From Stereum hirsutum FP-91666 SS1 (lineage: Eukaryota > Basidiomycota > Agaricomycetes > Russulales > Stereaceae), in NCBI RefSeq assembly GCF_000264905.1, contig NW_006763137.1:1232339-1296338 (forward strand): a stretch of 64,000 nt of DNA, in the 5' to 3' direction. The notes under the pieces are model-generated. The model ran no database searches and was not told the origin of the DNA. It worked only from the letters and a program-made list of their open reading frames with translations. Made by a program: the position numbers and the translations under genes. Below, in pieces: positions 1 through 64,000 of this stretch (the stretch's first letter is position 1; each line of letters starts with the position of its first letter).

Positions 1-3000
1 CGACAAATCCGGATAAAACGGCACCAGCGCATCTTCCGCCCCAAGATACAGCGCATTATAAACCCTCCAATACACCTCCCTGACCTTCCTCGCCGGATGG
101 AACAGACCCTGAAGGACATAGTTCAACAGCACGCCCGGCCCCAGCGTCACCCTCATCGCCTCGATCGCGTCCATGACCGCTCCGATAACGTGCGGCGAGG
201 TCTCGAAACAGTTCGGCCAGACGAGGTTCATGAGATGCATCATCGAGTCTTCGCAGCCGAGACCGGCGACACCGAGCGCGAGATGTTTGACGATCGTGCT
301 TGCCGTTTGACGATGCACGAGATCACGGTCCGTCAGTGCGTCTTCGAGCATGGTGACGACCGAGTCGACATAGTAAGCCGATTGAGGACCGACATACTCG
401 AACACGAACGAGAGGGCTTTCAGACAGCCCGTGCGGACGTTGAGTTCGGCGGTACGATATTCGTTGAGGATGGCGGGGATGCAGGTGAAGGGACCGCAGG
501 TCTCGGCGACGATGGCGATGGCGACGGTACTACACACTCGGGACTGACGTTCTTGGACGCGGAGGTTGGTGAGGAGGACGGAGAGGACGTCTTGTGGACC
601 GAGCGATTTGGCGATGTAGCCGAAGGAGTTGACGGCCGCGCGACGGATGCCTTTCTTGTGCGCTTTGAGGAGATCGAGGAGCTCGAAACAGATACGCATC
701 CATTCGCGAGCGGGGACGAACTCGGCACCACGATCGGCTGGAAGAGGGAGGGGGTATGTGGCATTAGTATGAAGTGGAAGATAGTAAAACTAAGAGAAAG
801 GCTCACCGATACGACCGATCAAGTTGATGGATGCTTCCTGCACCTTCTCGTGACGGTTACGAAGAATAGGTGTCATCCGGGGCACTGAAAAAAAAACGTC
901 GACCAGTTAACAAATTGTACGATCAAGAGAACATACGGTTGAATCGACTCACAAAGATCCTTTACAGGTGGGTTCATCTGTGTCATACCCACGACGTTGG
1001 CGATAGCACCCTCAGCAGCGATGATACTACCGAGTGTATCAGGATACTCCTCTCCCAACTGCTCGAACAACACCAAGCCGAGTTTGCTCAGCAGTTGGTC
1101 CTCGCCACACTGCTTGATCACCACAGCCAACCGCGTGGTGAGATCGGCAGCCTGTTGGCGGACTTTCGCACTCTTATTATTGAGACGCCAAAGGATCGTC
1201 GAGACGATCTGGGTCAAGTATGGCTTGACGCGGATACCTGGGGGAGAAAAGGGGCCGTCAGCAAAGGAAGCCATGAAAAGTCGGCAGTGGTGTGAAGACT
1301 TACCAAGAGCATTGACGACGGTTCCAAACCCATCCAACATGACCTGGTCCTCTGTCGTCTGCTCCTGGAACGAGTAGATAATCCCGTCGACCAACCTAAC
1401 CTCCAGCCTCTCATCGATATCCGACGCTCCCAAACTCGCCACAACCTTCGTGATCGTCTCCATAACCATCTTCCTATACGGCTCCGCCTCGTCCTTCAGC
1501 TCATTCACGATCCTCCCAATGATTTCCGCCGCTCCCGCCTTCTGAGCCAACTCGACCGTCGTCTCCACGACCTGTCGGTAGTTCCTCCTATCGAGCGCCA
1601 TGCGCCTGACCCAGAATGCCTTGAAGAAGTCTGGGAGGATATCCTTGCGAATATAGCCTGGCGTGACACCTTCGGTGGCGGCGCACTGCTTGACGACTTT
1701 GAGAACGATCTTCTTCATCTCTTCGTCTGACGTTTGGAACTCTCGGATGAGGATGACAGTGACTTCTTTGGTGTAGTAAGAGGCGTATTCCGGGTCCATG
1801 AGGGGGATGATGAAACCAATGGCCTTGAGGAAGGCGGCAAGACCTTTACCACGGTGAAGACGGATACCGAGCCAAAGGGGCTTGAGGACGTTGTCGAACG
1901 ATTCGATACCGTAGGGAGCAGCGGCTTCGGCGAGGGCAGCCAATCCGAGTGCAGTCATGGTTCGGACCTTCTGCTGTTCGTCCGAGAGACCGTGGGCGAT
2001 ACAGTCCACGAGATTGCGGAGGTGGGGGAGTACGGCGCAGCCCATCATGATCGCAATCTGCTGAACAATACGGATACCGGTGTGGCGAGCCTGCCACGAC
2101 TTCTTGGAACGACAGACGGCTTTCAAAAAGGGCAGGAGCGAGGGAATACCGAGAGCAGACGCTACGACTGAGAATGCACGGGCTGTGGTATTACGGACAT
2201 ATTCGTCGGCGTGGTCTATATCGGGTCGCATGGTGGAAATCATATGCGCAAGACCAGCAGCTTTGGACAAGTTGGAGATAATCTCGCGTCCTTCGACACG
2301 GGCGTAGTAGTCTTCGTCAATGAGCAAGGGCTCAATGACGACGAGAATTTTGTGGACGTACGGCCTAACGAGATCATCGAGTTTGTAGAGGACACGGTCA
2401 ATGACCTTGACGAGCAAGTGACGCTCTTGATCCTCGAGGGTCCGTTCCATAAGAAGAGGGAGAATCTTGTCGAAGAGGGGACCTGCGCCAAAGTCGCGGG
2501 CCTTGTCGGTGATCTGCCGCAGAGCGGTCTTTCGAACGGGTGGCGTGCCGTTCTTGATTTTGAGAAGCAGGCGCATAATCTTGCGCTCCTTCATCTCGTC
2601 GACGGAGAGTTCTGTCTCGTCCTCCTCCTTGAGAATTTTGGCAAAATATTGAGCATCCTCCGCCTTGAAGAACGCGAGGTTGCCGACGCCAGGAATATCT
2701 GTGGGTAGTTCGGGTGCAAGACCGGCAGCAGCAGCCATTGCTGCTGCATCAGAGCTCTCTTGAATCTGGAAGCCACCAAGGTCGGCGACGGGGGTCGCCT
2801 GGAGTTTCCTAGGAGCGACAGAGGGAGCATAGCCGGGAGGTGGGGTGACAATGGCGTATCCCTGAGAAGGCAAGACAGCGTCGAGTTCCTCGTCGGTGAG
2901 ATAGCGGTTGTGCTTCTCCTCCTGCATGAAGCCTGGCGCGTTCATGATGATAGGCGTCATGGGTACTTCGACGGGGCCTTGGCCGGCAACGGGTGTCTGG

Positions 3001-3611
3001 TCCCAACGAGAACGTTTGGGAGTCTCTCCAACAGCAGCGACATCAGCAGGAGTAGCGTCCCACCTTGACCGTCTCTTTTTCGGCGCTGAGGCCTCCAGAG
3101 CCTCAGCCGACCACTCTCCAGGTGCCTCGTTCTCCTTCTTCTCCTCTGCCTTCTCCGGCTCCGCGACGTCCCACCGACGCTTGCGCTTCTGTCCAGCAGC
3201 GGCCGCATTGGCAAGCTCCTGCGCGGCCTCCTCGATGTCCTTCGCAGGCGGCGTCTTGTCGAGGTCCATCTTCATCTTGCCCTCTTCCCTGTCCTGCTTC
3301 TCCTTCTCCTCGATAGCTCTCCTCACCCTCTGCTCCTCCTTCTCCAACCTCTGCAGCCTCATAGCCTCCTTATATCCTCCCTCGCCTTCGGCACCCTCTT
3401 CTCCATCCGCAAAAGCATCGGCAGACTCGTTCGCAGTGCGGTTGAATCGTCGTTTGTGGTAGTCGCCCTGGCGCTGAGCAATCTGACGTTTCGAGGCCGT
3501 CTCTGCGAAAGGGTCGACGTCCTCTTCCTCGGCGAGCTCCTCGAACTCCCTGAGAACGTCCTTCGGGGCGGTGAAAGAGTCGATGAGCCGGGGTGAATTC
3601 GGAGCAGACAT
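1..3611 (-). CDS. HSH155: Splicing factor 3b subunit 1 (SF3B1/Hsh155), 3' end cut by window edge
   Basis: This is the large HEAT-repeat subunit of the U2 snRNP SF3b complex, which stabilises U2 on the branch site during pre-mRNA splicing in the nucleus. Exons, in genomic order, are <1-737, 807-884, 953-1237 and 1304-3611. The start at 3611 gives [13 protein letters not shown]. The N-terminal part is charged and carries the repeated RWD(A/Q)TP motifs typical of the family (KRSRWDQTP). A long HEAT array follows, with family-defining stretches such as [19 protein letters not shown] across the 885-952 intron and [20 protein letters not shown]. Reading continues to [10 protein letters not shown] at the window edge, so only about the last 20 codons should be missing. 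An in-frame ATG further upstream (near 3767) is probably not used, because the family start lies at 3611. Identification is very secure. Exon junctions were chosen because they restore known family sequence. Confidence 0.97.
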
Positions 3612-3914
3612 TGTGGTTGACGTGAAAGGAGTGGTCGTGGTCGTGGCAAGAGCCTGAGCAAGACAGACTCGACTTCGAGCAGAGTTCAGGCCGGCGATGA
3701 CTAAGCGCGATGTGGCGCTTAAACACGTGGCAGGAGACGAGCAAGGCGGTGGCGTGAACAAGTTCAACCACGATCAGCCACGATCATTGTGGGACCAAGC
3801 GATGTCTTCACCCGAAGTTGACCGTTTCGTGACGGTGCATTCAGCGGTTCCGCTCTCTGTTGGTCCAACGCCGTTCGATAAGATCCTATTGTTCGCTTAG
3901 GATGGCCGTGTGGC
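3612..3914. promoter_or_regulatory. Upstream region of SF3B1; part is duplicated at about 21.77-21.94 kb
   Basis: This is the gap between the SF3B1 start and the SUB2 relic, and it should contain the SF3B1 promoter and 5' leader. About 3677-3885 is clearly similar, in the same orientation, to about 21772-21945 upstream of the kinase gene at 22092. Shared blocks include GCAAGGCGGTGGCGTGAACA and GAACAAGTTCAACCACGATC. No other gene is seen here. Confidence 0.6.
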
Positions 3915-3953
3915 ATGGCCTGTTGAAGCCCAAATTGTTGCGCGCGATCACAC

Positions 3954-5325
3954 CAGCAAATGTGACAAGCTGTTTTGGCCAGTTTTGGCCAGTTTGCTCG
4001 GTTTTTCTCGGTTCTGAAGAACGGACAGTTCGGGCGAGTTTGGATTTTGAAGGAATATTTTCCAAAACTCAGTGAAACTCACAGGAACCGCGAAACTGAA
4101 CGAAACCACAGATATAAAAAATGCCCAAAACAATCATACTCGACGTAAACTACTAAACTGAAAAAGAGGTGAAACTGCGGTTTCTCTACAATAGCACTCC
4201 TGCACTCTGACGATCTCGTAAAGGCCAAGACGCGACTCTACGCGTACCGACCAATTGCTACTCTACGACACTTGCTTCCTCACTAGTAACCATCCCTCAT
4301 CGCATGCATCATTCCGACTGGGTCACCGGTTAGCATAAACATGGCGGCTTGCTATCGCAGTCCCCGTGCCCGCCAACGGTGAAAGACCGTGCAATGGCGA
4401 CAATCTCGTTAGTCCGAGCAAAAGAACACCGCCGCTGTAAGACTCGAGTTTGGCGTTAGTAGCCAGCGTCATGGGCCGGGCCTCATGTTCAAATTGTCCC
4501 TTTGAGGTGTGAAGCTCATGGCGGGAGGGCACAAAAGCAGGGAGCGACTGAACTCTGCAAGATCGACTTTATAAGTCAGACGATGACGATAGCGGGATAG
4601 GCCGAGCGGAGTTGAAAATCCTGAATATCATCGACGCGCGTCGCGTCCAGTCGCGTCGTTCTCTGTCGTTCTCTCTTCCCGCCACGACAACGACTCATGT
4701 TGTCCCCCTCCCTCGCAGCACCTTTCAAGAATCCGAGCTTAATCCTCAATTCTACCTCCCACACGGGCCGCTGGAGATGCCACGGCTCTTCGATAGAATC
4801 AAGGCAGCGGACAGCGAGCGGCGAACAGTGAACTCGCGACCGTGATTTGGGTCTAACGGTCAGCTCCACATCTCACTCCCAATGTCCCACATAATTATAA
4901 TCCCTCACCTTTCCCTGTAGCTCGTCATCAACCCTTCGAACGTACTCTGTTGTTCCCAGTGTGCGTCATTTTTCTTCTGTGGTCGTGATTTCCACCATGC
5001 GGCTTTTGGCGTGTTTAATTTGGCTCTGGGTACGTGTCATTCTGAGCTGTTTGATTACCGTTTGGGCACCAGGGTTTTCGTATGGTCGAGAGCTCGTGAT
5101 TTGGCGACGAGAATAGGAGGCGCTGTAGGTCGGCGATGTGTCTGCACAGGTAGCAAGTCTGGGATATCGTACTGTAATATCATGTATTGCCTGTCCACTG
5201 TACCGAGGAAATAGTTGGGAAATACACGCAGAAAATCAGACTCTCCGAAACTGTCCGTTGTGTGAAACTGCGCGAAACCGTTCAAACTTGCCCAAACAGG
5301 CCAAAACAGGTTGTCAGATTTGCTG
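3954..5325. mobile_element. 1.37 kb TIR element inside the SUB2 copy, no coding capacity seen
   Basis: The two ends are imperfect inverted repeats of roughly 120-130 bp. The left end begins CAGCAAATGTGACAAGCTG. The reverse complement of the right end begins CAGCAAATCTGACAACCTG. Both continue with repeated TTTTGGCC/TTTTGG blocks and a later ACGGACAGTT. The inside (about 4080-5190) has no open frame resembling a known protein. It looks like a non-autonomous DNA transposon or MITE-like element. A target-site duplication could not be recognised, so the outer borders are uncertain by a few bases. Confidence 0.6.
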
Positions 5326-5754
5326 ATGTTGGAGATTTTCGTCGATGATGAGACGAAGTTGACGCTGCACGGTCTGCAGCAACACTTCGTCAAGTTGGAG
5401 GAAGTCGGGAAGAACAGGAAATTGAACGAGCTCCTTGACACGCTTGAGTTCAACCAGGTGCGTATCTCACTCATCTCAGAATCAATGCAGTGTGTTGACA
5501 TCTTGTTCCAGGCCGTCATCTTCGTGAAATCTGTTGCGAGGGCGATCGAGTTGGACAAGCTGCTCGTTTCGTGCAATTTTCCCAGTATCAGTATTCACTC
5601 CGGCCTCGCACAAGAGGAGCGGTACGTTTTTGCTCTGGACGTCGGCCTGGAGGTCTTAAACTGATGCCACTTTCCGACTCATAGTATAAGCCGCTACCAA
5701 GCGTTCAAGGCGTTTGAGAAGCGTATCGTTGTCGCCACCGATATTTTTGGGCGT

Positions 5755-5790
5755 GGCATCGATGTTGAGCGTAGCATCGATTTTGAGCGT
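5755..5790 (+). repeat. 18-bp tandem duplication inside SUB2 copy
   Basis: Two 18-bp units, 5755-5772 and 5773-5790, differ at two positions (GGCATCGATGTTGAGCGT and AGCATCGATTTTGAGCGT). The duplication inserts six residues next to the conserved arginine-containing GRGIDVER motif of the helicase core without changing frame. Confidence 0.85.
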
Positions 5791-6248
5791 GTCAACATCG
5801 TCGTCAATTACGACTGCCCCCCGGATGCAGACAGCTATCTTCATCGTGTGGGGTAAGTGTCATCTCCGTTCGAGCCGTGTATTCTCTGATTGACTGAGTT
5901 CTCTTTTTTCAGTCGTGCTGGACGATTTGGAACGAAGGGTCTCGCCATCACTTTCCAGTCATCGGAGGCGGACCAGCAGGTGATGGCGACCATCCAGTCT
6001 CGGTTCGAAGTTGCGATCCCTGAGCTTCCCGAGCACATCGATCCTGCTAGCTACAGTGAGTGTTCTCCCATCGTTCGCGTGCACAAGTTGTTTCTGTAAT
6101 GCTGACAACCTCTCCTCCGTGCAGTGACTTCTTAATCGCTTTTTTTCCACCTTGTTTTTTGTTCTCTTCCGAGTCTGCTGTCGTATACACTGTCATCCCG
6201 TTTTAGCCTACCCCATGTCACTGTCTTCTGTGCCGTTTTTACTCGCCC

Positions 6249-6290
6249 CATCAGAACTCTTGGAAATCCCTGAGAGGCCCTGAGAAGCCC
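6249..6290 (+). repeat. Left half of a dispersed repeat, interrupted by the 6291-8768 element
   Basis: The segment (CATCAGAACTCTTGGAAATC and the following CCCTGAGA units) matches the reverse complement of about 21573-21620. The matching second half resumes at 8769, directly after the inserted element. Confidence 0.75.
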
Positions 6291-6448
6291 TGAGCGGCCC
6301 TGACGATCCGTTCCGTGAAAGTCCGTGAGGTCTCGAGAGCTCGTCAGGGCCTGTCAGGGCTGTCAGGGCGTCTCAGTGCGGTCAGTGCGATTCTGGTCGC
6401 TGTGTGGCACCCGAAAAGTAGCAAAAATTCATATATATATTCGTATGT
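6291..6448 (+). repeat. Left TIR of 2.48 kb element
   Basis: This 158-bp repeat is matched in inverted orientation at 8611-8768. Inside it are CAGGGC subrepeats (GTCAGGGCCTGTCAGGGC). The inner edge is AT-rich (a run of alternating AT near 6430-6440). Confidence 0.85.
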
Positions 6449-8610
6449 CTATATGTACTCTGATAATAGACAGTAACCGGCAGCTTTCTCGTTCAATCCA
6501 AATTTCATTAATCCTACATAACCCTTATCCTACATGTACTCGGAAACTTGGTTCCTTGACAGTGATCAATTGTGCGAGGGAGACGAAAGTGGATGCACTG
6601 CGTAGGGAGTAATGTAGATGGAAAGTTGACGTTAGCTACGGAAAGAGCAAAGAGTTGTTTCGTACGCACGGTGTAATCAAGAGCATCCAGTCCTCTCTGA
6701 TCATGTCCCAGTGCATGCAATAGGCTCTTAGCCGATAGAACTGCCAGAGGCATAAGAGAATGACGTGAAAACCAAGCACATGGAGAAGGAGGGTAGATGA
6801 GGAGGGACCGTAAAGAGCGTTCCGGTGAGGTGTTTGAGATGGGAGCAGAGATAGAGATGGTGATTTGACTCACAAGAAGTGCATCGTAGTTCACCGAACA
6901 CGCCCCAAGCCCGAGCACGTTGACGAGATGCGCACCTAGGTCATAAATGGCTGACGCTGACTCTGATCATTCTTCTCACTCACAGTCTTGCGTGCGCAAT
7001 TCTCTCTCACCCACCTAAGCGATTTTGAGCAACGTCATTCGGCGGATCATGTCTTCCAGCTTTCAGCCATGGCCATCAACAAGAGAGTCGTGTCGGCTTG
7101 GTTGAAAATTGTGGTACAAAGAGCCCAGAGCGTACTGAATAGCTTCATGAAACGAGTTCGGTACGCACCTAGAAGAACGGGCCTGACGACGAACGATACA
7201 GAGATCGGGAAGAACGTCTCTACGAAGAACGAGCGAGAGGCAGCGAGCGGTCGCACGGCCGTTGACGTTGAACGCAGGGCAAACAAACGTCAACAAAGCC
7301 GACTCCAGCCTTTCGCTTCCTCTTCTTGCTCCCTCTCTCGTTGAAGTCCTCATCGAGCTCTCTGACTCTTGCCAACCCGTCCCAAGTGCAGATTTATATC
7401 CACCTGCCTCGCAACTTCGCCACAAACACAAAGAATCGACGTCCAAGCCAGTCCGTCGCTCCTCTCGGCTCGACATCATGTCAATGCGCCACCACACTGC
7501 CAGGTCAGGCTGACTGACTTGGCTCATACAATCGTTCATGGACTACGACTGGTCTACGTCAACAAGCGCTGACATAACATCGGAAGACTGCGAGGGCTGG
7601 GATGAAAGATTGTATAGAATGCTGGGAGGGTGAAGGTGAGACTTTCTCTTCAATCATCATCTTGTCGGAGGCGGATCTCGTATATCGTTTTGAATACTTG
7701 ATATAGGTGTGTCCGTGTGGCTGGCGTGCCCTTTTTTTCTGACTGTCTCGACTGTATGAGAGCAAAGATGAACACCGCTCGTTGTTGACCGCCTACTTTG
7801 ATATTGCACGAGCGCTGACATTCGTGGCATCTCCTTCCACTCCTTGCCTCCAGCCGTCCACACTCGCTACATCATCTCCAAGGTACGTTTCAAGTATGTT
7901 CTGCTCCTTCGTCTTAACAGAATCCACAAATAACAAAGCTGGATACATAGAATACTCGTCCCGAATCACGCCCTTGGAATATATCCAACACTTTGCGGAG
8001 CACGAAAGCTGTTGCAGTTTAACTGTGCACACCAAGGATGCTCACTTCCTCGCGGCTTTGTAGCTTGTTGATAACGGTGGCGATTCTGAGCACGAGCACG
8101 ACCATTTGCTCAGGTAAGTTGCAGGCATCCCTACAGCTCTACATATGCACTCCGTACCTCTGTCCTGTCCTTCCAAGTACCTTCCGTTCGCTCCATCTAT
8201 TCGCAGCATTCCCGTATGACACCGCAATGTCTTCTCGCTCCCCGTCACCATTCTCTGTCCCCTTCCTCCACCATGTTCTGTACCATGGACAACGGGCCAT
8301 GGATTCAAACGGTCCTGAAGAGACCCCGATTCTCCCTGCTTGTCCCGTGGAATTGTGTATATCATATCTCCATATACATCTCGAGGCTTGAAGACCACGG
8401 GTCTCAGTAGTAGGTACTTCGAACGACCCGCTGTCTATCCCTTCTTTTCAGGGAGCGAGAACTTTAAGTTGTTGCTGTGCTAGTTTGTACAGGAGACGTT
8501 CTCCCACTTTCATCGGCTCATAGCCCATCCAACTTTTATGTCGCATCGATGTACTGTACGGTATAGTAGTCTCAGAAAGGTCCTGCCCTTTGTAGTCAGG
8601 ATTGCGATGT

Positions 8611-8768
8611 ACATATGAATATATATATGAATTTTTGCTACTTTTCGGGTGCCACACAGCGACCAGAATCGCACTGACCGCACTGAGACGCCCTGACAGC
8701 CCTGACAGGCCCTGACGAGCTCTCGAGACCTCACGGACTTTCGCGGAACGGATCGTCAGGGCCGCTCA
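8611..8768 (-). repeat. Right TIR of 2.48 kb element
   Basis: This is the inverted copy of 6291-6448, with only a few mismatches over 158 bp. The outer end is CGTCAGGGCCGCTCA. Confidence 0.85.
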
Positions 8769-8885
8769 TATGGTGGACCATAAGTTACGGTTCGGATTTC
8801 GAATTTTCCCCTTCTGCCGGCCGTTGTTTGGCCTCCCGATCGAGTGAGCCCTGCCAAGGCCTCTGCTGGGACCCTCGGCACCCCT
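8769..8885 (+). repeat. Right half of the dispersed repeat
   Basis: It starts TATGGTGGACCATAAGTTAC and matches the reverse complement of about 21440-21572, including CCGGCCGTTGTTTGGCCTC. Together with 6249-6290 it reconstitutes one repeat split by the 6291-8768 insertion. The stretch 8886-9244 after it holds no gene I can support. Confidence 0.75.
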
Positions 8886-9244
8886 ACTAGATATCCATGA
8901 CAGATTGAAAACTCACTGTGCATACTCAGATCTCTTACACATTTCCTGTTCACAGTACAAAATCACTGTTGAAACATGCATTGATACTGTGAGCAACTGG
9001 AGCTCTGAGCGAGAACAGTATGCTATCGCCCAACCAGAAACAGTAAGTATCAACAACTGCGAACTGTGGCAAATGGTGTGGCGCGATTCCGGATCGCAGG
9101 AGGGAAATTCCGGCGGAGTTTGTATTCTCTATGCGACGCGACGCGTTGCAATAAGACGTGTCTTGCCTCTCGCTCGCGTTCTTGTTCGTTCGCGTTCTTG
9201 TTCGTGCTTGTCTTGCGCGACATTGCTTGCTCTCGTGTCTCCTG

Positions 9245-11910
9245 ATGCCTGAGCTCCCGGAACTTCTTGCAACAGTGCAAAGCTGTCATTACTCCATAGA
9301 TCATCTCGAGGAGAAAACTGGCCAAAAGATCTGGGGCTCACCTCTGCATCAGATCTATCATGACCCTTCGTCAGAAGAGCGCCGCGCCTCGTCAAAAGCT
9401 AGCAGCCATTTTGTCAAGGAGCTCACAGAGGATCTAGCTCCTTCAATCATACGTGGATCTGCTAAGGTCAATCAAACACCTCTTTGGCCTCGTGTCCCTG
9501 AGACATGTCCGACCTTGGACGACCTAGCCAAACCTCGGTCGGAACGGGAACCATATCAGTTTATGCCGAGAGGGGAGTTGTCCAAGCTCACTTTGCAAGA
9601 TGTGACCGGCACTCCTCGCACTCTGATTATTAATTTCGGTGTTATGCTTGCACAGGTATAGTTGATTATAAATACCTTGCTCTGTTCTGTGTTCTCTCTG
9701 AATCCGCATTCATCTGCTGATGTTCGTTTCACTCTGATCTTCATTTCCAGCTGCAGTTCTTGCTCCATACCTCCCTTCAAGTCTACACAGCAAATCAATG
9801 GGTGAATCTCAAGAAAACACCGCTTTCCGTGAGTTGGGCCATTTCGAGTCTGCTGTCCCTGACTTGGAGAGCTAAAAGTTGAGGAACTGATAGGCCCGCA
9901 AGTTTTGCATCACTGTTGCATTCGTCTTCGAGCACGTCACCCTTGGTTTCCTTACACGTAGCCATCTTTTTCAGGTACGGATAACATTTCTCGTCTCTCT
10001 GCATTCTCCTCTACGTCGCATTGTGCTCTAACCATGTCCGTTGACAGGTTTACTGGGCAAATCGCCTCTCGGAGCTCCCGATTCGTCATATATCATTTGT
10101 TGATGATTATGACACATTTCTCCAGTGTGTTGTTGATTGGATCTGTCGCCGGCGGGGAGCCCACTGTCAGCGCTGGAAGGTGTTGGCCATGAACGTAATT
10201 CGAAACGCGTCAGATATTTTCGGAGGGATCGGGAAGTATCTGGTGCAGGAGCTATTCTTTATGGCTGGTAACTATTCTGTTCAAGGATATGCTTTTTCTC
10301 AGATCACAATGCTCATGCCTCTTTCGATTATTTCACTGCATTTAGGTCTTAGCCTATCACTGACAGAAGCCGAGGTATTCGATAACCCTTCGCGGGTTGC
10401 TCGATTTCTCATGGCTTACCTCCAGAAGATTATCGAGAATCCTTCTATGTGGTAAGCCTCTCCCTCACCATAACTGTGCTTCTCCTTTGTCTTTGTTCGC
10501 GCTAAACACCATTCACTGTTGTGTCAGGAAAAAAATCGTTCAGCCTGCTATGCATGGGACTGTCATGGCGCCCACAATAAAGCAGCGTCTATCCTATGGT
10601 AAACTTCTTCGTATCTGGGGCAAAATGCAGGTCGCTGTACCAATGCGTTTTGCAGGTCTCGCAGACGCATACGAGGCAAGTATTTCTCCTGCACCTTCAT
10701 GGATCCATGGATCGTATCCGCAACGGCCTACTCATGGTACTCCTTCATCTTCATAGAAAAATCGCGAATTCGATGTCTTCGACTTTGACTATATCCGTGA
10801 CGCGTTGAAGCAGCCTCATCATTTGGGCCACCTCATCCTCTCACCACATACTCAAGAAAGGCTCCCGGAAGTGTCGTCTTCTGCAGTGGACGATCCACTT
10901 ACTGCATATTTCAGACGCGAAGGTGGGTCTGTACTCTGGTATCTCATCGCTTGTCAAATTGACCTACTCACATTCATAACAGGTCTCAGCCTAGACGATA
11001 CCCATCTCCAGGAGGACGCTTATATTCAGTTATTCAATCCTCGTTCTCAACTGCGATCCCTATCTCGCCGCACGACCTTCACCTACGACCATTCCGATGC
11101 CGGCTATGTCTGGTCGGTTACCTCCATCGACAACAGCACTGTCCAATCCGGAACATTCAGCGCTGTTTTGTGGCTCAAACGTCTTTCGCGTTCCTTCAAT
11201 TGGGCCGTTACTCATTCAATCGACGTCGCTGTGGGCCCATTGGAATTCTGTGGTAATGCTATAGTCCAGAATTCCGAAAATGGCCGCACCAAATAGTACG
11301 CACCTTCATATTCATCCATTCGTTTCCCGTTTTCAATGCTTGTGTCGATGCTCTGTGTGGTTTTGACTTATGTTCACTTACTCTTTGACATCTCTCTCTT
11401 CTCTGTAGTGTGCTTACCGGATATGGAGATCCTAATGCTCGTGTACCCGATCGCTATAAGATCCGGGCAGTCGTTTCGAACCAGTGCAAACTACTTCGTA
11501 CTCGATCTGAGATCAAACGCAAGCACGGAATCCCGTCAGTCCTTCCACGGGAGCCCAAGGCGCGTGAGAAGACAAAGGCCTATCTGGAGAAACTCATGAA
11601 GCGCAACCGGGCAGAGGTAGACAAGGGTATTAGGGATAAGCTTGCTGTTATTGCGCCGTCTCTTTCTCTTTCATCTTCCTTCCACTCGTCCTCCACTACA
11701 TCGTCACGCCTGCCATTGTCTACTGAGATTGTTAACAGTCCCCCAAAGAAGGTTGTCCGCAAGCGCAAGTGCGCAGATCTATATGTTCAGGAAGGGAGCA
11801 GCGAGAATTTGGCGGTTTTGAATGGTGGAGGAAAACGTAGATGCGTCAGTCGTGGCTTAGAGTTAAATACCAAGGTTCATCCGGACGATGCACATCTCTT
11901 CTACTTCTAG
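9245..11910 (+). CDS. Uncharacterised protein of about 674 aa, nine exons
   Basis: I do not recognise this family. The proposed exons are 9245-9655, 9751-9828, 9894-9974, 10048-10267, 10346-10451, 10528-10675, 10757-10922, 10983-11295 and 11409-11910. They join in phase without stops, total 2025 nt and give 674 aa. The sixth intron would use a GC donor (GAG/GCAAGT at 10676). The start at 9245 gives MPELPELL. The middle is rich in aromatic and hydrophobic residues (around YWANRLSELPIRHISFVDD). The C-terminal 150 residues are basic and Ser-rich with a lysine/arginine cluster (PKKVVRKRKC), which suggests nuclear or nucleic-acid-binding character. The gene ends about 270 bp before the left TIR of the integrase/alpha-kinase element. 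It could be an unrelated accessory gene or a former part of a larger mobile unit; neither can be shown from sequence alone. Confidence 0.6.
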
Positions 11911-12180
11911 CTCTCTTGAACTCTCTACTGTCTCTTTTTATGTCTATCTGTTATCTGTTCATCTCGTCTCATCCTTTTTTTACTTTACACCTTCAGCTTG
12001 TGTTGTGCCGCTCTGCTATAATATATTCTGTATTCTGCCTAGTATTGCCAGCTTCCAAATCTGAAAGGACCCAACACTGAGAGATGAAGAGAACTAAAGC
12101 CTCAGATGTACTGATGAGAAGATTATCTGTGCATGTCTGAATATGCAAACTGACTTGGACACTGGCAACACTATAGTAGT

Positions 12181-12599
12181 CGCGAAAATATATCATCCAC
12201 TCATTCACATCAGTTGTATGATTTATGTAGGTAGGAAAAATACCAATCACAGTCATTTCTCAGAGTGTATAGTGTTGGACAAGTGATCCATGACCTGGAG
12301 CAATTCAGCTAAGATATTCGATCTCACCACCGCTTGACCACTGGCTCCCAAAAAGGCAAGTGGCGGGCGTTGTGGCACTGGCGTGAGGCGTAGCAGTAAC
12401 AAACCACATGTGAATACATGTCATCCACTCATTCACATCAGTTCTATGATTTATGTAGGCAAGAAGTATATACATTGGAGTGATATTACGGTTTGTGCAA
12501 GGTTGCGCACAGGATCCATGACCTGTAGTAATTCGAGTCCGGAAATTCTACCTGCCTCAGTGACGACCCAAAAAGGCAAGTGGCAATACTGTGGCGTTG
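12181..12599 (+). repeat. Left TIR of integrase/alpha-kinase element, two subrepeats
   Basis: It matches 18661-19080 in inverted orientation almost base for base. It is itself a pair of related units of about 230 bp. CCACTCATTCACATCAGTT occurs near 12195 and 12424, ATCCATGACCTG near 12286 and 12512, and CAAAAAGGCAAGTGGC near 12349 and 12570. The open frame it contains is repeated in the other TIR and is not a gene. Confidence 0.9.
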
Positions 12600-12717
12600 C
12601 AATAGCTTACTCCGAACTCTCAGTTCATTGACTTTGCTGTACTCGTTAGTTACCGTCTTGAAGACTTTTCACCTCACCTTTGTCATATATATTTTATGCC
12701 TAATCCCACAGGCAAAA

Positions 12718-14648
12718 ATGGTGTCACCAAAGGATGTCGTACGTCTCGAGTTACCTTATCTCGTTCCCAGTCTCGAAATTGGCACTGTAATACTAACAAC
12801 CTCGTATACTCAAGCCCCTCATGAAGTCATCCGGCCTGTCATTGAGGATCTTGTGCAGCGAGGCTATAACAATAATGACATTGTTCTGGAGTTGCGAGAT
12901 CATTATGATATGGATAGGTATAATGTTAGGTAATTTTTCGTTCGTTCGTTCCACTGTTCCGATAGTGCTATACACGACTAGTGACTAGTGTTCTCATGTC
13001 CCATTTCTCATCTATAGCGTTCCCTTGCTCAAAAAGCTGCGGAGCCAATGGCAGATACGGTCAGCTCGTGGAAAGGGACATACTGTGAACAGCATCGGTC
13101 CTGCAGTTGAGCGTGTGCGAGCAAAATATCCAACAATGGGCTCCCATGAGATGAAGAGAGTCCTGTTGGCTGATGAGGAAGTCGATGTCAGCAGGTATTT
13201 TTCTCAAACTCTACCTCTTACATATACCTTTTTCTTTCTCTGACGACGATATAATAAACAGGCCAAAAATCTTGGACTATATGCACATCCATCATCATCA
13301 GGAAGTTCTCGCCCGCAAGTCTCATGTGCTGAAACGTAAGACGTTCTGGTGCGCTGGAGTCAATGACCTCTGGGTTATGGACCAGCACGACAAGTGGCGG
13401 AAGTATCAGCTCTTCTGTCACGTTGGACTTGAGCCCTTCTCTGGAACTTGTCTCTGGCTGAAAGTGTGGTGGACAAACCGCAATCCCCGTCTTATTACCG
13501 GCTACTATGCTGAGACAATCAAGAACGTAAATTATGGTATACATCCAGAATAATTTCCTCTGTAGCTATTGATACTGATCGACCAATTTATGTAGAAATG
13601 CCACTCCTGACTCAAAGCGACGCTGGAACGGAGAACTTTGGGGTCGCCAACGTCCACACTATTCTTCGCCACCGCCAAGATCCCGCCCTTTCTGCGTCTC
13701 TTCAGCATAAGTTCATGGTCAACAATAAGAATATCAAGCCTGAGGTTTTCTGGGGCATGTTTCGGAGAAACTGGACACCAGGGTACGAGGATGTGTTCGA
13801 GTATGGATTGGTACATGGATTGTATGATCCCGATAACATGATGGAACGGTACGTCAGTTATCAGCTTCAGTTTCTTGAGCCCACGTGAACGCTATGCTCA
13901 ACTCATGAGTGTCAAAGGACTGTATTCCACTACTTGAGCATCCCTTGGCTACAGAAGGAACTCGACAACTATCGCAAGCGATTCAACGACACTAAAAGAC
14001 GCTACCACAAGCACAAGGTCCTCCCCCATGGCCGCCCAAATACGATATATAACAGGCCACGCAGGTTCCAGACTGAGAATTTTGGGGTAGGGATTCACAG
14101 TTAGAACTCGCCCGTAATTGTGCGTTCACTAATCTTACGATTACCCATAGGTCAAGGTGGACCCCGAGCTATTGGACGAGGTTCGGGAGGCCCATGCCCC
14201 TTCAAATCACTATGTCTTCGATCTTGTCCCTCCAGAGGTTGATGCGTACGCACGAGAGTTCATGGAGCATATGGGATGGCCAGAGGTAAACCGAGACAGT
14301 TTCTGGGATATTTACAGCGAGTTACTGGGCTACTTTGAGGCCCTAGAGGGCGAAGAGAACCTTGAGGTGGCGCTCACTGAGCGAGCAGCAGAGCCATGTC
14401 CACCACAAGGCTTCACACAGGAGGATCATCAGTTTGTCCCCGTTCTCCCAAACCTGAAACCAGCTCGGATTGCCCAAGGATCGGCCTTAACATCAGAGGG
14501 TGGTGTAGACGCCGAGGTGCAGGACATGAAGGGGTCAGGCTCAGGATCGGACACGGACTCGGAATATGACGAGGTGCCGTTGAAGGAAGTTGTCGCGGTA
14601 TATTCTTCAGACGACTCTGAAGACTCAGGGGTTGTCTTTAGTGACTAG
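12718..14648 (+). CDS. Integrase-type (rve/DDE) transposase, 527 aa
   Basis: This is probably the enzyme that cuts and joins the surrounding element. Exons 12718-12929, 13018-13194, 13262-13536, 13596-13848, 13918-14086 and 14151-14648 join in phase to 1584 nt. The N-terminal part (about residues 1-130) looks like a compact recognition domain. The catalytic core follows. Candidate triad residues are D170 in DLWVMDQHDKW, D230 in TQSDAGTEN and E271 in KPEVFWGMFRR, with spacings of 59 and 40 that fit integrase folds of the retroviral/Ginger type. The W residues around the first Asp and the NxxxIKxE-F-W pattern at the Glu are as in fungal integrase-core proteins. The C-terminal 165 residues (last exon) are acidic and Ser-rich, probably disordered. 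The start at 12718 was chosen because the upstream frame lies in TIR sequence. The assignment to the integrase fold is fairly secure; the exact superfamily is not. Confidence 0.8.
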
Positions 14649-14926
14649 TAGTACTGATGTGTTCTGTGTTTAGAATGGTTTTTATTACCAGTTATCCATG
14701 GGCCCATGGCCGTGTTTGGTCCGATGTGTTTGGTCTGATCGCGCTTTGACTTGCCAAAACAAGAAATTTGCCAAAAAAGCGCCACAAATCCTGGGCCATT
14801 CAGCCTCTGCACATTTGTCCTTTTTTCTTCGTCCTGGCTGTCCTCGTCGTTGTCCACATCTGCTAAGTGTCTTTAACACATATCCCTTGATTTCTTGACC
14901 ATCACTCTTATCTTCCACGCATCATA
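14649..14926. promoter_or_regulatory. Spacer between integrase and alpha-kinase genes
   Basis: This 278-bp stretch has no open frame worth calling. It must hold the integrase 3' end and the alpha-kinase promoter and leader. The two genes are tandem and closely spaced, as expected for a compact mobile unit. Confidence 0.5.
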
Positions 14927-17900
14927 ATGGCCGACCACCTCATTGACTTCACCCCAGCCAATGTTGCCACAGTTGACTGCGAGCGCCTCGGCTGTACTTG
15001 GACTGGTCCTCAGACCCAGTGCTCTATTATTAATGGCAGGGACCCTGAGACAGGAGCGCCTACCAAAAAGGTGTGCTGTCCCGGATGCACAGACCACTAT
15101 CAGGCGCGCAAAACCGGTGAAAAGCGCAGGGCTGCACAGGAGCAGGAGCGTCACGGGGCGCCATCGTGTACGTATGACCTTCTCTGATTAGCAATCTCCT
15201 TATTGATTTATTCTGTCATGTCCCCCTCTAATAGTGGAGTTTACAACGCCAGCCTCTGCCGGACCAAAGCTCATATCTGACAAGGCATTGAGTAAAGCTC
15301 TAGCTGCGGCAAAACGTGGTCGTAAGTCACCTATGATATCAATCTCCTCAATCTTGATTCCGAGTTCTTCTACCTTCTTATATCTTCACGCCAGATGCTA
15401 CCCTCCCCACTCGACGCATATCAGGTGCTCCGGCGAACTCTAGCAGTTCAAGTCGGGCCGGCTCTATGGCTCCACCGCCCGTACCTGTGAAGGTGCGAGC
15501 TTCTTCTCATGGCACCATTTACCTAATCCTTACGCAACTCGACAGTCCTTTGGCTATAAGCAGGATGTACATTCGAAGTACTTCCATAACCGGGACAGGG
15601 TTCTAGAGAAAACAACGAGTATGAACTCTGGAGGAGGCGGCCGGCTGGTAGATATAGCTATAAGTCTGCAGACCGTAGGAGAGTCTGGCAAAGGGGGCAC
15701 CAATCTTATTGGGGTATGTTCCACCAATATTTCATTTAGTCCGGCCATTATTCTTGTCCATCAAAGAGAAGCTGACTTTGTGACAGAATTCGGATTATAA
15801 CATCTTGGTTTCGGAGAACATCACAAAATACGATCTCCACAACAGTCTATGGGAGACACTTGAGGAGGACTGGGTCAATTGGTCGCTGGGATTTCCCCTA
15901 AAACAGCACGAGACAACGCTCTGCAAATATAAGAAACTTTTGGTCTACAAGTTCAGTTACGGTCCCCGCATTGGAAGTGAATTAGCCATTCGAGATCTAC
16001 TTTACCGGACGAACGCAAAAAGCTTAGGCCACCCAGTCTTCAACTCCAATGTCAAGCCCAGACTTTACCTGCTTGTTGAACGTGAAAAGTATATGGCCGC
16101 TCTTGAATACAGAGAACGCGTGGAGGCAGATGTAAGTCCATATTTACCAACTTAGTATCTCCCACGTTTTGTCTCTGACAAGTTCGACCTTAGCTGCCTG
16201 TCGGAGATGATGAGATTCAGGGGTATGATGGCGGCAACATCAACAGCGACGGTGATGGTGAGTTTCACCGACCAGAGGATGTGGAATATGATTCTGGTTC
16301 CGAATTTCAGGTGCGTAGATCCCCAGCCTAGCACATTGTCGAATGTCAGGTCTGCCTCTAAAATATACCTGGTTCAATAGAACGAGGTTGTTCGCCCCGT
16401 CAATCATGCTGGACGTGCTATTGCCAAACGGAAAGTACCAGAGCCTGAGGGAACAGACTCAGAGGTACGTTATATCAAGATTTTCTACTCAAGTACCATG
16501 CTTAGTCTTTGGAATACTTCGAAGCAGACCCTGGATATTGCAAACCAGAGCGATGCTCCTAGCACCAAGCGTGCTCGTACACATGGGCAGACGACTCGGA
16601 GACACCATAAGCCCCGCTCGACTCCTGCTGCTAGCTCTACCCAGCAGACATCTCTCTCGGATCCCATTGTCGTGGATGCAAACGACTCCGCCGACTCCGC
16701 CGGAACTGACGATACCGACACCCTTTTTCCGTTACAAGTCTCGAGTCATCCCATTCCGAAAACGTCCCGCTTCCAAGTGCCAAACCCCGATCTGCTACGC
16801 AAGGCTCTCGTTATGCAGAAAGATCTTGATTCTCAGGCCGTTCAGCCCCGTATGTTATATTTCACCTCTAAGTCATAAACCATCCACTCACAAATTCACT
16901 CACTGTAGTAGACCACGGTGACGCTAACTTCACCGTGCTTCTTCTGGAGATCCCGGAACATTCATTCAACGAGCTCCTTGAACGGCCTGGTATGCGCTTA
17001 CACTGGGATCCTGCTGTGGCGCCCCAAGCTAGTATTTCCGTCTGGACGCGTTCCAAGGACATGCTTGGTGCCGCTGGTAGCTTCAAGACGTGTCATCGTG
17101 CTGCCTTATACCCAATTCGTCTATCTCAATCGCAACAACCACTTTCATACGACCTTTCTCTAGTTACTTGGGTCGCCAAACGCTGCTTTCACCGTCCCGA
17201 ACGGCGCTCGAACGATGAGGAACTACCGAAACGTCAACGTTACCCGCACGTTCAGGAGCTGGGGTTGATGTTACGCGAGGCCAATTGTCTGTACTGGGGT
17301 GGAGTTCTGATGAGCCTGGTGTACTCCTTTGTGGATTCAGTGTTGGAGGAGGCAAACGAGAAGAAGGAGCTCGCCGACTTTGACGAAGTTCCTCGACTCA
17401 AGTTTGTTCGCTCTATCCTGGCCGTTCCCGAAGACAAGGCCAATCAAGTCTTCCTGCTTGAGGAGAGGATCAATGGGCCGTTCGTCAAGTATATCAGTAA
17501 CGCTTCAGCAACCGCATGCGAGCCGTTCGGTTACACGAAGAAGTCTAAGGCTAGGCGGACGGAGAACTGGATACGTGCCCAGTTTCTGTGTTTTGCCCAA
17601 CATGTGCAGTATGTTTTCACAGGGAAGTCTATCATTCTAACTGACTTACAAGGTGCCTTTAACATCTACTGCTGGCTGCGCATTACTTGACACATTATTG
17701 ATTCTTCTTCATCTATCCTAGGAGGGGGAGACTTATTGACGGATCCCCAAGTCCTCACATCCGCGTACGTGCTGTCAAATCTCCACCATCATTATATTCA
17801 CTCCACTAATTCATCTAGCAGCGCATATGCACAGAACTTCGGTGCAGGAAATTTGACACATGCGTTCGACGCATTCCCGTCACAGCACATCTGCAATGGA

Positions 17901-18476
17901 TTTTGTCGCTACTTTGATCTGGAGATACTCGAAGCCACGACTGAGACGGAAGACCCTGGAGAGAGGAACGAGAAGTATGAAGAGAATCGTGACCATGATG
18001 GTGGTGAGGAGGGTGGCAGTAACCGTGATGAGGGGTTGGAGAACGAGCGTGGGGAGGAGCATGGGGAGGAGCATGGGGAGGAGCATGGGGAGCTTGAAGC
18101 GAAGACGGGTGGGAAGGCCGGTGAGGAGGCTGAGGATGGGGTGGATGAATTGGATAGGTCTGAAGATGAGTCTAGCGCTGAACTAGGGAAGCAGCTGAAG
18201 GGAATAACGATGGATGTGGCGAGGGATGAAGGCGGGTCTGGGAGTAGAGGTGTGGCGGGGAATGGGAATGGGAATGTGGCGGAGAATATGGCGGAGGACG
18301 AGGGTAGTGCAGAAAGTGGCGCCGCAGAAACAATTGGGCTAGATAATAAGAGGTCTGGACCAGGGAAGGGAAGAGGAAGAGGAAGGGGTCGCAAGCAGGG
18401 GTGTGTGACGAAGGACAAGAAGGCTGGTAGTGCGAAGGAGAGCTTCAAGAAAAAACAGCTCTTCATCGAGGACTGA
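14927..18476 (+). CDS. Alpha-type (atypical) protein kinase, 968 aa, inside the TIR element
   Basis: Alpha-kinases are atypical Ser/Thr kinases (the eEF2-kinase/TRPM7/MHCK fold). Eleven exons join in phase to 2907 nt: 14927-15167, 15235-15321, 15395-15492, 15546-15713, 15787-16131, 16194-16310, 16381-16464, 16528-16849, 16909-17652, 17722-17764 and 17819-18476. The N-terminus has a Cys-rich patch (CERLGCTW, then KKVCCPGC) that may bind zinc. The kinase domain spans about residues 490-790. A glycine-containing loop with FKTCH and a VAKR lysine form the N-lobe. The C-lobe carries the diagnostic DLQGGGDLLTDPQ, then FGAGNLTHAF and the zinc-coordinating HICNGFC. The tail (about 180 residues) is acidic, with a GEEH repeat, and ends in a basic G-R-G-R-G-R stretch. 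The substrate is unknown. Position between the TIRs indicates cargo or a functional part of the element. The family call is secure. Confidence 0.85.
18051..18086 (+). repeat. 12-bp tandem repeat in alpha-kinase tail
   Basis: Three perfect copies of GGGGAGGAGCAT encode GEEHGEEHGEEH in the acidic C-terminal tail. Confidence 0.9.
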
Positions 18477-18660
18477 ACCGAGTCGCGGACTCGAATGGAT
18501 TTGTATGTTCTGTGTATCTAATCCCTGTGAGAATGTAACTGCACAAAAGTGCTGTTAGAATAGCAATCAAGGCTTCGTCCGTTTTCTAGTCCACTGTTGA
18601 CACTTTTCTCCGCTATGTGCTCGCATCAGACCCATGCCAGTGGCAGTCAAAGTGAGTTTA

Positions 18661-19080
18661 CAACGCCACAGTATTGCCACTTGCCTTTTTGGGTCGTCAC
18701 TGAGGCAGGTAGAATTTCCGGACTCGAATTACTACAGGTCATGGATCCTGTGCGCAACCTTGCACAAACCGTAATATCACTCCAATGTATATACTTCTTG
18801 CCTACATAAATCATAGAACTGATGTGAATGAGTGGATGACATGTATTCACATGTGGTTTGTTACTGCTACGCCTCACGCCGGTGCCACAACGCCCGCCAC
18901 TTGCCTTTTTGGGAGCCAGTGGTCAAGCGGTGGTGAGATCGAATATCTTAGCTGAATTGCTCCAGGTCATGGATCACTTGTCCAACACTATACACTCTGA
19001 GAAATGACTGTGATTGGTATGTTTCCTACCTACATAAATCATACAACTGGTGTGAATGAGTGGACATTATATATTTGCGA
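18661..19080 (-). repeat. Right TIR of integrase/alpha-kinase element
   Basis: This is the inverted copy of 12181-12599 with the same two-unit internal structure. The match stops sharply at 18661 on the inner side, where the left copy continues CAATAG and this copy continues TAAAC (reverse complement). Confidence 0.9.
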
Positions 19081-20030
19081 GGCAGTAGACAGCTGCTAGT
19101 ACTGAAGCTGCCACCTGGCTATGTTCGGCGCCACTGGCCCATGACGTTACCTGCATATAATGATACATTCATTCAGGAAGTATATTCTTAAGTTCAGTAC
19201 CAGGGAGTCGGGCTTTTTTGGCCTGTGTACTACTGGGTGCTATGGACTCGGAAGTACATGGATTGGGTTCTTTATACTATTATGTGGTCGAGACTATGCA
19301 TCAATACAACTACATGAGGCCAAAGTGGCAGTATGATTCGACCATGGTGGGGTATGAGGCTGATGTGTAGAGTGGAGTATGAGAGTAGAGCACATAGGGT
19401 GGGGTTCAAAAGCAGAGCGGACGCCCCATCACCTTCCTTCCAGCACCTTAGTCGACTTTCTGATGAGCTGGTTCAACACATGTAATCATTGTCCCACTGG
19501 CACATCATCGTCTACTTTCAACCCACATCACGTCAGTCAGTCAGTCAGTCAGTCGATCATGCTCACGAGACATCCATTCCAAACCCAACTCGTTCTTCCA
19601 ATGCCACACTGCGTGATCCTTGATCCTTACTCTCTTGTCTGTCAGACACATCAGAGGTTTTGCAGGACTGGACAGGATAGCCGCATATGTCATGTCGTCA
19701 GTATCGCATTCGCACATGTGTTGTCAGTATCGCATATGCTCCAAACAGGAAGAGTCAAGAAGGTGAATGAGAATGCGGGGAATAGCCGGAACTGAAACTG
19801 ACCTTGGTACCATCCTCGAATGTGCTCCTGGATGCCGATAGTGCACAATTGTGCGCGGACTACGTCTGTGTCGGATTGGATAGGGTGCATGACTAGGAGG
19901 CTATCCAGTGGATGTTATCTAGGGAGCTACGCCACAGTGACGCCACACGACAACAAAGGGGCATCAACACATCAAACGTAGACAACGAAAAAAGAGAGAG
20001 CGACTCACAATCCACCACTGTCTTATCCTC
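19081..20030. other. Intergenic, no gene recognised
   Basis: No conserved coding sequence was seen. It contains a (GTCA)n microsatellite at about 19532-19554 and a short doubled motif GTCAGTATCGCAT near 19697 and 19725. Confidence 0.5.
19532..19554 (+). repeat. GTCA microsatellite
   Basis: Five and a half uninterrupted GTCA units lie in non-coding sequence. Confidence 0.9.
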
Positions 20031-20601
20031 TCAAAGCGCCTTCATATCCTCTGCACACGCTATCAACACCTCCATCGCCTCATCTGTAACCGACGGCCTC
20101 CCATCCCTTCCACCTCCCTCCCTCTTCCCTCCCTCCTAACTGCAATGTTAACGAAAAACTCATTTAAATTCCTCATGTTCTCTTTTCCCGTAGGACGTGT
20201 GGGCGGATTGAATGACGTAGCCCGATCCTCTGCGTCCATCGAGATCGGCGCAGTTCATCCGCCCTCCATTGTTGTCGCCTGAGCCATCCCCGTTGTAGTC
20301 CTCGTCTTCAGCCCCAGCTTCAACTCTCCGGAGTGGTGCGAGTCGTAATTGTAAGAGTTCTTCACGCCCCCACCATACCATTACTATCTCCGTTCAATTG
20401 GCCATGGGACTGGGACACAAAGGCCTGTCCGTTGTCGTGCGAATAATATCGATCGTGGTTTGTTGTGTGGTGGTCTGTGTGGTTTGCGTTGTGGGTGGAT
20501 GAAGATAAAGAGAAAGAGAAGGTGGAAGTGACAGAAGCGAGGATGTCGAGGATAAGGTGATAACATTTATAGAGTAGATGAGGTTGAGCTAGCAGGTACA
20601 T
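20031..20601 (-). CDS. Possible small gene of unknown function, low confidence
   Basis: On the minus strand, an open stretch from about 20601 (MYLLAQPHLLYK, then a His/Asn/Thr-rich region) could splice to a terminal piece ending SVTDEAMEVLIACAEDMKAL with a stop at 20031-20033. The last piece follows a plausible acceptor (GTTAG) at about 20118 and reads like real protein. Internal junctions could not be fixed, and the low-complexity middle is open in more than one frame. It may be a short basidiomycete-specific gene or chance. No homology was recognised. Confidence 0.25.
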
Positions 20602-21439
20602 TGGCGGGCGCAGGCGGCAGGGTCATGGGTAATCTGAGATATACAGTTCGGGGTCGAGTGAGATGAGGAAAAGGACGCCAGGTGGAGATGGAGATGGAGA
20701 GGGAGATATACCATACTTTTCAGCGTCGTACTCTTGCTTTTGAATTCAAGCGGAGCACATGACCAGAAATGTGAGGAAGAGAGGGAGAGCGTGAGATCGC
20801 TGCAGACCTCATCAAACCTCGCCGTACCTCACCAAACCTGACGGAACCTCATCAGATAGACTCAGAGCTAGTCAAACTGCAGCAAGCCACATTGGTTAGC
20901 TGGTCAAACTTCAGACGACCTGTCGTGGTGAGATCTACTACCAACCTCACACAGGCTATAGCCGCGTTGTCCTCGGTCTGAGCACATTAGAGATCATTGG
21001 AGCCTAATTCAACTCCCACTGAGTGGTTGTGGGAGGGACGGCGAGGTCTTACTGACGGTGAGCAGGGCCACCTTGGTCCGCCACGATGCCGAACGACCTA
21101 GCTTGACCAGGTTTGATGGAGTACAACGAAGTTGGACAAGGTCCGATGAGGTCGTCCGAGGCTGTGGCTGGTCCCCGTCCGTTTTCACAAGCAGCCAGAG
21201 AACCTCATTGAACCTGGTCAGACTACATCAACCTCGGCCAAACTGTGGACAATATCTGACGAGGTGGGAGCACTCTTGTACTCTGTCTGCCAACCATACG
21301 AGTCCATATACAAACTGACCAAAGGTAAAATGAGACCAGAAGTCCAGTCATGGCAAGCCTAGAGATCCAAAGATCAAGCTTCAAGACCGAACATCAGGAG
21401 CACAGGAGATCCCATCCGAGTCCTGCCAACGGCTATGGA
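20602..21439. other. Repeat-rich intergenic region
   Basis: No gene was recognised. Between about 20810 and 21330 there are many diverged copies of short words such as ACCTCATCAAACCT, ACCAAACCTGAC and AACCTGGTCAGACT on both strands. This looks like a decayed repeat or transposon remnant. Confidence 0.45.
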
Positions 21440-21620
21440 GTTGGAAATTGAAGTCGGGTGGCCAGGGTCCGTGCGGAGGCCCAGATGGATCGCAGTCGAT
21501 CGTGAGGCCAAACAACGGCCGGCACACCGGAAAAATATTGAAAACGAACCGTAACTTATGGTCCACCATACGCTCAGGGCTTCTCAGGGCCTCTCAGGGA
21601 TTTCCAAGAGTTCTGATGGG
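21440..21620 (-). repeat. Uninterrupted copy of the dispersed repeat split at 6291-8768
   Basis: The reverse complement of this segment reads through both halves found at 6249-6290 and 8769-8885 with only TGAGCG between them. It is therefore either the empty site or an excised site of the 2.48 kb element family. Confidence 0.75.
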
Positions 21621-21771
21621 CCCATCGTCAGCGCCCCTTGAAAACGTGTAATCCTATTTTTCCGCCTCTCGTTACCGACGATAATGATTAATGGACTGTA
21701 TGGGAGCTGGCTGTCCTTGCCATGAAATTGTTTGCCGTGCGAGATGTTGCTTGAAGGACCGGTGTACATGT

Positions 21772-21945
21772 GCGAGCAGAGTTCAGGCTGGCGATGACTA
21801 AGCACGATAAGCAAGGCGGTGGCGTGAACAAGTTCAACCACGATCAGTGTGGCCAAGCGAGGTCTTCACCCGAACTTGACTGTTTCGTGATTGTGCACTC
21901 GACGGTCCCGCTGTCTGTTGGCGCGATGCAGCTCGATCGAAGTGA
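21772..21945 (+). repeat. Copy of SF3B1 upstream region (about 3677-3885)
   Basis: This is a same-orientation paralogue of the region upstream of SF3B1. It has two short deletions relative to that copy and roughly 80-85 percent identity by eye in aligned parts. It ends about 150 bp before the start codon of the kinase gene at 22092, so it may supply part of that gene's promoter. Percent identity is an estimate, not a computed value. Confidence 0.75.
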
Positions 21946-22091
21946 GGCCCAGACCTGGTAAAATCACCTCCCAAGTTGGCCAGGACCTCAGACTCGCCGC
22001 TTGCTCTCGAACTTGCTGCTGGTCAGGCTCAACTACACGCCCACGCTACATACTCACGCTATTTTCCTAACCCACACTAATATTCATTACT

Positions 22092-24712
22092 ATGTCTGAC
22101 GACGATATCCCTTGCCTTCCCCGCCGCAACCGCAAGAACGACGATCCAAAAGTTATCGGTCTCTGGAAGATTGGCAGGACCATCGGCCAAGGAGCTTCAG
22201 GTTTGTCCTCGCCCGTCTGCCCGCCGCCTTCCTCCCTCACACACCCCTCTAACTCATCCTCTCTGAATTAGGTCGAGTCCGTATAGCGCGCCATGGACGT
22301 ACAGGCAAGTACGCGGCGGTCAAGATCATCTCCAAGGTCGACCTCGTCAACTCTCGCTCTCCCATCGACATAAGCATGGAAGAAGAAGCCGACAGAGTCC
22401 TGCTCTCCATCGAACGTGAAATCGTCATCATGAAACTCATCGACCATCCTAACATCATGCACCTCTACGACGTCTGGGAAACCTCCACCGACCTTTACCT
22501 CATCCTCGAATACGTCGAAGGCGGCGAGGTCTTCGAGTTCCTCGAGCGCAACGGCCGTCTCTCCACCACAGAAGCCCTCAACTATTTCCAGCAGATCATC
22601 GCCGCTATCGAGTACTGCCATAAGTTCAACATCGCGCACAGGGACCTTAAACCAGAGAACCTCTTGTTGGACAAAGACGGGAACATCAAGGTCGCCGACT
22701 TCGGGATGGCTACGTGGCAAAAATCGAGCGCGAACGGGCTGCTCCAGACGGCGTGCGGGAGCCCCCATTACGCTGCGCCGGAGGTCATCCGCGGTGAAGG
22801 CTACGACGGGTCGATCGCGGATATCTGGTCCTGCGGCGTCATCCTGTTCGCGCTTCTGGCCGCTCGACTCCCTTTCGACGACGACGACGTGCCCACGCTC
22901 CTCGAGAAGGTCAGTTCTGGCAGGTTCACGTTCCCGGCTTCGATGGACGCTCGTGCCAAGGACCTGATCACTAGGATGCTGGAAAGGAATCCGATGAGGA
23001 GGATCACGGTGCCCGAGATCATGAAGCACTCGTTCTATACCATGCAAAAGGCCAAGAACGTCCCTCCCATTTCTCCTAAGCTTGAGGAGATCGCCAGACC
23101 TCTATCGAGCAAGGCCGCCATTGATCCAGATATCTTCGGGAACCTACGGACGTTGTGGCACGGGACGTCGGACGACGCTATCATGGAGAAGCTGCTGAAC
23201 TCGGAGAGGACCTGGGAGAAGGGCGTGTACCATCTTCTTGTCCAGTATCGTGCGAAGCGCTTGGAGGACTACGACGAGAAAGCAGAGGAGATGGTTCGTC
23301 GGGCATCGAAGAGACGCTCAAAGAAAAGAGCGAACACATCGTCCTCAGATCGTCGTAACAGGCGGGATATCCCCCCTCGGTGCGATCCACCTACTCCTCA
23401 ACGTGCCCGTGCAGGGGAACGACTACAGAGGGTTCCGGAGTCCGTGTCGGACGAGAGTGTCACGCATTCGCCAGCTCGGTTCCTCGCTCCGAACGGATAC
23501 CGTAAAAATCCTGAACGGGTCATGGCCATCGATATGGACGACGATAGAACGCCTACATCGGCTGGATTCTCCGTCACGACCCCTCGCGGGTTCTACTCTC
23601 CCCTCCCAGGGTTCGGCCAATCCTTCGAACCATCGCCTCTCACTCCAAACTTCCCCCTCACTCCTGTCGATCCTCTGATGCCCTCACCTCATGTGAATAT
23701 TGACTCCGACAGTCCTATGTCACCTCTGGCTCCGACCTCGCCTATCTGGTCAGCCCTGAATATGTCTCCGCCACCGGCGGACGTACCTCATATGCAGGAC
23801 GAGAAGGTTCAGCACTTCTTCAAGCAGATCATGGATCAGTTCAACGTGATGCAGGCTGCGTCGGGAAACTCCCCCGCTGGGGCAATGTCACCGCAGCTCG
23901 TACTCTCTCCTCCCCAGCCGAGCCATAAATTCATCCACACGATCCACACGCGAGAGGCCGCGTCCCACGGAGACGAGAACGACGAGAACGAGAACCCATC
24001 GGAGATCAGACCGCTGAACACACGTCGGTCACGCCCCGCTCCACTGTCCATCTACGAAGACAAAGCGAGCTCTTCCCACTTCATCCTCGACTTTGAAGAT
24101 GACGACGTTCATGCGACCGAAGACATGGAACCGAGGGCCGCCCTCAGCGAGAAACGCATCCAGATCGTCGAGCCAAAAGGAAAACTGAGACGCCGAAAGA
24201 CCATCTCCGCGCTCGAGGTCTCATCCGATTCGTCCCAACCCACCACGGCTCCACCACTCTCACCCGCCTGGTTCGGTAACCTCTTCAAGCTGAAGCCAGC
24301 AGTGTATGCTCTGCAATCCATCCACGACGCCGACGTCACTCGCGAAGAATGCAGGAGGCTTCTTAGTGTTATGGGTGTGCGTGCTGTGCTTCATAGTCAG
24401 GGACTCGGGGTGTTGAAGTGCAAGATGGATGAGTTTGCGGATCCGGCGGGTGCGATGAGTGTTATGAAGGCTGTCAGGTTTAGGGTCGAGGTTCGGAGAG
24501 CTGATTCGGCACAGACGGCGGCGGGGGTTGTGACGGTGTTGCAGTTGGTGCAGGAGAAGGGGGCATTGTCGACTTTCAAGTTGATATATGGGAGGTTGAA
24601 GAGGGAGTGGTGTCTGGATACGGAGAAGCAGGGCTTAAGGGGTCAGGAGATGGGTGGGGTGGAGAGTGGCAGAATTTCAGACTTTGGAGGCAGTGAGATT
24701 GAGATCCGGTGA
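22092..24712 (+). CDS. Ser/Thr protein kinase of the Gin4/Hsl1/Cdr2 (Nim1-related) type, 849 aa
   Basis: Kinases of this group act at the septin/cortical ring and link cell size or bud-neck state to mitotic entry and cytokinesis. There are two exons, 22092-22200 and 22272-24712; the intron splits the glycine loop. The kinase domain spans about residues 23-285. It has the glycine loop (IGQGASGRVRIA), lysine K54 in YAAVKII, catalytic HRDLKPEN (D161), DFG (D179), the activation segment ACGSPHYAAPEVIRG, and DIWSCGVILFALL, which is diagnostic for the Gin4/Hsl1/Cdr2 branch. A long low-complexity Ser/Pro region with acidic patches follows. The last about 120 residues have the alternating pattern of a KA1-like membrane-binding domain (ECRRLLSVMGVRAVLH to LQLVQEKGALSTFKLIYGRL). 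The family is secure. Which yeast paralogue it matches cannot be decided, because basidiomycetes usually have few. Confidence 0.9.
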
Positions 24713-24874
24713 GTTGTTGAGGTGGAGAGGTTCGGAAGTTCGACGTCACGACATACCAACATACAATTTCACTATATCTTTCAGCGTATGTGTATCAGCA
24801 GTGTATCAGCAGTAGCAGAGTCGTACAACCTATAGAGTACATGTCACCAGACGATCGCATAATAATACAGACTA

Positions 24875-25662
24875 CTAGACTTCGTCCATTGCCATGATCG
24901 TGCTGGGCTCGAGCAGTGCAGGTGCTTCAGAATCGTCCATAGTTTCGTCCTCGCCTGCGGGTGTGCGGGAGGGATCTTGGAGTAAGAGGTGTTTTCCCGG
25001 TCTTGAGAGGACAACGACTTCGGGTTTTATGTTGGTTATGCGGATGAATCGAAGCATTTGGATGTATGCGAATTCGATCTGATCCCATTGTCGGAAGAGA
25101 GCGACGTTTGCGGGGTGGGTCAAGTCAAGCACCTCTACAAGGGCAATGTTAAACCGTGAGCAAAATCGTAGGTAAATGTGGCGCAGCAGAGGAAGAAGAC
25201 GCACCCATCCCTGTCCGATACTCTTCTGCCTCACTGCGCTTGATTTCCTCTAGCTTCTGCTCCTTCACACTCTTCGGCCGACCTTTCCGCCTCGCTGCTC
25301 TCTCCTCTTCGAGCTCTGCATCATGTCTCGTCATCCAGAGATCTCTCACGAGACTGTGTAGCTCGTCGAGAGTCAGGACTCCCTCGTCTGGCAGTGAGTG
25401 GTAGAAGAAGCCAAACATGTCGACTATTCATACAGCATCGCAAAACGTCAGTTCAAGGAGAGGTTCCATGGGGAAGAGTGGATCAATATATACCTTTGGA
25501 GGCATGTTTCTTGGATCGCTTGGAAGCCTGACCGGCAAGTTTTTGGTTACGGAGCTGAGTCCGTTGGAGTTGTCCTGCTTTTCGGGATTGGGGGTGAAAG
25601 ACCTTCTCTTTCTTTCCTTTTTTCTCTTTCGTCCCGGTTTTCGGGTTATGTGATGGAGCCAT
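24875..25662 (-). CDS. TMA16: Translation machinery-associated protein 16 (Tma16-like)
   Basis: Tma16 is a small nuclear/nucleolar factor associated with pre-60S ribosomal particles. Exons in genomic order are 24875-25134, 25205-25423 and 25494-25662; they total 648 nt and give 215 aa. The basic N-terminus (KVFHPQSRKAGQLQR, repeated Lys/Arg) and the sequence FGFFYHSLPDEGVLTLDELH plus AARRKGRPKSVKEQKLEEIK are characteristic of the family. The junction residues (KHASK-VDMFGFF and RTGM-EVLDLTHP) restore family sequence, which supports the introns. The start at 25662 (MAPSHNPK) was preferred over an ATG 20 codons upstream because family proteins begin this way. It is divergent from the DNA ligase IV gene with 321 bp between starts. 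Confidence 0.88.
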
Positions 25663-25983
25663 AGTAGTCGTCCCGGGATGTGTAGTCGATAAGAGCGACA
25701 AAATCTGGGCAGGAGGAGACAAGCTTAAGGTGCGGAAGAATTTCTTTGCAAGGGGCCGACTTCTCGGGGTTGTTTGGACTTGTTAGGATCGAAAGTCGTT
25801 GGCTTTGCAAATTCGAGCGGCACCGAAAGCGCCGTCACGAGGACCGTGTCAGTCTGTGTCAGTGGCACCAATATGACGACGCGGATCAGTCGCGTCTTCT
25901 GCACCTCGACGCGTTTCTTTCTTCTTCCCTCAACCCTCTATTCACCGCAATACACAGCTAGGTTCGAATAGTGCACCTGGGCG
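25663..25983. promoter_or_regulatory. Shared upstream region of TMA16 and LIG4
   Basis: These 321 bp lie between two divergent start codons, so both promoters and leaders must be within it. No TATA-like box stands out. GACGCG motifs (25878-25883 and 25908-25913) are possible MluI-box-like sites, but this is speculative. Confidence 0.5.
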
Positions 25984-28900
25984 ATGCTCCCCACCCCGGC
26001 ACCCACTTCCCCTCCACATTCTCCGAGGTTCACTCAGTCACAGCAGCCTCCATCCTCAGAACCTGGAGACCCGATTGAAGACATCCTCGAGCCTATTGAC
26101 GACATACAATACCCTCCTCCTCCAGAGAATAACGGAAGCGCTCCCTTTGGCGCTCTTGTTGGTCTATTTGAGAAACTACAGAACGAGCGCAAGCACGAGA
26201 GGAGGCGGAGACTCTTGAATGCTTGGTTTGACGTGCGTTTCGCCCTTGTTGGAGTCCGAATTTTGTCGCATAACTGATGAAGAGAAATGTGAATAGCACT
26301 GGAGAGAGAAAGTCGGACCGGATTTGTATCCTGTGTTGAGGCTTATATTACCACAGAAAGACAGAGAACGCGCGCTCTACGGCTTGAAAGAGAAGAATCT
26401 GGCAAGGCTGTATATCAAGGCTATCCCACTTGAACCGAAGCATCCGGAAGCCATCAGGCTGCTGAACTGGAAGAGGCCGTCTGAAGCTGATGTATGTCTT
26501 GCTGCTCTCATGATGTGCACACCGGAGTGGCTTGCTCACTTTCAATGCACAGAAAACATCGGGCGACTTCCCACTCGTGTTGTATGATGTCGTGAGCAAG
26601 CGGTCTTCTGTCATTGAAGGCTCCTTGACTATTGAAGACATCAATAACATTCTCGATGAACTGTCAACCAACATTGGCAAATCGTGTGTCTCTTTTCATT
26701 ACTATCGTCGCCTATCTCTCATGATGTGTTCAGAGATATTCAGTCGAGGATTATTCAGAGAGTATATAATCGCTCGACCCCTGAAGAGCAGCGTTGGCTA
26801 GTGCGAATCATTTTGAAGGGTCAGATCTCTTCGTCTGTTATGGTCTCTGCACGATGCTGAACCACTACTAAATACAGATCTACATGTTGCCGTGAAAGAG
26901 ACCACCGTGTTTTCAATCTTTCATCCCGACGCTCATGACCTATACAACACTTGCTCTGACCTCAAGAAAGTGGCATGGGAGCTCTGGGACACGAAGAAGC
27001 GGCTCAACGCAGAGGTTTGTTCACGTATTTCGAGACCTCTTCGATATCTTGCAGCTGAAGTCACATATAGGACAAAGAAATACAATTGTTCCGACCGTTC
27101 ACTCCGATGCTCTGCAAACGACCTACTGGCAAGATCGAAGAGTCTGTCAAAGAGATGGGAGGCCGTGCATTCATACTGGAAGAAAAGCTCGATGGAGAGA
27201 GGATGCAGCTACACAAACGCGGAAATGAGTTCTTCTATTGCTCTCGGTGCGTCTTCTCCCCATGTTTCGGTTTGCATTGTACGACTCATCGGGTTTTGAT
27301 CGAGATAGGAAAGGCAAAGATTATACTTACCTGTATGGGAAACATGTTGCAGCAGGTAGTCTTACTCCGCACATTGCTGGAGCATTCGACCCACGGGTTG
27401 AGGAGTGAGTCCTCTCGAGTATGTTCTCCTGAAAGTAGAATTCTGATGTAGTCATTGCCATAGTATCATCCTCGACGGTGAGATGTTGGTCTGGGATCCC
27501 GTATCGGAACGTAACCTGCCCTTCGGAACTTTGAAGACTGCCGCTCTGAGTGCCGTTCTTTCTCCATTTTCGCCTCGTGAGTACCGCTGACATCAGAATT
27601 CACAGATAAATCCAAGGAACGACTCAACCCTCGCCCATGCTGTACGCCTCCTATTATCCAAGTATTTTCTCTATATCGAACTTACCCCTTCTTCGCTTCC
27701 CAACGTTAAGTCAAGGTCTTCGATCTTCTCTACCTAAACGGCCAATCCCTTATCACCAAATCCACAAGGTTCCGCAAAAAGAACCTCCGCGCCTGTGTCA
27801 CGCCCATCAAAGGCCACATTGAGTTCGTAGACGAGTTTATCATTAAGACGGCGAAGGAGGTACGGGAGAAGATGGAGGAGGTTATGAACGATAGAGGGGA
27901 AGGACTTGTCATGAAACATCCGGATTCGGAGTATGTGTTGAATGGGAGGAACAAGGATTGGATCAAGGTCAAGCCAGAGTATATGGTTCGTGACTTTGTG
28001 CGTTCGGTCGAGTGTGAGTTTGTGGTGACTGATACTTGAGTACAGGATAATATGGGCGAGACAGTAGATGTTCTTGTCATCGGTGAGTTCAATATGGTTT
28101 CGTTTATCACCCTTTCTTTCCCTCCTACTCATCTTCTTCCTCTCACCCCGCTGTTAGGTGGCAAATACGGCTCTGGCAGACGTGCTGGAGGCGTCTCATC
28201 CATCCTCTGCGGTGTTCTGGACGACCGCTACAAAGAAGGAGAGCCGAAGTAAGGTCCTCTCCCCGTGCTGCCATTCTCATTGTCCTTGTTTTCTGGTACT
28301 AAGCGTGATTGTACTGTGACAGGTACAGCACTTTTGTGCGTGTAGGCGCCGGGTTCTCGTACACCGATTATCTATGGATACGAGACAAGCCTTGGAAAGA
28401 GTACGACCCGAACAACCCGCCTGCGTTCTTGCAAGTAGCGAAGTCGAAAACGTTGGAGGACAAGCCGGAGCTGTATTTAGAACCGGAACAGTACGTCGAA
28501 TTCTCGATCCCACTTTGCTCATACTCTCTTTACTCACACATGGATACTAGCTCGTTCATCATCAAGGTCAAAGCCGCAGAAATCACCCCTACAGGTCAGA
28601 TATTCTCCCCAGCCCACCATGCTCTTCATATGTACAGCACTGTACTGTGGTACTGATGACTACGCTCGTTTTGGATTCTCGGCCTTTATAGATGCATACC
28701 ACATAGGCTACACCATGCGATTCCCGAGGGCTTTGGGTATCCGCGACGATCTTACAGTTGCAGACTGTGTTACTGCTACTGGTGCGTGTCAGTCCTGTGT
28801 GCGCTCGGAAGTGGCTAATAAGTGTCGTTGTCCATGATAGCGTTGTTCGACAGTGTGAGATCTGAACGGAAGCGGAAGCGGGAAGAGGAGATGTTGGGGT

Positions 28901-31179
28901 AAGTCAGACATGCTGATGATGAGCGGCGTCTTCATTGCTCATTTACGAATTCTTTATAATTTTACACAGGAAACCGAAGAAGAAGAGAGTGAAAGTGGCG
29001 AAGAAGGTATGCATAACGATCTGTCGTGTCACTCGAGTTTGTTTTGATTGTTTTGCTTGTAGCCGTTGATCTTGCAGGAATACAAAGGATCAACTGATCT
29101 GAAGGACGTGCAAGTCGAGTCTGATTTATTCGAGGGAATGGCTTTCGGTATGCCCAGTTTCTCCCCTTCGGCCTCTTTACCATACCGTTCACTGACTTGA
29201 AGCCTGACGGGTAAATTTCTACCAGCCGTCGTCTCGGATCCCAAGTCGAGGACGCAGGACGAGGACAAGAAGAACATCCTCAAGCTGTACGCATGCATAC
29301 CTATATATTGGCCCCGAGGTTCTTGAGCTCCTTCCTAAAATGTCTTTGTCTTTGCCTTGATGCAGGATTCGCGCAAACGGTGGCAAGATCGTACAAGTCG
29401 CGAAAAATCAGCCGGGCCTTCTGGTCGTTTATGATGGTACAACGACGCGTACGTCCTCGCCTCTCCCATTTCTTCTCTCGTGCGATGACTTTGCACTTGC
29501 TCATAGTTATAATTATCTGGCGTGTTATTGGGTGATAGCATACGATATCAAAGCGATCATGAAGAAAGACTTCCACGATATCATACGCTCGAAGTGGATT
29601 CACGAATGTATCGCGGCGGGATCGAGGTATAGCGTCCCTCTAACTAAGAAGTAGGTTTGATTTCATCAGGTCTTCATAGACTGCTCCTAATGATGGGAAT
29701 GTGAAGGTATTTCTTCCACGCCACCTCCATTCGACAAGAGCAGCCCGGATTCGACGAAGACGCAGCTGGGAGTGAAACGGAACCCGAAGACGATGACGAC
29801 GAAAGGCCTTCTGTTTCTGTCACCCCTGCCCCTGCATCTACGTTGGGAAAAGAGCAGACTCAAGACGCGGATGAGGACAAGACGGAAGACGAGGACGAAG
29901 AGGAGACGGACCCTTGGTTTGTTATTAAGCCGGAGAACTCGCAGCGTGCTAGTGTGGGGGATGAGGGTGATGAGGGTGAGGGGACGGATCCGGAGTCGGA
30001 AGGGGACGATGTTGTTGATGACATTGCGGATGGTGATAGGACTGAAGATGAGGATGAGAATGGGGGCGTGGGTTGGGGGGGTGAGGATGGGGATAGGACT
30101 GAAGACGAGGATGGGGATGAGTGGGTGAATCTGTCTGCGAAAGAGGGGGATGAGAAGGGCAAAGGAAAGATGGAGGCGAGGGATGGTCTTGTCGAACATG
30201 AAGTGAGTCTTCTCTCCAAATTGTTTCCATGGACTCAGTCCTCATCCACGACGCTTATAATATAGGACGACCCAAAGGTGAGTTATCTCGTCGTTACTTC
30301 AAATATTCCAATGATTTCGTATTAACCCTTGCTCATATGTAGGCCGAAGACGTGAAGATGGGCGAGGACGACTCGGCGATGGAATACGACACGGAGCGAA
30401 TATTCACGCATCTGTAAGGTCTCTCCCAAGTGTGGTCGTCAAGTCATGGCATTAAACAGTTCTATTTTTTTCGATGATGTTCAGCCGCTTCTACCTCGAC
30501 ACACACGCCAACGCGCGTAAACACAACCTATCCGTGCCCGTCGCCCAATCCAAAAACGAAGACATCATCTCGCAGAGGTGTGTCCTTGTCCTTGTCCTCT
30601 TCCTCTTCCTCCTCCCACTCCTCCTCTTCTCCTGACAACTCCGACTCCGACTATAACCTCGTTTACGCTCTTCGTTTTTTTATTATTACGTTCGACAGCT
30701 TCGACAAACTCTCGAAATTGATCACCGACAACGGAGGCCGAATCAGCACGGACATCGACGATCCGAAACTGACGCATGTGCTCGTCGATAAGCGGGATAC
30801 GAGTCGGCGGAGGGAGATCGGTGCGCGGACGGCGAAGTGAGCTTTCTTGTTCCCTCCTTTCCCTTCCCCTTGTTACTTGCTCCCCTTTTCCCTTATTACT
30901 TGCTCCCCTTTTCGTCCGTTTTGTTTTCGCATCTGACAAGTATTGGGCGTCATTGTTATGAATCAGGCCGAAACGAAGGAACGTCGTGCTGTCGAGTTTT
31001 ATCGAGGATTGTCTGGAGGAAGAGACGTTGTTGGATGAGGCGGGTGAGTGTTTTTTTTTTTGGTTTCTTTCCTTCCCTTCTCTTTTTTTTTTTTTTGGGG
31101 GGGGACCTTGTGAATCCTTGTCCGGTGAGGTCAATCATGAATGCTGATATGTTTTTGTTTGAAAGGTTATATGCCTTGA
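25984..31179 (+). CDS. LIG4: DNA ligase IV, 1064 aa, about 28 exons
   Basis: This is the ATP-dependent ligase of non-homologous end joining, partner of XRCC4/Lif1 in the nucleus. Twenty-eight exons from 25984 to 31179 join in phase to 3195 nt. The DNA-binding and adenylation domains come first: active-site lysine K305 in FILEEKLDGERMQLH, motif IIIa region LDGEMLVWDP, motif IV GEGLVMKHP and motif V WIKVKPEY. The OB fold follows (GSGRRAGGVSS to TPYTI-type ending in KAAEI). Two BRCT domains close the protein: one at about 29226-29720 (SRTQDEDKKNILKL to SKWIHECIAAGSRY) and one at about 30485-31179 (FDKLSKLITDNGGRI to SSFIEDCLEE). A very acidic linker of about 150 residues separates them, where the XRCC4-binding segment normally lies. 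Small exons include one of 12 nt (30266-30277) and a final one of 14 nt. The junction at 27549/27606 uses a weak donor (GTGCCG) and is the least certain. Confidence 0.95.
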
Positions 31180-32763
31180 TTTATTGGAGCGGACATGGAT
31201 GGATGGTGTGGCGAGCGTGTGGCGTGGGAATATTAACGTAAGTTAGGATTCGAAAGTCCCTCGAAGTCAGAAAGTACAGAAGTGTACATTGTTGCTGTCG
31301 TGATCGTACCGTTGCCGTTCTCGTATCGCTGCTTGATACAATGATAGGGCTGACCGTATGAGAAATAGTGTTTTGTGGACTGGGAAATATGAACCTCTGA
31401 CTTGTGGCAAGTACCTGGCAGTCCAAGACAGTGGAATTACAGCACATCGAAAGCATGCGCAGAGTTCTTATACGCTCGCAATGGCGATGATCTTCATTCC
31501 GCTAACTCCATACGAGAATGTCGACGAATGGCCATAACCTTCTGTACCCAATCCACAGATATCCTCGGCCTCACCACCGACGAGACGAAACACATCCCTC
31601 TGGCGAGGTGAAGTACAGTACAAGATACATAGAAGTAAAAGACCCACGTCGCGTCTGCCGACAACGTACGGATGCGCCGTCGTCTGATCCTTATTCTAAA
31701 CACAGAACAAACGAGGCACGATCGCAGTACATACCGTAACCTACCGTAAGAGACAGTGGACTGATGTCTGAAAGCGGCGACGGGATGATGGATGGATGGG
31801 TGATGCGGCTGCTGTGATTAGATGAGTTATGTGCAGCTGGTGGAAGAATAACATAGGTTCGCAAGAGGGCGAGTTGAAGTAAGTACTACTTACGGGTTAG
31901 TTTCTTCAAGCTGCCAGCTCGGAACAGACGACTCGTCGATAGGCCATTGGGTGGCTCAGCGCTCAGTTGCAGAGATCCGACCTACCAATGAGGGCTCGTG
32001 CTAGCTATAGACGCTCGCGTGCGATTCGTCGCTGGTCAGCAGTGATCAAAGCGACGACTAGCCAGTAACAGTCGTCCTGCTCGGTCCGCTACGGAGTGGC
32101 TGAGTGTGAAATCTATGGGACGGATGGGGTTTAGGTTTTGCTTTTGGACGGTGGCAGTAAGATGGGAGAGATCGGATTGTGAACTTGAAAGACAAGGAGC
32201 TCCAATCCAATCCGTTCGGGATGAACAGTATGGCTCTGAAAAGGGAGGATAGGGACACAGTTGATTTCGCCGAGGTTTACTAGCACTTGTGACGAGTCTG
32301 AGGGGAGGAGGCTAAATTTACGGTCTGTTCTCAAGAAGAGACATGAGGGCGGCGTGGGCGTGTACGTATGTGGCCGAGGTATGTTCGCTGTGATTAACTA
32401 CGTCAGAGACGGGCTGAGGTGCTTGTGCGCTGCTAGGGGGCATTGGGCAAAGCAATAGGAGGGACGCCCTGAGCGAGACTATAAGGAGAACCGGCGGGAG
32501 AGATTCACACGGACAATGAAAGGGACCGTAAAGGGCAGTCGGTACGAGGAGGAACTTGAAGACGTCAGGGCGGGTGTGACGGTGTGACAGGGTGCGAAAG
32601 GGTGTGACTGGCGGTGCTGGTGCGTACGGTGGTATCCTTGCCAGCCTTCTGAATCGCCGTTTGTCCCTCCATACACACACACCTCCCTCGCCGTCGCCGA
32701 CGACGTCCAGCCACCCTTCGCCGACGCCAGGCGCATCCACGAAAGACTGGCGTACTTGCGCGC
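31180..32763. other. Intergenic, no gene confidently recognised
   Basis: This stretch of about 1.6 kb separates LIG4 and the RhoGAP gene. A minus-strand open segment ending at about 31468 (RDVFRLVGGEAEDICGLG if read in one frame) looks weakly protein-like, but no full gene structure could be built. The rest presumably holds the RhoGAP promoter and leader. Confidence 0.45.
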
Positions 32764-35700
32764 ATGACGACCCAAGCGGACCAGGGCGTGTCCCAGCCCG
32801 CCGTGCTTCCCATTCCCAATCAGCTCAAGCCATCCTATCCATCGCCTCACTCGCCAGGTGGCGCCCTTGCGCCTCCGCGCAGAATATCCCCGCACGACGG
32901 GCCACTGTCTGCGCCCCCAATCTCACCTAGCTTGTTGCCAGAGAGGCCGTCCGTCCCGACCAGGGCGTCCACCCTCGGCTCCGAGAACGAGCTCAGCCAC
33001 CACAGGCAGCTCGAGGACAGCCAGGACCATGCAAGGAGCGAAGACCTCTCGCACTCGCTCGCCCCGAACCCGCACGACGCCGTCTTCGCCGCCCCGTCGC
33101 CCGCCTATCTCTCGCCGTCGCGGCCCACGACGCCGGGCAGCTCGAACGAACACATCCCGTCGTCGTCCGGGCATTCGGACAGGTCTGAGAAGCGGCTCAG
33201 CGCGTCCTCCATCTACTCTGGCTCGTCCAACTCACAAGCCCCGAATCGTCCTCCACCGACTGCAACGTCGGTCAGCAGCGTTACGTCTACGTATGTCACC
33301 CGCCCTTCACGTGTCCTGCCCATCCGATGCGCTGCTGATCCCCCCTCAATAGGACATGTTCCGCCTGCGGGCAGACGATGCAGGGAGCCTTCGTTCGTGC
33401 ACTGGGTACTGTATATCATCTCCAGTGTTTCAAATGCATGGTGCGTCTCCCCCGAGTTCTTCATCCCAATGACCACCAGCTGCCAAGTCCTCACCACCAC
33501 CGTCCCTCTGCAGGACTGTGGCACCGTCGTCGCTTCCAAGTTCTTCCCTATCGACGGCCCCGACGGCAAGCAACAACCGCTATGCGAGCGCGATTATTTC
33601 CGGCGGCTGAACCTCATTTGTGCAAAGTGCGGGATGGCTTTGCGGGGAAGTTATATCACAGCCTGCAGTGCGTTCACTCTCCCGCCATCATCCCTCTTAC
33701 CCGATCGCTTACACGCTCATCATCTCAGACAAGAAGTTCCACGTCGAACACTTCACTTGCTCCATCTGCCCGACGCTCTTTGGCCCTCAGGACTCGTACT
33801 ACGAGCACGGCGGCGATGTGTATTGCCATTATCATTATTCGACCCGCTTCGCGACGAAGTGCGCCGGGTGCAATACGGCGATTTTGAAACAGTTCGTCGA
33901 GATCAATCGTAACATGCGGGACGAGTGTTGGCATCCAGAATGTTACATGATCAACAAGGCACGTCCCCTTCCCCTCTCGAGATACGTCTGTCGTACCTGA
34001 CCTCGACAATGACAGTTCTGGAACGTCAAAGTCGTCTCCCGACGATCCATGAACATCACGCCCGGGACCGAACCGCAGGAGCAACAGACGCACGAGGACG
34101 AGGAGACGAAGGAGACAGCGGTGAGCTTGAAAGAGAAGCAGGTCAGGATGGAGCAGCAGGTTTACCGGATATGGACGTGAGTTCTGCACTCTTTCGCCCC
34201 TGTCGTCAGCTGCTCACCGGCAACTCGGGGGTTCGCCAGCGTCCTGTCCGCGTTTGAAGAGTCGAGTGCCGCTTGCATTTCAGACATGTTGAGGCAGGTC
34301 AGCAACGGCCAGTATCTCGAGGCTATCCGAATGGCGGAAAAGTTTATTCTCCATGTCGAGGTCTTGTTCGCTACCATCGACGATCTCGAGCACTATTTTG
34401 CCCGTCTGAACCTGAAGGGCATGTCGCATGTCCGGGAAGCGCGTATGCTCTGCCGAAAGACCGTCGATCTCTTCACCCTCCTCTCGCACACCCAAGAGAC
34501 CGGCGCCCGCCGAATGGGCATGACGCAGGAACTGCTCGCACTCGTCACCGGCCTCGCACACTACCTCAAGATCCTCATCCGCATCGCCCTCACCGGCGCC
34601 CTCAAACTCGAACGGGAACACTCCATGCGCGAAGCCATGTCTTCCTTCCTCGACAAACTCCACCTCCTCGCCGTCCAGGGCGGAAACCCGTCCGCACGGC
34701 GGATGATGAAGGGCTCCAAGGGAGAGACGATCATGCCCCCGCAGCGGTCGGGCAACGCAGGCACGACGGGCGTGACGTACGGTTTTCGAAGTCTCGCACC
34801 GGAGAACGCGGGCGAGTCGCCGTTCTTGGGCGCACCGAGGGATCCCGCGCTGTCCAATATCCCTGTGGTGAACCCTCCGTCGGACCTCTGCGTGCGCTGT
34901 AACTCCACCGTGGAAGAGGACTGCGTGCGACTGGGGACGTATCAGCGGTGGCATTCGCATTGTGTGCAGTGTAAACAGTGTGGGAAGGCGGCGGCCGTGA
35001 ATCCGCCGCAGGAGCCACCGAAGACGGCCGAGGAGAGGGAGAAGGAGAAGGAGGGAGGCTCGGGGTCGAAGGTGACGACGGTGAGAAGGCCACCGGCGAA
35101 TGTGGACGGGTTCGTTTATGAGCTCGAGACGATCAAGGAGACGTCGTCGTTTGGGACGGTGCCGACCGTGGTTTATTGCACGGAGCATGCCCATGCGGGC
35201 TGTCGGAGTGGCTTCCAGGCGGTCTCGAGGTTGGAGCAGTATGCGTTTTTGTTGAATGTGGCGCTGAGGCGGCTATACTTGCTCTTGAAGAAACGGAAGG
35301 TGATCCCGTTAACCCTGCGTACGTCTCCATTTTCATCGCATTTTGTGTCTCGTATCGTCGGTTTGCTAACTCGCGGATATATCATCTCGTATTTCCACCT
35401 TATTAGCGCCGAGTCAAGCGCCCGAACCCGTACAGGATCCGTACCGCAACTCAGGCGACATCATGCGCATGAAGTCCGTCCACCTCGATCGAAAGCTATC
35501 TGCGACGGCACGATTACCGAAACGGTCGACGATCGTCGAGTCTCCGACAGGCAAAGTCGCACATTCGACGGACGTACTGACATCACAGCAGCAGCAGCAG
35601 CAACACCATCATCACCAGCACCACCAGGATAGGCCACATCATCACCAGGAAGGGGCGGTGGGCGCCGTCGCTATCGCTGCGCCTGTACCACAGGGTCCAC

Positions 35701-38021
35701 GTACGGGTGGAAGGGCACCTCCGCCGTTTAATCCCCATGTTCAGTCTCAACAACAGCAACAACAGTCCAGCGTTGGACGGTCACAAGGCCAACAACAACG
35801 ACCACAGCAGGGCGTACCCTATCCCGGTGGGCCACCATTACGACCTCTACAACCCCCAGGAAACCTCGACCTAGGCCCAAGTCAAGCCCAAGGCCAACAA
35901 GTCATCCGTCCTTCCTTTGCTCGCAACAACACCGAAGTGATGATCGTAGACGATTCCGGACCTGCCTCACCGACCGGCGGACCGCCGTACGACGGGATGC
36001 TGCCCCCGCCCTCTGACGACGCGTCCATCACGCTCGCGGACATCCCGCAGCTCGTCGAGGTCGCACAGGCGTTCGAGCAGCACAGGGCATTACCGAGACA
36101 GAACTCGATACCGTTCATTGCGGAGCTGACGCCGTTGGAGTTGATGATCGTGAAGCATGCGGCGGTACTCATTTTGAATCGGAGTCCGTTGAGGGATCAG
36201 ATCGATTTGGACGAGATATTGGAGATGGTGGAGGCGAAGAAGCAGGGATTTTGGGGAAAGTTTTGGAATAGGAACGATAAGAAGAATTTGAAGAAGAAGA
36301 GTGCGTGGTTTTTTTTTTGGCTTTGTAGGTGGAGGCGTGGCGCTGACGAACTGTTGATTTTTGGTGGGTAGCCGGCGTGTTTGGTGTTCCTTTGGATTTG
36401 CTTGTGGAGAAGGAGGGGGCGGATTCGTTGCATGGGGCTTCACGCGCTACGCTCAGAGTACCCAGTTTCATCGACGATGTTATCTCCGCTATGCGACAAA
36501 TGGGTCAGTCGCTCTTCAAGTGCGGAATGGCGAGTGCATGGACACACTGATGAGACTCCCCCTTCCTTTCCTTGAACAGACATGTCCGTCGAAGGTATCT
36601 TCCGTAAGAACGGCAACATCAGACGGCTGAAAGACCTGACAGAGGCTATCGACCGCGATCCATCGTCTGTGGATCTGACGACGGATAACCCTGTGCAGCT
36701 AGCGGCGCTATTGAAGAAGTTCTTGCGTGACCTGCCGGATCCTCTCATGACATTTAAGTTATACAAGATCTTCATCGCTTCACAAAATACGTCAAGTGCG
36801 TCCTCTCTTCATTCTCGGATAGTGTAGGCGTATGAGTTGACCGTTGTGCGATAGGTATACCGAACGAATCGGAACGCAAACGGCTCCTTCACATGCTCTC
36901 GCTGGTCCTACCCAAAGCGCACCGAGATACGATGGAAGTCCTCTTCGTCTTCCTCAAATGGGTCGCATCCTTCTCGCACCTAGACGAACAAACCGGGAGC
37001 AAAATGGACCTACCCAACCTCGCCACCGTCATCTGCCCCTCCATCCTCTACTCGCCCGGCTCGAACGCCGCGCGCTACGACGACCAATTCGGTTCCATCC
37101 GCGTCGTCACCAATCTGCTCGAGAATCAGGACGTGTTCTTCTCCGTTCCCGAGGAGTTCTTACCGATATTGAGAGATCAGGAGTATTTCGCGCATAGTAT
37201 GGAGTTGCCGAGTAAGGAGTTTTTGAAGAAGTGCGATACGTATATGAGGTTGAAGGCGGCGGGACGATTGCCCGGTCCGGGGCCGCAACAGCAGCAGCAG
37301 CAGCAGGCGACGTCGCCTGGGGGAGGATCGCCGTATCTTGCGAATAATAATTCGAACCCGGTGCATATGACACGGCCGGTGGAGACTATGGAGTCGCGGT
37401 GAGCATATATTCTCTCATCGTGTCACATCGACCTTACGTTGGAACAGATTGGGCCCTTCACTATCACGAAGTCCCGAACGGCCAAACATCGGTCCTTCGA
37501 TGCATTCCGAAAATCCCATTCGCAATATGAATGGTGGGTACCAGCCGCAAGGACAATCGCAATCACCAGCCCCACTCGCCCCCGGTCTTCCACACTCGCC
37601 GGCGTCGTATTCTGGTCCTAGTATCAGTGGTGGTGGAGGCGCTGGTGTCGGTGCAGGTGGTGGGATGCCGTCGTCGTTGTCGCAGGGTGGGGCGAGTATG
37701 ATGCAGCAGGGTGGGACGGGTATGATGCAGCAGGGTGGGCCGAGCATGATGCAGCAGGGTGGGCCGAGCATGATGCAGTACGCTTCTTCAAGGTCGCAGG
37801 AAGGGGGCGTGCCGCCGAGTTCGAGCGAGGAATGGGAGAATGTGCAACTGCAGCGTCCACAACAGCCGTTTAGCAATGGTGTTGGTGTGAATGGCCATGG
37901 GACGTCGAATTCGAATTCGAGGCCGGGTTCGAGGCCGAATTCGGGGTCGTTTTCGAGGTCGGGGGGAGATTCGTATCCGAATCCGTATCAGAATGGGAAT
38001 GGGAATGGGCATATGCGATGA
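32764..38021 (+). CDS. LIM-domain RhoGAP of the Lrg1/Rga1 type, 1532 aa
   Basis: This protein stimulates GTP hydrolysis by Rho-family GTPases that control cell-wall synthesis and polarity. Eleven exons join in phase to 4599 nt: 32764-33290, 33353-33440, 33514-33667, 33729-33958, 34016-34176, 34240-35318, 35407-36300, 36372-36503, 36580-36795, 36855-37398 and 37448-38021. After a Ser/Pro-rich N-terminus come LIM zinc fingers at about residues 177-238 (CSACGQTM, FKCMDCGTV) and 240-300 (CAKCGMAL, FTCSICPT), a partial LIM-like unit (CAGCNTAI, CWHPEC) and a later LIM-like unit (CVRCNSTV, CVQCKQCG). The order LIM-LIM-LIM then RhoGAP is that of Lrg1. The RhoGAP domain is at about residues 1045-1270, with the arginine finger in VEGIFRKNGN. 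A Gln/His-rich tract (about 35585-35650) and a Gln-rich tail follow or precede it. The intron at 33959 starts with GC. Confidence 0.93.
35585..35650 (+). repeat. CAG/CAC/CAT-rich tract encoding poly-Gln/poly-His
   Basis: Repeated CAG then CAC/CAT codons encode QQQQQQHHHHQHH in the linker before the RhoGAP domain. Length polymorphism is likely at such tracts. Confidence 0.85.
37683..37778 (+). repeat. 24-bp tandem repeat, four copies, in the RhoGAP tail
   Basis: Four adjacent 24-bp units encode the octapeptides QGGASMMQ, QGGTGMMQ, QGGPSMMQ and QGGPSMMQ in the C-terminal region. Confidence 0.9.
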
Positions 38022-39532
38022 CAGCCTTTTCTTCTTAACCTCCCACTCTGCTTTCTCGTTTTCATGTCCGTATCCGACCGTGAATTATTTTTTGTCCGTA
38101 CACTGTGTCACGACGTCCTCCATAGGCGCTTGTATATTTTTGCCAACTACCTATCCTAACGTACCGTATCATACCTTACCTTACCATCACCATACCAACG
38201 TCCCGTCCCATCCCGTCACTCGCTCGCTCGCTCTTCTCTCTACAGTGGATTCTTGTCTCTACTTGCTTCTTCCTGTCTCCCACCATTCCCACTCCCACCC
38301 CACTAACACATCATGTTTCTACTTCCACCGCCCGGGTCTATTGGGTTATGGCGTCTGCGTCTGCGTCTGCGTTCTAATTTACTTATGGCTCATGGCGGGA
38401 CTGGCATTCTTCTCTATCCGTAGTTCAAATAGTTCTTTTCTTACGTTCTTCCTTCTGCCCCCCCCTTCTTCCTTATTTACTTATTCGTGCGTCGAGCTGC
38501 CTGCCATCATTACTTTTTACCGACCTTTACCGACATTTCTCTGACTACTACTATGACGTTGACGTTCGACTCTGTCCCCTGTGACCGCTTGACTCGACTC
38601 TCGATCTCTCGACTGCGTCTCCGTCTTTTTTTTTTTTGTTTACATGTAAACCTCACTCATCCTCATCTCTCTCATCTCTCATCGTCACTCTCTCACCCTC
38701 TCATTTTTTTCTCTCCACTCTCTTTTTCACTACGATTTTCTCATGGACCAATTGTTTTTTGGCAAATCCTCATGATACCCTTCATTCCAATTTCTTTTTT
38801 TCTTTTCTTCCTGATCTTCGAGTCAACAAGACGAACACCAAGCTACATATTATTTTCTGCGGATCGATGGTCGCAGGATTGAAGCTTGAAGATTGAAGAT
38901 CGTGAGACGTGAATTGCTGAATTGCTCGGATGTATTTAGGTTGGGGGATCCGAGTCGATGTGTACATGGTCCTCGAAGAAACTCTACGAAGCTGCAAGTG
39001 GTTTGGCTGGGTGACTAGTACATGGACGCCGAATCCGAGTCGCCGCGTTTGCACCTGCATCTGATTTCAAGTAACTTAGCACCGACTTCGCCGCTTCGAG
39101 CAGACAGCATACCGAGTGAATTTGCCTCGAGGTGGTTGGCAGTCACGATCACGGGGAGACATCGTAGTGAAGCCCAAGATTGACCGTTCTTGTCGACGGT
39201 GTCTATGACGGGGAAACTAACCTCTGACACGACCTGAACCGTAATCGACCTACCTACCCGAGCGAACTACTTGAACCGGTAGGCCGTGGTATCGTAACCA
39301 CAACATGAAGGACTTGAGGCTGAGGGAGACGCCACTCATGATCAGACGCACACGCTTTCTTCGCCCTACATTGAGGGTTTTATGATAAATAACAGGTTAT
39401 GGATTGCAAAGATAGAAAACGGCGACAGTAAAGTTAGAAATTACGCGAAATGCAACAGAAAATGTAGTGGATCATAGTGATCAGACGCGGATCACAGGCG
39501 AAAAGGGCCCCACCACGAAATCAACGAACTCT
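38022..39532. other. Intergenic, no gene recognised
   Basis: The first kilobase after the RhoGAP stop is strongly pyrimidine-rich on the plus strand, with long T and C runs. It looks like 3' untranslated and spacer DNA. Nothing coding was recognised between 38022 and the FunK1 stop at 39533. Confidence 0.5.
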
Positions 39533-42326
39533 TCAGCTTGAAGCCCCCTCAGTAGTCCTCCTACCCCCAGTAGTCCTCCTACCCTCAGTGGTCCTCCTAG
39601 ATTTCTTCGCGCCAGAAGACTCGACATCATCCTCGGAATCAGCCTTCCTCTTGGTCTGCGAGCTCGAGGCCTTCCTTGGTCCATCGCCGTCTACCTTCGC
39701 GGCCTTCGCTGCAGCCAGCTTCTCCGCTTTCTCCTTTGCAGCCTTCCTGGCCCTCTCATGGAGCACAGCAGCAGGAGGCGAGCGTGGCAGGCAAGCCTTT
39801 GCCCTAAGATTACGTTGAGCCTGTTCCATCTCCCGATACTTGGCCCTTCCCTCGTCATCGGCCAGATTCTTGAGACGCTCTTCGGCAGCCGCAAAGATGG
39901 CGATGAACTTGTCGTGGATATCCGGCCAAGAGCGTGTTCGGTAAGCCTCTCGAAGAACATCATGAAGGTCGGTCACGACATCCTTGATCGGATGGAAATA
40001 AGCCTGTATGTGATCGGCGATGCTTTGTTGGAATTCGTCGACGTTCTTGATGATGAGCCGTTTGGCATCGCCGTTGCCATCGAAATCCTCGCCGTCGAAT
40101 AACTTTTTGATGGTCTTCATCAAGTAGTGATCAACACCGTCCTCCTTCTCGAAACCGACGCGCGTGCCGGGCCCTGTGTAAGAAATGCACAACCAACAAA
40201 GTATCCAGAAGAATCCTTCCATATCATGAATTGTTTCGTGACGAGTGACTATGTGCTTGATGACTCCTCCACCGATCCTGTTCGGGAAGTATGGACGATG
40301 GTTTACGTCCGATATCTCCGCACTCATGAATGCTAAAGTTCCCTGAAAAAGAATTCAGTTTAAACGTCTCCCTGCAAAACCATTCGCAAAGAACTTACTG
40401 TACGCGCGTCGTCGAACAAAGGCGTGTGGCCTTCGAATGCGACGGCATAGTCCAAGTCGATCATAATACCACGATGTGGCTTATTATCGTCAGTGAGTAG
40501 TACGTTGCCATCGCTGATATCACGGTGAAGAACACCCTTCTGGAATGCATATTGATGCCCTATCAAGAAAGAAATGTCAGTACGAGGAGAATTCGACGAG
40601 TCAGAAATATGAGGTCACCTTTGATAGCGTCATGTAGGCCCTTGACTAACTCCTGCAAGTCGTTGAATTCGGAGAGCGGGGAACCATGACTCTCCATTAC
40701 CGTGCGCGAGTGAATGCGTCCTTGTGGGTTGGGACCTGGGGAAGCTTCAAAATAATCCTCCCAGTCGCCGGGTATGCAGTCCTTGTGAAGATAGACATCA
40801 GGATGGTAGTTACGATTGCCGTCCTGTTTCGTCCGAACATTGAGCGGCGCTCCGGAATGGGCCAAGCCTTTTCGCACAAATTCCGAGGTTGTATCTTTTT
40901 TGCCATCGAATCTGACTATCTCATACGAATATATCTTGGCGAATCCAGGAGCATCGGGCCCTATCTTGTCGTAGAGTTCGCCCTCAAGTCCTCGACGGTC
41001 ATCCCGCCAGTTGTCCTTGATGACATAGATCTGAAAACGATTATGAGCAACGGCACAGGAAGAGGATTGAAGTACGACATCTGCACACCTTTCGTTTAGC
41101 TTCTTCAAGCTCCAGATCGGCCTCTTTCCATGCTAGCCACACCCTCGTAGCTCGCCCCCGAATCACCTCTCCTCGAGCCAGGCTGATAGCGCCCCAGATC
41201 ACGAAATTTTCTCGTTCGCCGTTGGGCTCCCTCTTCGGCTTCAGCATCGACAAAACCCACCAGTGCTGGTCGTAAGGATTATCAGGATTCAAGCGAGGCC
41301 CACCGGACACCTCCCACGAAGGGTATGACTTAAGAGGCTGATTCGGTTCGCTGGTTACCATTCTGAAGTGCGTGTCCCACCCAAGCTCGACGGGACTCTT
41401 CGTAGTCATGCATGCGATCACACGTATGAGCTGTTTCGGATCCTGAGATTAAGGGAAGCAGGGGCGAACCTAGTTAGTGCAGTGCTTAAGCGAGAAGGAT
41501 GAACAGACGACTCCACGCACCTCATGAACATCGAATGCTTTAGAGCCCAGCGCTCCCGACCGATCAACGTGCCATACAGTAAGGCGAGTCCTAGCATAGA
41601 CAAGACCAAAGATAAATCGTCGGTCGACCTGCTCGTAAAGCGCTTGACGACTATATTTCAGAATCTGAAGAAGGCCAGGTAGCACTCCTAACGGTTTCTT
41701 GACCTCGACGGGCGTCTGTATCAACCTCCACAGGTCCAATGAGTTGTACTTGCAGGCATGTAAGAGGCCTATGATATCAGGCTTGACATCGGCCGCTGCC
41801 TCTGAATTGACCTTCTTGTCATGCACGTCCTGCCAAACGAGGTTAAACGTCTTTGCACTACCACATGCCGCCGTAATCGCGCTGAAAATTGTCACAAGGG
41901 GCTCATAAATGGAATCCACGCTGGTCGGGTTGGTTGGAAGAGAAGTCCAGCACTTATTGGCTTCGGAATATAGTGGCTGATCTCCGCTTGTCAAGTCATC
42001 GTAGATTTGGTCTATGAGCGAATCGTCACAGGAGAAGAGACTGTCGAAGAAACCAAGAGTGTTGCCAAAGGCCGCGTAGCGCATCTCCGTAAGGATGATC
42101 TCCTCCGCTTCCGCAGCCGTCGTAACATTTCTGTCGGAGTGAGTGGCATGAGTCGAGCTTTTCTACAGAATGACACAAGGACACATTAAATATGGCTGCA
42201 CGAAGGCTGACACTGATGTCGTGTACGTGTGGCGTGACTTACAGGTGTCGTTTGCGTGTCGTCGACCGCCCCTTGCGTCTGAAGGGCGTTAGAGGAGCTT
42301 TCATCCATGGACGCGTTTGGTAACAT
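39533..42326 (-). CDS. FunK1-family protein kinase, copy A, 820 aa
   Basis: FunK1 kinases are a fungus-specific, strongly expanded kinase family in multicellular fungi; their substrates are unknown. Exons in genomic order are 39533-40342, 40399-40559, 40619-41030, 41089-41442, 41521-42162 and 42243-42326; they total 2463 nt. Family marks are HRDISDGNVLL (D511), the metal-binding segment MIDLDYAV in place of DFG (D532), and GTLAFMSAEI before the C-lobe (IHDMEGFFWILCWLC). The N-terminal about 450 residues are the usual FunK1 extension. The C-terminal tail is Lys/Ala-rich and ends in repeated RRTTEG/RRTTGG units. An inverted paralogue lies at 52312-55240, with the same intron positions and similar promoter sequence. 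No break was found, so this copy is likely functional. Confidence 0.9.
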
Positions 42327-43077
42327 AAGTAACGACGAGTGCAAAGAGTATAAATCGAGAAAACCCAGCGCCTCGAGGAAGTGGTAGGAAAGAGAAACGG
42401 TGACACGGACACGATCTACGACTACATGATTCCAACTCCGATTCTCACGCCACCGACATATCTCGGAGTCGCCTCGTGGCGAGGAGTTGCGAAAGGTTTG
42501 ACTTGGAAATCTACGGGGATCTGGCAGTGCCTTGTCGACTGAAGATGTAAAGTGTGTTAGGGAATATTAGGGCATGTTTGTAGCGATGTAAACTTTGGCA
42601 TCCCCAGCCAGACTTGGCCGGTGGAGCAATAGTTATCATCTCTACAAATATGCCCTATGTGGGGGATGCAAAAGTTTACATCGCTACAAATATGCCCTGT
42701 TTCGCATTAGTATACGTTCAAACATCAACGTTCAACAGTGGCGGAGAGTTATCTACCACCTTCTCCGCACGAACGACACGAACGATACGAAATATATACA
42801 GTGCGTTCACTATTATGCCTCCGTACTCGAGACTCTGAGTCGAGGGATGTGCCGCGTTGGTGAAGTTATGTTTATCGAATGTTTCTCTTTATCATTCAAG
42901 CCTTTCTCTTGGATCCCGCAGATCGTACAGTCCCAGAAAGCATAGCCCATATGCGCATGTTGGATGCATAAAGATTTTAGAGACACAGTCGCGGCGTGGG
43001 TGGTAGGTACTGAGAGAGAGCACAGATAGAAAACAACATGACGGGCCCCCGAGCCCAAACAACAAGTAATAAATCCT
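42327..43077. other. Spacer between FunK1 copy A and RPS15
   Basis: About 42327-42510 is the upstream region of FunK1 copy A and resembles 52150-52311 upstream of copy B. A 128-bp palindromic repeat lies at 42570-42697. No gene was recognised in the rest. Confidence 0.55.
42570..42697. repeat. 128-bp MITE-like hairpin repeat
   Basis: Arms of 36 bp at 42570-42605 and 42662-42697 are inverted copies (GGGCATGTTTGTAGCGATG against GGGCATATTTGTAGCGATG), with two mismatches seen and a 56-bp loop. The size and structure are those of a short MITE. No clear target duplication was seen. Confidence 0.7.
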
Positions 43078-43936
43078 TTACTTGAGAGGGATGAAACGCG
43101 AAGCTGTGTGACGGGGACATCAGTATGACGAGAATGGGGAGGAGCGGTGAGATACGCACAGTGAGTAGCACCGATACCAGGGCGACCGTGCTTGACGGGC
43201 CTGTACGAAACGGAGAACTCGCCAAGGTAGTGGCCGACCATCTCGGGCTTGATCTCGACGGAGTTGAAGACCTATTGAACCAAATCGCATACCAAGTCAA
43301 CCCTCATGTCCACCGTTCCAAGCCGTCATATGTCGCCATAAAACCCTTCAACCAACACCAGCAACCTTCGAGATCCCAGAAACATAAAGCAAGGAAGAAA
43401 CGGGACAAAGAACGCACCTTTCCGTTGTAGATACCAACAACAGAGCCAATCATCTCTGGGACGATGATCATGTCACGAAGGTGAGTCTTGACGACAGCGG
43501 GCTTCTCATTAGGGGGAGCTTCAGTCTTAGCCTTGCGGAGCTTCTTGATGAGACCCATAGGCTTGCGCTTGAGACCACGCTGGAAGCGCCGGCGGGCACG
43601 AGCATGAACGACCTGTATCGATCATGGTGTGAGGACTCTGGACATGCGCAAGTCGAATCAAGAGGTTGTAATTACCTCGACGAACTGGCAGGCACAAAAA
43701 CGTAAGAAAAACATAGAGATATGATACAAGATTGGACGCACCTCTTCGTTGGAAAGGTCAAGGAGCTTGTCGAGCTCGATGCCACGGTAGGAGAAGGTAC
43801 GGAAGGTCCTCCTCTTCTTGAGGTCGGCGGCGACTTGGGGGTCGGTAACGGCGGAATCAGCCTATAATAACATCGTCAAAATACACCGTCAGCACTTCGC
43901 ACTCTGTCGCCTCCATCGTCTTTGGGGCCTCACCAT
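43078..43936 (-). CDS. RPS15: 40S ribosomal protein S15 (uS19), 151 aa
   Basis: RPS15 is a structural protein of the small-subunit head near the decoding site, also needed for pre-40S export. Exons in genomic order are 43078-43103, 43160-43271, 43418-43612, 43742-43861 and 43934-43936; they total 456 nt. Family sequence is continuous across junctions: [66 protein letters not shown] and the end SSRFIPLK. The first coding exon consists only of the ATG. It is divergent from the RPP2 gene with 429 bp between starts, which suggests a shared ribosomal-protein promoter. Confidence 0.97.
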
Positions 43937-44365
43937 GGTTGCTGTCTTTTGAGGTTCTTGAGGGCGGCGTCGAGGCTGGGGACTTGGGCTTGCCAATAAT
44001 CTCACGCTTGGTGCTCGGTGGCGGGACGCGTCGGAGTTGGAAATCGGATGAGGGTGGCGCGAACCTTATCTCGTGGAACTGTACAGTCGACGCGCGCGCG
44101 GGATGTCGGTGCCGTCCGATATTGAGTCAAGTTAATTCACACTCATCTTCGGATAGAATCCACAGGTCGTCCTCTAGAGGATTAAATGTAAGTCTTCATC
44201 ATGTCCAATCCCCATAGTTGTCGCCGGGAGTCGTGCTGAATGCTCCGACAATTCACAGTGATTTGTGGCTACCGTTCTTACGACTAAACATCAAAAGTGC
44301 GTTCCAGGCCTGCTTTGCAGTATAAGATGTGGCCTCCTGACTGTACTCTGCCTTCCGCCTTGTAG
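43937..44365. promoter_or_regulatory. Bidirectional ribosomal-protein promoter (RPS15/RPP2)
   Basis: These 429 bp separate two divergent ribosomal protein start codons. No third gene is present, and both genes need strong coordinated expression. Individual factor sites were not identified. Confidence 0.6.
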
Positions 44366-44961
44366 ATGCGCCATATCGCTGCTTACCTCCTCCTCCAAAT
44401 CGGCGGCAATGCCTCTCCTTCGGCCGCCGATGTGAAGAAGGTCCTCGGTGCTGTTGGTATCGAGGCCGATGAAGAGCGCCTCGAGAAGCTCGTCTCTGAG
44501 CTCGAGGGCAAGGATGTCAATGAGGTGTGTTCGCTATCTTTTCTCACTATTGTGCAAGACCTGATCATATGATGCTCCCTGGTGTGATTATAGCTCATCG
44601 CTGAGGGTAACGGCAAGCTTGCTTCCGTACGTCCCTTTTTCGAAAAAGTGATTTCGTGTTCGGTCCCGCTGACCATCTTTTCACTTGTGTTCCTCTGTCC
44701 GCGTGGTTCAGGTTCCTTCTGGTGGTGCTGCCTCTGCCGCCCCTGCCGCCGGTGGTGCCGCCCCCGCTGCCGCTGCCGAGAAGGAGGAGGAGAAGAAGGA
44801 AGAGGAGAAGGTTCGTGTGGCCCCTTTTCAGACTTTCATGCCTCTCATTCCAATTGTTCTTTCGTGCCGCCGGCCGTGCATTGCTGATGTTGACATCATG
44901 GTATCTTTTTCTCTCACAGGAAGAGTCCGACGACGACATGGGCTTTGGTCTGTTCGACTAA
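44366..44961 (+). CDS. RPP2: 60S acidic ribosomal protein P2, 110 aa
   Basis: P2 is a P1/P2 stalk protein that recruits translation factors to the 60S GTPase centre. Exons 44366-44524, 44594-44626, 44712-44810 and 44920-44961 total 333 nt. The N-terminal dimerisation domain ([20 protein letters not shown]), an Ala/Gly hinge, a Glu/Lys stretch and the universal C-terminal motif [13 protein letters not shown] are all present. The starting MRHIAAYLL form marks P2 rather than P1. Confidence 0.97.
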
Positions 44962-46610
44962 ACGCTCCCCACGCATCCGCCTTTTTGCTTCGACTACAAT
45001 CACACTGTATCGTTATGATGTCTGTAGTTCGTCTCCGAATCACAATTTCGTTGTGATGCTCCAATCTCGTGCACGTTTATGCTGTCAAGATTATTTTCTG
45101 CGAGACTTTGCCCACGGATGCTTTCCTCTCACTGTCAACCTCGAAACGAGAGAAGTTGCGGTCGATCTTACAGGACATTCCTCGTCAGCGATCAAATGGG
45201 TTTCGGAGAGTAAAGTTCCGTGGCACAACCGCCTGATCTCTCACTAAACACTGAGCCTGTCAAGCATTTGCTCTCTGTCCGGTGCCTAGGCTCACCGTCA
45301 ATCGAGTCGGCTGCAATCTTGTCCTCGAGTGCCACGGTTCCGAAAGCAAGTAGGCAGAATTATGGAGGATGTAGTCCCGCCTTCGGGTTCGAAGCCCTCT
45401 TCAATCCTGGCAAGGGAGACGGCCCGTCCAGGACTAATTCAGGAGTTGAGGCAAGAAGCAAGTCACGTAGACAATGCCACGATTCGTCCATTGGTCTAAA
45501 GCTGGGCTCACCCCTCTGACATGACAGCTCAAATATACCTATCACGAGGTGAAGTCTTGCATTGACTATTTGTATAATCGACAATAACCCCTTTCTGTTC
45601 ACAGACCGCCCGTTTTGTCTTGAGGCAGCACTGAGCAGTGAGTATGTGCGTTATGTCGCTCTCACGGCGCGGTCGAACCAGGTCAACTCGGCCATTGCGC
45701 TGCTTCCTGCGATCAATGCATTGAGGAACTATCCCACTATCATGACCGAAGTTTCCTGCGTGGGTATTATACATATGGGCTGGGGTATATTACGGTATAT
45801 TTCCGTATACCCGTCCACCACGCATTCAAAACTTGTTCGTTTAGGAACACGCTCTGGGTTGTTTGGTCAGGTGCCTGCGACTACGTACGTTGGGTTCTTT
45901 GCCTGGATGAGGGTGGTCCACAAGTGGTCCTGGTCGGCCCTGCGCGTTCCTGATGTTCCTGCCCTGTTTCTGCTGGGATTTTCTCAACGTCTGCGTTGCT
46001 GGAGCATGCGGCTCGCCTCGAGCATGAGTAGATTGCACGGATGTAAAATATTCGAAAATTTCTTGCGCTCCCTGGGGAATCGAAGAGCAAGTGAGGGCTG
46101 AGGAAACTGCGCGCCCGACAAGAACGCACCCCGTCCTGTCCCGATAGGACAGGTTCGCCGCAGGCAGTTGAAGCGAGAGTCGGGGCATGCCGGCGGGTAG
46201 CAATCTTTTCCACATCGTCGAGTGGCGCCAAGCGGGACCTAGAAGATGGCCGGGGCCGACTGGGCGGGCGATCGCGTGAGGAGGCTGTTCGTCGAGAAGA
46301 TCAAGACAAGATCAAGTGAGCACAATGCCGCCGGAGTCACCATATATGGTAAGCCGCAGACATGGAGATCGCGTGCGATTGGTTGCAGGGACTCTGTATA
46401 TATGCCAAAACGACCCCGGGAAATGGGCGCCGCCCAAAGTTGGGGTTCCGACTGGACGCATGGAACTATAATTAAACGATGCCACCACCGACTCCCATTT
46501 GATTTGAATACGCACCCGAACAACCCAAACACCGCTTCCTTCCCCCTTTGCTCTACCCCACTCCGTCACTTTTCTACCTCTTGTTCTTCGCGCTCATCGT
46601 CGACAACGAC
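44962..46610. other. Intergenic, no gene confidently recognised
   Basis: An open frame at 45562-46101 is the longest, but it resembles nothing I know and lacks a clear start context. The remainder appears non-coding. The last few hundred bases should contain the promoter of the Zn2Cys6 gene. Confidence 0.45.
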
Positions 46611-49600
46611 ATGGACCAGCACTCGCCGTCGTCCCAGCCGGCGTCCAGCTCCTCAATCTCTCCAGGCCAGGACGCCGCCCCGCAGCCCTCCTCTTCCCAG
46701 GCAGGCTCTCAACAGGCTGATCCCATCAACTTTGCCTTTCTTAAAGGCCCAAAACGCAAACGGCTTGCGAAGGTGGGTGTTCTGTGATGCTCCGCGCTCT
46801 TGCCTTTCCTGACTTCCGTCGTCTTTTTCTCTAAAAGGCGTGTGATGCTTGCCATAAAAGCAAACGCCGTTGTGACGGCACCGGTGTGTCCTTTCCTTGC
46901 TTCCCTCGACGTTCTATATGGTACTCACCTGTCTGTTTGCAGCGCCTTGCAGTAACTGGTAATCTTTCAATCACCCACTTTACCCCGCATCTTGTTCGGC
47001 TCATCTATTTTCCTGATAGCTACTTTGCATCGAAAGACTGCACTTATACCGACGCGTCTGGTCGTCCCGTTCCCGCGCCGCGATCGACAAGGCCGGACAG
47101 GGCACCGGGCTCGAATCCGCGTCGTCGCTCACTCGACAGCTCCCGTCACCATCCTCCAGTACAAGAGGGTTCCAGCCGTGTCCAGTCTTACAATGCTGAG
47201 TCCTCCACTTCACAAGCGCCACCCGACGACAGCGACCAAGGCACGTCAGATAACCGCAAACGATGCCGCTATGGCGACGAAGACACTCCCTCTCGAGACC
47301 CATCTCCTGAACCTGCGCCACCGTTCAATCCTTTAGTTCCTGTCTCTCGACTCGATCCATATATTGTGAGGGAGCTTGTGAACCGTACGTGTGCCACCGT
47401 TGCGTTCTGCCTCTCCTTTGTTTAGGTTTCAACCTTTTTCGTTGCTGGGTACACAGTCTTCTTCGCGCACTGCCATCCACAGCGGAACCTCATCCACAAG
47501 CCCTCCTTCTCTGCGGCCCTCAGCCACTCTCGCACCCCATGCTATCTCCTTTACGCTATCTGCGCTCTAGCTGCGCCCATGTCAAAGCAACGCGCCGTGA
47601 AGACTGTACCTCCACGAATGGCAGGTGTACCTTATGGACAACTCGCGATGGCGCAGATGTTCGATCAGCACGGTCGTTTGATTGTCGAACACAACCTCGT
47701 TACGGTACAGGCTCTAATGATTATCCAGTCGCACGAGATGACGGTGTCATGGCCTTGGACTGCATCTACTCGATATCAAGGTCAGTGGTTCGCCCATATT
47801 ATTTCCTGTGCCATAAAACCCCCTTCTGCATCCGATACACACCCGTCTCCTATACTCCTATATATCCCCTGTTTGCCATGGCCACGGCGAAGAACCGCAC
47901 TCACCCGCTCAAGCGAAACACTAACGAAATCTCCGAAATGTCCCTATTTGATTTATCTGCCTCCGTTCGTACGTAGACTTGGCCCTGAAGATCCTCGAGG
48001 AAGACCTTAAGGTCCACGAACAAAATTACCCAATACTGACACCCGTTCCGACCCCCGAATTTGTCTTCGCTGCCATCGACCGAGAATGCGCCCGTCGTGC
48101 ATTCTGGCTGATTCGATTCATGCATCTGACGGCCTTCACGTTCTACTATGTCCCAATACCGCCTAAACCCCTCGACTTGTCGTTGCGATTGCCGGTAGAC
48201 GAGACTAGTTTCGAGTTGGGTGTGCATTCGACTTTATCAGGTACGTTCGCTTCCTGAAAGACTTTGCGGATTCATGTGCTCGGGAGTAATCATTCATTGA
48301 CGGATGACCTTGAATACTTCAGAATATTTGCACGTGCCGGCTCCGAAGACGCAGTATGCCTCAGAGTTCGGCCATCTCATCAGAATGGCACAGATTCGTT
48401 GGAACGTCGAATCGACTCTGCGCGATGTTACCGGTCAGTCGGTCTTCGCCTCTGACAGGTTCTCCTTTGATAATAGCGTACAGCTGGTGTATTAGACCGT
48501 GCTGCCGTCGAGGGAATGGTGAACGATGCGGAGAAGGCCCTCGCGACATGGGATGCCTCGCTACCGGATCATCTGCGCTTCAACGAAGAGAGCCTTCAAC
48601 TGCAGCTGTCGATGTTCGATACAAGTTCTAACGCTGGTGCTTGGTGCTATTTCATGACCCATATCATACATACGGCATGTGTGCTTATGGTTTACGACGT
48701 GAGTCTCCCTAGTTTCTATTCTAGGTCATACATTGCCCATGACCGTGTCTCCATTTCCCTCCATCAGGCTAAGTTCCGCACACAAGGCCTTTCGGTTTCT
48801 GAGACTCGAAGTTGGGCTCGCGAAAGGATGCTGTACATCCTCACTTCTATTGGAAACCGAGCAAAAAATAGCTTCCTCGGTATGTACTCCGCCTCGTCCC
48901 CCATTCTGCTCTTCTTTTTGTCCCGTCGCTCATCTGTCCGATCTTCTACCTCCCGCTGCCCGATCAAAATTCCCACCCCTATTCATGCTTTCTCGCTTCG
49001 GTACGATCGACCTCCTGGATGCCCTCTCCGGCCAAATATGGTCCGTTCACGGCTACTTGTCTCCCGTCATGGCTGTGAATGGACGGCGTCTTTTACGCCG
49101 GATTGACATGCTGCCGTCATGTCTTATGGAATCGACAAGTAGCGATTGCGGCATTCTCGGTAAGTCTGGCATAGCTCCTTTCTTCCCGTGATATCGGTGT
49201 CTGACCTATCATTCTTTGTCACAACTTTGTTTGGCGTCCCATCTATCGTATCTCTTTCGTGCCCCTTGCCGATATCTACTCTTGGTCTGACCATCGTCGT
49301 GCGACCTCTCCGTTGCTCTCACCTCGACGTGCTTATCTTCGTTCTGTGCTCTATTCTTGGATAATTTTCTTTGGACGGCTGCGGCAATTCTGCTGCCCTC
49401 TGGTTTTTCGTTCGTCGCCTCTCACACTGCATCTGCGCGTACTTTGCGCCGCACCAATGACCTGTCTGCACCCTCACTTCTCTAAATTCTCAACGGCCTC
49501 TTTATCCTCCTTATACGCCTACCTATGGATGATCTAGCCTCTCTATAAGTACGATCTTGCCGACCATCCAACCATCCAGTCCTGGAGCAAGGACTTCGAA

Positions 49601-50824
49601 GCCATGTGGGGTTCCGAACTCTCTCAGGTTCTGCTCTATGGTCTCAGGCAATCGCAGCAGCAGCAGACCGCTTCGTTGGAATCCTCAGCCTCCGCGTCTT
49701 CTTCGCAGCTCCAACATCAGGCCTTGAACCCGCTTCAACCACATCGCGGACCGCCACAACCAATATCGCTACCACACCCGGCTTCTGTACCTCAGCAATT
49801 CGTTCCTGCGCCTCTTCAGTCGCATCATTCTTCACAATCACAATCCAATTCTCATAATATATTCCAATCCAATCCATATCCCCATACTCAAACGCATGCT
49901 CCTTCTTTACAGCTCCAGCAGCAGCAACGCCTTCCTCATTCCCGGAACACCGCCACCAACTTACTCGGACTGACCGACCTAGCAATCCACGATTCCGATA
50001 CCCCGCTAGATAGTGGTTCCGGTGCGAGTGGAAGTTCGGGTTCGACGCCTATGGGTATGATGGGACCGCCGGCTTCCACTTCATCTTTAGGCCGGTCGTA
50101 TGGCAAGATGAGGATCACAGATGAAGCGATGCCGATGGGTGGTGGAGGTTTAGGCCCTGGCATCTCAGGTCGTGGCGGTGGTTCCGGCGGTTTAGCTTCG
50201 GCAGGCAACATCCTCAATGACATGGCGGGAATGGGCCCCGGCGGTATGAGCGGCGGAATGGGAAGCATAGGAGGAGGAGTTCTCGGCGGAGGCGGAAGTG
50301 GTGGGGGTGGAGCCGGCGGGAGTAGCTTGCCAAGCTTGAAGGCGTCGGGGTTGTTGGATTCATGGGTGCCTCCCAATGGGAACGGTAGGTCGTCGCCATC
50401 GCAGTCAAGGCTACCGACGCCGCCTTGGATCGCACTCATGGCACAATCCGCAGCGAATGCTGCTCCTCATGCTTCGCAGAACGCCACGGTTACAATAGCC
50501 ACATCAATCGCTGAACTCAGCCCATCGGATGCGATTTCGAAGCTCGGGTCGGCGGGAGGGGGAGGAGAAGGTGGCGGCGGTATGGGACATGGGTCGGGGC
50601 ACGGGCATGGGTATGACATGGGGATGGAATCTAGTCAGCAACAGTACGGAATGAGCATGAGCGGGATGGGAAGTATGGGAAAGGATGGTCATGGTGATCA
50701 GGGGCATGGGCAGGGGATATCAGGCGGGATGATGATGACAGACTCGGTTGGTCTTGGAGGCGCCGGCGGAAAGTCGACGATGCCGGTAGGGTTGCCTTGG
50801 CTGGAGCACGAGCGGCCTCGTTAA
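46611..50824 (+). CDS. Zn2Cys6 transcription factor with fungal-specific regulatory domain
   Basis: This is a nuclear DNA-binding regulator of unknown target. The first nine exons are clear and in phase: 46611-46772, 46838-46883, 46943-46958 (16 nt), 47020-47384, 47457-47780, 47977-48240, 48323-48433, 48496-48698 and 48768-48879. The Zn2Cys6 cluster is split over three introns and reads CDACHKSKRRCDGT, then APCSNCYFASKDC. The fungal-specific transcription factor domain follows (LFFAHCHPQRNLIHKPSF, LLYAICALAA, WDASLPDHLRF). Between 48880 and about 49530 I could not fix the junctions, although pieces such as GTIDLLDALSGQIW fit the family. Reading resumes at about 49535 (SWSKDFEAMWGSELSQVLL) and runs to the stop at 50824. 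The last 300 or so residues are low complexity, rich in Gln/Ser/His, then Gly/Met/Ser. Confidence 0.87.
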
Positions 50825-51589
50825 TCTATTTTATACATCTATATCTTTCGGACACGGGATGTTAAACAGTGTCGTGCTTATGCCTGATGGACTTGGGCGG
50901 TGTAATAGAGGTGTGACGGAGGCGCCCGTTTGTCTTTTCGAGCAGTTGAACTCGGGAGCTTCGCTGGACGAAAGAACTTTGGTCCATGACCAGTTATCCT
51001 TAACTCCGTCCTCTCTCGTTCTAAAATAACAGTGCTATGTTTCCATCGAAGTCTCGTACATATTTCTATACATCTACGTACCGTATAAGCGTAATAACGG
51101 GGTTTGTCGGTGAAAGTTTGGTCGGAGGCACTCTACGTGACGGGTTTCTCCATCGGGTCGTTCTTTCCCACCCGAACATCTAGAATAACTATGTATTGGA
51201 GTTAGAAGGATGTTCGAAGTAACCCCCATTCTCCACCTCGGTTAGTACTCTGTCAGTTCAACCTACGAACTTACTCCGCACTGTGGCGTCCCGGTGGTGT
51301 GGGCGCCACATACGCCGTTGAGAAGAACTCAAACCACACTTCCTTCGTCCTGGTAAATAATAGTGGCGAAATGAATGGGCATATTCAACATCATGGTAGA
51401 ATACGCGAAGTAAGAAATATTCTAAAACATATAAACGCAGCGGGATGCCTTCGGACACGAAGGGGATTCTGGCACAGAACCGAGCAAGCTCGTCACATAA
51501 CCTACAGAAGCAATCGTCTTTCTTTATCGCAGAAGCCACTCCTAGACTATAGCCTTCAGGTGTCGATAATCTGACGAGTCTTCGTCAAG
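50825..51589. other. Intergenic, no gene recognised
   Basis: This region between the transcription factor stop and the FunK1 relic has no convincing coding sequence on either strand. Confidence 0.45.
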
Positions 51590-52050
51590 GACGTCACGCT
51601 TTCTGGGCCCTGTGTAGGAGATATATAAGCAGCAGAGCATCCAGAGATACCTTTCGCATCATGAGTTATGTGATGGCGGATTACCTAGTAGTCGTTAAGA
51701 TCCTGAGTTAAATAATAGCCATAAAATAAACGTCAGACAGTATATGCGGAGTGCTCACCTCCTGTTGACCCGTCGAAGACTTGGCGCCCAACACGCCTGA
51801 ACTGTCAACATGCTATACAGAAACCTGGCACTGGACTAGAGCCAGGACGAACGAGAAGGGTCGATCAAGCTGCTCATACAGAACTAGAGGACAGAACTCT
51901 AGGGCCTCTATCAGTCCTAGTGACCGCTAGCTTCTCGAGCTCTGGCTTGATAGGACAAAGGTCGGCACCAGGTCAACACCAGGTCGTCTGCAGTAGTAAG
52001 TTATGCACCAGTCTGCGTGTTCATCCTGCCATCCTAGGGCAATCGAGGAA
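51590..52050 (-). pseudogene. Decayed FunK1 kinase relic
   Basis: On the minus strand, about 51598-51690 is similar to the C-lobe segment of copy A near 40140-40260 (the GGGCCCTGTGTA block). About 51750-52000 is similar to the N-terminal segment near 41520-41780. The sequence between these parts is deleted, and stops and frameshifts are frequent. It lies head-to-head with FunK1 copy B and appears much older than copies A and B. Confidence 0.6.
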
Positions 52051-52311
52051 GCCTGTTCGAGCGTTTTTTCAAGACTACAGGGTCATAGCTATCAGTGGCG
52101 GTGGGCGATGCAAGTCTTGCAGCGGCGATATTACAGTTCAATTACAGTTGTGACATTTCGCCAACGAGGCGACTCCGAGACGCGTTGGTGGCGTGAGAAT
52201 CGGAGTTGGAATCATGTACTTCCGTAGATTGTGTCTGTGTCATCGTTTCCACTCCGTACCACTTCCTCGAGGCCCTGGTCTTTTCGACTTATACTCTTTG
52301 CGCTCGTCGTT

Positions 52312-55240
52312 ATGGTACTAAACGCGTCCATGGATGAAAGCTCTTCTGACACCCTCGAGGCGCAGGGTGCGATCGACGACACGCAAACTATACCTGTAGG
52401 CACACGCGGCATCAGTGTCAGCCTTTGTACAGCCAGGTCTAACGTGTTTTTTGTGTCATTTTGTAGGGAAGTTCGTCGCAAATACGGACTCACGAAGCTC
52501 TTCTGTCATCGGATGCATATATATCGCATGCGGGCGTTTCTTCTTCGTCCCAAACCCCTATTCTCCAATATCCTCAGTATGCCTTCCTTCTATCAAAGTA
52601 GTCCCATCAAACAACGTACCTCTCACACAACTCACTTCAATAGAACGGCTACGACTGCCGCGGAAGCGGAGGAGATCATCCTTACAGAGATTCGCCACGC
52701 GGCCTTTGGCAACACTCCTGATTTCTTCGACACACTCTTCTCCTGCGACGATTCGTTCATAGACCAAATCTACGATAACTTGACAAGCGGAGATCACCCA
52801 CTATACTCCGAAACCAACAAGTGCTGGACTTCTCTTCCAACCAACCCGACCAGCGTGGATTCCATTTATGAGCCCCTTGTGACAATTTTCAACGCGATCA
52901 CAGCGGCATGTGGTAGTGCAAAGATGTTCAACCTCGTTTGGCAGGACGTGCATTCCAAGAAGGTCAATCCAGAGGCAGCAGCTGATGTCAAGCCTGATAT
53001 CATAGGTCTCTTACAGGCATGCGATTACGATTCATTTGACCTATGGAGGTTGATACAGACGGTTGTCGAGGTCAAGGAACCGATAGCGGTGCTACCCGGC
53101 CTTCTTCGGGTTCTCAAATATAGTCGTCAAGTGCTTTACGAGCAGGTGGACCGACGATTTATTTTTGGTCTTGTCTACGCTAAGACTCACCTTACTGTAT
53201 GGCTCGTTGATCGGTCGGGGGCGCTAGGCTCTCAATCATTCAATGTTCATGAGGTACATAGGAATCGCCTGTCCAGTCTCCTCCCTTGAACACTACACTA
53301 ACGAGGTTCGCCCCTGCTTTGCTTGATCTCAGGATCCGAAACAGCTCATACGTGTTATCGCATGCATGACCACAAAGAGTCCCTTCGAGCTTGGGTGGGA
53401 CACACACTTCAGAATGGTGACCAGCGAACCGAACGAGCGTCTTGAGTCGCGCCCTTCGTGGGAGGTGTCCGGTGGGAATCGCTTGAATCCTGATAATCCG
53501 TACGACCAGCACTGGTGGGTTTTGTCGGTCCTGAAACCGAATGCGGAGTCCAACGGCGAACGCGAAAATTTCGTGCTCTGGGGCGCTATCAGCGTGGCGC
53601 GAGGAGAGGTGATTTGCGGACGGGCTACGAGGGTGTGGCAAGCATGGAAACAGGCCGATCTCGAGCTTGAAGAAGCTAAACGAAAGGTGTGTCGATATCG
53701 TACCTGAATCCTCTTCCTGTGCCATTGCTCATGTCGGTTTCAGATCTATGTCATCAAGGACAACTGGCGAGATGATCATCGAGAACCTGAAGGCGAACTC
53801 CACCACAAAATAGGGTGTGATGCTCCTGGGATCGCTGTGGTATATTCGTATGAAATAGTCACGTTCGGTGGTAGAGCTGATACAACCTTGGAATTTGCGC
53901 AAAAAGGCTTGGCCCACTCCGGGGCGCCGCTCAATGTCTGGACGAGACAGGATTTCTACGATCGCGAGTACCATCCTAATATATACCTTCATAAGGACTG
54001 CATACCCGGCGACTGGGAGGATTATTTTGAAGTTTCCCAAGGTCCGAAATCTTCCAGCCCACGACGACGGACTCACTCGCGCATGGTAATTGAGAGTCAT
54101 GGTTCCCCGCTTTCCGAATTCGTCGACTTACAGGAATTAGTCAAGGGATTACATGACGCTATTAAAGGTGTAATCGTATTTCTGCCTCGTCGAATTCAAA
54201 CCCTACTGATATATCCGTCCTGGTAGGGCATCAATATGCATTCAAGAAGGGTGTTCTTCATCGGGACATCAGCGATGGCAACATCTTATTGACTGGTAAT
54301 AGTAAGCCAAACCGCGGTATCATTATCGACTTTGACAATGCCGTCGCATTCGAAGGTCACACGCCTTTGCTCGACGCTGCACGAACGGTAAGCTCGTTGC
54401 GAATGGTTCTGCGGCAAGACATTTACACTGAATTTTCTTCTAGGGAACTCTAGCATTCATGAGTGCGGAGATATCGGACGTAAACCATCGTCCATACTTC
54501 GATAACACGACCGATCAAGAATTCACATTTCCATCTCCTGAGGAGGATATCCCAGAGTCCAAGCACAAAGTCACCCGCCACGAAACAACCCATGACATGG
54601 AAAGGTTCTTCTGGATACTTTGTTGGCTGTGCATCTCTTTTACAGGACCAGGAACCCGCGTCGTTCTCGACCAGACGTCTTCGAAAGACCAATTTTTGAA
54701 GACCGTCATTGAGGAATTGTTTGAGGGAGAATCTTTCCAATTAATTCCGCCAACAAACGACTCATCATCACACTCAAAAACGATTTCCAACAAAAAATCT
54801 TGAACCACATGCAGATCTATTTACGTCCACTCGGGAACACCCTGGTGAAACTCTGGAACGTTCTTCGAGAGGCTTACCAGACCCGCTCCTGGTCGGATAT
54901 CCACGAGAAGTTCATCGCCATATTTGGGGCCGCCGAAGAGGGCCTCAAGGATCTGGCCGATGATGAGAAAAGGGCCAAGTATCGGGAGATAGAACAGGCT
55001 CAACGTACTGTTAGGGCAAAGGCTCTCCTGCCACGCTCGCCTCCTGCTGCTGTGCTCCGTGCGATGGCCAAGAAGGCTGCAGAGGAGAAAGCGGCTAAGC
55101 AGACCGCAGAGATCGCGAAGGTAAAGAACGAAGTATCAAGAAAGGCCTCGACCCCGAAGATCAAGAGGAAGGCAGATTCCGAGGATGATTTCAAGTCCTC
55201 TGGCGCGAAGAAGGCCAGGAAGGCCGCTGAGGAGGCTTGA
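52312..55240 (+). pseudogene. FunK1-family protein kinase, copy B, frameshifted after the kinase core
   Basis: This is an inverted paralogue of copy A with the same introns. Coding pieces are about 52312-53253, 53333-53686, 53744-54167, 54227-54387 and 54444 onward. Kinase marks are kept: LHRDISDGNILL, IIDFDNAV and GTLAFMSAEI. Compared with copy A one base is missing near 54748, just after FEGESFQLIP, so the main frame stops at 54803. The homologous tail (NKRLIITLKNDF to the stop at 55240) continues in the next frame. Exon 1 also differs: the region 52394-52620 is open and carries about 150 bp not found in copy A. The kinase core is complete, so a shortened enzyme lacking only the C-terminal about 150 residues is possible. 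A sequencing error could also explain the frameshift. Confidence 0.75.
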
Positions 55241-55596
55241 CGAGCCCTCGGAACCTTTTCGACACCACATTTTCTGTTGCCTTCCGTGTGATTTATAGCC
55301 TTACTGTTACTCCTCTATAATCGCAATCCATCGCCCGTTATCTATCATACGATCAACAGGAAGGTGTAGGGCAAAAAAATACGTGCGCGTCTGAGCTCCC
55401 TCGAATTTACTATGTAGAGTCTACCCTTCAAGTTGCATTCAAGTTGTGGTTACAGTACCAGGACGGCCTATCGGGTGAGCTTGGTAATAGAAATCCACAA
55501 CGGTCCATATATATGTGGATGTTCTCTAAACGTACACTGATACAAAATAAAATATACTTCATATCTTCAATCGAGTGAGGACACTAGCAGATCCCA
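55241..55596. other. Intergenic, no gene recognised
   Basis: This is a convergent gap between FunK1 copy B (plus) and the membrane protein gene (minus). It should contain both 3' ends. Nothing else was seen. Confidence 0.5.
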
Positions 55597-57740
55597 CTAG
55601 CACTCCAAATCTTTCACACCCCCTTCTGGCCTGGAATTTGCACAACTCCTATCCACGATTCTGCTCTTCGCATTTCGCAGAACCACGACATCCATCCCAA
55701 CTTCTTCTATGAAACTCGCCATGCCCCCGGTTTCCAGGTCGTCCTCCAGCGCCGGATAATGTCTCAAGATAGCGCGCCTATACCATGCAAACATACAAAA
55801 CACTCCAAACGGGGAGATCGGCCTTCCCCCTGCGGCTATTTAGAATGCGCGTCTCATATGATGGGTCATGAGATTGAGAAAGATGGTCGACTTACCGACG
55901 AGAACCATCCACAGACCCCTTCCGAATATCAAGAAGAATAGCCCGTTTATGACAACGTGTACACCGCCCACGGTAGAGATGATCCCAAGGGCTGTACTGA
56001 GGACAGAAGGCGAGACGATTTCGACCGTAGGGATCCATTCGATAGTTTCGGGGAAGTGGGTGAAAAGTGCGATCGAAGATGTTCCAGCTTCAGCTGCTTC
56101 CACTGCGGAAGCGTTCGTTTGCAAGAGGTCTGGACGTGCCGATAGTTGCTAGTCAGACCTTGTATCGGCGAAGTCTCACCGCATCTTTGATAGGAGGGCT
56201 TACAGGGATCGTATGCGAGCCATTCGACCTTTCCCCTTACTTTCTTCGTTACTGACAGGAATCCTGACATATGTGTATTCGCGGGAAGGATGAAGGGGCT
56301 GGTGAGCGTCTTGGCCGTGGAGGGATCGAATCTTGCTCCGGCAATAGTGTCGATGATCCATATGGACAATGAGACGTTGGCGTAGACAGATAAATTGAGG
56401 TGATGAAAGAAGCTCCCCGAAGCGGGGATAGTACAATTCTGTGAGAGAGTATCGCGAGATTCCGGCCTGTCGACGTAGACCTGTACGCAGTGTACTCCAC
56501 TCTCTGTTTCGGGGACTGTGATGTGTAGATCACGAAAGGTGCCGAAGACCTGATCAGCGATATTATTTGCGACCTACAGCACATTCCACGTGCGGAGGAT
56601 TGCACACGAGGGTAAGGAGGATATAAATTAAGGAAGGCATGACTGATCCCTTACCGCGTAGATCTGGGGATTATTCGAACCGAAGGAATAGCTGGCACCG
56701 GTTGAAAGATCACTTCCGCTTTTGTCGACCAAGGTAAGAGACATGTGGACGGATTGCGTGGTACTCGCGGTACTCTCTTCCGAATTGACGAGGAAAACCG
56801 TGTAGCCCAACAGACCAAGCGTTGCGTATGCCGCGATCAACCCACGCGCGAAGCCCAAAATCGGAGGTTCAAACCTGTTCACGCCAATCAAAAACAAAAA
56901 CAGACATAAAAAGAAAAAGAAAATTGAGGTATAAAACTCACGGATGCTTGCGGAAAGGCGAGTGACGAAACAAGGCAGATGCACAATGCCTCTCGACGTA
57001 GTGCCTCTCATTCTCGTTCCGGTTTGTACCTACGACCGAACGTAGCCACGGACGAGGCGCGCCGGCTTCAGATGGGTTCGGCGGCGGGGCGTTAGGGATT
57101 GCAAACAGAGGATTGAACGCTGGTGTCCGCCTCCATATATTGATAAAGGGTACTGAGATCATGAATAGAACGTAAACGCCGCAGAGGATCTTAGGGAACC
57201 AGAGACTGATTTTGTAGAAGGGGTAGCAGTAGTAGAGCAGCTCCTGCCAATCCGAAAAATCGTCAAGGATTTGTTCGTCCCAGGACTTGTCGTATGCTTC
57301 GGCTGCAAGGGGGACTGTAATCATTACGATGCCGAGGCTTGAAACACTGAACATACCTAACCAGCAGAATGGAATTAAGCCTGTAGTCAGGCTGAGATCC
57401 AGTAGGAAGAATAACGCACTCTCCGTACCACAGTCACAAAGTCGCTAATATCTCAATATTTGTTAGCCTATGAATACTAGATACACAGAAGACTCCCGCA
57501 CCTGATCACGAGTAGACATATTATTAGGAGCACGGCGACGCCGACGAGACTAAAGATATTGGGAAAAGATATTGCGTACACGGAGAGCATAGGAAACAGC
57601 ACTAGTAGGGTACCGTGAAAGAAGATACGGATGATGAGAAGCGCACAGTTTGGCTGCATAGAATTGGCGTCAACTGCAGCAGCCATTGAATGCGAAAAGT
57701 CAGCCTCGACCTGAGCCCGGGGTAGTGTAGAGGATGCCAT
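55597..57740 (-). CDS. Polytopic membrane protein of unknown function
   Basis: The gene reads on the minus strand from MASSTLPRAQVEAD at 57740 to SRPEGGVKDLEC and a stop at 55597, in about seven or eight exons. Several junctions are clear, for example about 56940/56875, 56655/56580, 56190/56140 and 55895/55830. The junction near 57400 is not. At least four strongly hydrophobic segments are seen: CALLIIRIFFHGTLLVLF, FSLVGVAVLLIICLLVI, LCGVYVLFMISVPFINIW and FARGLIAAYATLGLLGY. A further one lies near the C-terminus (VHVVINGLFFLIFGRGLWM). Between the fourth and fifth lies a large Cys/Asn-containing loop that looks extracytoplasmic. The end resembles hypothetical membrane proteins common in Agaricomycetes (ISPFGVFCMFAWYRRA). 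No function can be assigned. Confidence 0.65.
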
Positions 57741-58949
57741 AGTCGCGATAGTGAGGGCCCAGCTGAGCCTTTAATAGTGCCAGTTTCGAAGTGAGAAACA
57801 TCACGGAGACCTGTCGAATGTTGATGTTCAGGGCATTCAGGTATCTGCTCAAGGATCTGTTAACGATGGGTCTTGGCGATTGCAGAAACTTCAAGTCTCA
57901 CCAGACCGTCTTGGCAAGGCGATGATGATTCAATGGTTGTACCGTCATATTGAACCGCCATGCATTCCTTGGCTAGTCGTGTGTGATGTCGCAAGTAGGT
58001 GAAAGTAGATGTATGAGATGCCAAGAGGGGACAAGACTGGTATCGTCGTAGTGGCAGGAATCGTCGTAAGTGTCGTAAGTGAAGGGAATGCTAACGTGTG
58101 CCTCTTACTTGACATTTGTGCCTCTTCAATATTTAATACAAATGCAACCACAAAGTTTATGGCTCTTCCAATAGGCGTATACCTATTCGTCGCAAATCAA
58201 AGGAAGTGTTAGAATAATTCCAGAGTCCGCAAGGCCAAGCCGTAGTAAGAGCACACTCAAAGGGCCATCACAGCTGCAGTATGTTGTCCGGACGAGATGT
58301 GACGATAGTCGCTCAGACCCAGCGCCCTATAGCAGACCGATCACGGTATCCCAAGTGCAGCCAAGAAAAAGATATACCCTTTTGTTTCCGTAAGGCCATG
58401 GAGCTTTCCTAGTCTCCCACAGGCAGACCTTGGTGTTGAAGATAGGACGTTCAATAAGCTTTCCTGAATACTCGTAGACGCCTCAGGCTGTGGAGCGCTT
58501 GCGTCTTGCAGGCCAAGGTCGAGTAGGACCGTATTCCGATGAAGCCTCGCCGATCTGAAACTTGGTGGGTTCCTTCATTACGAGACGTGGATTGAGAATT
58601 GTCAGCGATACACGCAAGCGGAGGATGAAATCGGAAAACTAACTGGGCAAGACACCGGTGCGAACAAATAAGACCAAGCAACTGGCGACACACCTAATAT
58701 ATTCGCTACTTCGCGCAGACTGTTGACAGTTATCTTGGGCTGTAACGTCGAGAAACATCGACAGAGAGAATGGCCGCGAATATAGCGGCTGCCTTGAGCC
58801 CATGAATCTATCCCAAAATCCGAAAGCGTCGATAAGGAATGCGAAATGTACATGAGTGCTGTGATCTAGTAAGTGATAAAGTACAGGGATGCGAAAAATG
58901 GTATGAGTGTACAAGGTGCCGAACATCGCCAAAGGGACACGATGACGGG
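57741..58949. other. Intergenic, no gene recognised
   Basis: Open stretches occur on the minus strand (58451-58932), but no family resemblance or consistent exon chain was found. The left part should include the promoter of the membrane protein gene. Confidence 0.4.
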
Positions 58950-60106
58950 CTAATCATCGCCTAGAATCTCCTTTATTCCTATTGATAAAATAAGAAGATC
59001 TGTCATCGATTTCGGTCGACTGGACACGGGTGAAATATACTCACGGTCAATGATATCCAAGTATGCCGTGGTCGCAGGGCTGTCCGGATATTCGTCCAAA
59101 AAGCTGACCCCGTAATCCGCACTCTTTCCTATCCTCGGATCCAGTGGCACAGCACCCAGCATTTCTACCCCCATCTCCTCCGCCAGCTTTTTCGCCCCTC
59201 CTGTCGTCGGCTTGAAGATCTGCGACTCCGTCTTACAGCCCGGACAGACAAACCCAGACATATTCTCCACAACGCCCAACACCCTGATCCCTACTTTCCT
59301 ACAGAAATCGATTTCGCGCCTCACATCCTGCAACGCCACCTCTTGTGGGGTCGTGATCACGACCGCACCGTCGATTCCCGATTCCTTCAGGTATTGCACT
59401 ATGCTTAGGTGTTCGTCGGACGTGCCTGGGGGAGTATCGACGAGGAGATAGTCGAGGGTGCCCCAGTCGACGTCTTTGAGGAATTGGGAGATGAGGCCGT
59501 TTTTCTTGGGTCCGCGCCACATTATGGCGTTGTTGGATGAGGGGAGCATGAAGCCCACGGACATGACGCCGAGGTTGTCTTGAACGTATACAGGAGACCA
59601 TCCCGATGATGAGGAGTGTACCTGTTCAGAGGCGATGCCGAGGATGGTGGGGATGGAGGGGCCACAAATATCGACGTCCATGATACCGGTCTAACGATAT
59701 GCAGGTCAGTTCAAGCATGCTGATGCTGCAGGGATAAACCTACCTGCAAGTCCTCGTCTGCAGCAAATGCCCATCCCAGTTGAGCGGTGAATGTAGACTT
59801 TCCGACACCACCCTTGCCTGAGAGGACCAAGATCTTCCGCTTCACAGAGGACATTCGTTCACGAATCAAGGGAAGTGCGGGGTCGGGGCCCTTTGGTGTA
59901 CTAGATGCGCAGATTTCCTGATTTGCGCATCCATTGCAAGCATCTGATTTGCCTGCTAGGTCTGATTCGGTCCCCTATAAATTTACGACAATTAGTGGGA
60001 CGAAGAAACTGGAGGTATTAGCTGAGCGTACTGGACAATGTTCCGGTGCATTCGATGGAACGGAGAGAGGATCTGGGAGAGGTACGGGCTGTTGTACAGC
60101 AAGCAT
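58950..60106 (-). CDS. NBP35: Cytosolic Fe-S cluster assembly scaffold Nbp35, 326 aa
   Basis: Nbp35 is a P-loop NTPase that, with Cfd1, forms the scaffold of cytosolic Fe-S cluster assembly. Exons in genomic order are 58950-58978, 59045-59690, 59744-59974 and 60032-60106; they total 981 nt. The N-terminal ferredoxin-like cysteines C24, C38, C41 and C47 follow the CX13CX2CX5C pattern, which separates Nbp35 from Cfd1. The first intron splits that motif. The deviant Walker A motif [15 protein letters not shown] and the C-terminal CPGC bridging-cluster motif ([14 protein letters not shown]) are present. The length matches the family (about 330). It is divergent from the J-protein gene. Confidence 0.96.
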
Positions 60107-60372
60107 TATGCTTTAAATGTGGAAAATATAGGAATAAAATACAAGAGGCAAGAGACCGGAAGAGAGAAATATGGAGAGGGCGCTTGGTAAGGCTACTTTA
60201 AGCCGGCCCGGGAGGGCCCGCGTACCATCGCCCACGTGGCGAGGGGCGTCCAATGCTTGGTTCCGCTTTGATGAGCCGCAGCCGTTATGAAGTTCAACTT
60301 GTCGTGACTTCACACGCTGACGCTCCCCTCCTCAACCCGCATATTGAATCCTACGATCTTTGCGAGGGTCCT
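60107..60372. promoter_or_regulatory. Shared upstream region of NBP35 and J-protein gene
   Basis: These 266 bp separate the two start codons of the divergent pair. If the J protein instead starts at the in-frame ATG near 60253, the shared region would be only about 146 bp. Confidence 0.5.
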
Positions 60373-61421
60373 ATGGATCCGATACCCAATTACTATGCCG
60401 CGCTAGGAATAAGTGTTGCAGCTACTGCTGATGACGGTAAGTACTTACGTTTGACTCTAAATGCCATAACCGCATTTGGAGGTAGGGTGTCCTCGGTCCT
60501 GACCTCGTGTTTGTTGATCGGTTGGAGTGTAGTCAGAAAGGCATACAGACAGAAAGTGCTTGAGACACATCCAGACAAACTTGGTCCTGATGCGAGTGAA
60601 CAGGAGAAACAGGAGGCTGAGGATCAATTCAGAAGGGTAAGCTGGCCATCATAGAGTGTATCCCCTTTTCTAGCACATTGAACGTTTTGGTAGGTACGAG
60701 AAGCCTTTGAGGTGTTAGGCAATGTCGACCAACGCAGGGTAGGTGCTTGCTCAACGTGTGCTCATTCGAAAGAGTATTTTAGACTTATTGTTGTCCATAA
60801 GGCGTATGACATCCACACACGCAACCTCCCGCATCCAACACCTGCAACATCTCCCGCCCCGTCTGGTGCCTCGAGAGCCTCTTCCTTCAACTGGGACACG
60901 AAGTCCACCCACTCTACGCACTCGGACTCCTCTTCACAATCCACCTATGCCGCTCCATCTTCAATGCCAAGCATCGAAACCATTCGCCGCTCAGCTGAAC
61001 GAGAAGCATGGGCACAATTAGGTCATATCCGCAGTCAGCAACGTCTTAGAGCCCTCAAAGAGGGCCAGGGGAGAAAACAGCTACAGGAGGACACCAAGAG
61101 TGAGAAAGCACTCGAAGTAAGGCGTGACGAGGAGAAGGAAGAGAAGAAGTTGCAGGTCGAGAAAGTGCAGGAGGTGAAGCAGGAAACGAAGGTGAAGAAA
61201 GAAGAAGAATACAAAGTCCTGGTGGAGACGATGGTGCAGGAGATATATAAGTTGAGTCCTGAGTGGGAGGCGAGAAAATTGAGGCTGGAGCAGGTACGCC
61301 GGTAAACTGACATCTGACGCAGCATCGATGCTGACGAGAGTGCATTTTGTAGATGAAAGCCTCTCGACCAAGCGTCTCGAGAAACGCTTCATCCAAGAGC
61401 ATTTGGACGCTGGCATCATAG
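60373..61421 (+). CDS. J-domain (DnaJ-type) co-chaperone, 257 aa
   Basis: This is an Hsp40-type cofactor that stimulates Hsp70 ATPase. Exons 60373-60436, 60533-60636, 60694-60738, 60802-61293 and 61353-61421 total 774 nt. The J domain occupies about residues 4-78 (YYAALGISVAA, VRKAYRQKVLETHPDK with HPD, FRRVREAFEVLG). A Ser/Thr/Pro linker and a long charged Glu/Lys coiled coil (about residues 130-230) follow. There is no Gly/Phe region, zinc finger or membrane segment, so it is a class III J protein. It may be related to spliceosomal J proteins such as Cwf23/DNAJC17, but that is a guess. The start at 60373 (MDPIPNYYAAL) was chosen because J proteins of this type begin just before the domain. 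Confidence 0.85.
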
Positions 61422-62328
61422 CAAGCCGGAACTTCGCCAACACTAACAACCTCTCAGAATTCACTGACCGCCCAGCGTATTATTCTCCTACGATGCCACA
61501 GGCAACATCATCTACTCAATCGTATCGGTTATTCGTTTATTATCCCCCTTTCTGTACCTTCATTCCCAATAAGCCAAAGTAGTACATGTGTGCACAGTAG
61601 TCGACGCTTTGTTTGTGCTATCTCCTATCTCCTTCCCGTTTCTGTGCTCTAACTTTGGTTCGTTGTATACGTTTTCCTCTCATATTGTTCAGGGTTCTAT
61701 GATGGCGCTACCTAACTCAATCTCCTGACCTGTACACAAAGTCCCATCCTCGTTGTAAACAAACCTTCCTCCCGCTCGTCCGTATATCTCACTTACGCAT
61801 CCTTCCAATTGCTGATGATACGGGCAAGATATATAGCTTTCACCTACTTTTCAACGATTCACAAGCCATCACCTCGCCTCTATATATTCCGTGTAATTAC
61901 AAGGATCCTCATGGATCCAGGACAATATGCTTTCCAATCCTCCTAAGGTGTCCGTGTCTAGAATCGAGTCTGAAGAAGTTCGTAGCTACGCGGTGTGACA
62001 AAGTATATGGCACCGTCATGGATGTGGAATCGTAGAGCAAGTGGCCGCCCGTCGTGACCTTGGCGACCATATTTCGAACGGGCTAGGTACGGCCTCTAAC
62101 ATGGACCATCAAGGACAAAGCTGCATTGTATTGTTGTTCGTTCAGTCTATTATCTATTGTACAGGCGACGATAATCGCAATCCTGAAATGACCGTGTGGC
62201 AGTGGTTGGTTCTACGAACTCTAGGTGTCGCCGTAACGAAAGCAGATGGTAGATAGTGATGCGAAACCAGTCAACTAACGAACGGATGTATCCACCAAGG
62301 CCATCCTCAGCTCTCCAAATCTCCAGGT
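61422..62328. other. Intergenic, convergent gap
   Basis: These 907 bp lie between two genes transcribed towards each other. No coding sequence was recognised. Confidence 0.5.
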
Positions 62329-64000
62329 CTATTTCCCATCCCCGCTCTCCCCACTTTCACTGTCGCTCCCCCCGACCCCAATTTGGAAGTCTCCCGGCAT
62401 CTCACTAGGTGGCGCATCCGCCTCCGTCCTTCTCTCCCTGATGATCTTCGCAATCGGTGCCACACCTGACGCTGCGCCCTCGCCTCCACCTTCACCACCG
62501 CCCGCCAAAGGTCCCAAGCTCTCGTATATCGAGACAGTCGAGAGGGTCCGCAATAGCTTTCTCGGTACATCGTACCCCGTGGCCATACTCGCCGTCCGTG
62601 ACCTTGCGGGAACGATGAACCCATCTCGCTGCTGCATGGATGGGAACGCGATGCCCCCGGCGGTGCTGGTGCTACTGTCTTTAACGTGACCCGATCCAAG
62701 CGCATACCCCCCGAAGTTGACGCCAGAGCCGTCATCGATGAAAGATGAAGCGCGTGTCGGTGTAGGATGTGTACCGGTGGACATGGGTTGATAGGGATCC
62801 GATGGAGAGCCGGTGGCGCTTTCATATAATGACCCACGGTTAGAGTGTGCGCCGAACATGCTCGTGCGTCGGGCATAAGAAACGAGTGGATCTCTTGTAA
62901 CGGCTGGGATGCGCTGGGTCGGATATGCGAGTGATGAAGAGCCTTGGGTGCTGCTTCCGCTGTTTCTCCGTTTCTCCATACTCGTTTCCTTCGACGGGAA
63001 CTCTGCGAGTGGTGGTATCGTTTCCGTATCCTCCTGCTGTGCCTCGCTTTGTCCTTGCCCCTCGACCTTCTCCTGGGTACACTCATCCACTCCCTCGAGC
63101 CGAGTCGCATTCACCATCTCTTCATCAACTACCTCCACCTGCGCTTTGTCCCCGCCCTCGTCTACCGCACTAAGCACACTCGGGCTCCTAAGTGGCGCAG
63201 GCTCATCATCCATCATCTCTAACGCAATCATCCTGACCTCCCTTCTATAATCCTCGATCTCCTTCCACAGTGCCTCGCGGAACTGTTCTATGGTCTCTAA
63301 CTTCTCGATATCGCGCCACCGGTCAAACTTTGTCGGACATTCGGGTTCGTCGTTGACGTCGTGATAACCTGAGAGCCATGGATGCTCGAGGGCTTCGGCG
63401 ACGGTAATGCGGCCGCTGGGATCAAAAGAAAGCATTTTCTCGAGGAGGTCGAGGGCTATGGTTATAGGTACATGGGTGAACAAAGAAAATATGGTTAATT
63501 CTGTCTCATGAATTTCCTCACCTTGCGGGTCAGCGGAGGGGACAAGTTTTCGGAAGGGGACCTTCTTCTTGATCGGCAGCGTGCGGACGTATGCTTGTGC
63601 CTGTGTAAAGTCAGCTTGGAGGGTCCCACGACCAGAAAAAATGTGTAAATCATGATACCTTTTCGCTGCCTATCCGTTTGATCACCGCTTCGCTTGGAGT
63701 GCCCAGGACATCCAGAATTTTGTTTAGCTGGTCAACTAGAACAAAACATCACAAAGCGATTCAGGTTATGAAGATGATGCGACACTGACCATAGCTAAAT
63801 GGATTGCGTTAGCTAATGAACTACCATGAGTAAACAACTGTCACTTACTCCTTGCCCTTAAAGAGCGGTTTCCCAGTCAGGAGTTCAGCCAGTATACATC
63901 CTATTGACCATACGTCGACTATAAGACGGAAGGTAGAGATGAAGCAACACCAATGAGTCAGGGATAGAGGTCAGTCAAAATCATTCGTCTCAAAGGAAAA
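62329..64000 (-). CDS. Slt2/Mpk1-like MAP kinase, N-terminal part outside window
   Basis: This is the C-terminal half of an ERK-type MAP kinase, probably of the cell-wall integrity pathway. Exons in genomic order are 62329-63455, 63522-63600, 63659-63735, 63790-63794 (5 nt) and 63849-63918; upstream exons lie beyond 64000. Kinase subdomains IX-XI are present: [14 protein letters not shown], then [22 protein letters not shown], then [22 protein letters not shown]. After these comes [16 protein letters not shown] and a Ser/Thr/Gly-rich C-terminal extension of about 270 residues. The 5-nt exon CTATG is needed to read GKDYVDQLN, which is invariant in the family. A long C-terminal extension fits Slt2/Mpk1 better than Fus3/Kss1 or Hog1, but the activation-loop motif (TEY or TGY) that would confirm it is not in the window. 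Confidence 0.85.
63790..63794 (-). other. 5-nt microexon of the MAP kinase gene
   Basis: The exon CTATG is flanked by TAG acceptor and GTCAGT donor signals. It completes the codons for Asp-Tyr-Val between the exons 63849-63918 and 63659-63735. Confidence 0.8.

What the first reader, a model, noticed from the sequence alone, without database searches (positions are those of the whole stretch)
12181..19080. A TIR-bounded element that pairs a DDE integrase with an alpha-kinase
Two inverted repeats of about 420 bp enclose exactly two genes: an integrase-fold protein with a D170-D230-E271 triad and an alpha-kinase with the full DLQGGGDLLTDPQ/FGAGNL/HxCNxxC signature. Seen: the repeats, the gene content, intact splice phases in both genes and a compact layout. 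Known: alpha-kinases are expanded in Agaricomycetes. Inference: some of that expansion may ride on such elements, and the kinase may act on the transposition machinery or on host silencing. I know of no described transposon with this gene pair.
Basis: partly seen in the sequence, partly recalled or inferred. Interest (0 to 1): 0.9.

Follow-up and report, generated by a model that had tools for sequence, protein, structure and literature searches.

The report
Fungal transposon carrying an alpha-kinase gene
A mushroom-type fungus carries a jumping gene that encodes both its own cut-and-paste enzyme and an unusual protein kinase; the kinase was found beside parts of the same enzyme gene at each of three places in the genome, which suggests that it helps the element or was passed on to the host by it.

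Summary
A 423-bp inverted repeat (98% identical) at 12180-12602 and 18658-19080 encloses two intact, spliceable genes: a 527-aa DDE integrase-type transposase (D170, D230, E271) and a 988-aa alpha-kinase with its signature residues. The pairing is not chance. Three alpha-kinase loci were detected in the genome, each beside a piece of this kind of transposase: the window, a broken copy on contig C21 (kinase in opposite orientation), and a C2 locus where only the transposase's N-terminal domain stands upstream of an intact-looking kinase. Both genes show purifying selection between window and C21. Eight loci of more distant integrases have no detectable alpha-kinase. The gene pair is already in print: Kojima 2025 (PMC12730594) reports that all TET-bearing IS3EU transposons carry a transposase and an alpha-kinase. 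I call this a new, TET-less variant of an IS3EU-like element, with long compound TIRs and both genes on one strand. Target-site duplication and IS3EU terminal motif are unresolved. What the kinase does is inference; helping the transposase or countering silencing is the leading guess.

The parts
12180..12602 (+). left terminal inverted repeat; holds two diverged direct copies, 12184-12306 and 12412-12534
18658..19080 (-). right terminal inverted repeat, 98% identical to the left arm; direct copies 18726-18847 and 18954-19075
12718..14648 (+). DDE integrase-type transposase gene, six exons (12718-12929, 13018-13194, 13262-13536, 13596-13848, 13918-14086, 14151-14648), 527 aa, PF24764
12814..13132 (+). 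N-terminal domain of the transposase (split by the first intron), DNA-binding by inference; the part also found at the C2 kinase locus
   Evidence: helical in the model of homologue P0001
13380..13382 (+). codon of catalytic D170
   Evidence: read from the sequence
13619..13621 (+). codon of catalytic D230
   Evidence: read from the sequence
13742..13744 (+). codon of catalytic E271
   Evidence: read from the sequence
14927..18476 (+). alpha-kinase gene, ten exons (14927-15167, 15235-15321, 15395-15492, 15546-15713, 15787-16131, 16194-16310, 16381-16849, 16909-17652, 17722-17764, 17822-18476), 988 aa, PF02816
14927..15167 (+). first kinase exon: Cys-rich N-terminal stretch (Cys18, Cys23, Cys51, Cys54, His57 invariant in four aligned proteins, two of which are near-identical)

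Best explanation
This is a DNA transposon of about 6.9 kb, probably related to the IS3EU/GingerRoot group, that encodes its transposase and an alpha-kinase. Shown: long TIRs, an intact transposase frame with a retroviral-integrase-type catalytic triad, an intact alpha-kinase frame with the family's signature residues, recurrence of the pairing at three loci, and purifying selection on both genes. Inferred: the transposase binds the repeated units in the TIRs through its N-terminal helical domain, then cuts and inserts the element. Also inferred: the kinase is an element-borne helper, either phosphorylating the transposase (whose relatives have an acidic tail with a conserved aromatic-[ST]-D motif) or disabling host silencing, as the TET/JBP enzyme is thought to do in sister elements. 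Occasionally part of an element may stay behind as a host gene, as may be the case on C2.
Against: These TIRs were found only in this one element, there is no clear target-site duplication, and the TIR ends as aligned read TCGC.., not the TA.. of IS3EU. C21 and C2 have no recognisable TIRs, and C2 has no integrase catalytic domain. Gene orientation differs: same strand in the window, opposite on C21 and in the published IS3EU elements. Eight other PF24764 loci in the genome have no detectable kinase, so the wider group does not need it. Foldseek itself gave no match at E <= 0.001 for the integrase model. No data here bear on the kinase's substrate. The C21 codon comparison is short (91 aligned kinase residues).
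Confidence: 0.6

Rival explanations
1. The kinase is a passive passenger: an ancestor of the element captured a host alpha-kinase, and it has been carried along without a role in transposition.
For: Distant PF24764 loci in the same genome have no detectable kinase, and Kojima 2025 describes passive transfer of TET/JBP genes among fungal transposons.
Against: Purifying selection on the kinase between the window and C21 copies, conserved signature residues, and pairing at all three detected loci including diverged ones.
Confidence: 0.22
2. Neighbouring host gene: a host alpha-kinase locus was hit by, or trapped between, transposon pieces, and the inverted repeats come from a local inverted duplication.
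For: Repeats found only here, no clear target-site duplication, and the C2 kinase sits close to what reads like a uracil-DNA glycosylase gene (my reading, not tested against a family library).
Against: Both genes lie wholly inside the repeats; all three detected kinase loci carry a piece of this kind of transposase; C21 repeats the pair.
Confidence: 0.1
3. The kinase's main role is for the host: these elements spread alpha-kinases that fungi then use as ordinary signalling genes, and C2 is one such domesticated gene.
For: C2 has an intact-looking kinase next to a transposase N-terminal domain, without TIRs and without a transposase catalytic domain.
Against: Only one such locus; no expression data; a stop codon separates the C2 N-terminal domain from the kinase in the genomic frame, so a fused gene is not shown.
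Confidence: 0.08

Closest known systems
TET+ IS3EU DNA transposons of rust fungi and one truffle (Kojima 2025, PMC12730594; passages and section 25 read)
   Same: IS3EU-type transposase plus alpha-kinase in one fungal DNA transposon
   Different: Those also carry a TET/JBP gene between the two; transposase and kinase are in opposite orientations; the rust families end TAYGG..CCRTA with 6-bp TSDs and TIRs given as longer than 30 bp. Here there is no TET gene (278 bp between the genes), both genes are on the + strand, TIRs are 423 bp with internal repeats and the ends read TCGC
IS3EU/GingerRoot superfamily (PMC10045372; passages and section 10 read)
   Same: DDE transposase of integrase type; first catalytic D 100-300 residues from the N-terminus (170 here)
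   Different: TA..TA ends and 6-bp TSD not established here
PF24764 (rva_4) integrase-core proteins of Agaricomycetes
   Same: Best homologues, 49-58% identical for the five best (Suillus, Cytidiella, Boletus, Grifola, Serpula), named hypothetical or integrase core domain-containing proteins
   Different: Database entries carry no genomic context, so I could not see whether they neighbour kinases
Styx element of Zymoseptoria (PMC10853768; passages read)
   Same: IS3EU-related transposase in a multi-gene fungal transposon with TIRs; a 6-bp TSD is given for one copy
   Different: Of its four reading frames the others are two genes with GATA and CCHC motifs and one with DUF3577, not an alpha-kinase
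Alpha-kinases TRPM7, eEF2K and myosin heavy chain kinase A
   Same: Kinase-domain match by profile, with shared DLQG/DIQG..TDP, FG..N and HxCN motifs in the two alignments shown (TRP-related protein and eEF2K)
   Different: Different N-terminal region: a Cys-rich stretch shared with Suillus and Mycena alpha-kinases

Membership tests
IS3EU/GingerRoot DNA transposons | IS3EU-type DDE transposase without HHCC domain | tested here: inconclusive
   PF24764 integrase core, triad conserved, integrase fold in a homologue's model. No IS3EU reference sequence was at hand and an HHCC motif was not searched for. The C28 element of the same genome joins a PF24764 integrase to TATGG ends, the IS3EU motif of rusts, an indirect link
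IS3EU/GingerRoot DNA transposons | TA..TA termini | tested here: inconclusive
   TIR as aligned starts TCGC at 12180; TA lies 6 and 7 bases further out on the two sides, but there the arms no longer align well
IS3EU/GingerRoot DNA transposons | 6-bp target-site duplication | tested here: inconclusive
   No exact 6-bp direct repeat near the TIR ends; 5-bp AGTAG is found with a 3-nt offset at the right end
IS3EU with alpha-kinase (TET+ type of Kojima 2025) | alpha-kinase gene inside the element | tested here: met
   PF02816 67 bits between the TIRs
IS3EU with alpha-kinase (TET+ type of Kojima 2025) | TET/JBP gene between transposase and kinase | tested here: not met
   Only 278 bp lie between the two genes (14649-14926)
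IS3EU with alpha-kinase (TET+ type of Kojima 2025) | transposase and kinase in opposite orientation | tested here: not met
   Both on the + strand in the window; opposite in the broken C21 copy
Alpha-kinase family | Pfam match above cut-off and conserved signature residues | tested here: met
   67 bits against 21.3; motifs shared with solved alpha-kinases
Alpha-kinase family | kinase activity | not testable with these tools
   needs an assay

The most novel reading that the evidence does not exclude
An alpha-kinase is the standing second gene of one ancient basidiomycete lineage of IS3EU-like transposons, working as an element-borne activator or anti-silencing enzyme. Fungal alpha-kinases, including the rust expansion and the N-terminal-domain-plus-kinase locus on C2, largely descend from these elements.
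Probability: 0.3. Interest if true: 0.72.

Novelty: new variant of a known kind. Interest (0 to 1): 0.5.

Why it matters
A protein kinase kept under selection inside a transposon would mean that an element manipulates its host, or its own transposase, by phosphorylation; TET/JBP dioxygenases in fungal elements are a known parallel. It would also give a simple origin for the abundance of alpha-kinases in some fungi, and the pairing makes both ideas directly testable by comparing genomes.

Tried and rejected
Kinase relatives: one search found four homologues in Suillus and Mycena and a profile search found only one weak, distant hit, so cross-species pairing could not be counted. Comparing by eye the contig lengths of those four kinases with the 120 listed integrases (of 166) showed no shared contig.

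Scans of bacterial and archaeal genomes and of viral contigs confirmed no relative (5, 71 and 15 pattern matches, none confirmed), as expected for a fungal element.

A structure of a kinase homologue failed (mean pLDDT 28.3) and was not used. Foldseek with the integrase homologue's model gave no match at E <= 0.001; the integrase fold rests on the VIA-align second look at Foldseek's candidates and on sequence.

Chance pairing was rejected because the pair recurs. A false intron in my first kinase model was dropped after the frame was checked. The C15 inverted repeat (463 bp, 100%) was not used as support because its interior includes a run of N. No empty site could be looked for: no relative's genome was at hand.

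Full report
What is there. The window is part of contig C7 of a 46-Mb genome in 38 contigs; the species is not given, and the nearest protein relatives are from Agaricomycetes (names, classes recalled). An inverted repeat of 423 bp, 98% identical, lies at 12180-12602 and 18658-19080. Nine positions differ, seven of them in the outer 60 bases. Each arm holds two diverged copies of a ~123-nt stretch 228 bp apart (74% and 71%). The arms stop aligning well beyond 12180 and 19080.

Gene 2. Ten exons with GT..AG introns give 988 aa. The alpha-kinase domain scores 67 bits (residues 1-817 given). An alignment with three fungal kinases, two of them 94% identical, keeps K599, D754, Q756, D764, Q766, H740, H793, C795 and C799 among the invariant columns; that these are ATP-binding, catalytic and zinc positions rests on recall, helped by the alignments to solved alpha-kinases. 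The N-terminus holds a Cys-rich stretch shared with the Suillus and Mycena alpha-kinases. A long acidic and then basic C-terminal tail follows the kinase domain (read).

Does the pair recur? Alpha-kinase matches were detected at three places: C7 (window), C21 and C2, by Pfam, saw only C7 and C2. These searches are exon by exon and give lower bounds. The transposase protein matched the window and C21. On C21 the integrase pieces (12473-14418, +; 55-63% identical in three pieces) are followed by kinase pieces (15396-15017, -; 48% over 91 residues and 82% over 17). That copy is broken. On C2 the kinase domain reads as intact (my reading). A profile built from 112 integrase N-termini finds that domain just upstream on the same strand, in two exons (E 2.4e-11 and 7.5e-10), split by an intron at the same place and phase as in the window gene. 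The C2 domain is closer to full-length integrases of other fungi (53% to P0061) than to the window's (20 of 77), so C2 and the window are not recent copies of each other. A search of the genome with the C2 domain found only C2 itself. C2 has no TIR and no integrase catalytic domain. A stop codon lies between its N-terminal domain and the kinase in the genomic frame, so a fused gene is possible but not shown.

Control. PF24764 matches at eight other places of the genome (17 matches). Their catalytic domains resemble the window's only distantly. In the 16-20 kb fetched for each of the eight, not always centred, neither tblastn with three kinases nor a kinase profile over six-frame ORFs found an alpha-kinase. 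One of the eight, C15, contains a run of N, so a kinase there is not excluded. One search did not list the window's own gene or C21, so that search is lossy.

Selection. Between the window and C21, synonymous differences are saturated (pS 0.78 and 0.80) while nonsynonymous ones are not: pN 0.27 for the transposase over three pieces of 62, 79 and 40 aligned residues, and 0.35 for the kinase over 91 (Fisher p 3e-22 and 5e-10 on rounded counts). The kinase was kept under constraint along with the transposase. The comparison is short, and decay of C21 after it broke would raise pN.

Known or new. Six literature searches with alpha-kinase terms led to one paper that puts an alpha-kinase in a fungal transposon: Kojima 2025, PMC12730594. 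I opened only some of the listed papers, so others are not excluded. [quoted passage not shown] Those families come from seven rust species, with one from Tuber indicum. In rusts they make 6-bp duplications and end TAYGG..CCRTA, and complete IS3EU families are said always to end TA..TA. So the gene pair is known. The differences here are no TET gene, both genes on one strand, 423-bp compound TIRs, and a fungus that is, by its protein relatives, an Agaricomycete. The C28 element of the same genome does end in TATGG and carries a PF24764 integrase, which ties this Pfam family to IS3EU-like ends indirectly; no TSD was seen there either. For the window element, IS3EU ends and TSD remain unproven, so I call it IS3EU-like rather than a filed member.

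How it may work. That the transposase cuts and inserts the element follows from its triad and family. The doubled units in the TIRs are natural binding sites for its N-terminal domain (inference). The kinase may act on the transposase: 95 of 120 homologues have at least 18% Asp and Glu in the last 60 residues, and 58 of 120 keep an aromatic-[ST]-D motif there, against a mean of 6.3 and a maximum of 14 in 500 shuffles. The homologues are related and some entries are partial, so this is suggestive only. Or the kinase may act on host silencing, by analogy with TET/JBP enzymes, which Kojima suggests help transposons escape methylation (abstract passage). No result here decides between these.

Alpha-kinase numbers. 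PMC4469406 (passages) reports the family as highly expanded in rusts, and its table row for PF02816 holds counts of 79 and 39. Since TET+ IS3EU elements of rusts carry the gene, transposon-borne spread is a fair hypothesis there, untested by me.

Noticed in passing
L012:3344-5473 (contig C2): Transposase-type N-terminal domain directly upstream of an intact-looking alpha-kinase, without TIRs or an integrase core; candidate domesticated locus. A gene that reads like uracil-DNA glycosylase lies downstream (my reading, not tested).
   Followed up: partly
contig C28:682-10941 (L032 and L033): PF24764 integrase element with 86-bp TIRs starting TATGG[GA]CG (the IS3EU end motif of rusts) and long minus-strand ORFs, four of which had no Pfam match above cut-off; no target-site duplication seen.
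   Followed up: partly
contig C15:1045443-1049176 (L040 and L041): 463-bp inverted repeat, 100% identical, around another PF24764 integrase; the interior includes a run of N.
   Followed up: partly
window:52228-53286 and window:39536-40354: Pieces matching Pkinase_fungal (PF17667; the second only just at the cut-off).
   Followed up: no
window:876-3773: Gene piece matching splicing factor SF3B1 (PF08920) on the minus strand, so the element sits in a gene-containing region.
   Followed up: no
transposase homologues P0001-P0120, last 60 residues: Acidic tail with a recurring aromatic-[ST]-D motif; a possible docking or phosphorylation site.
   Followed up: partly
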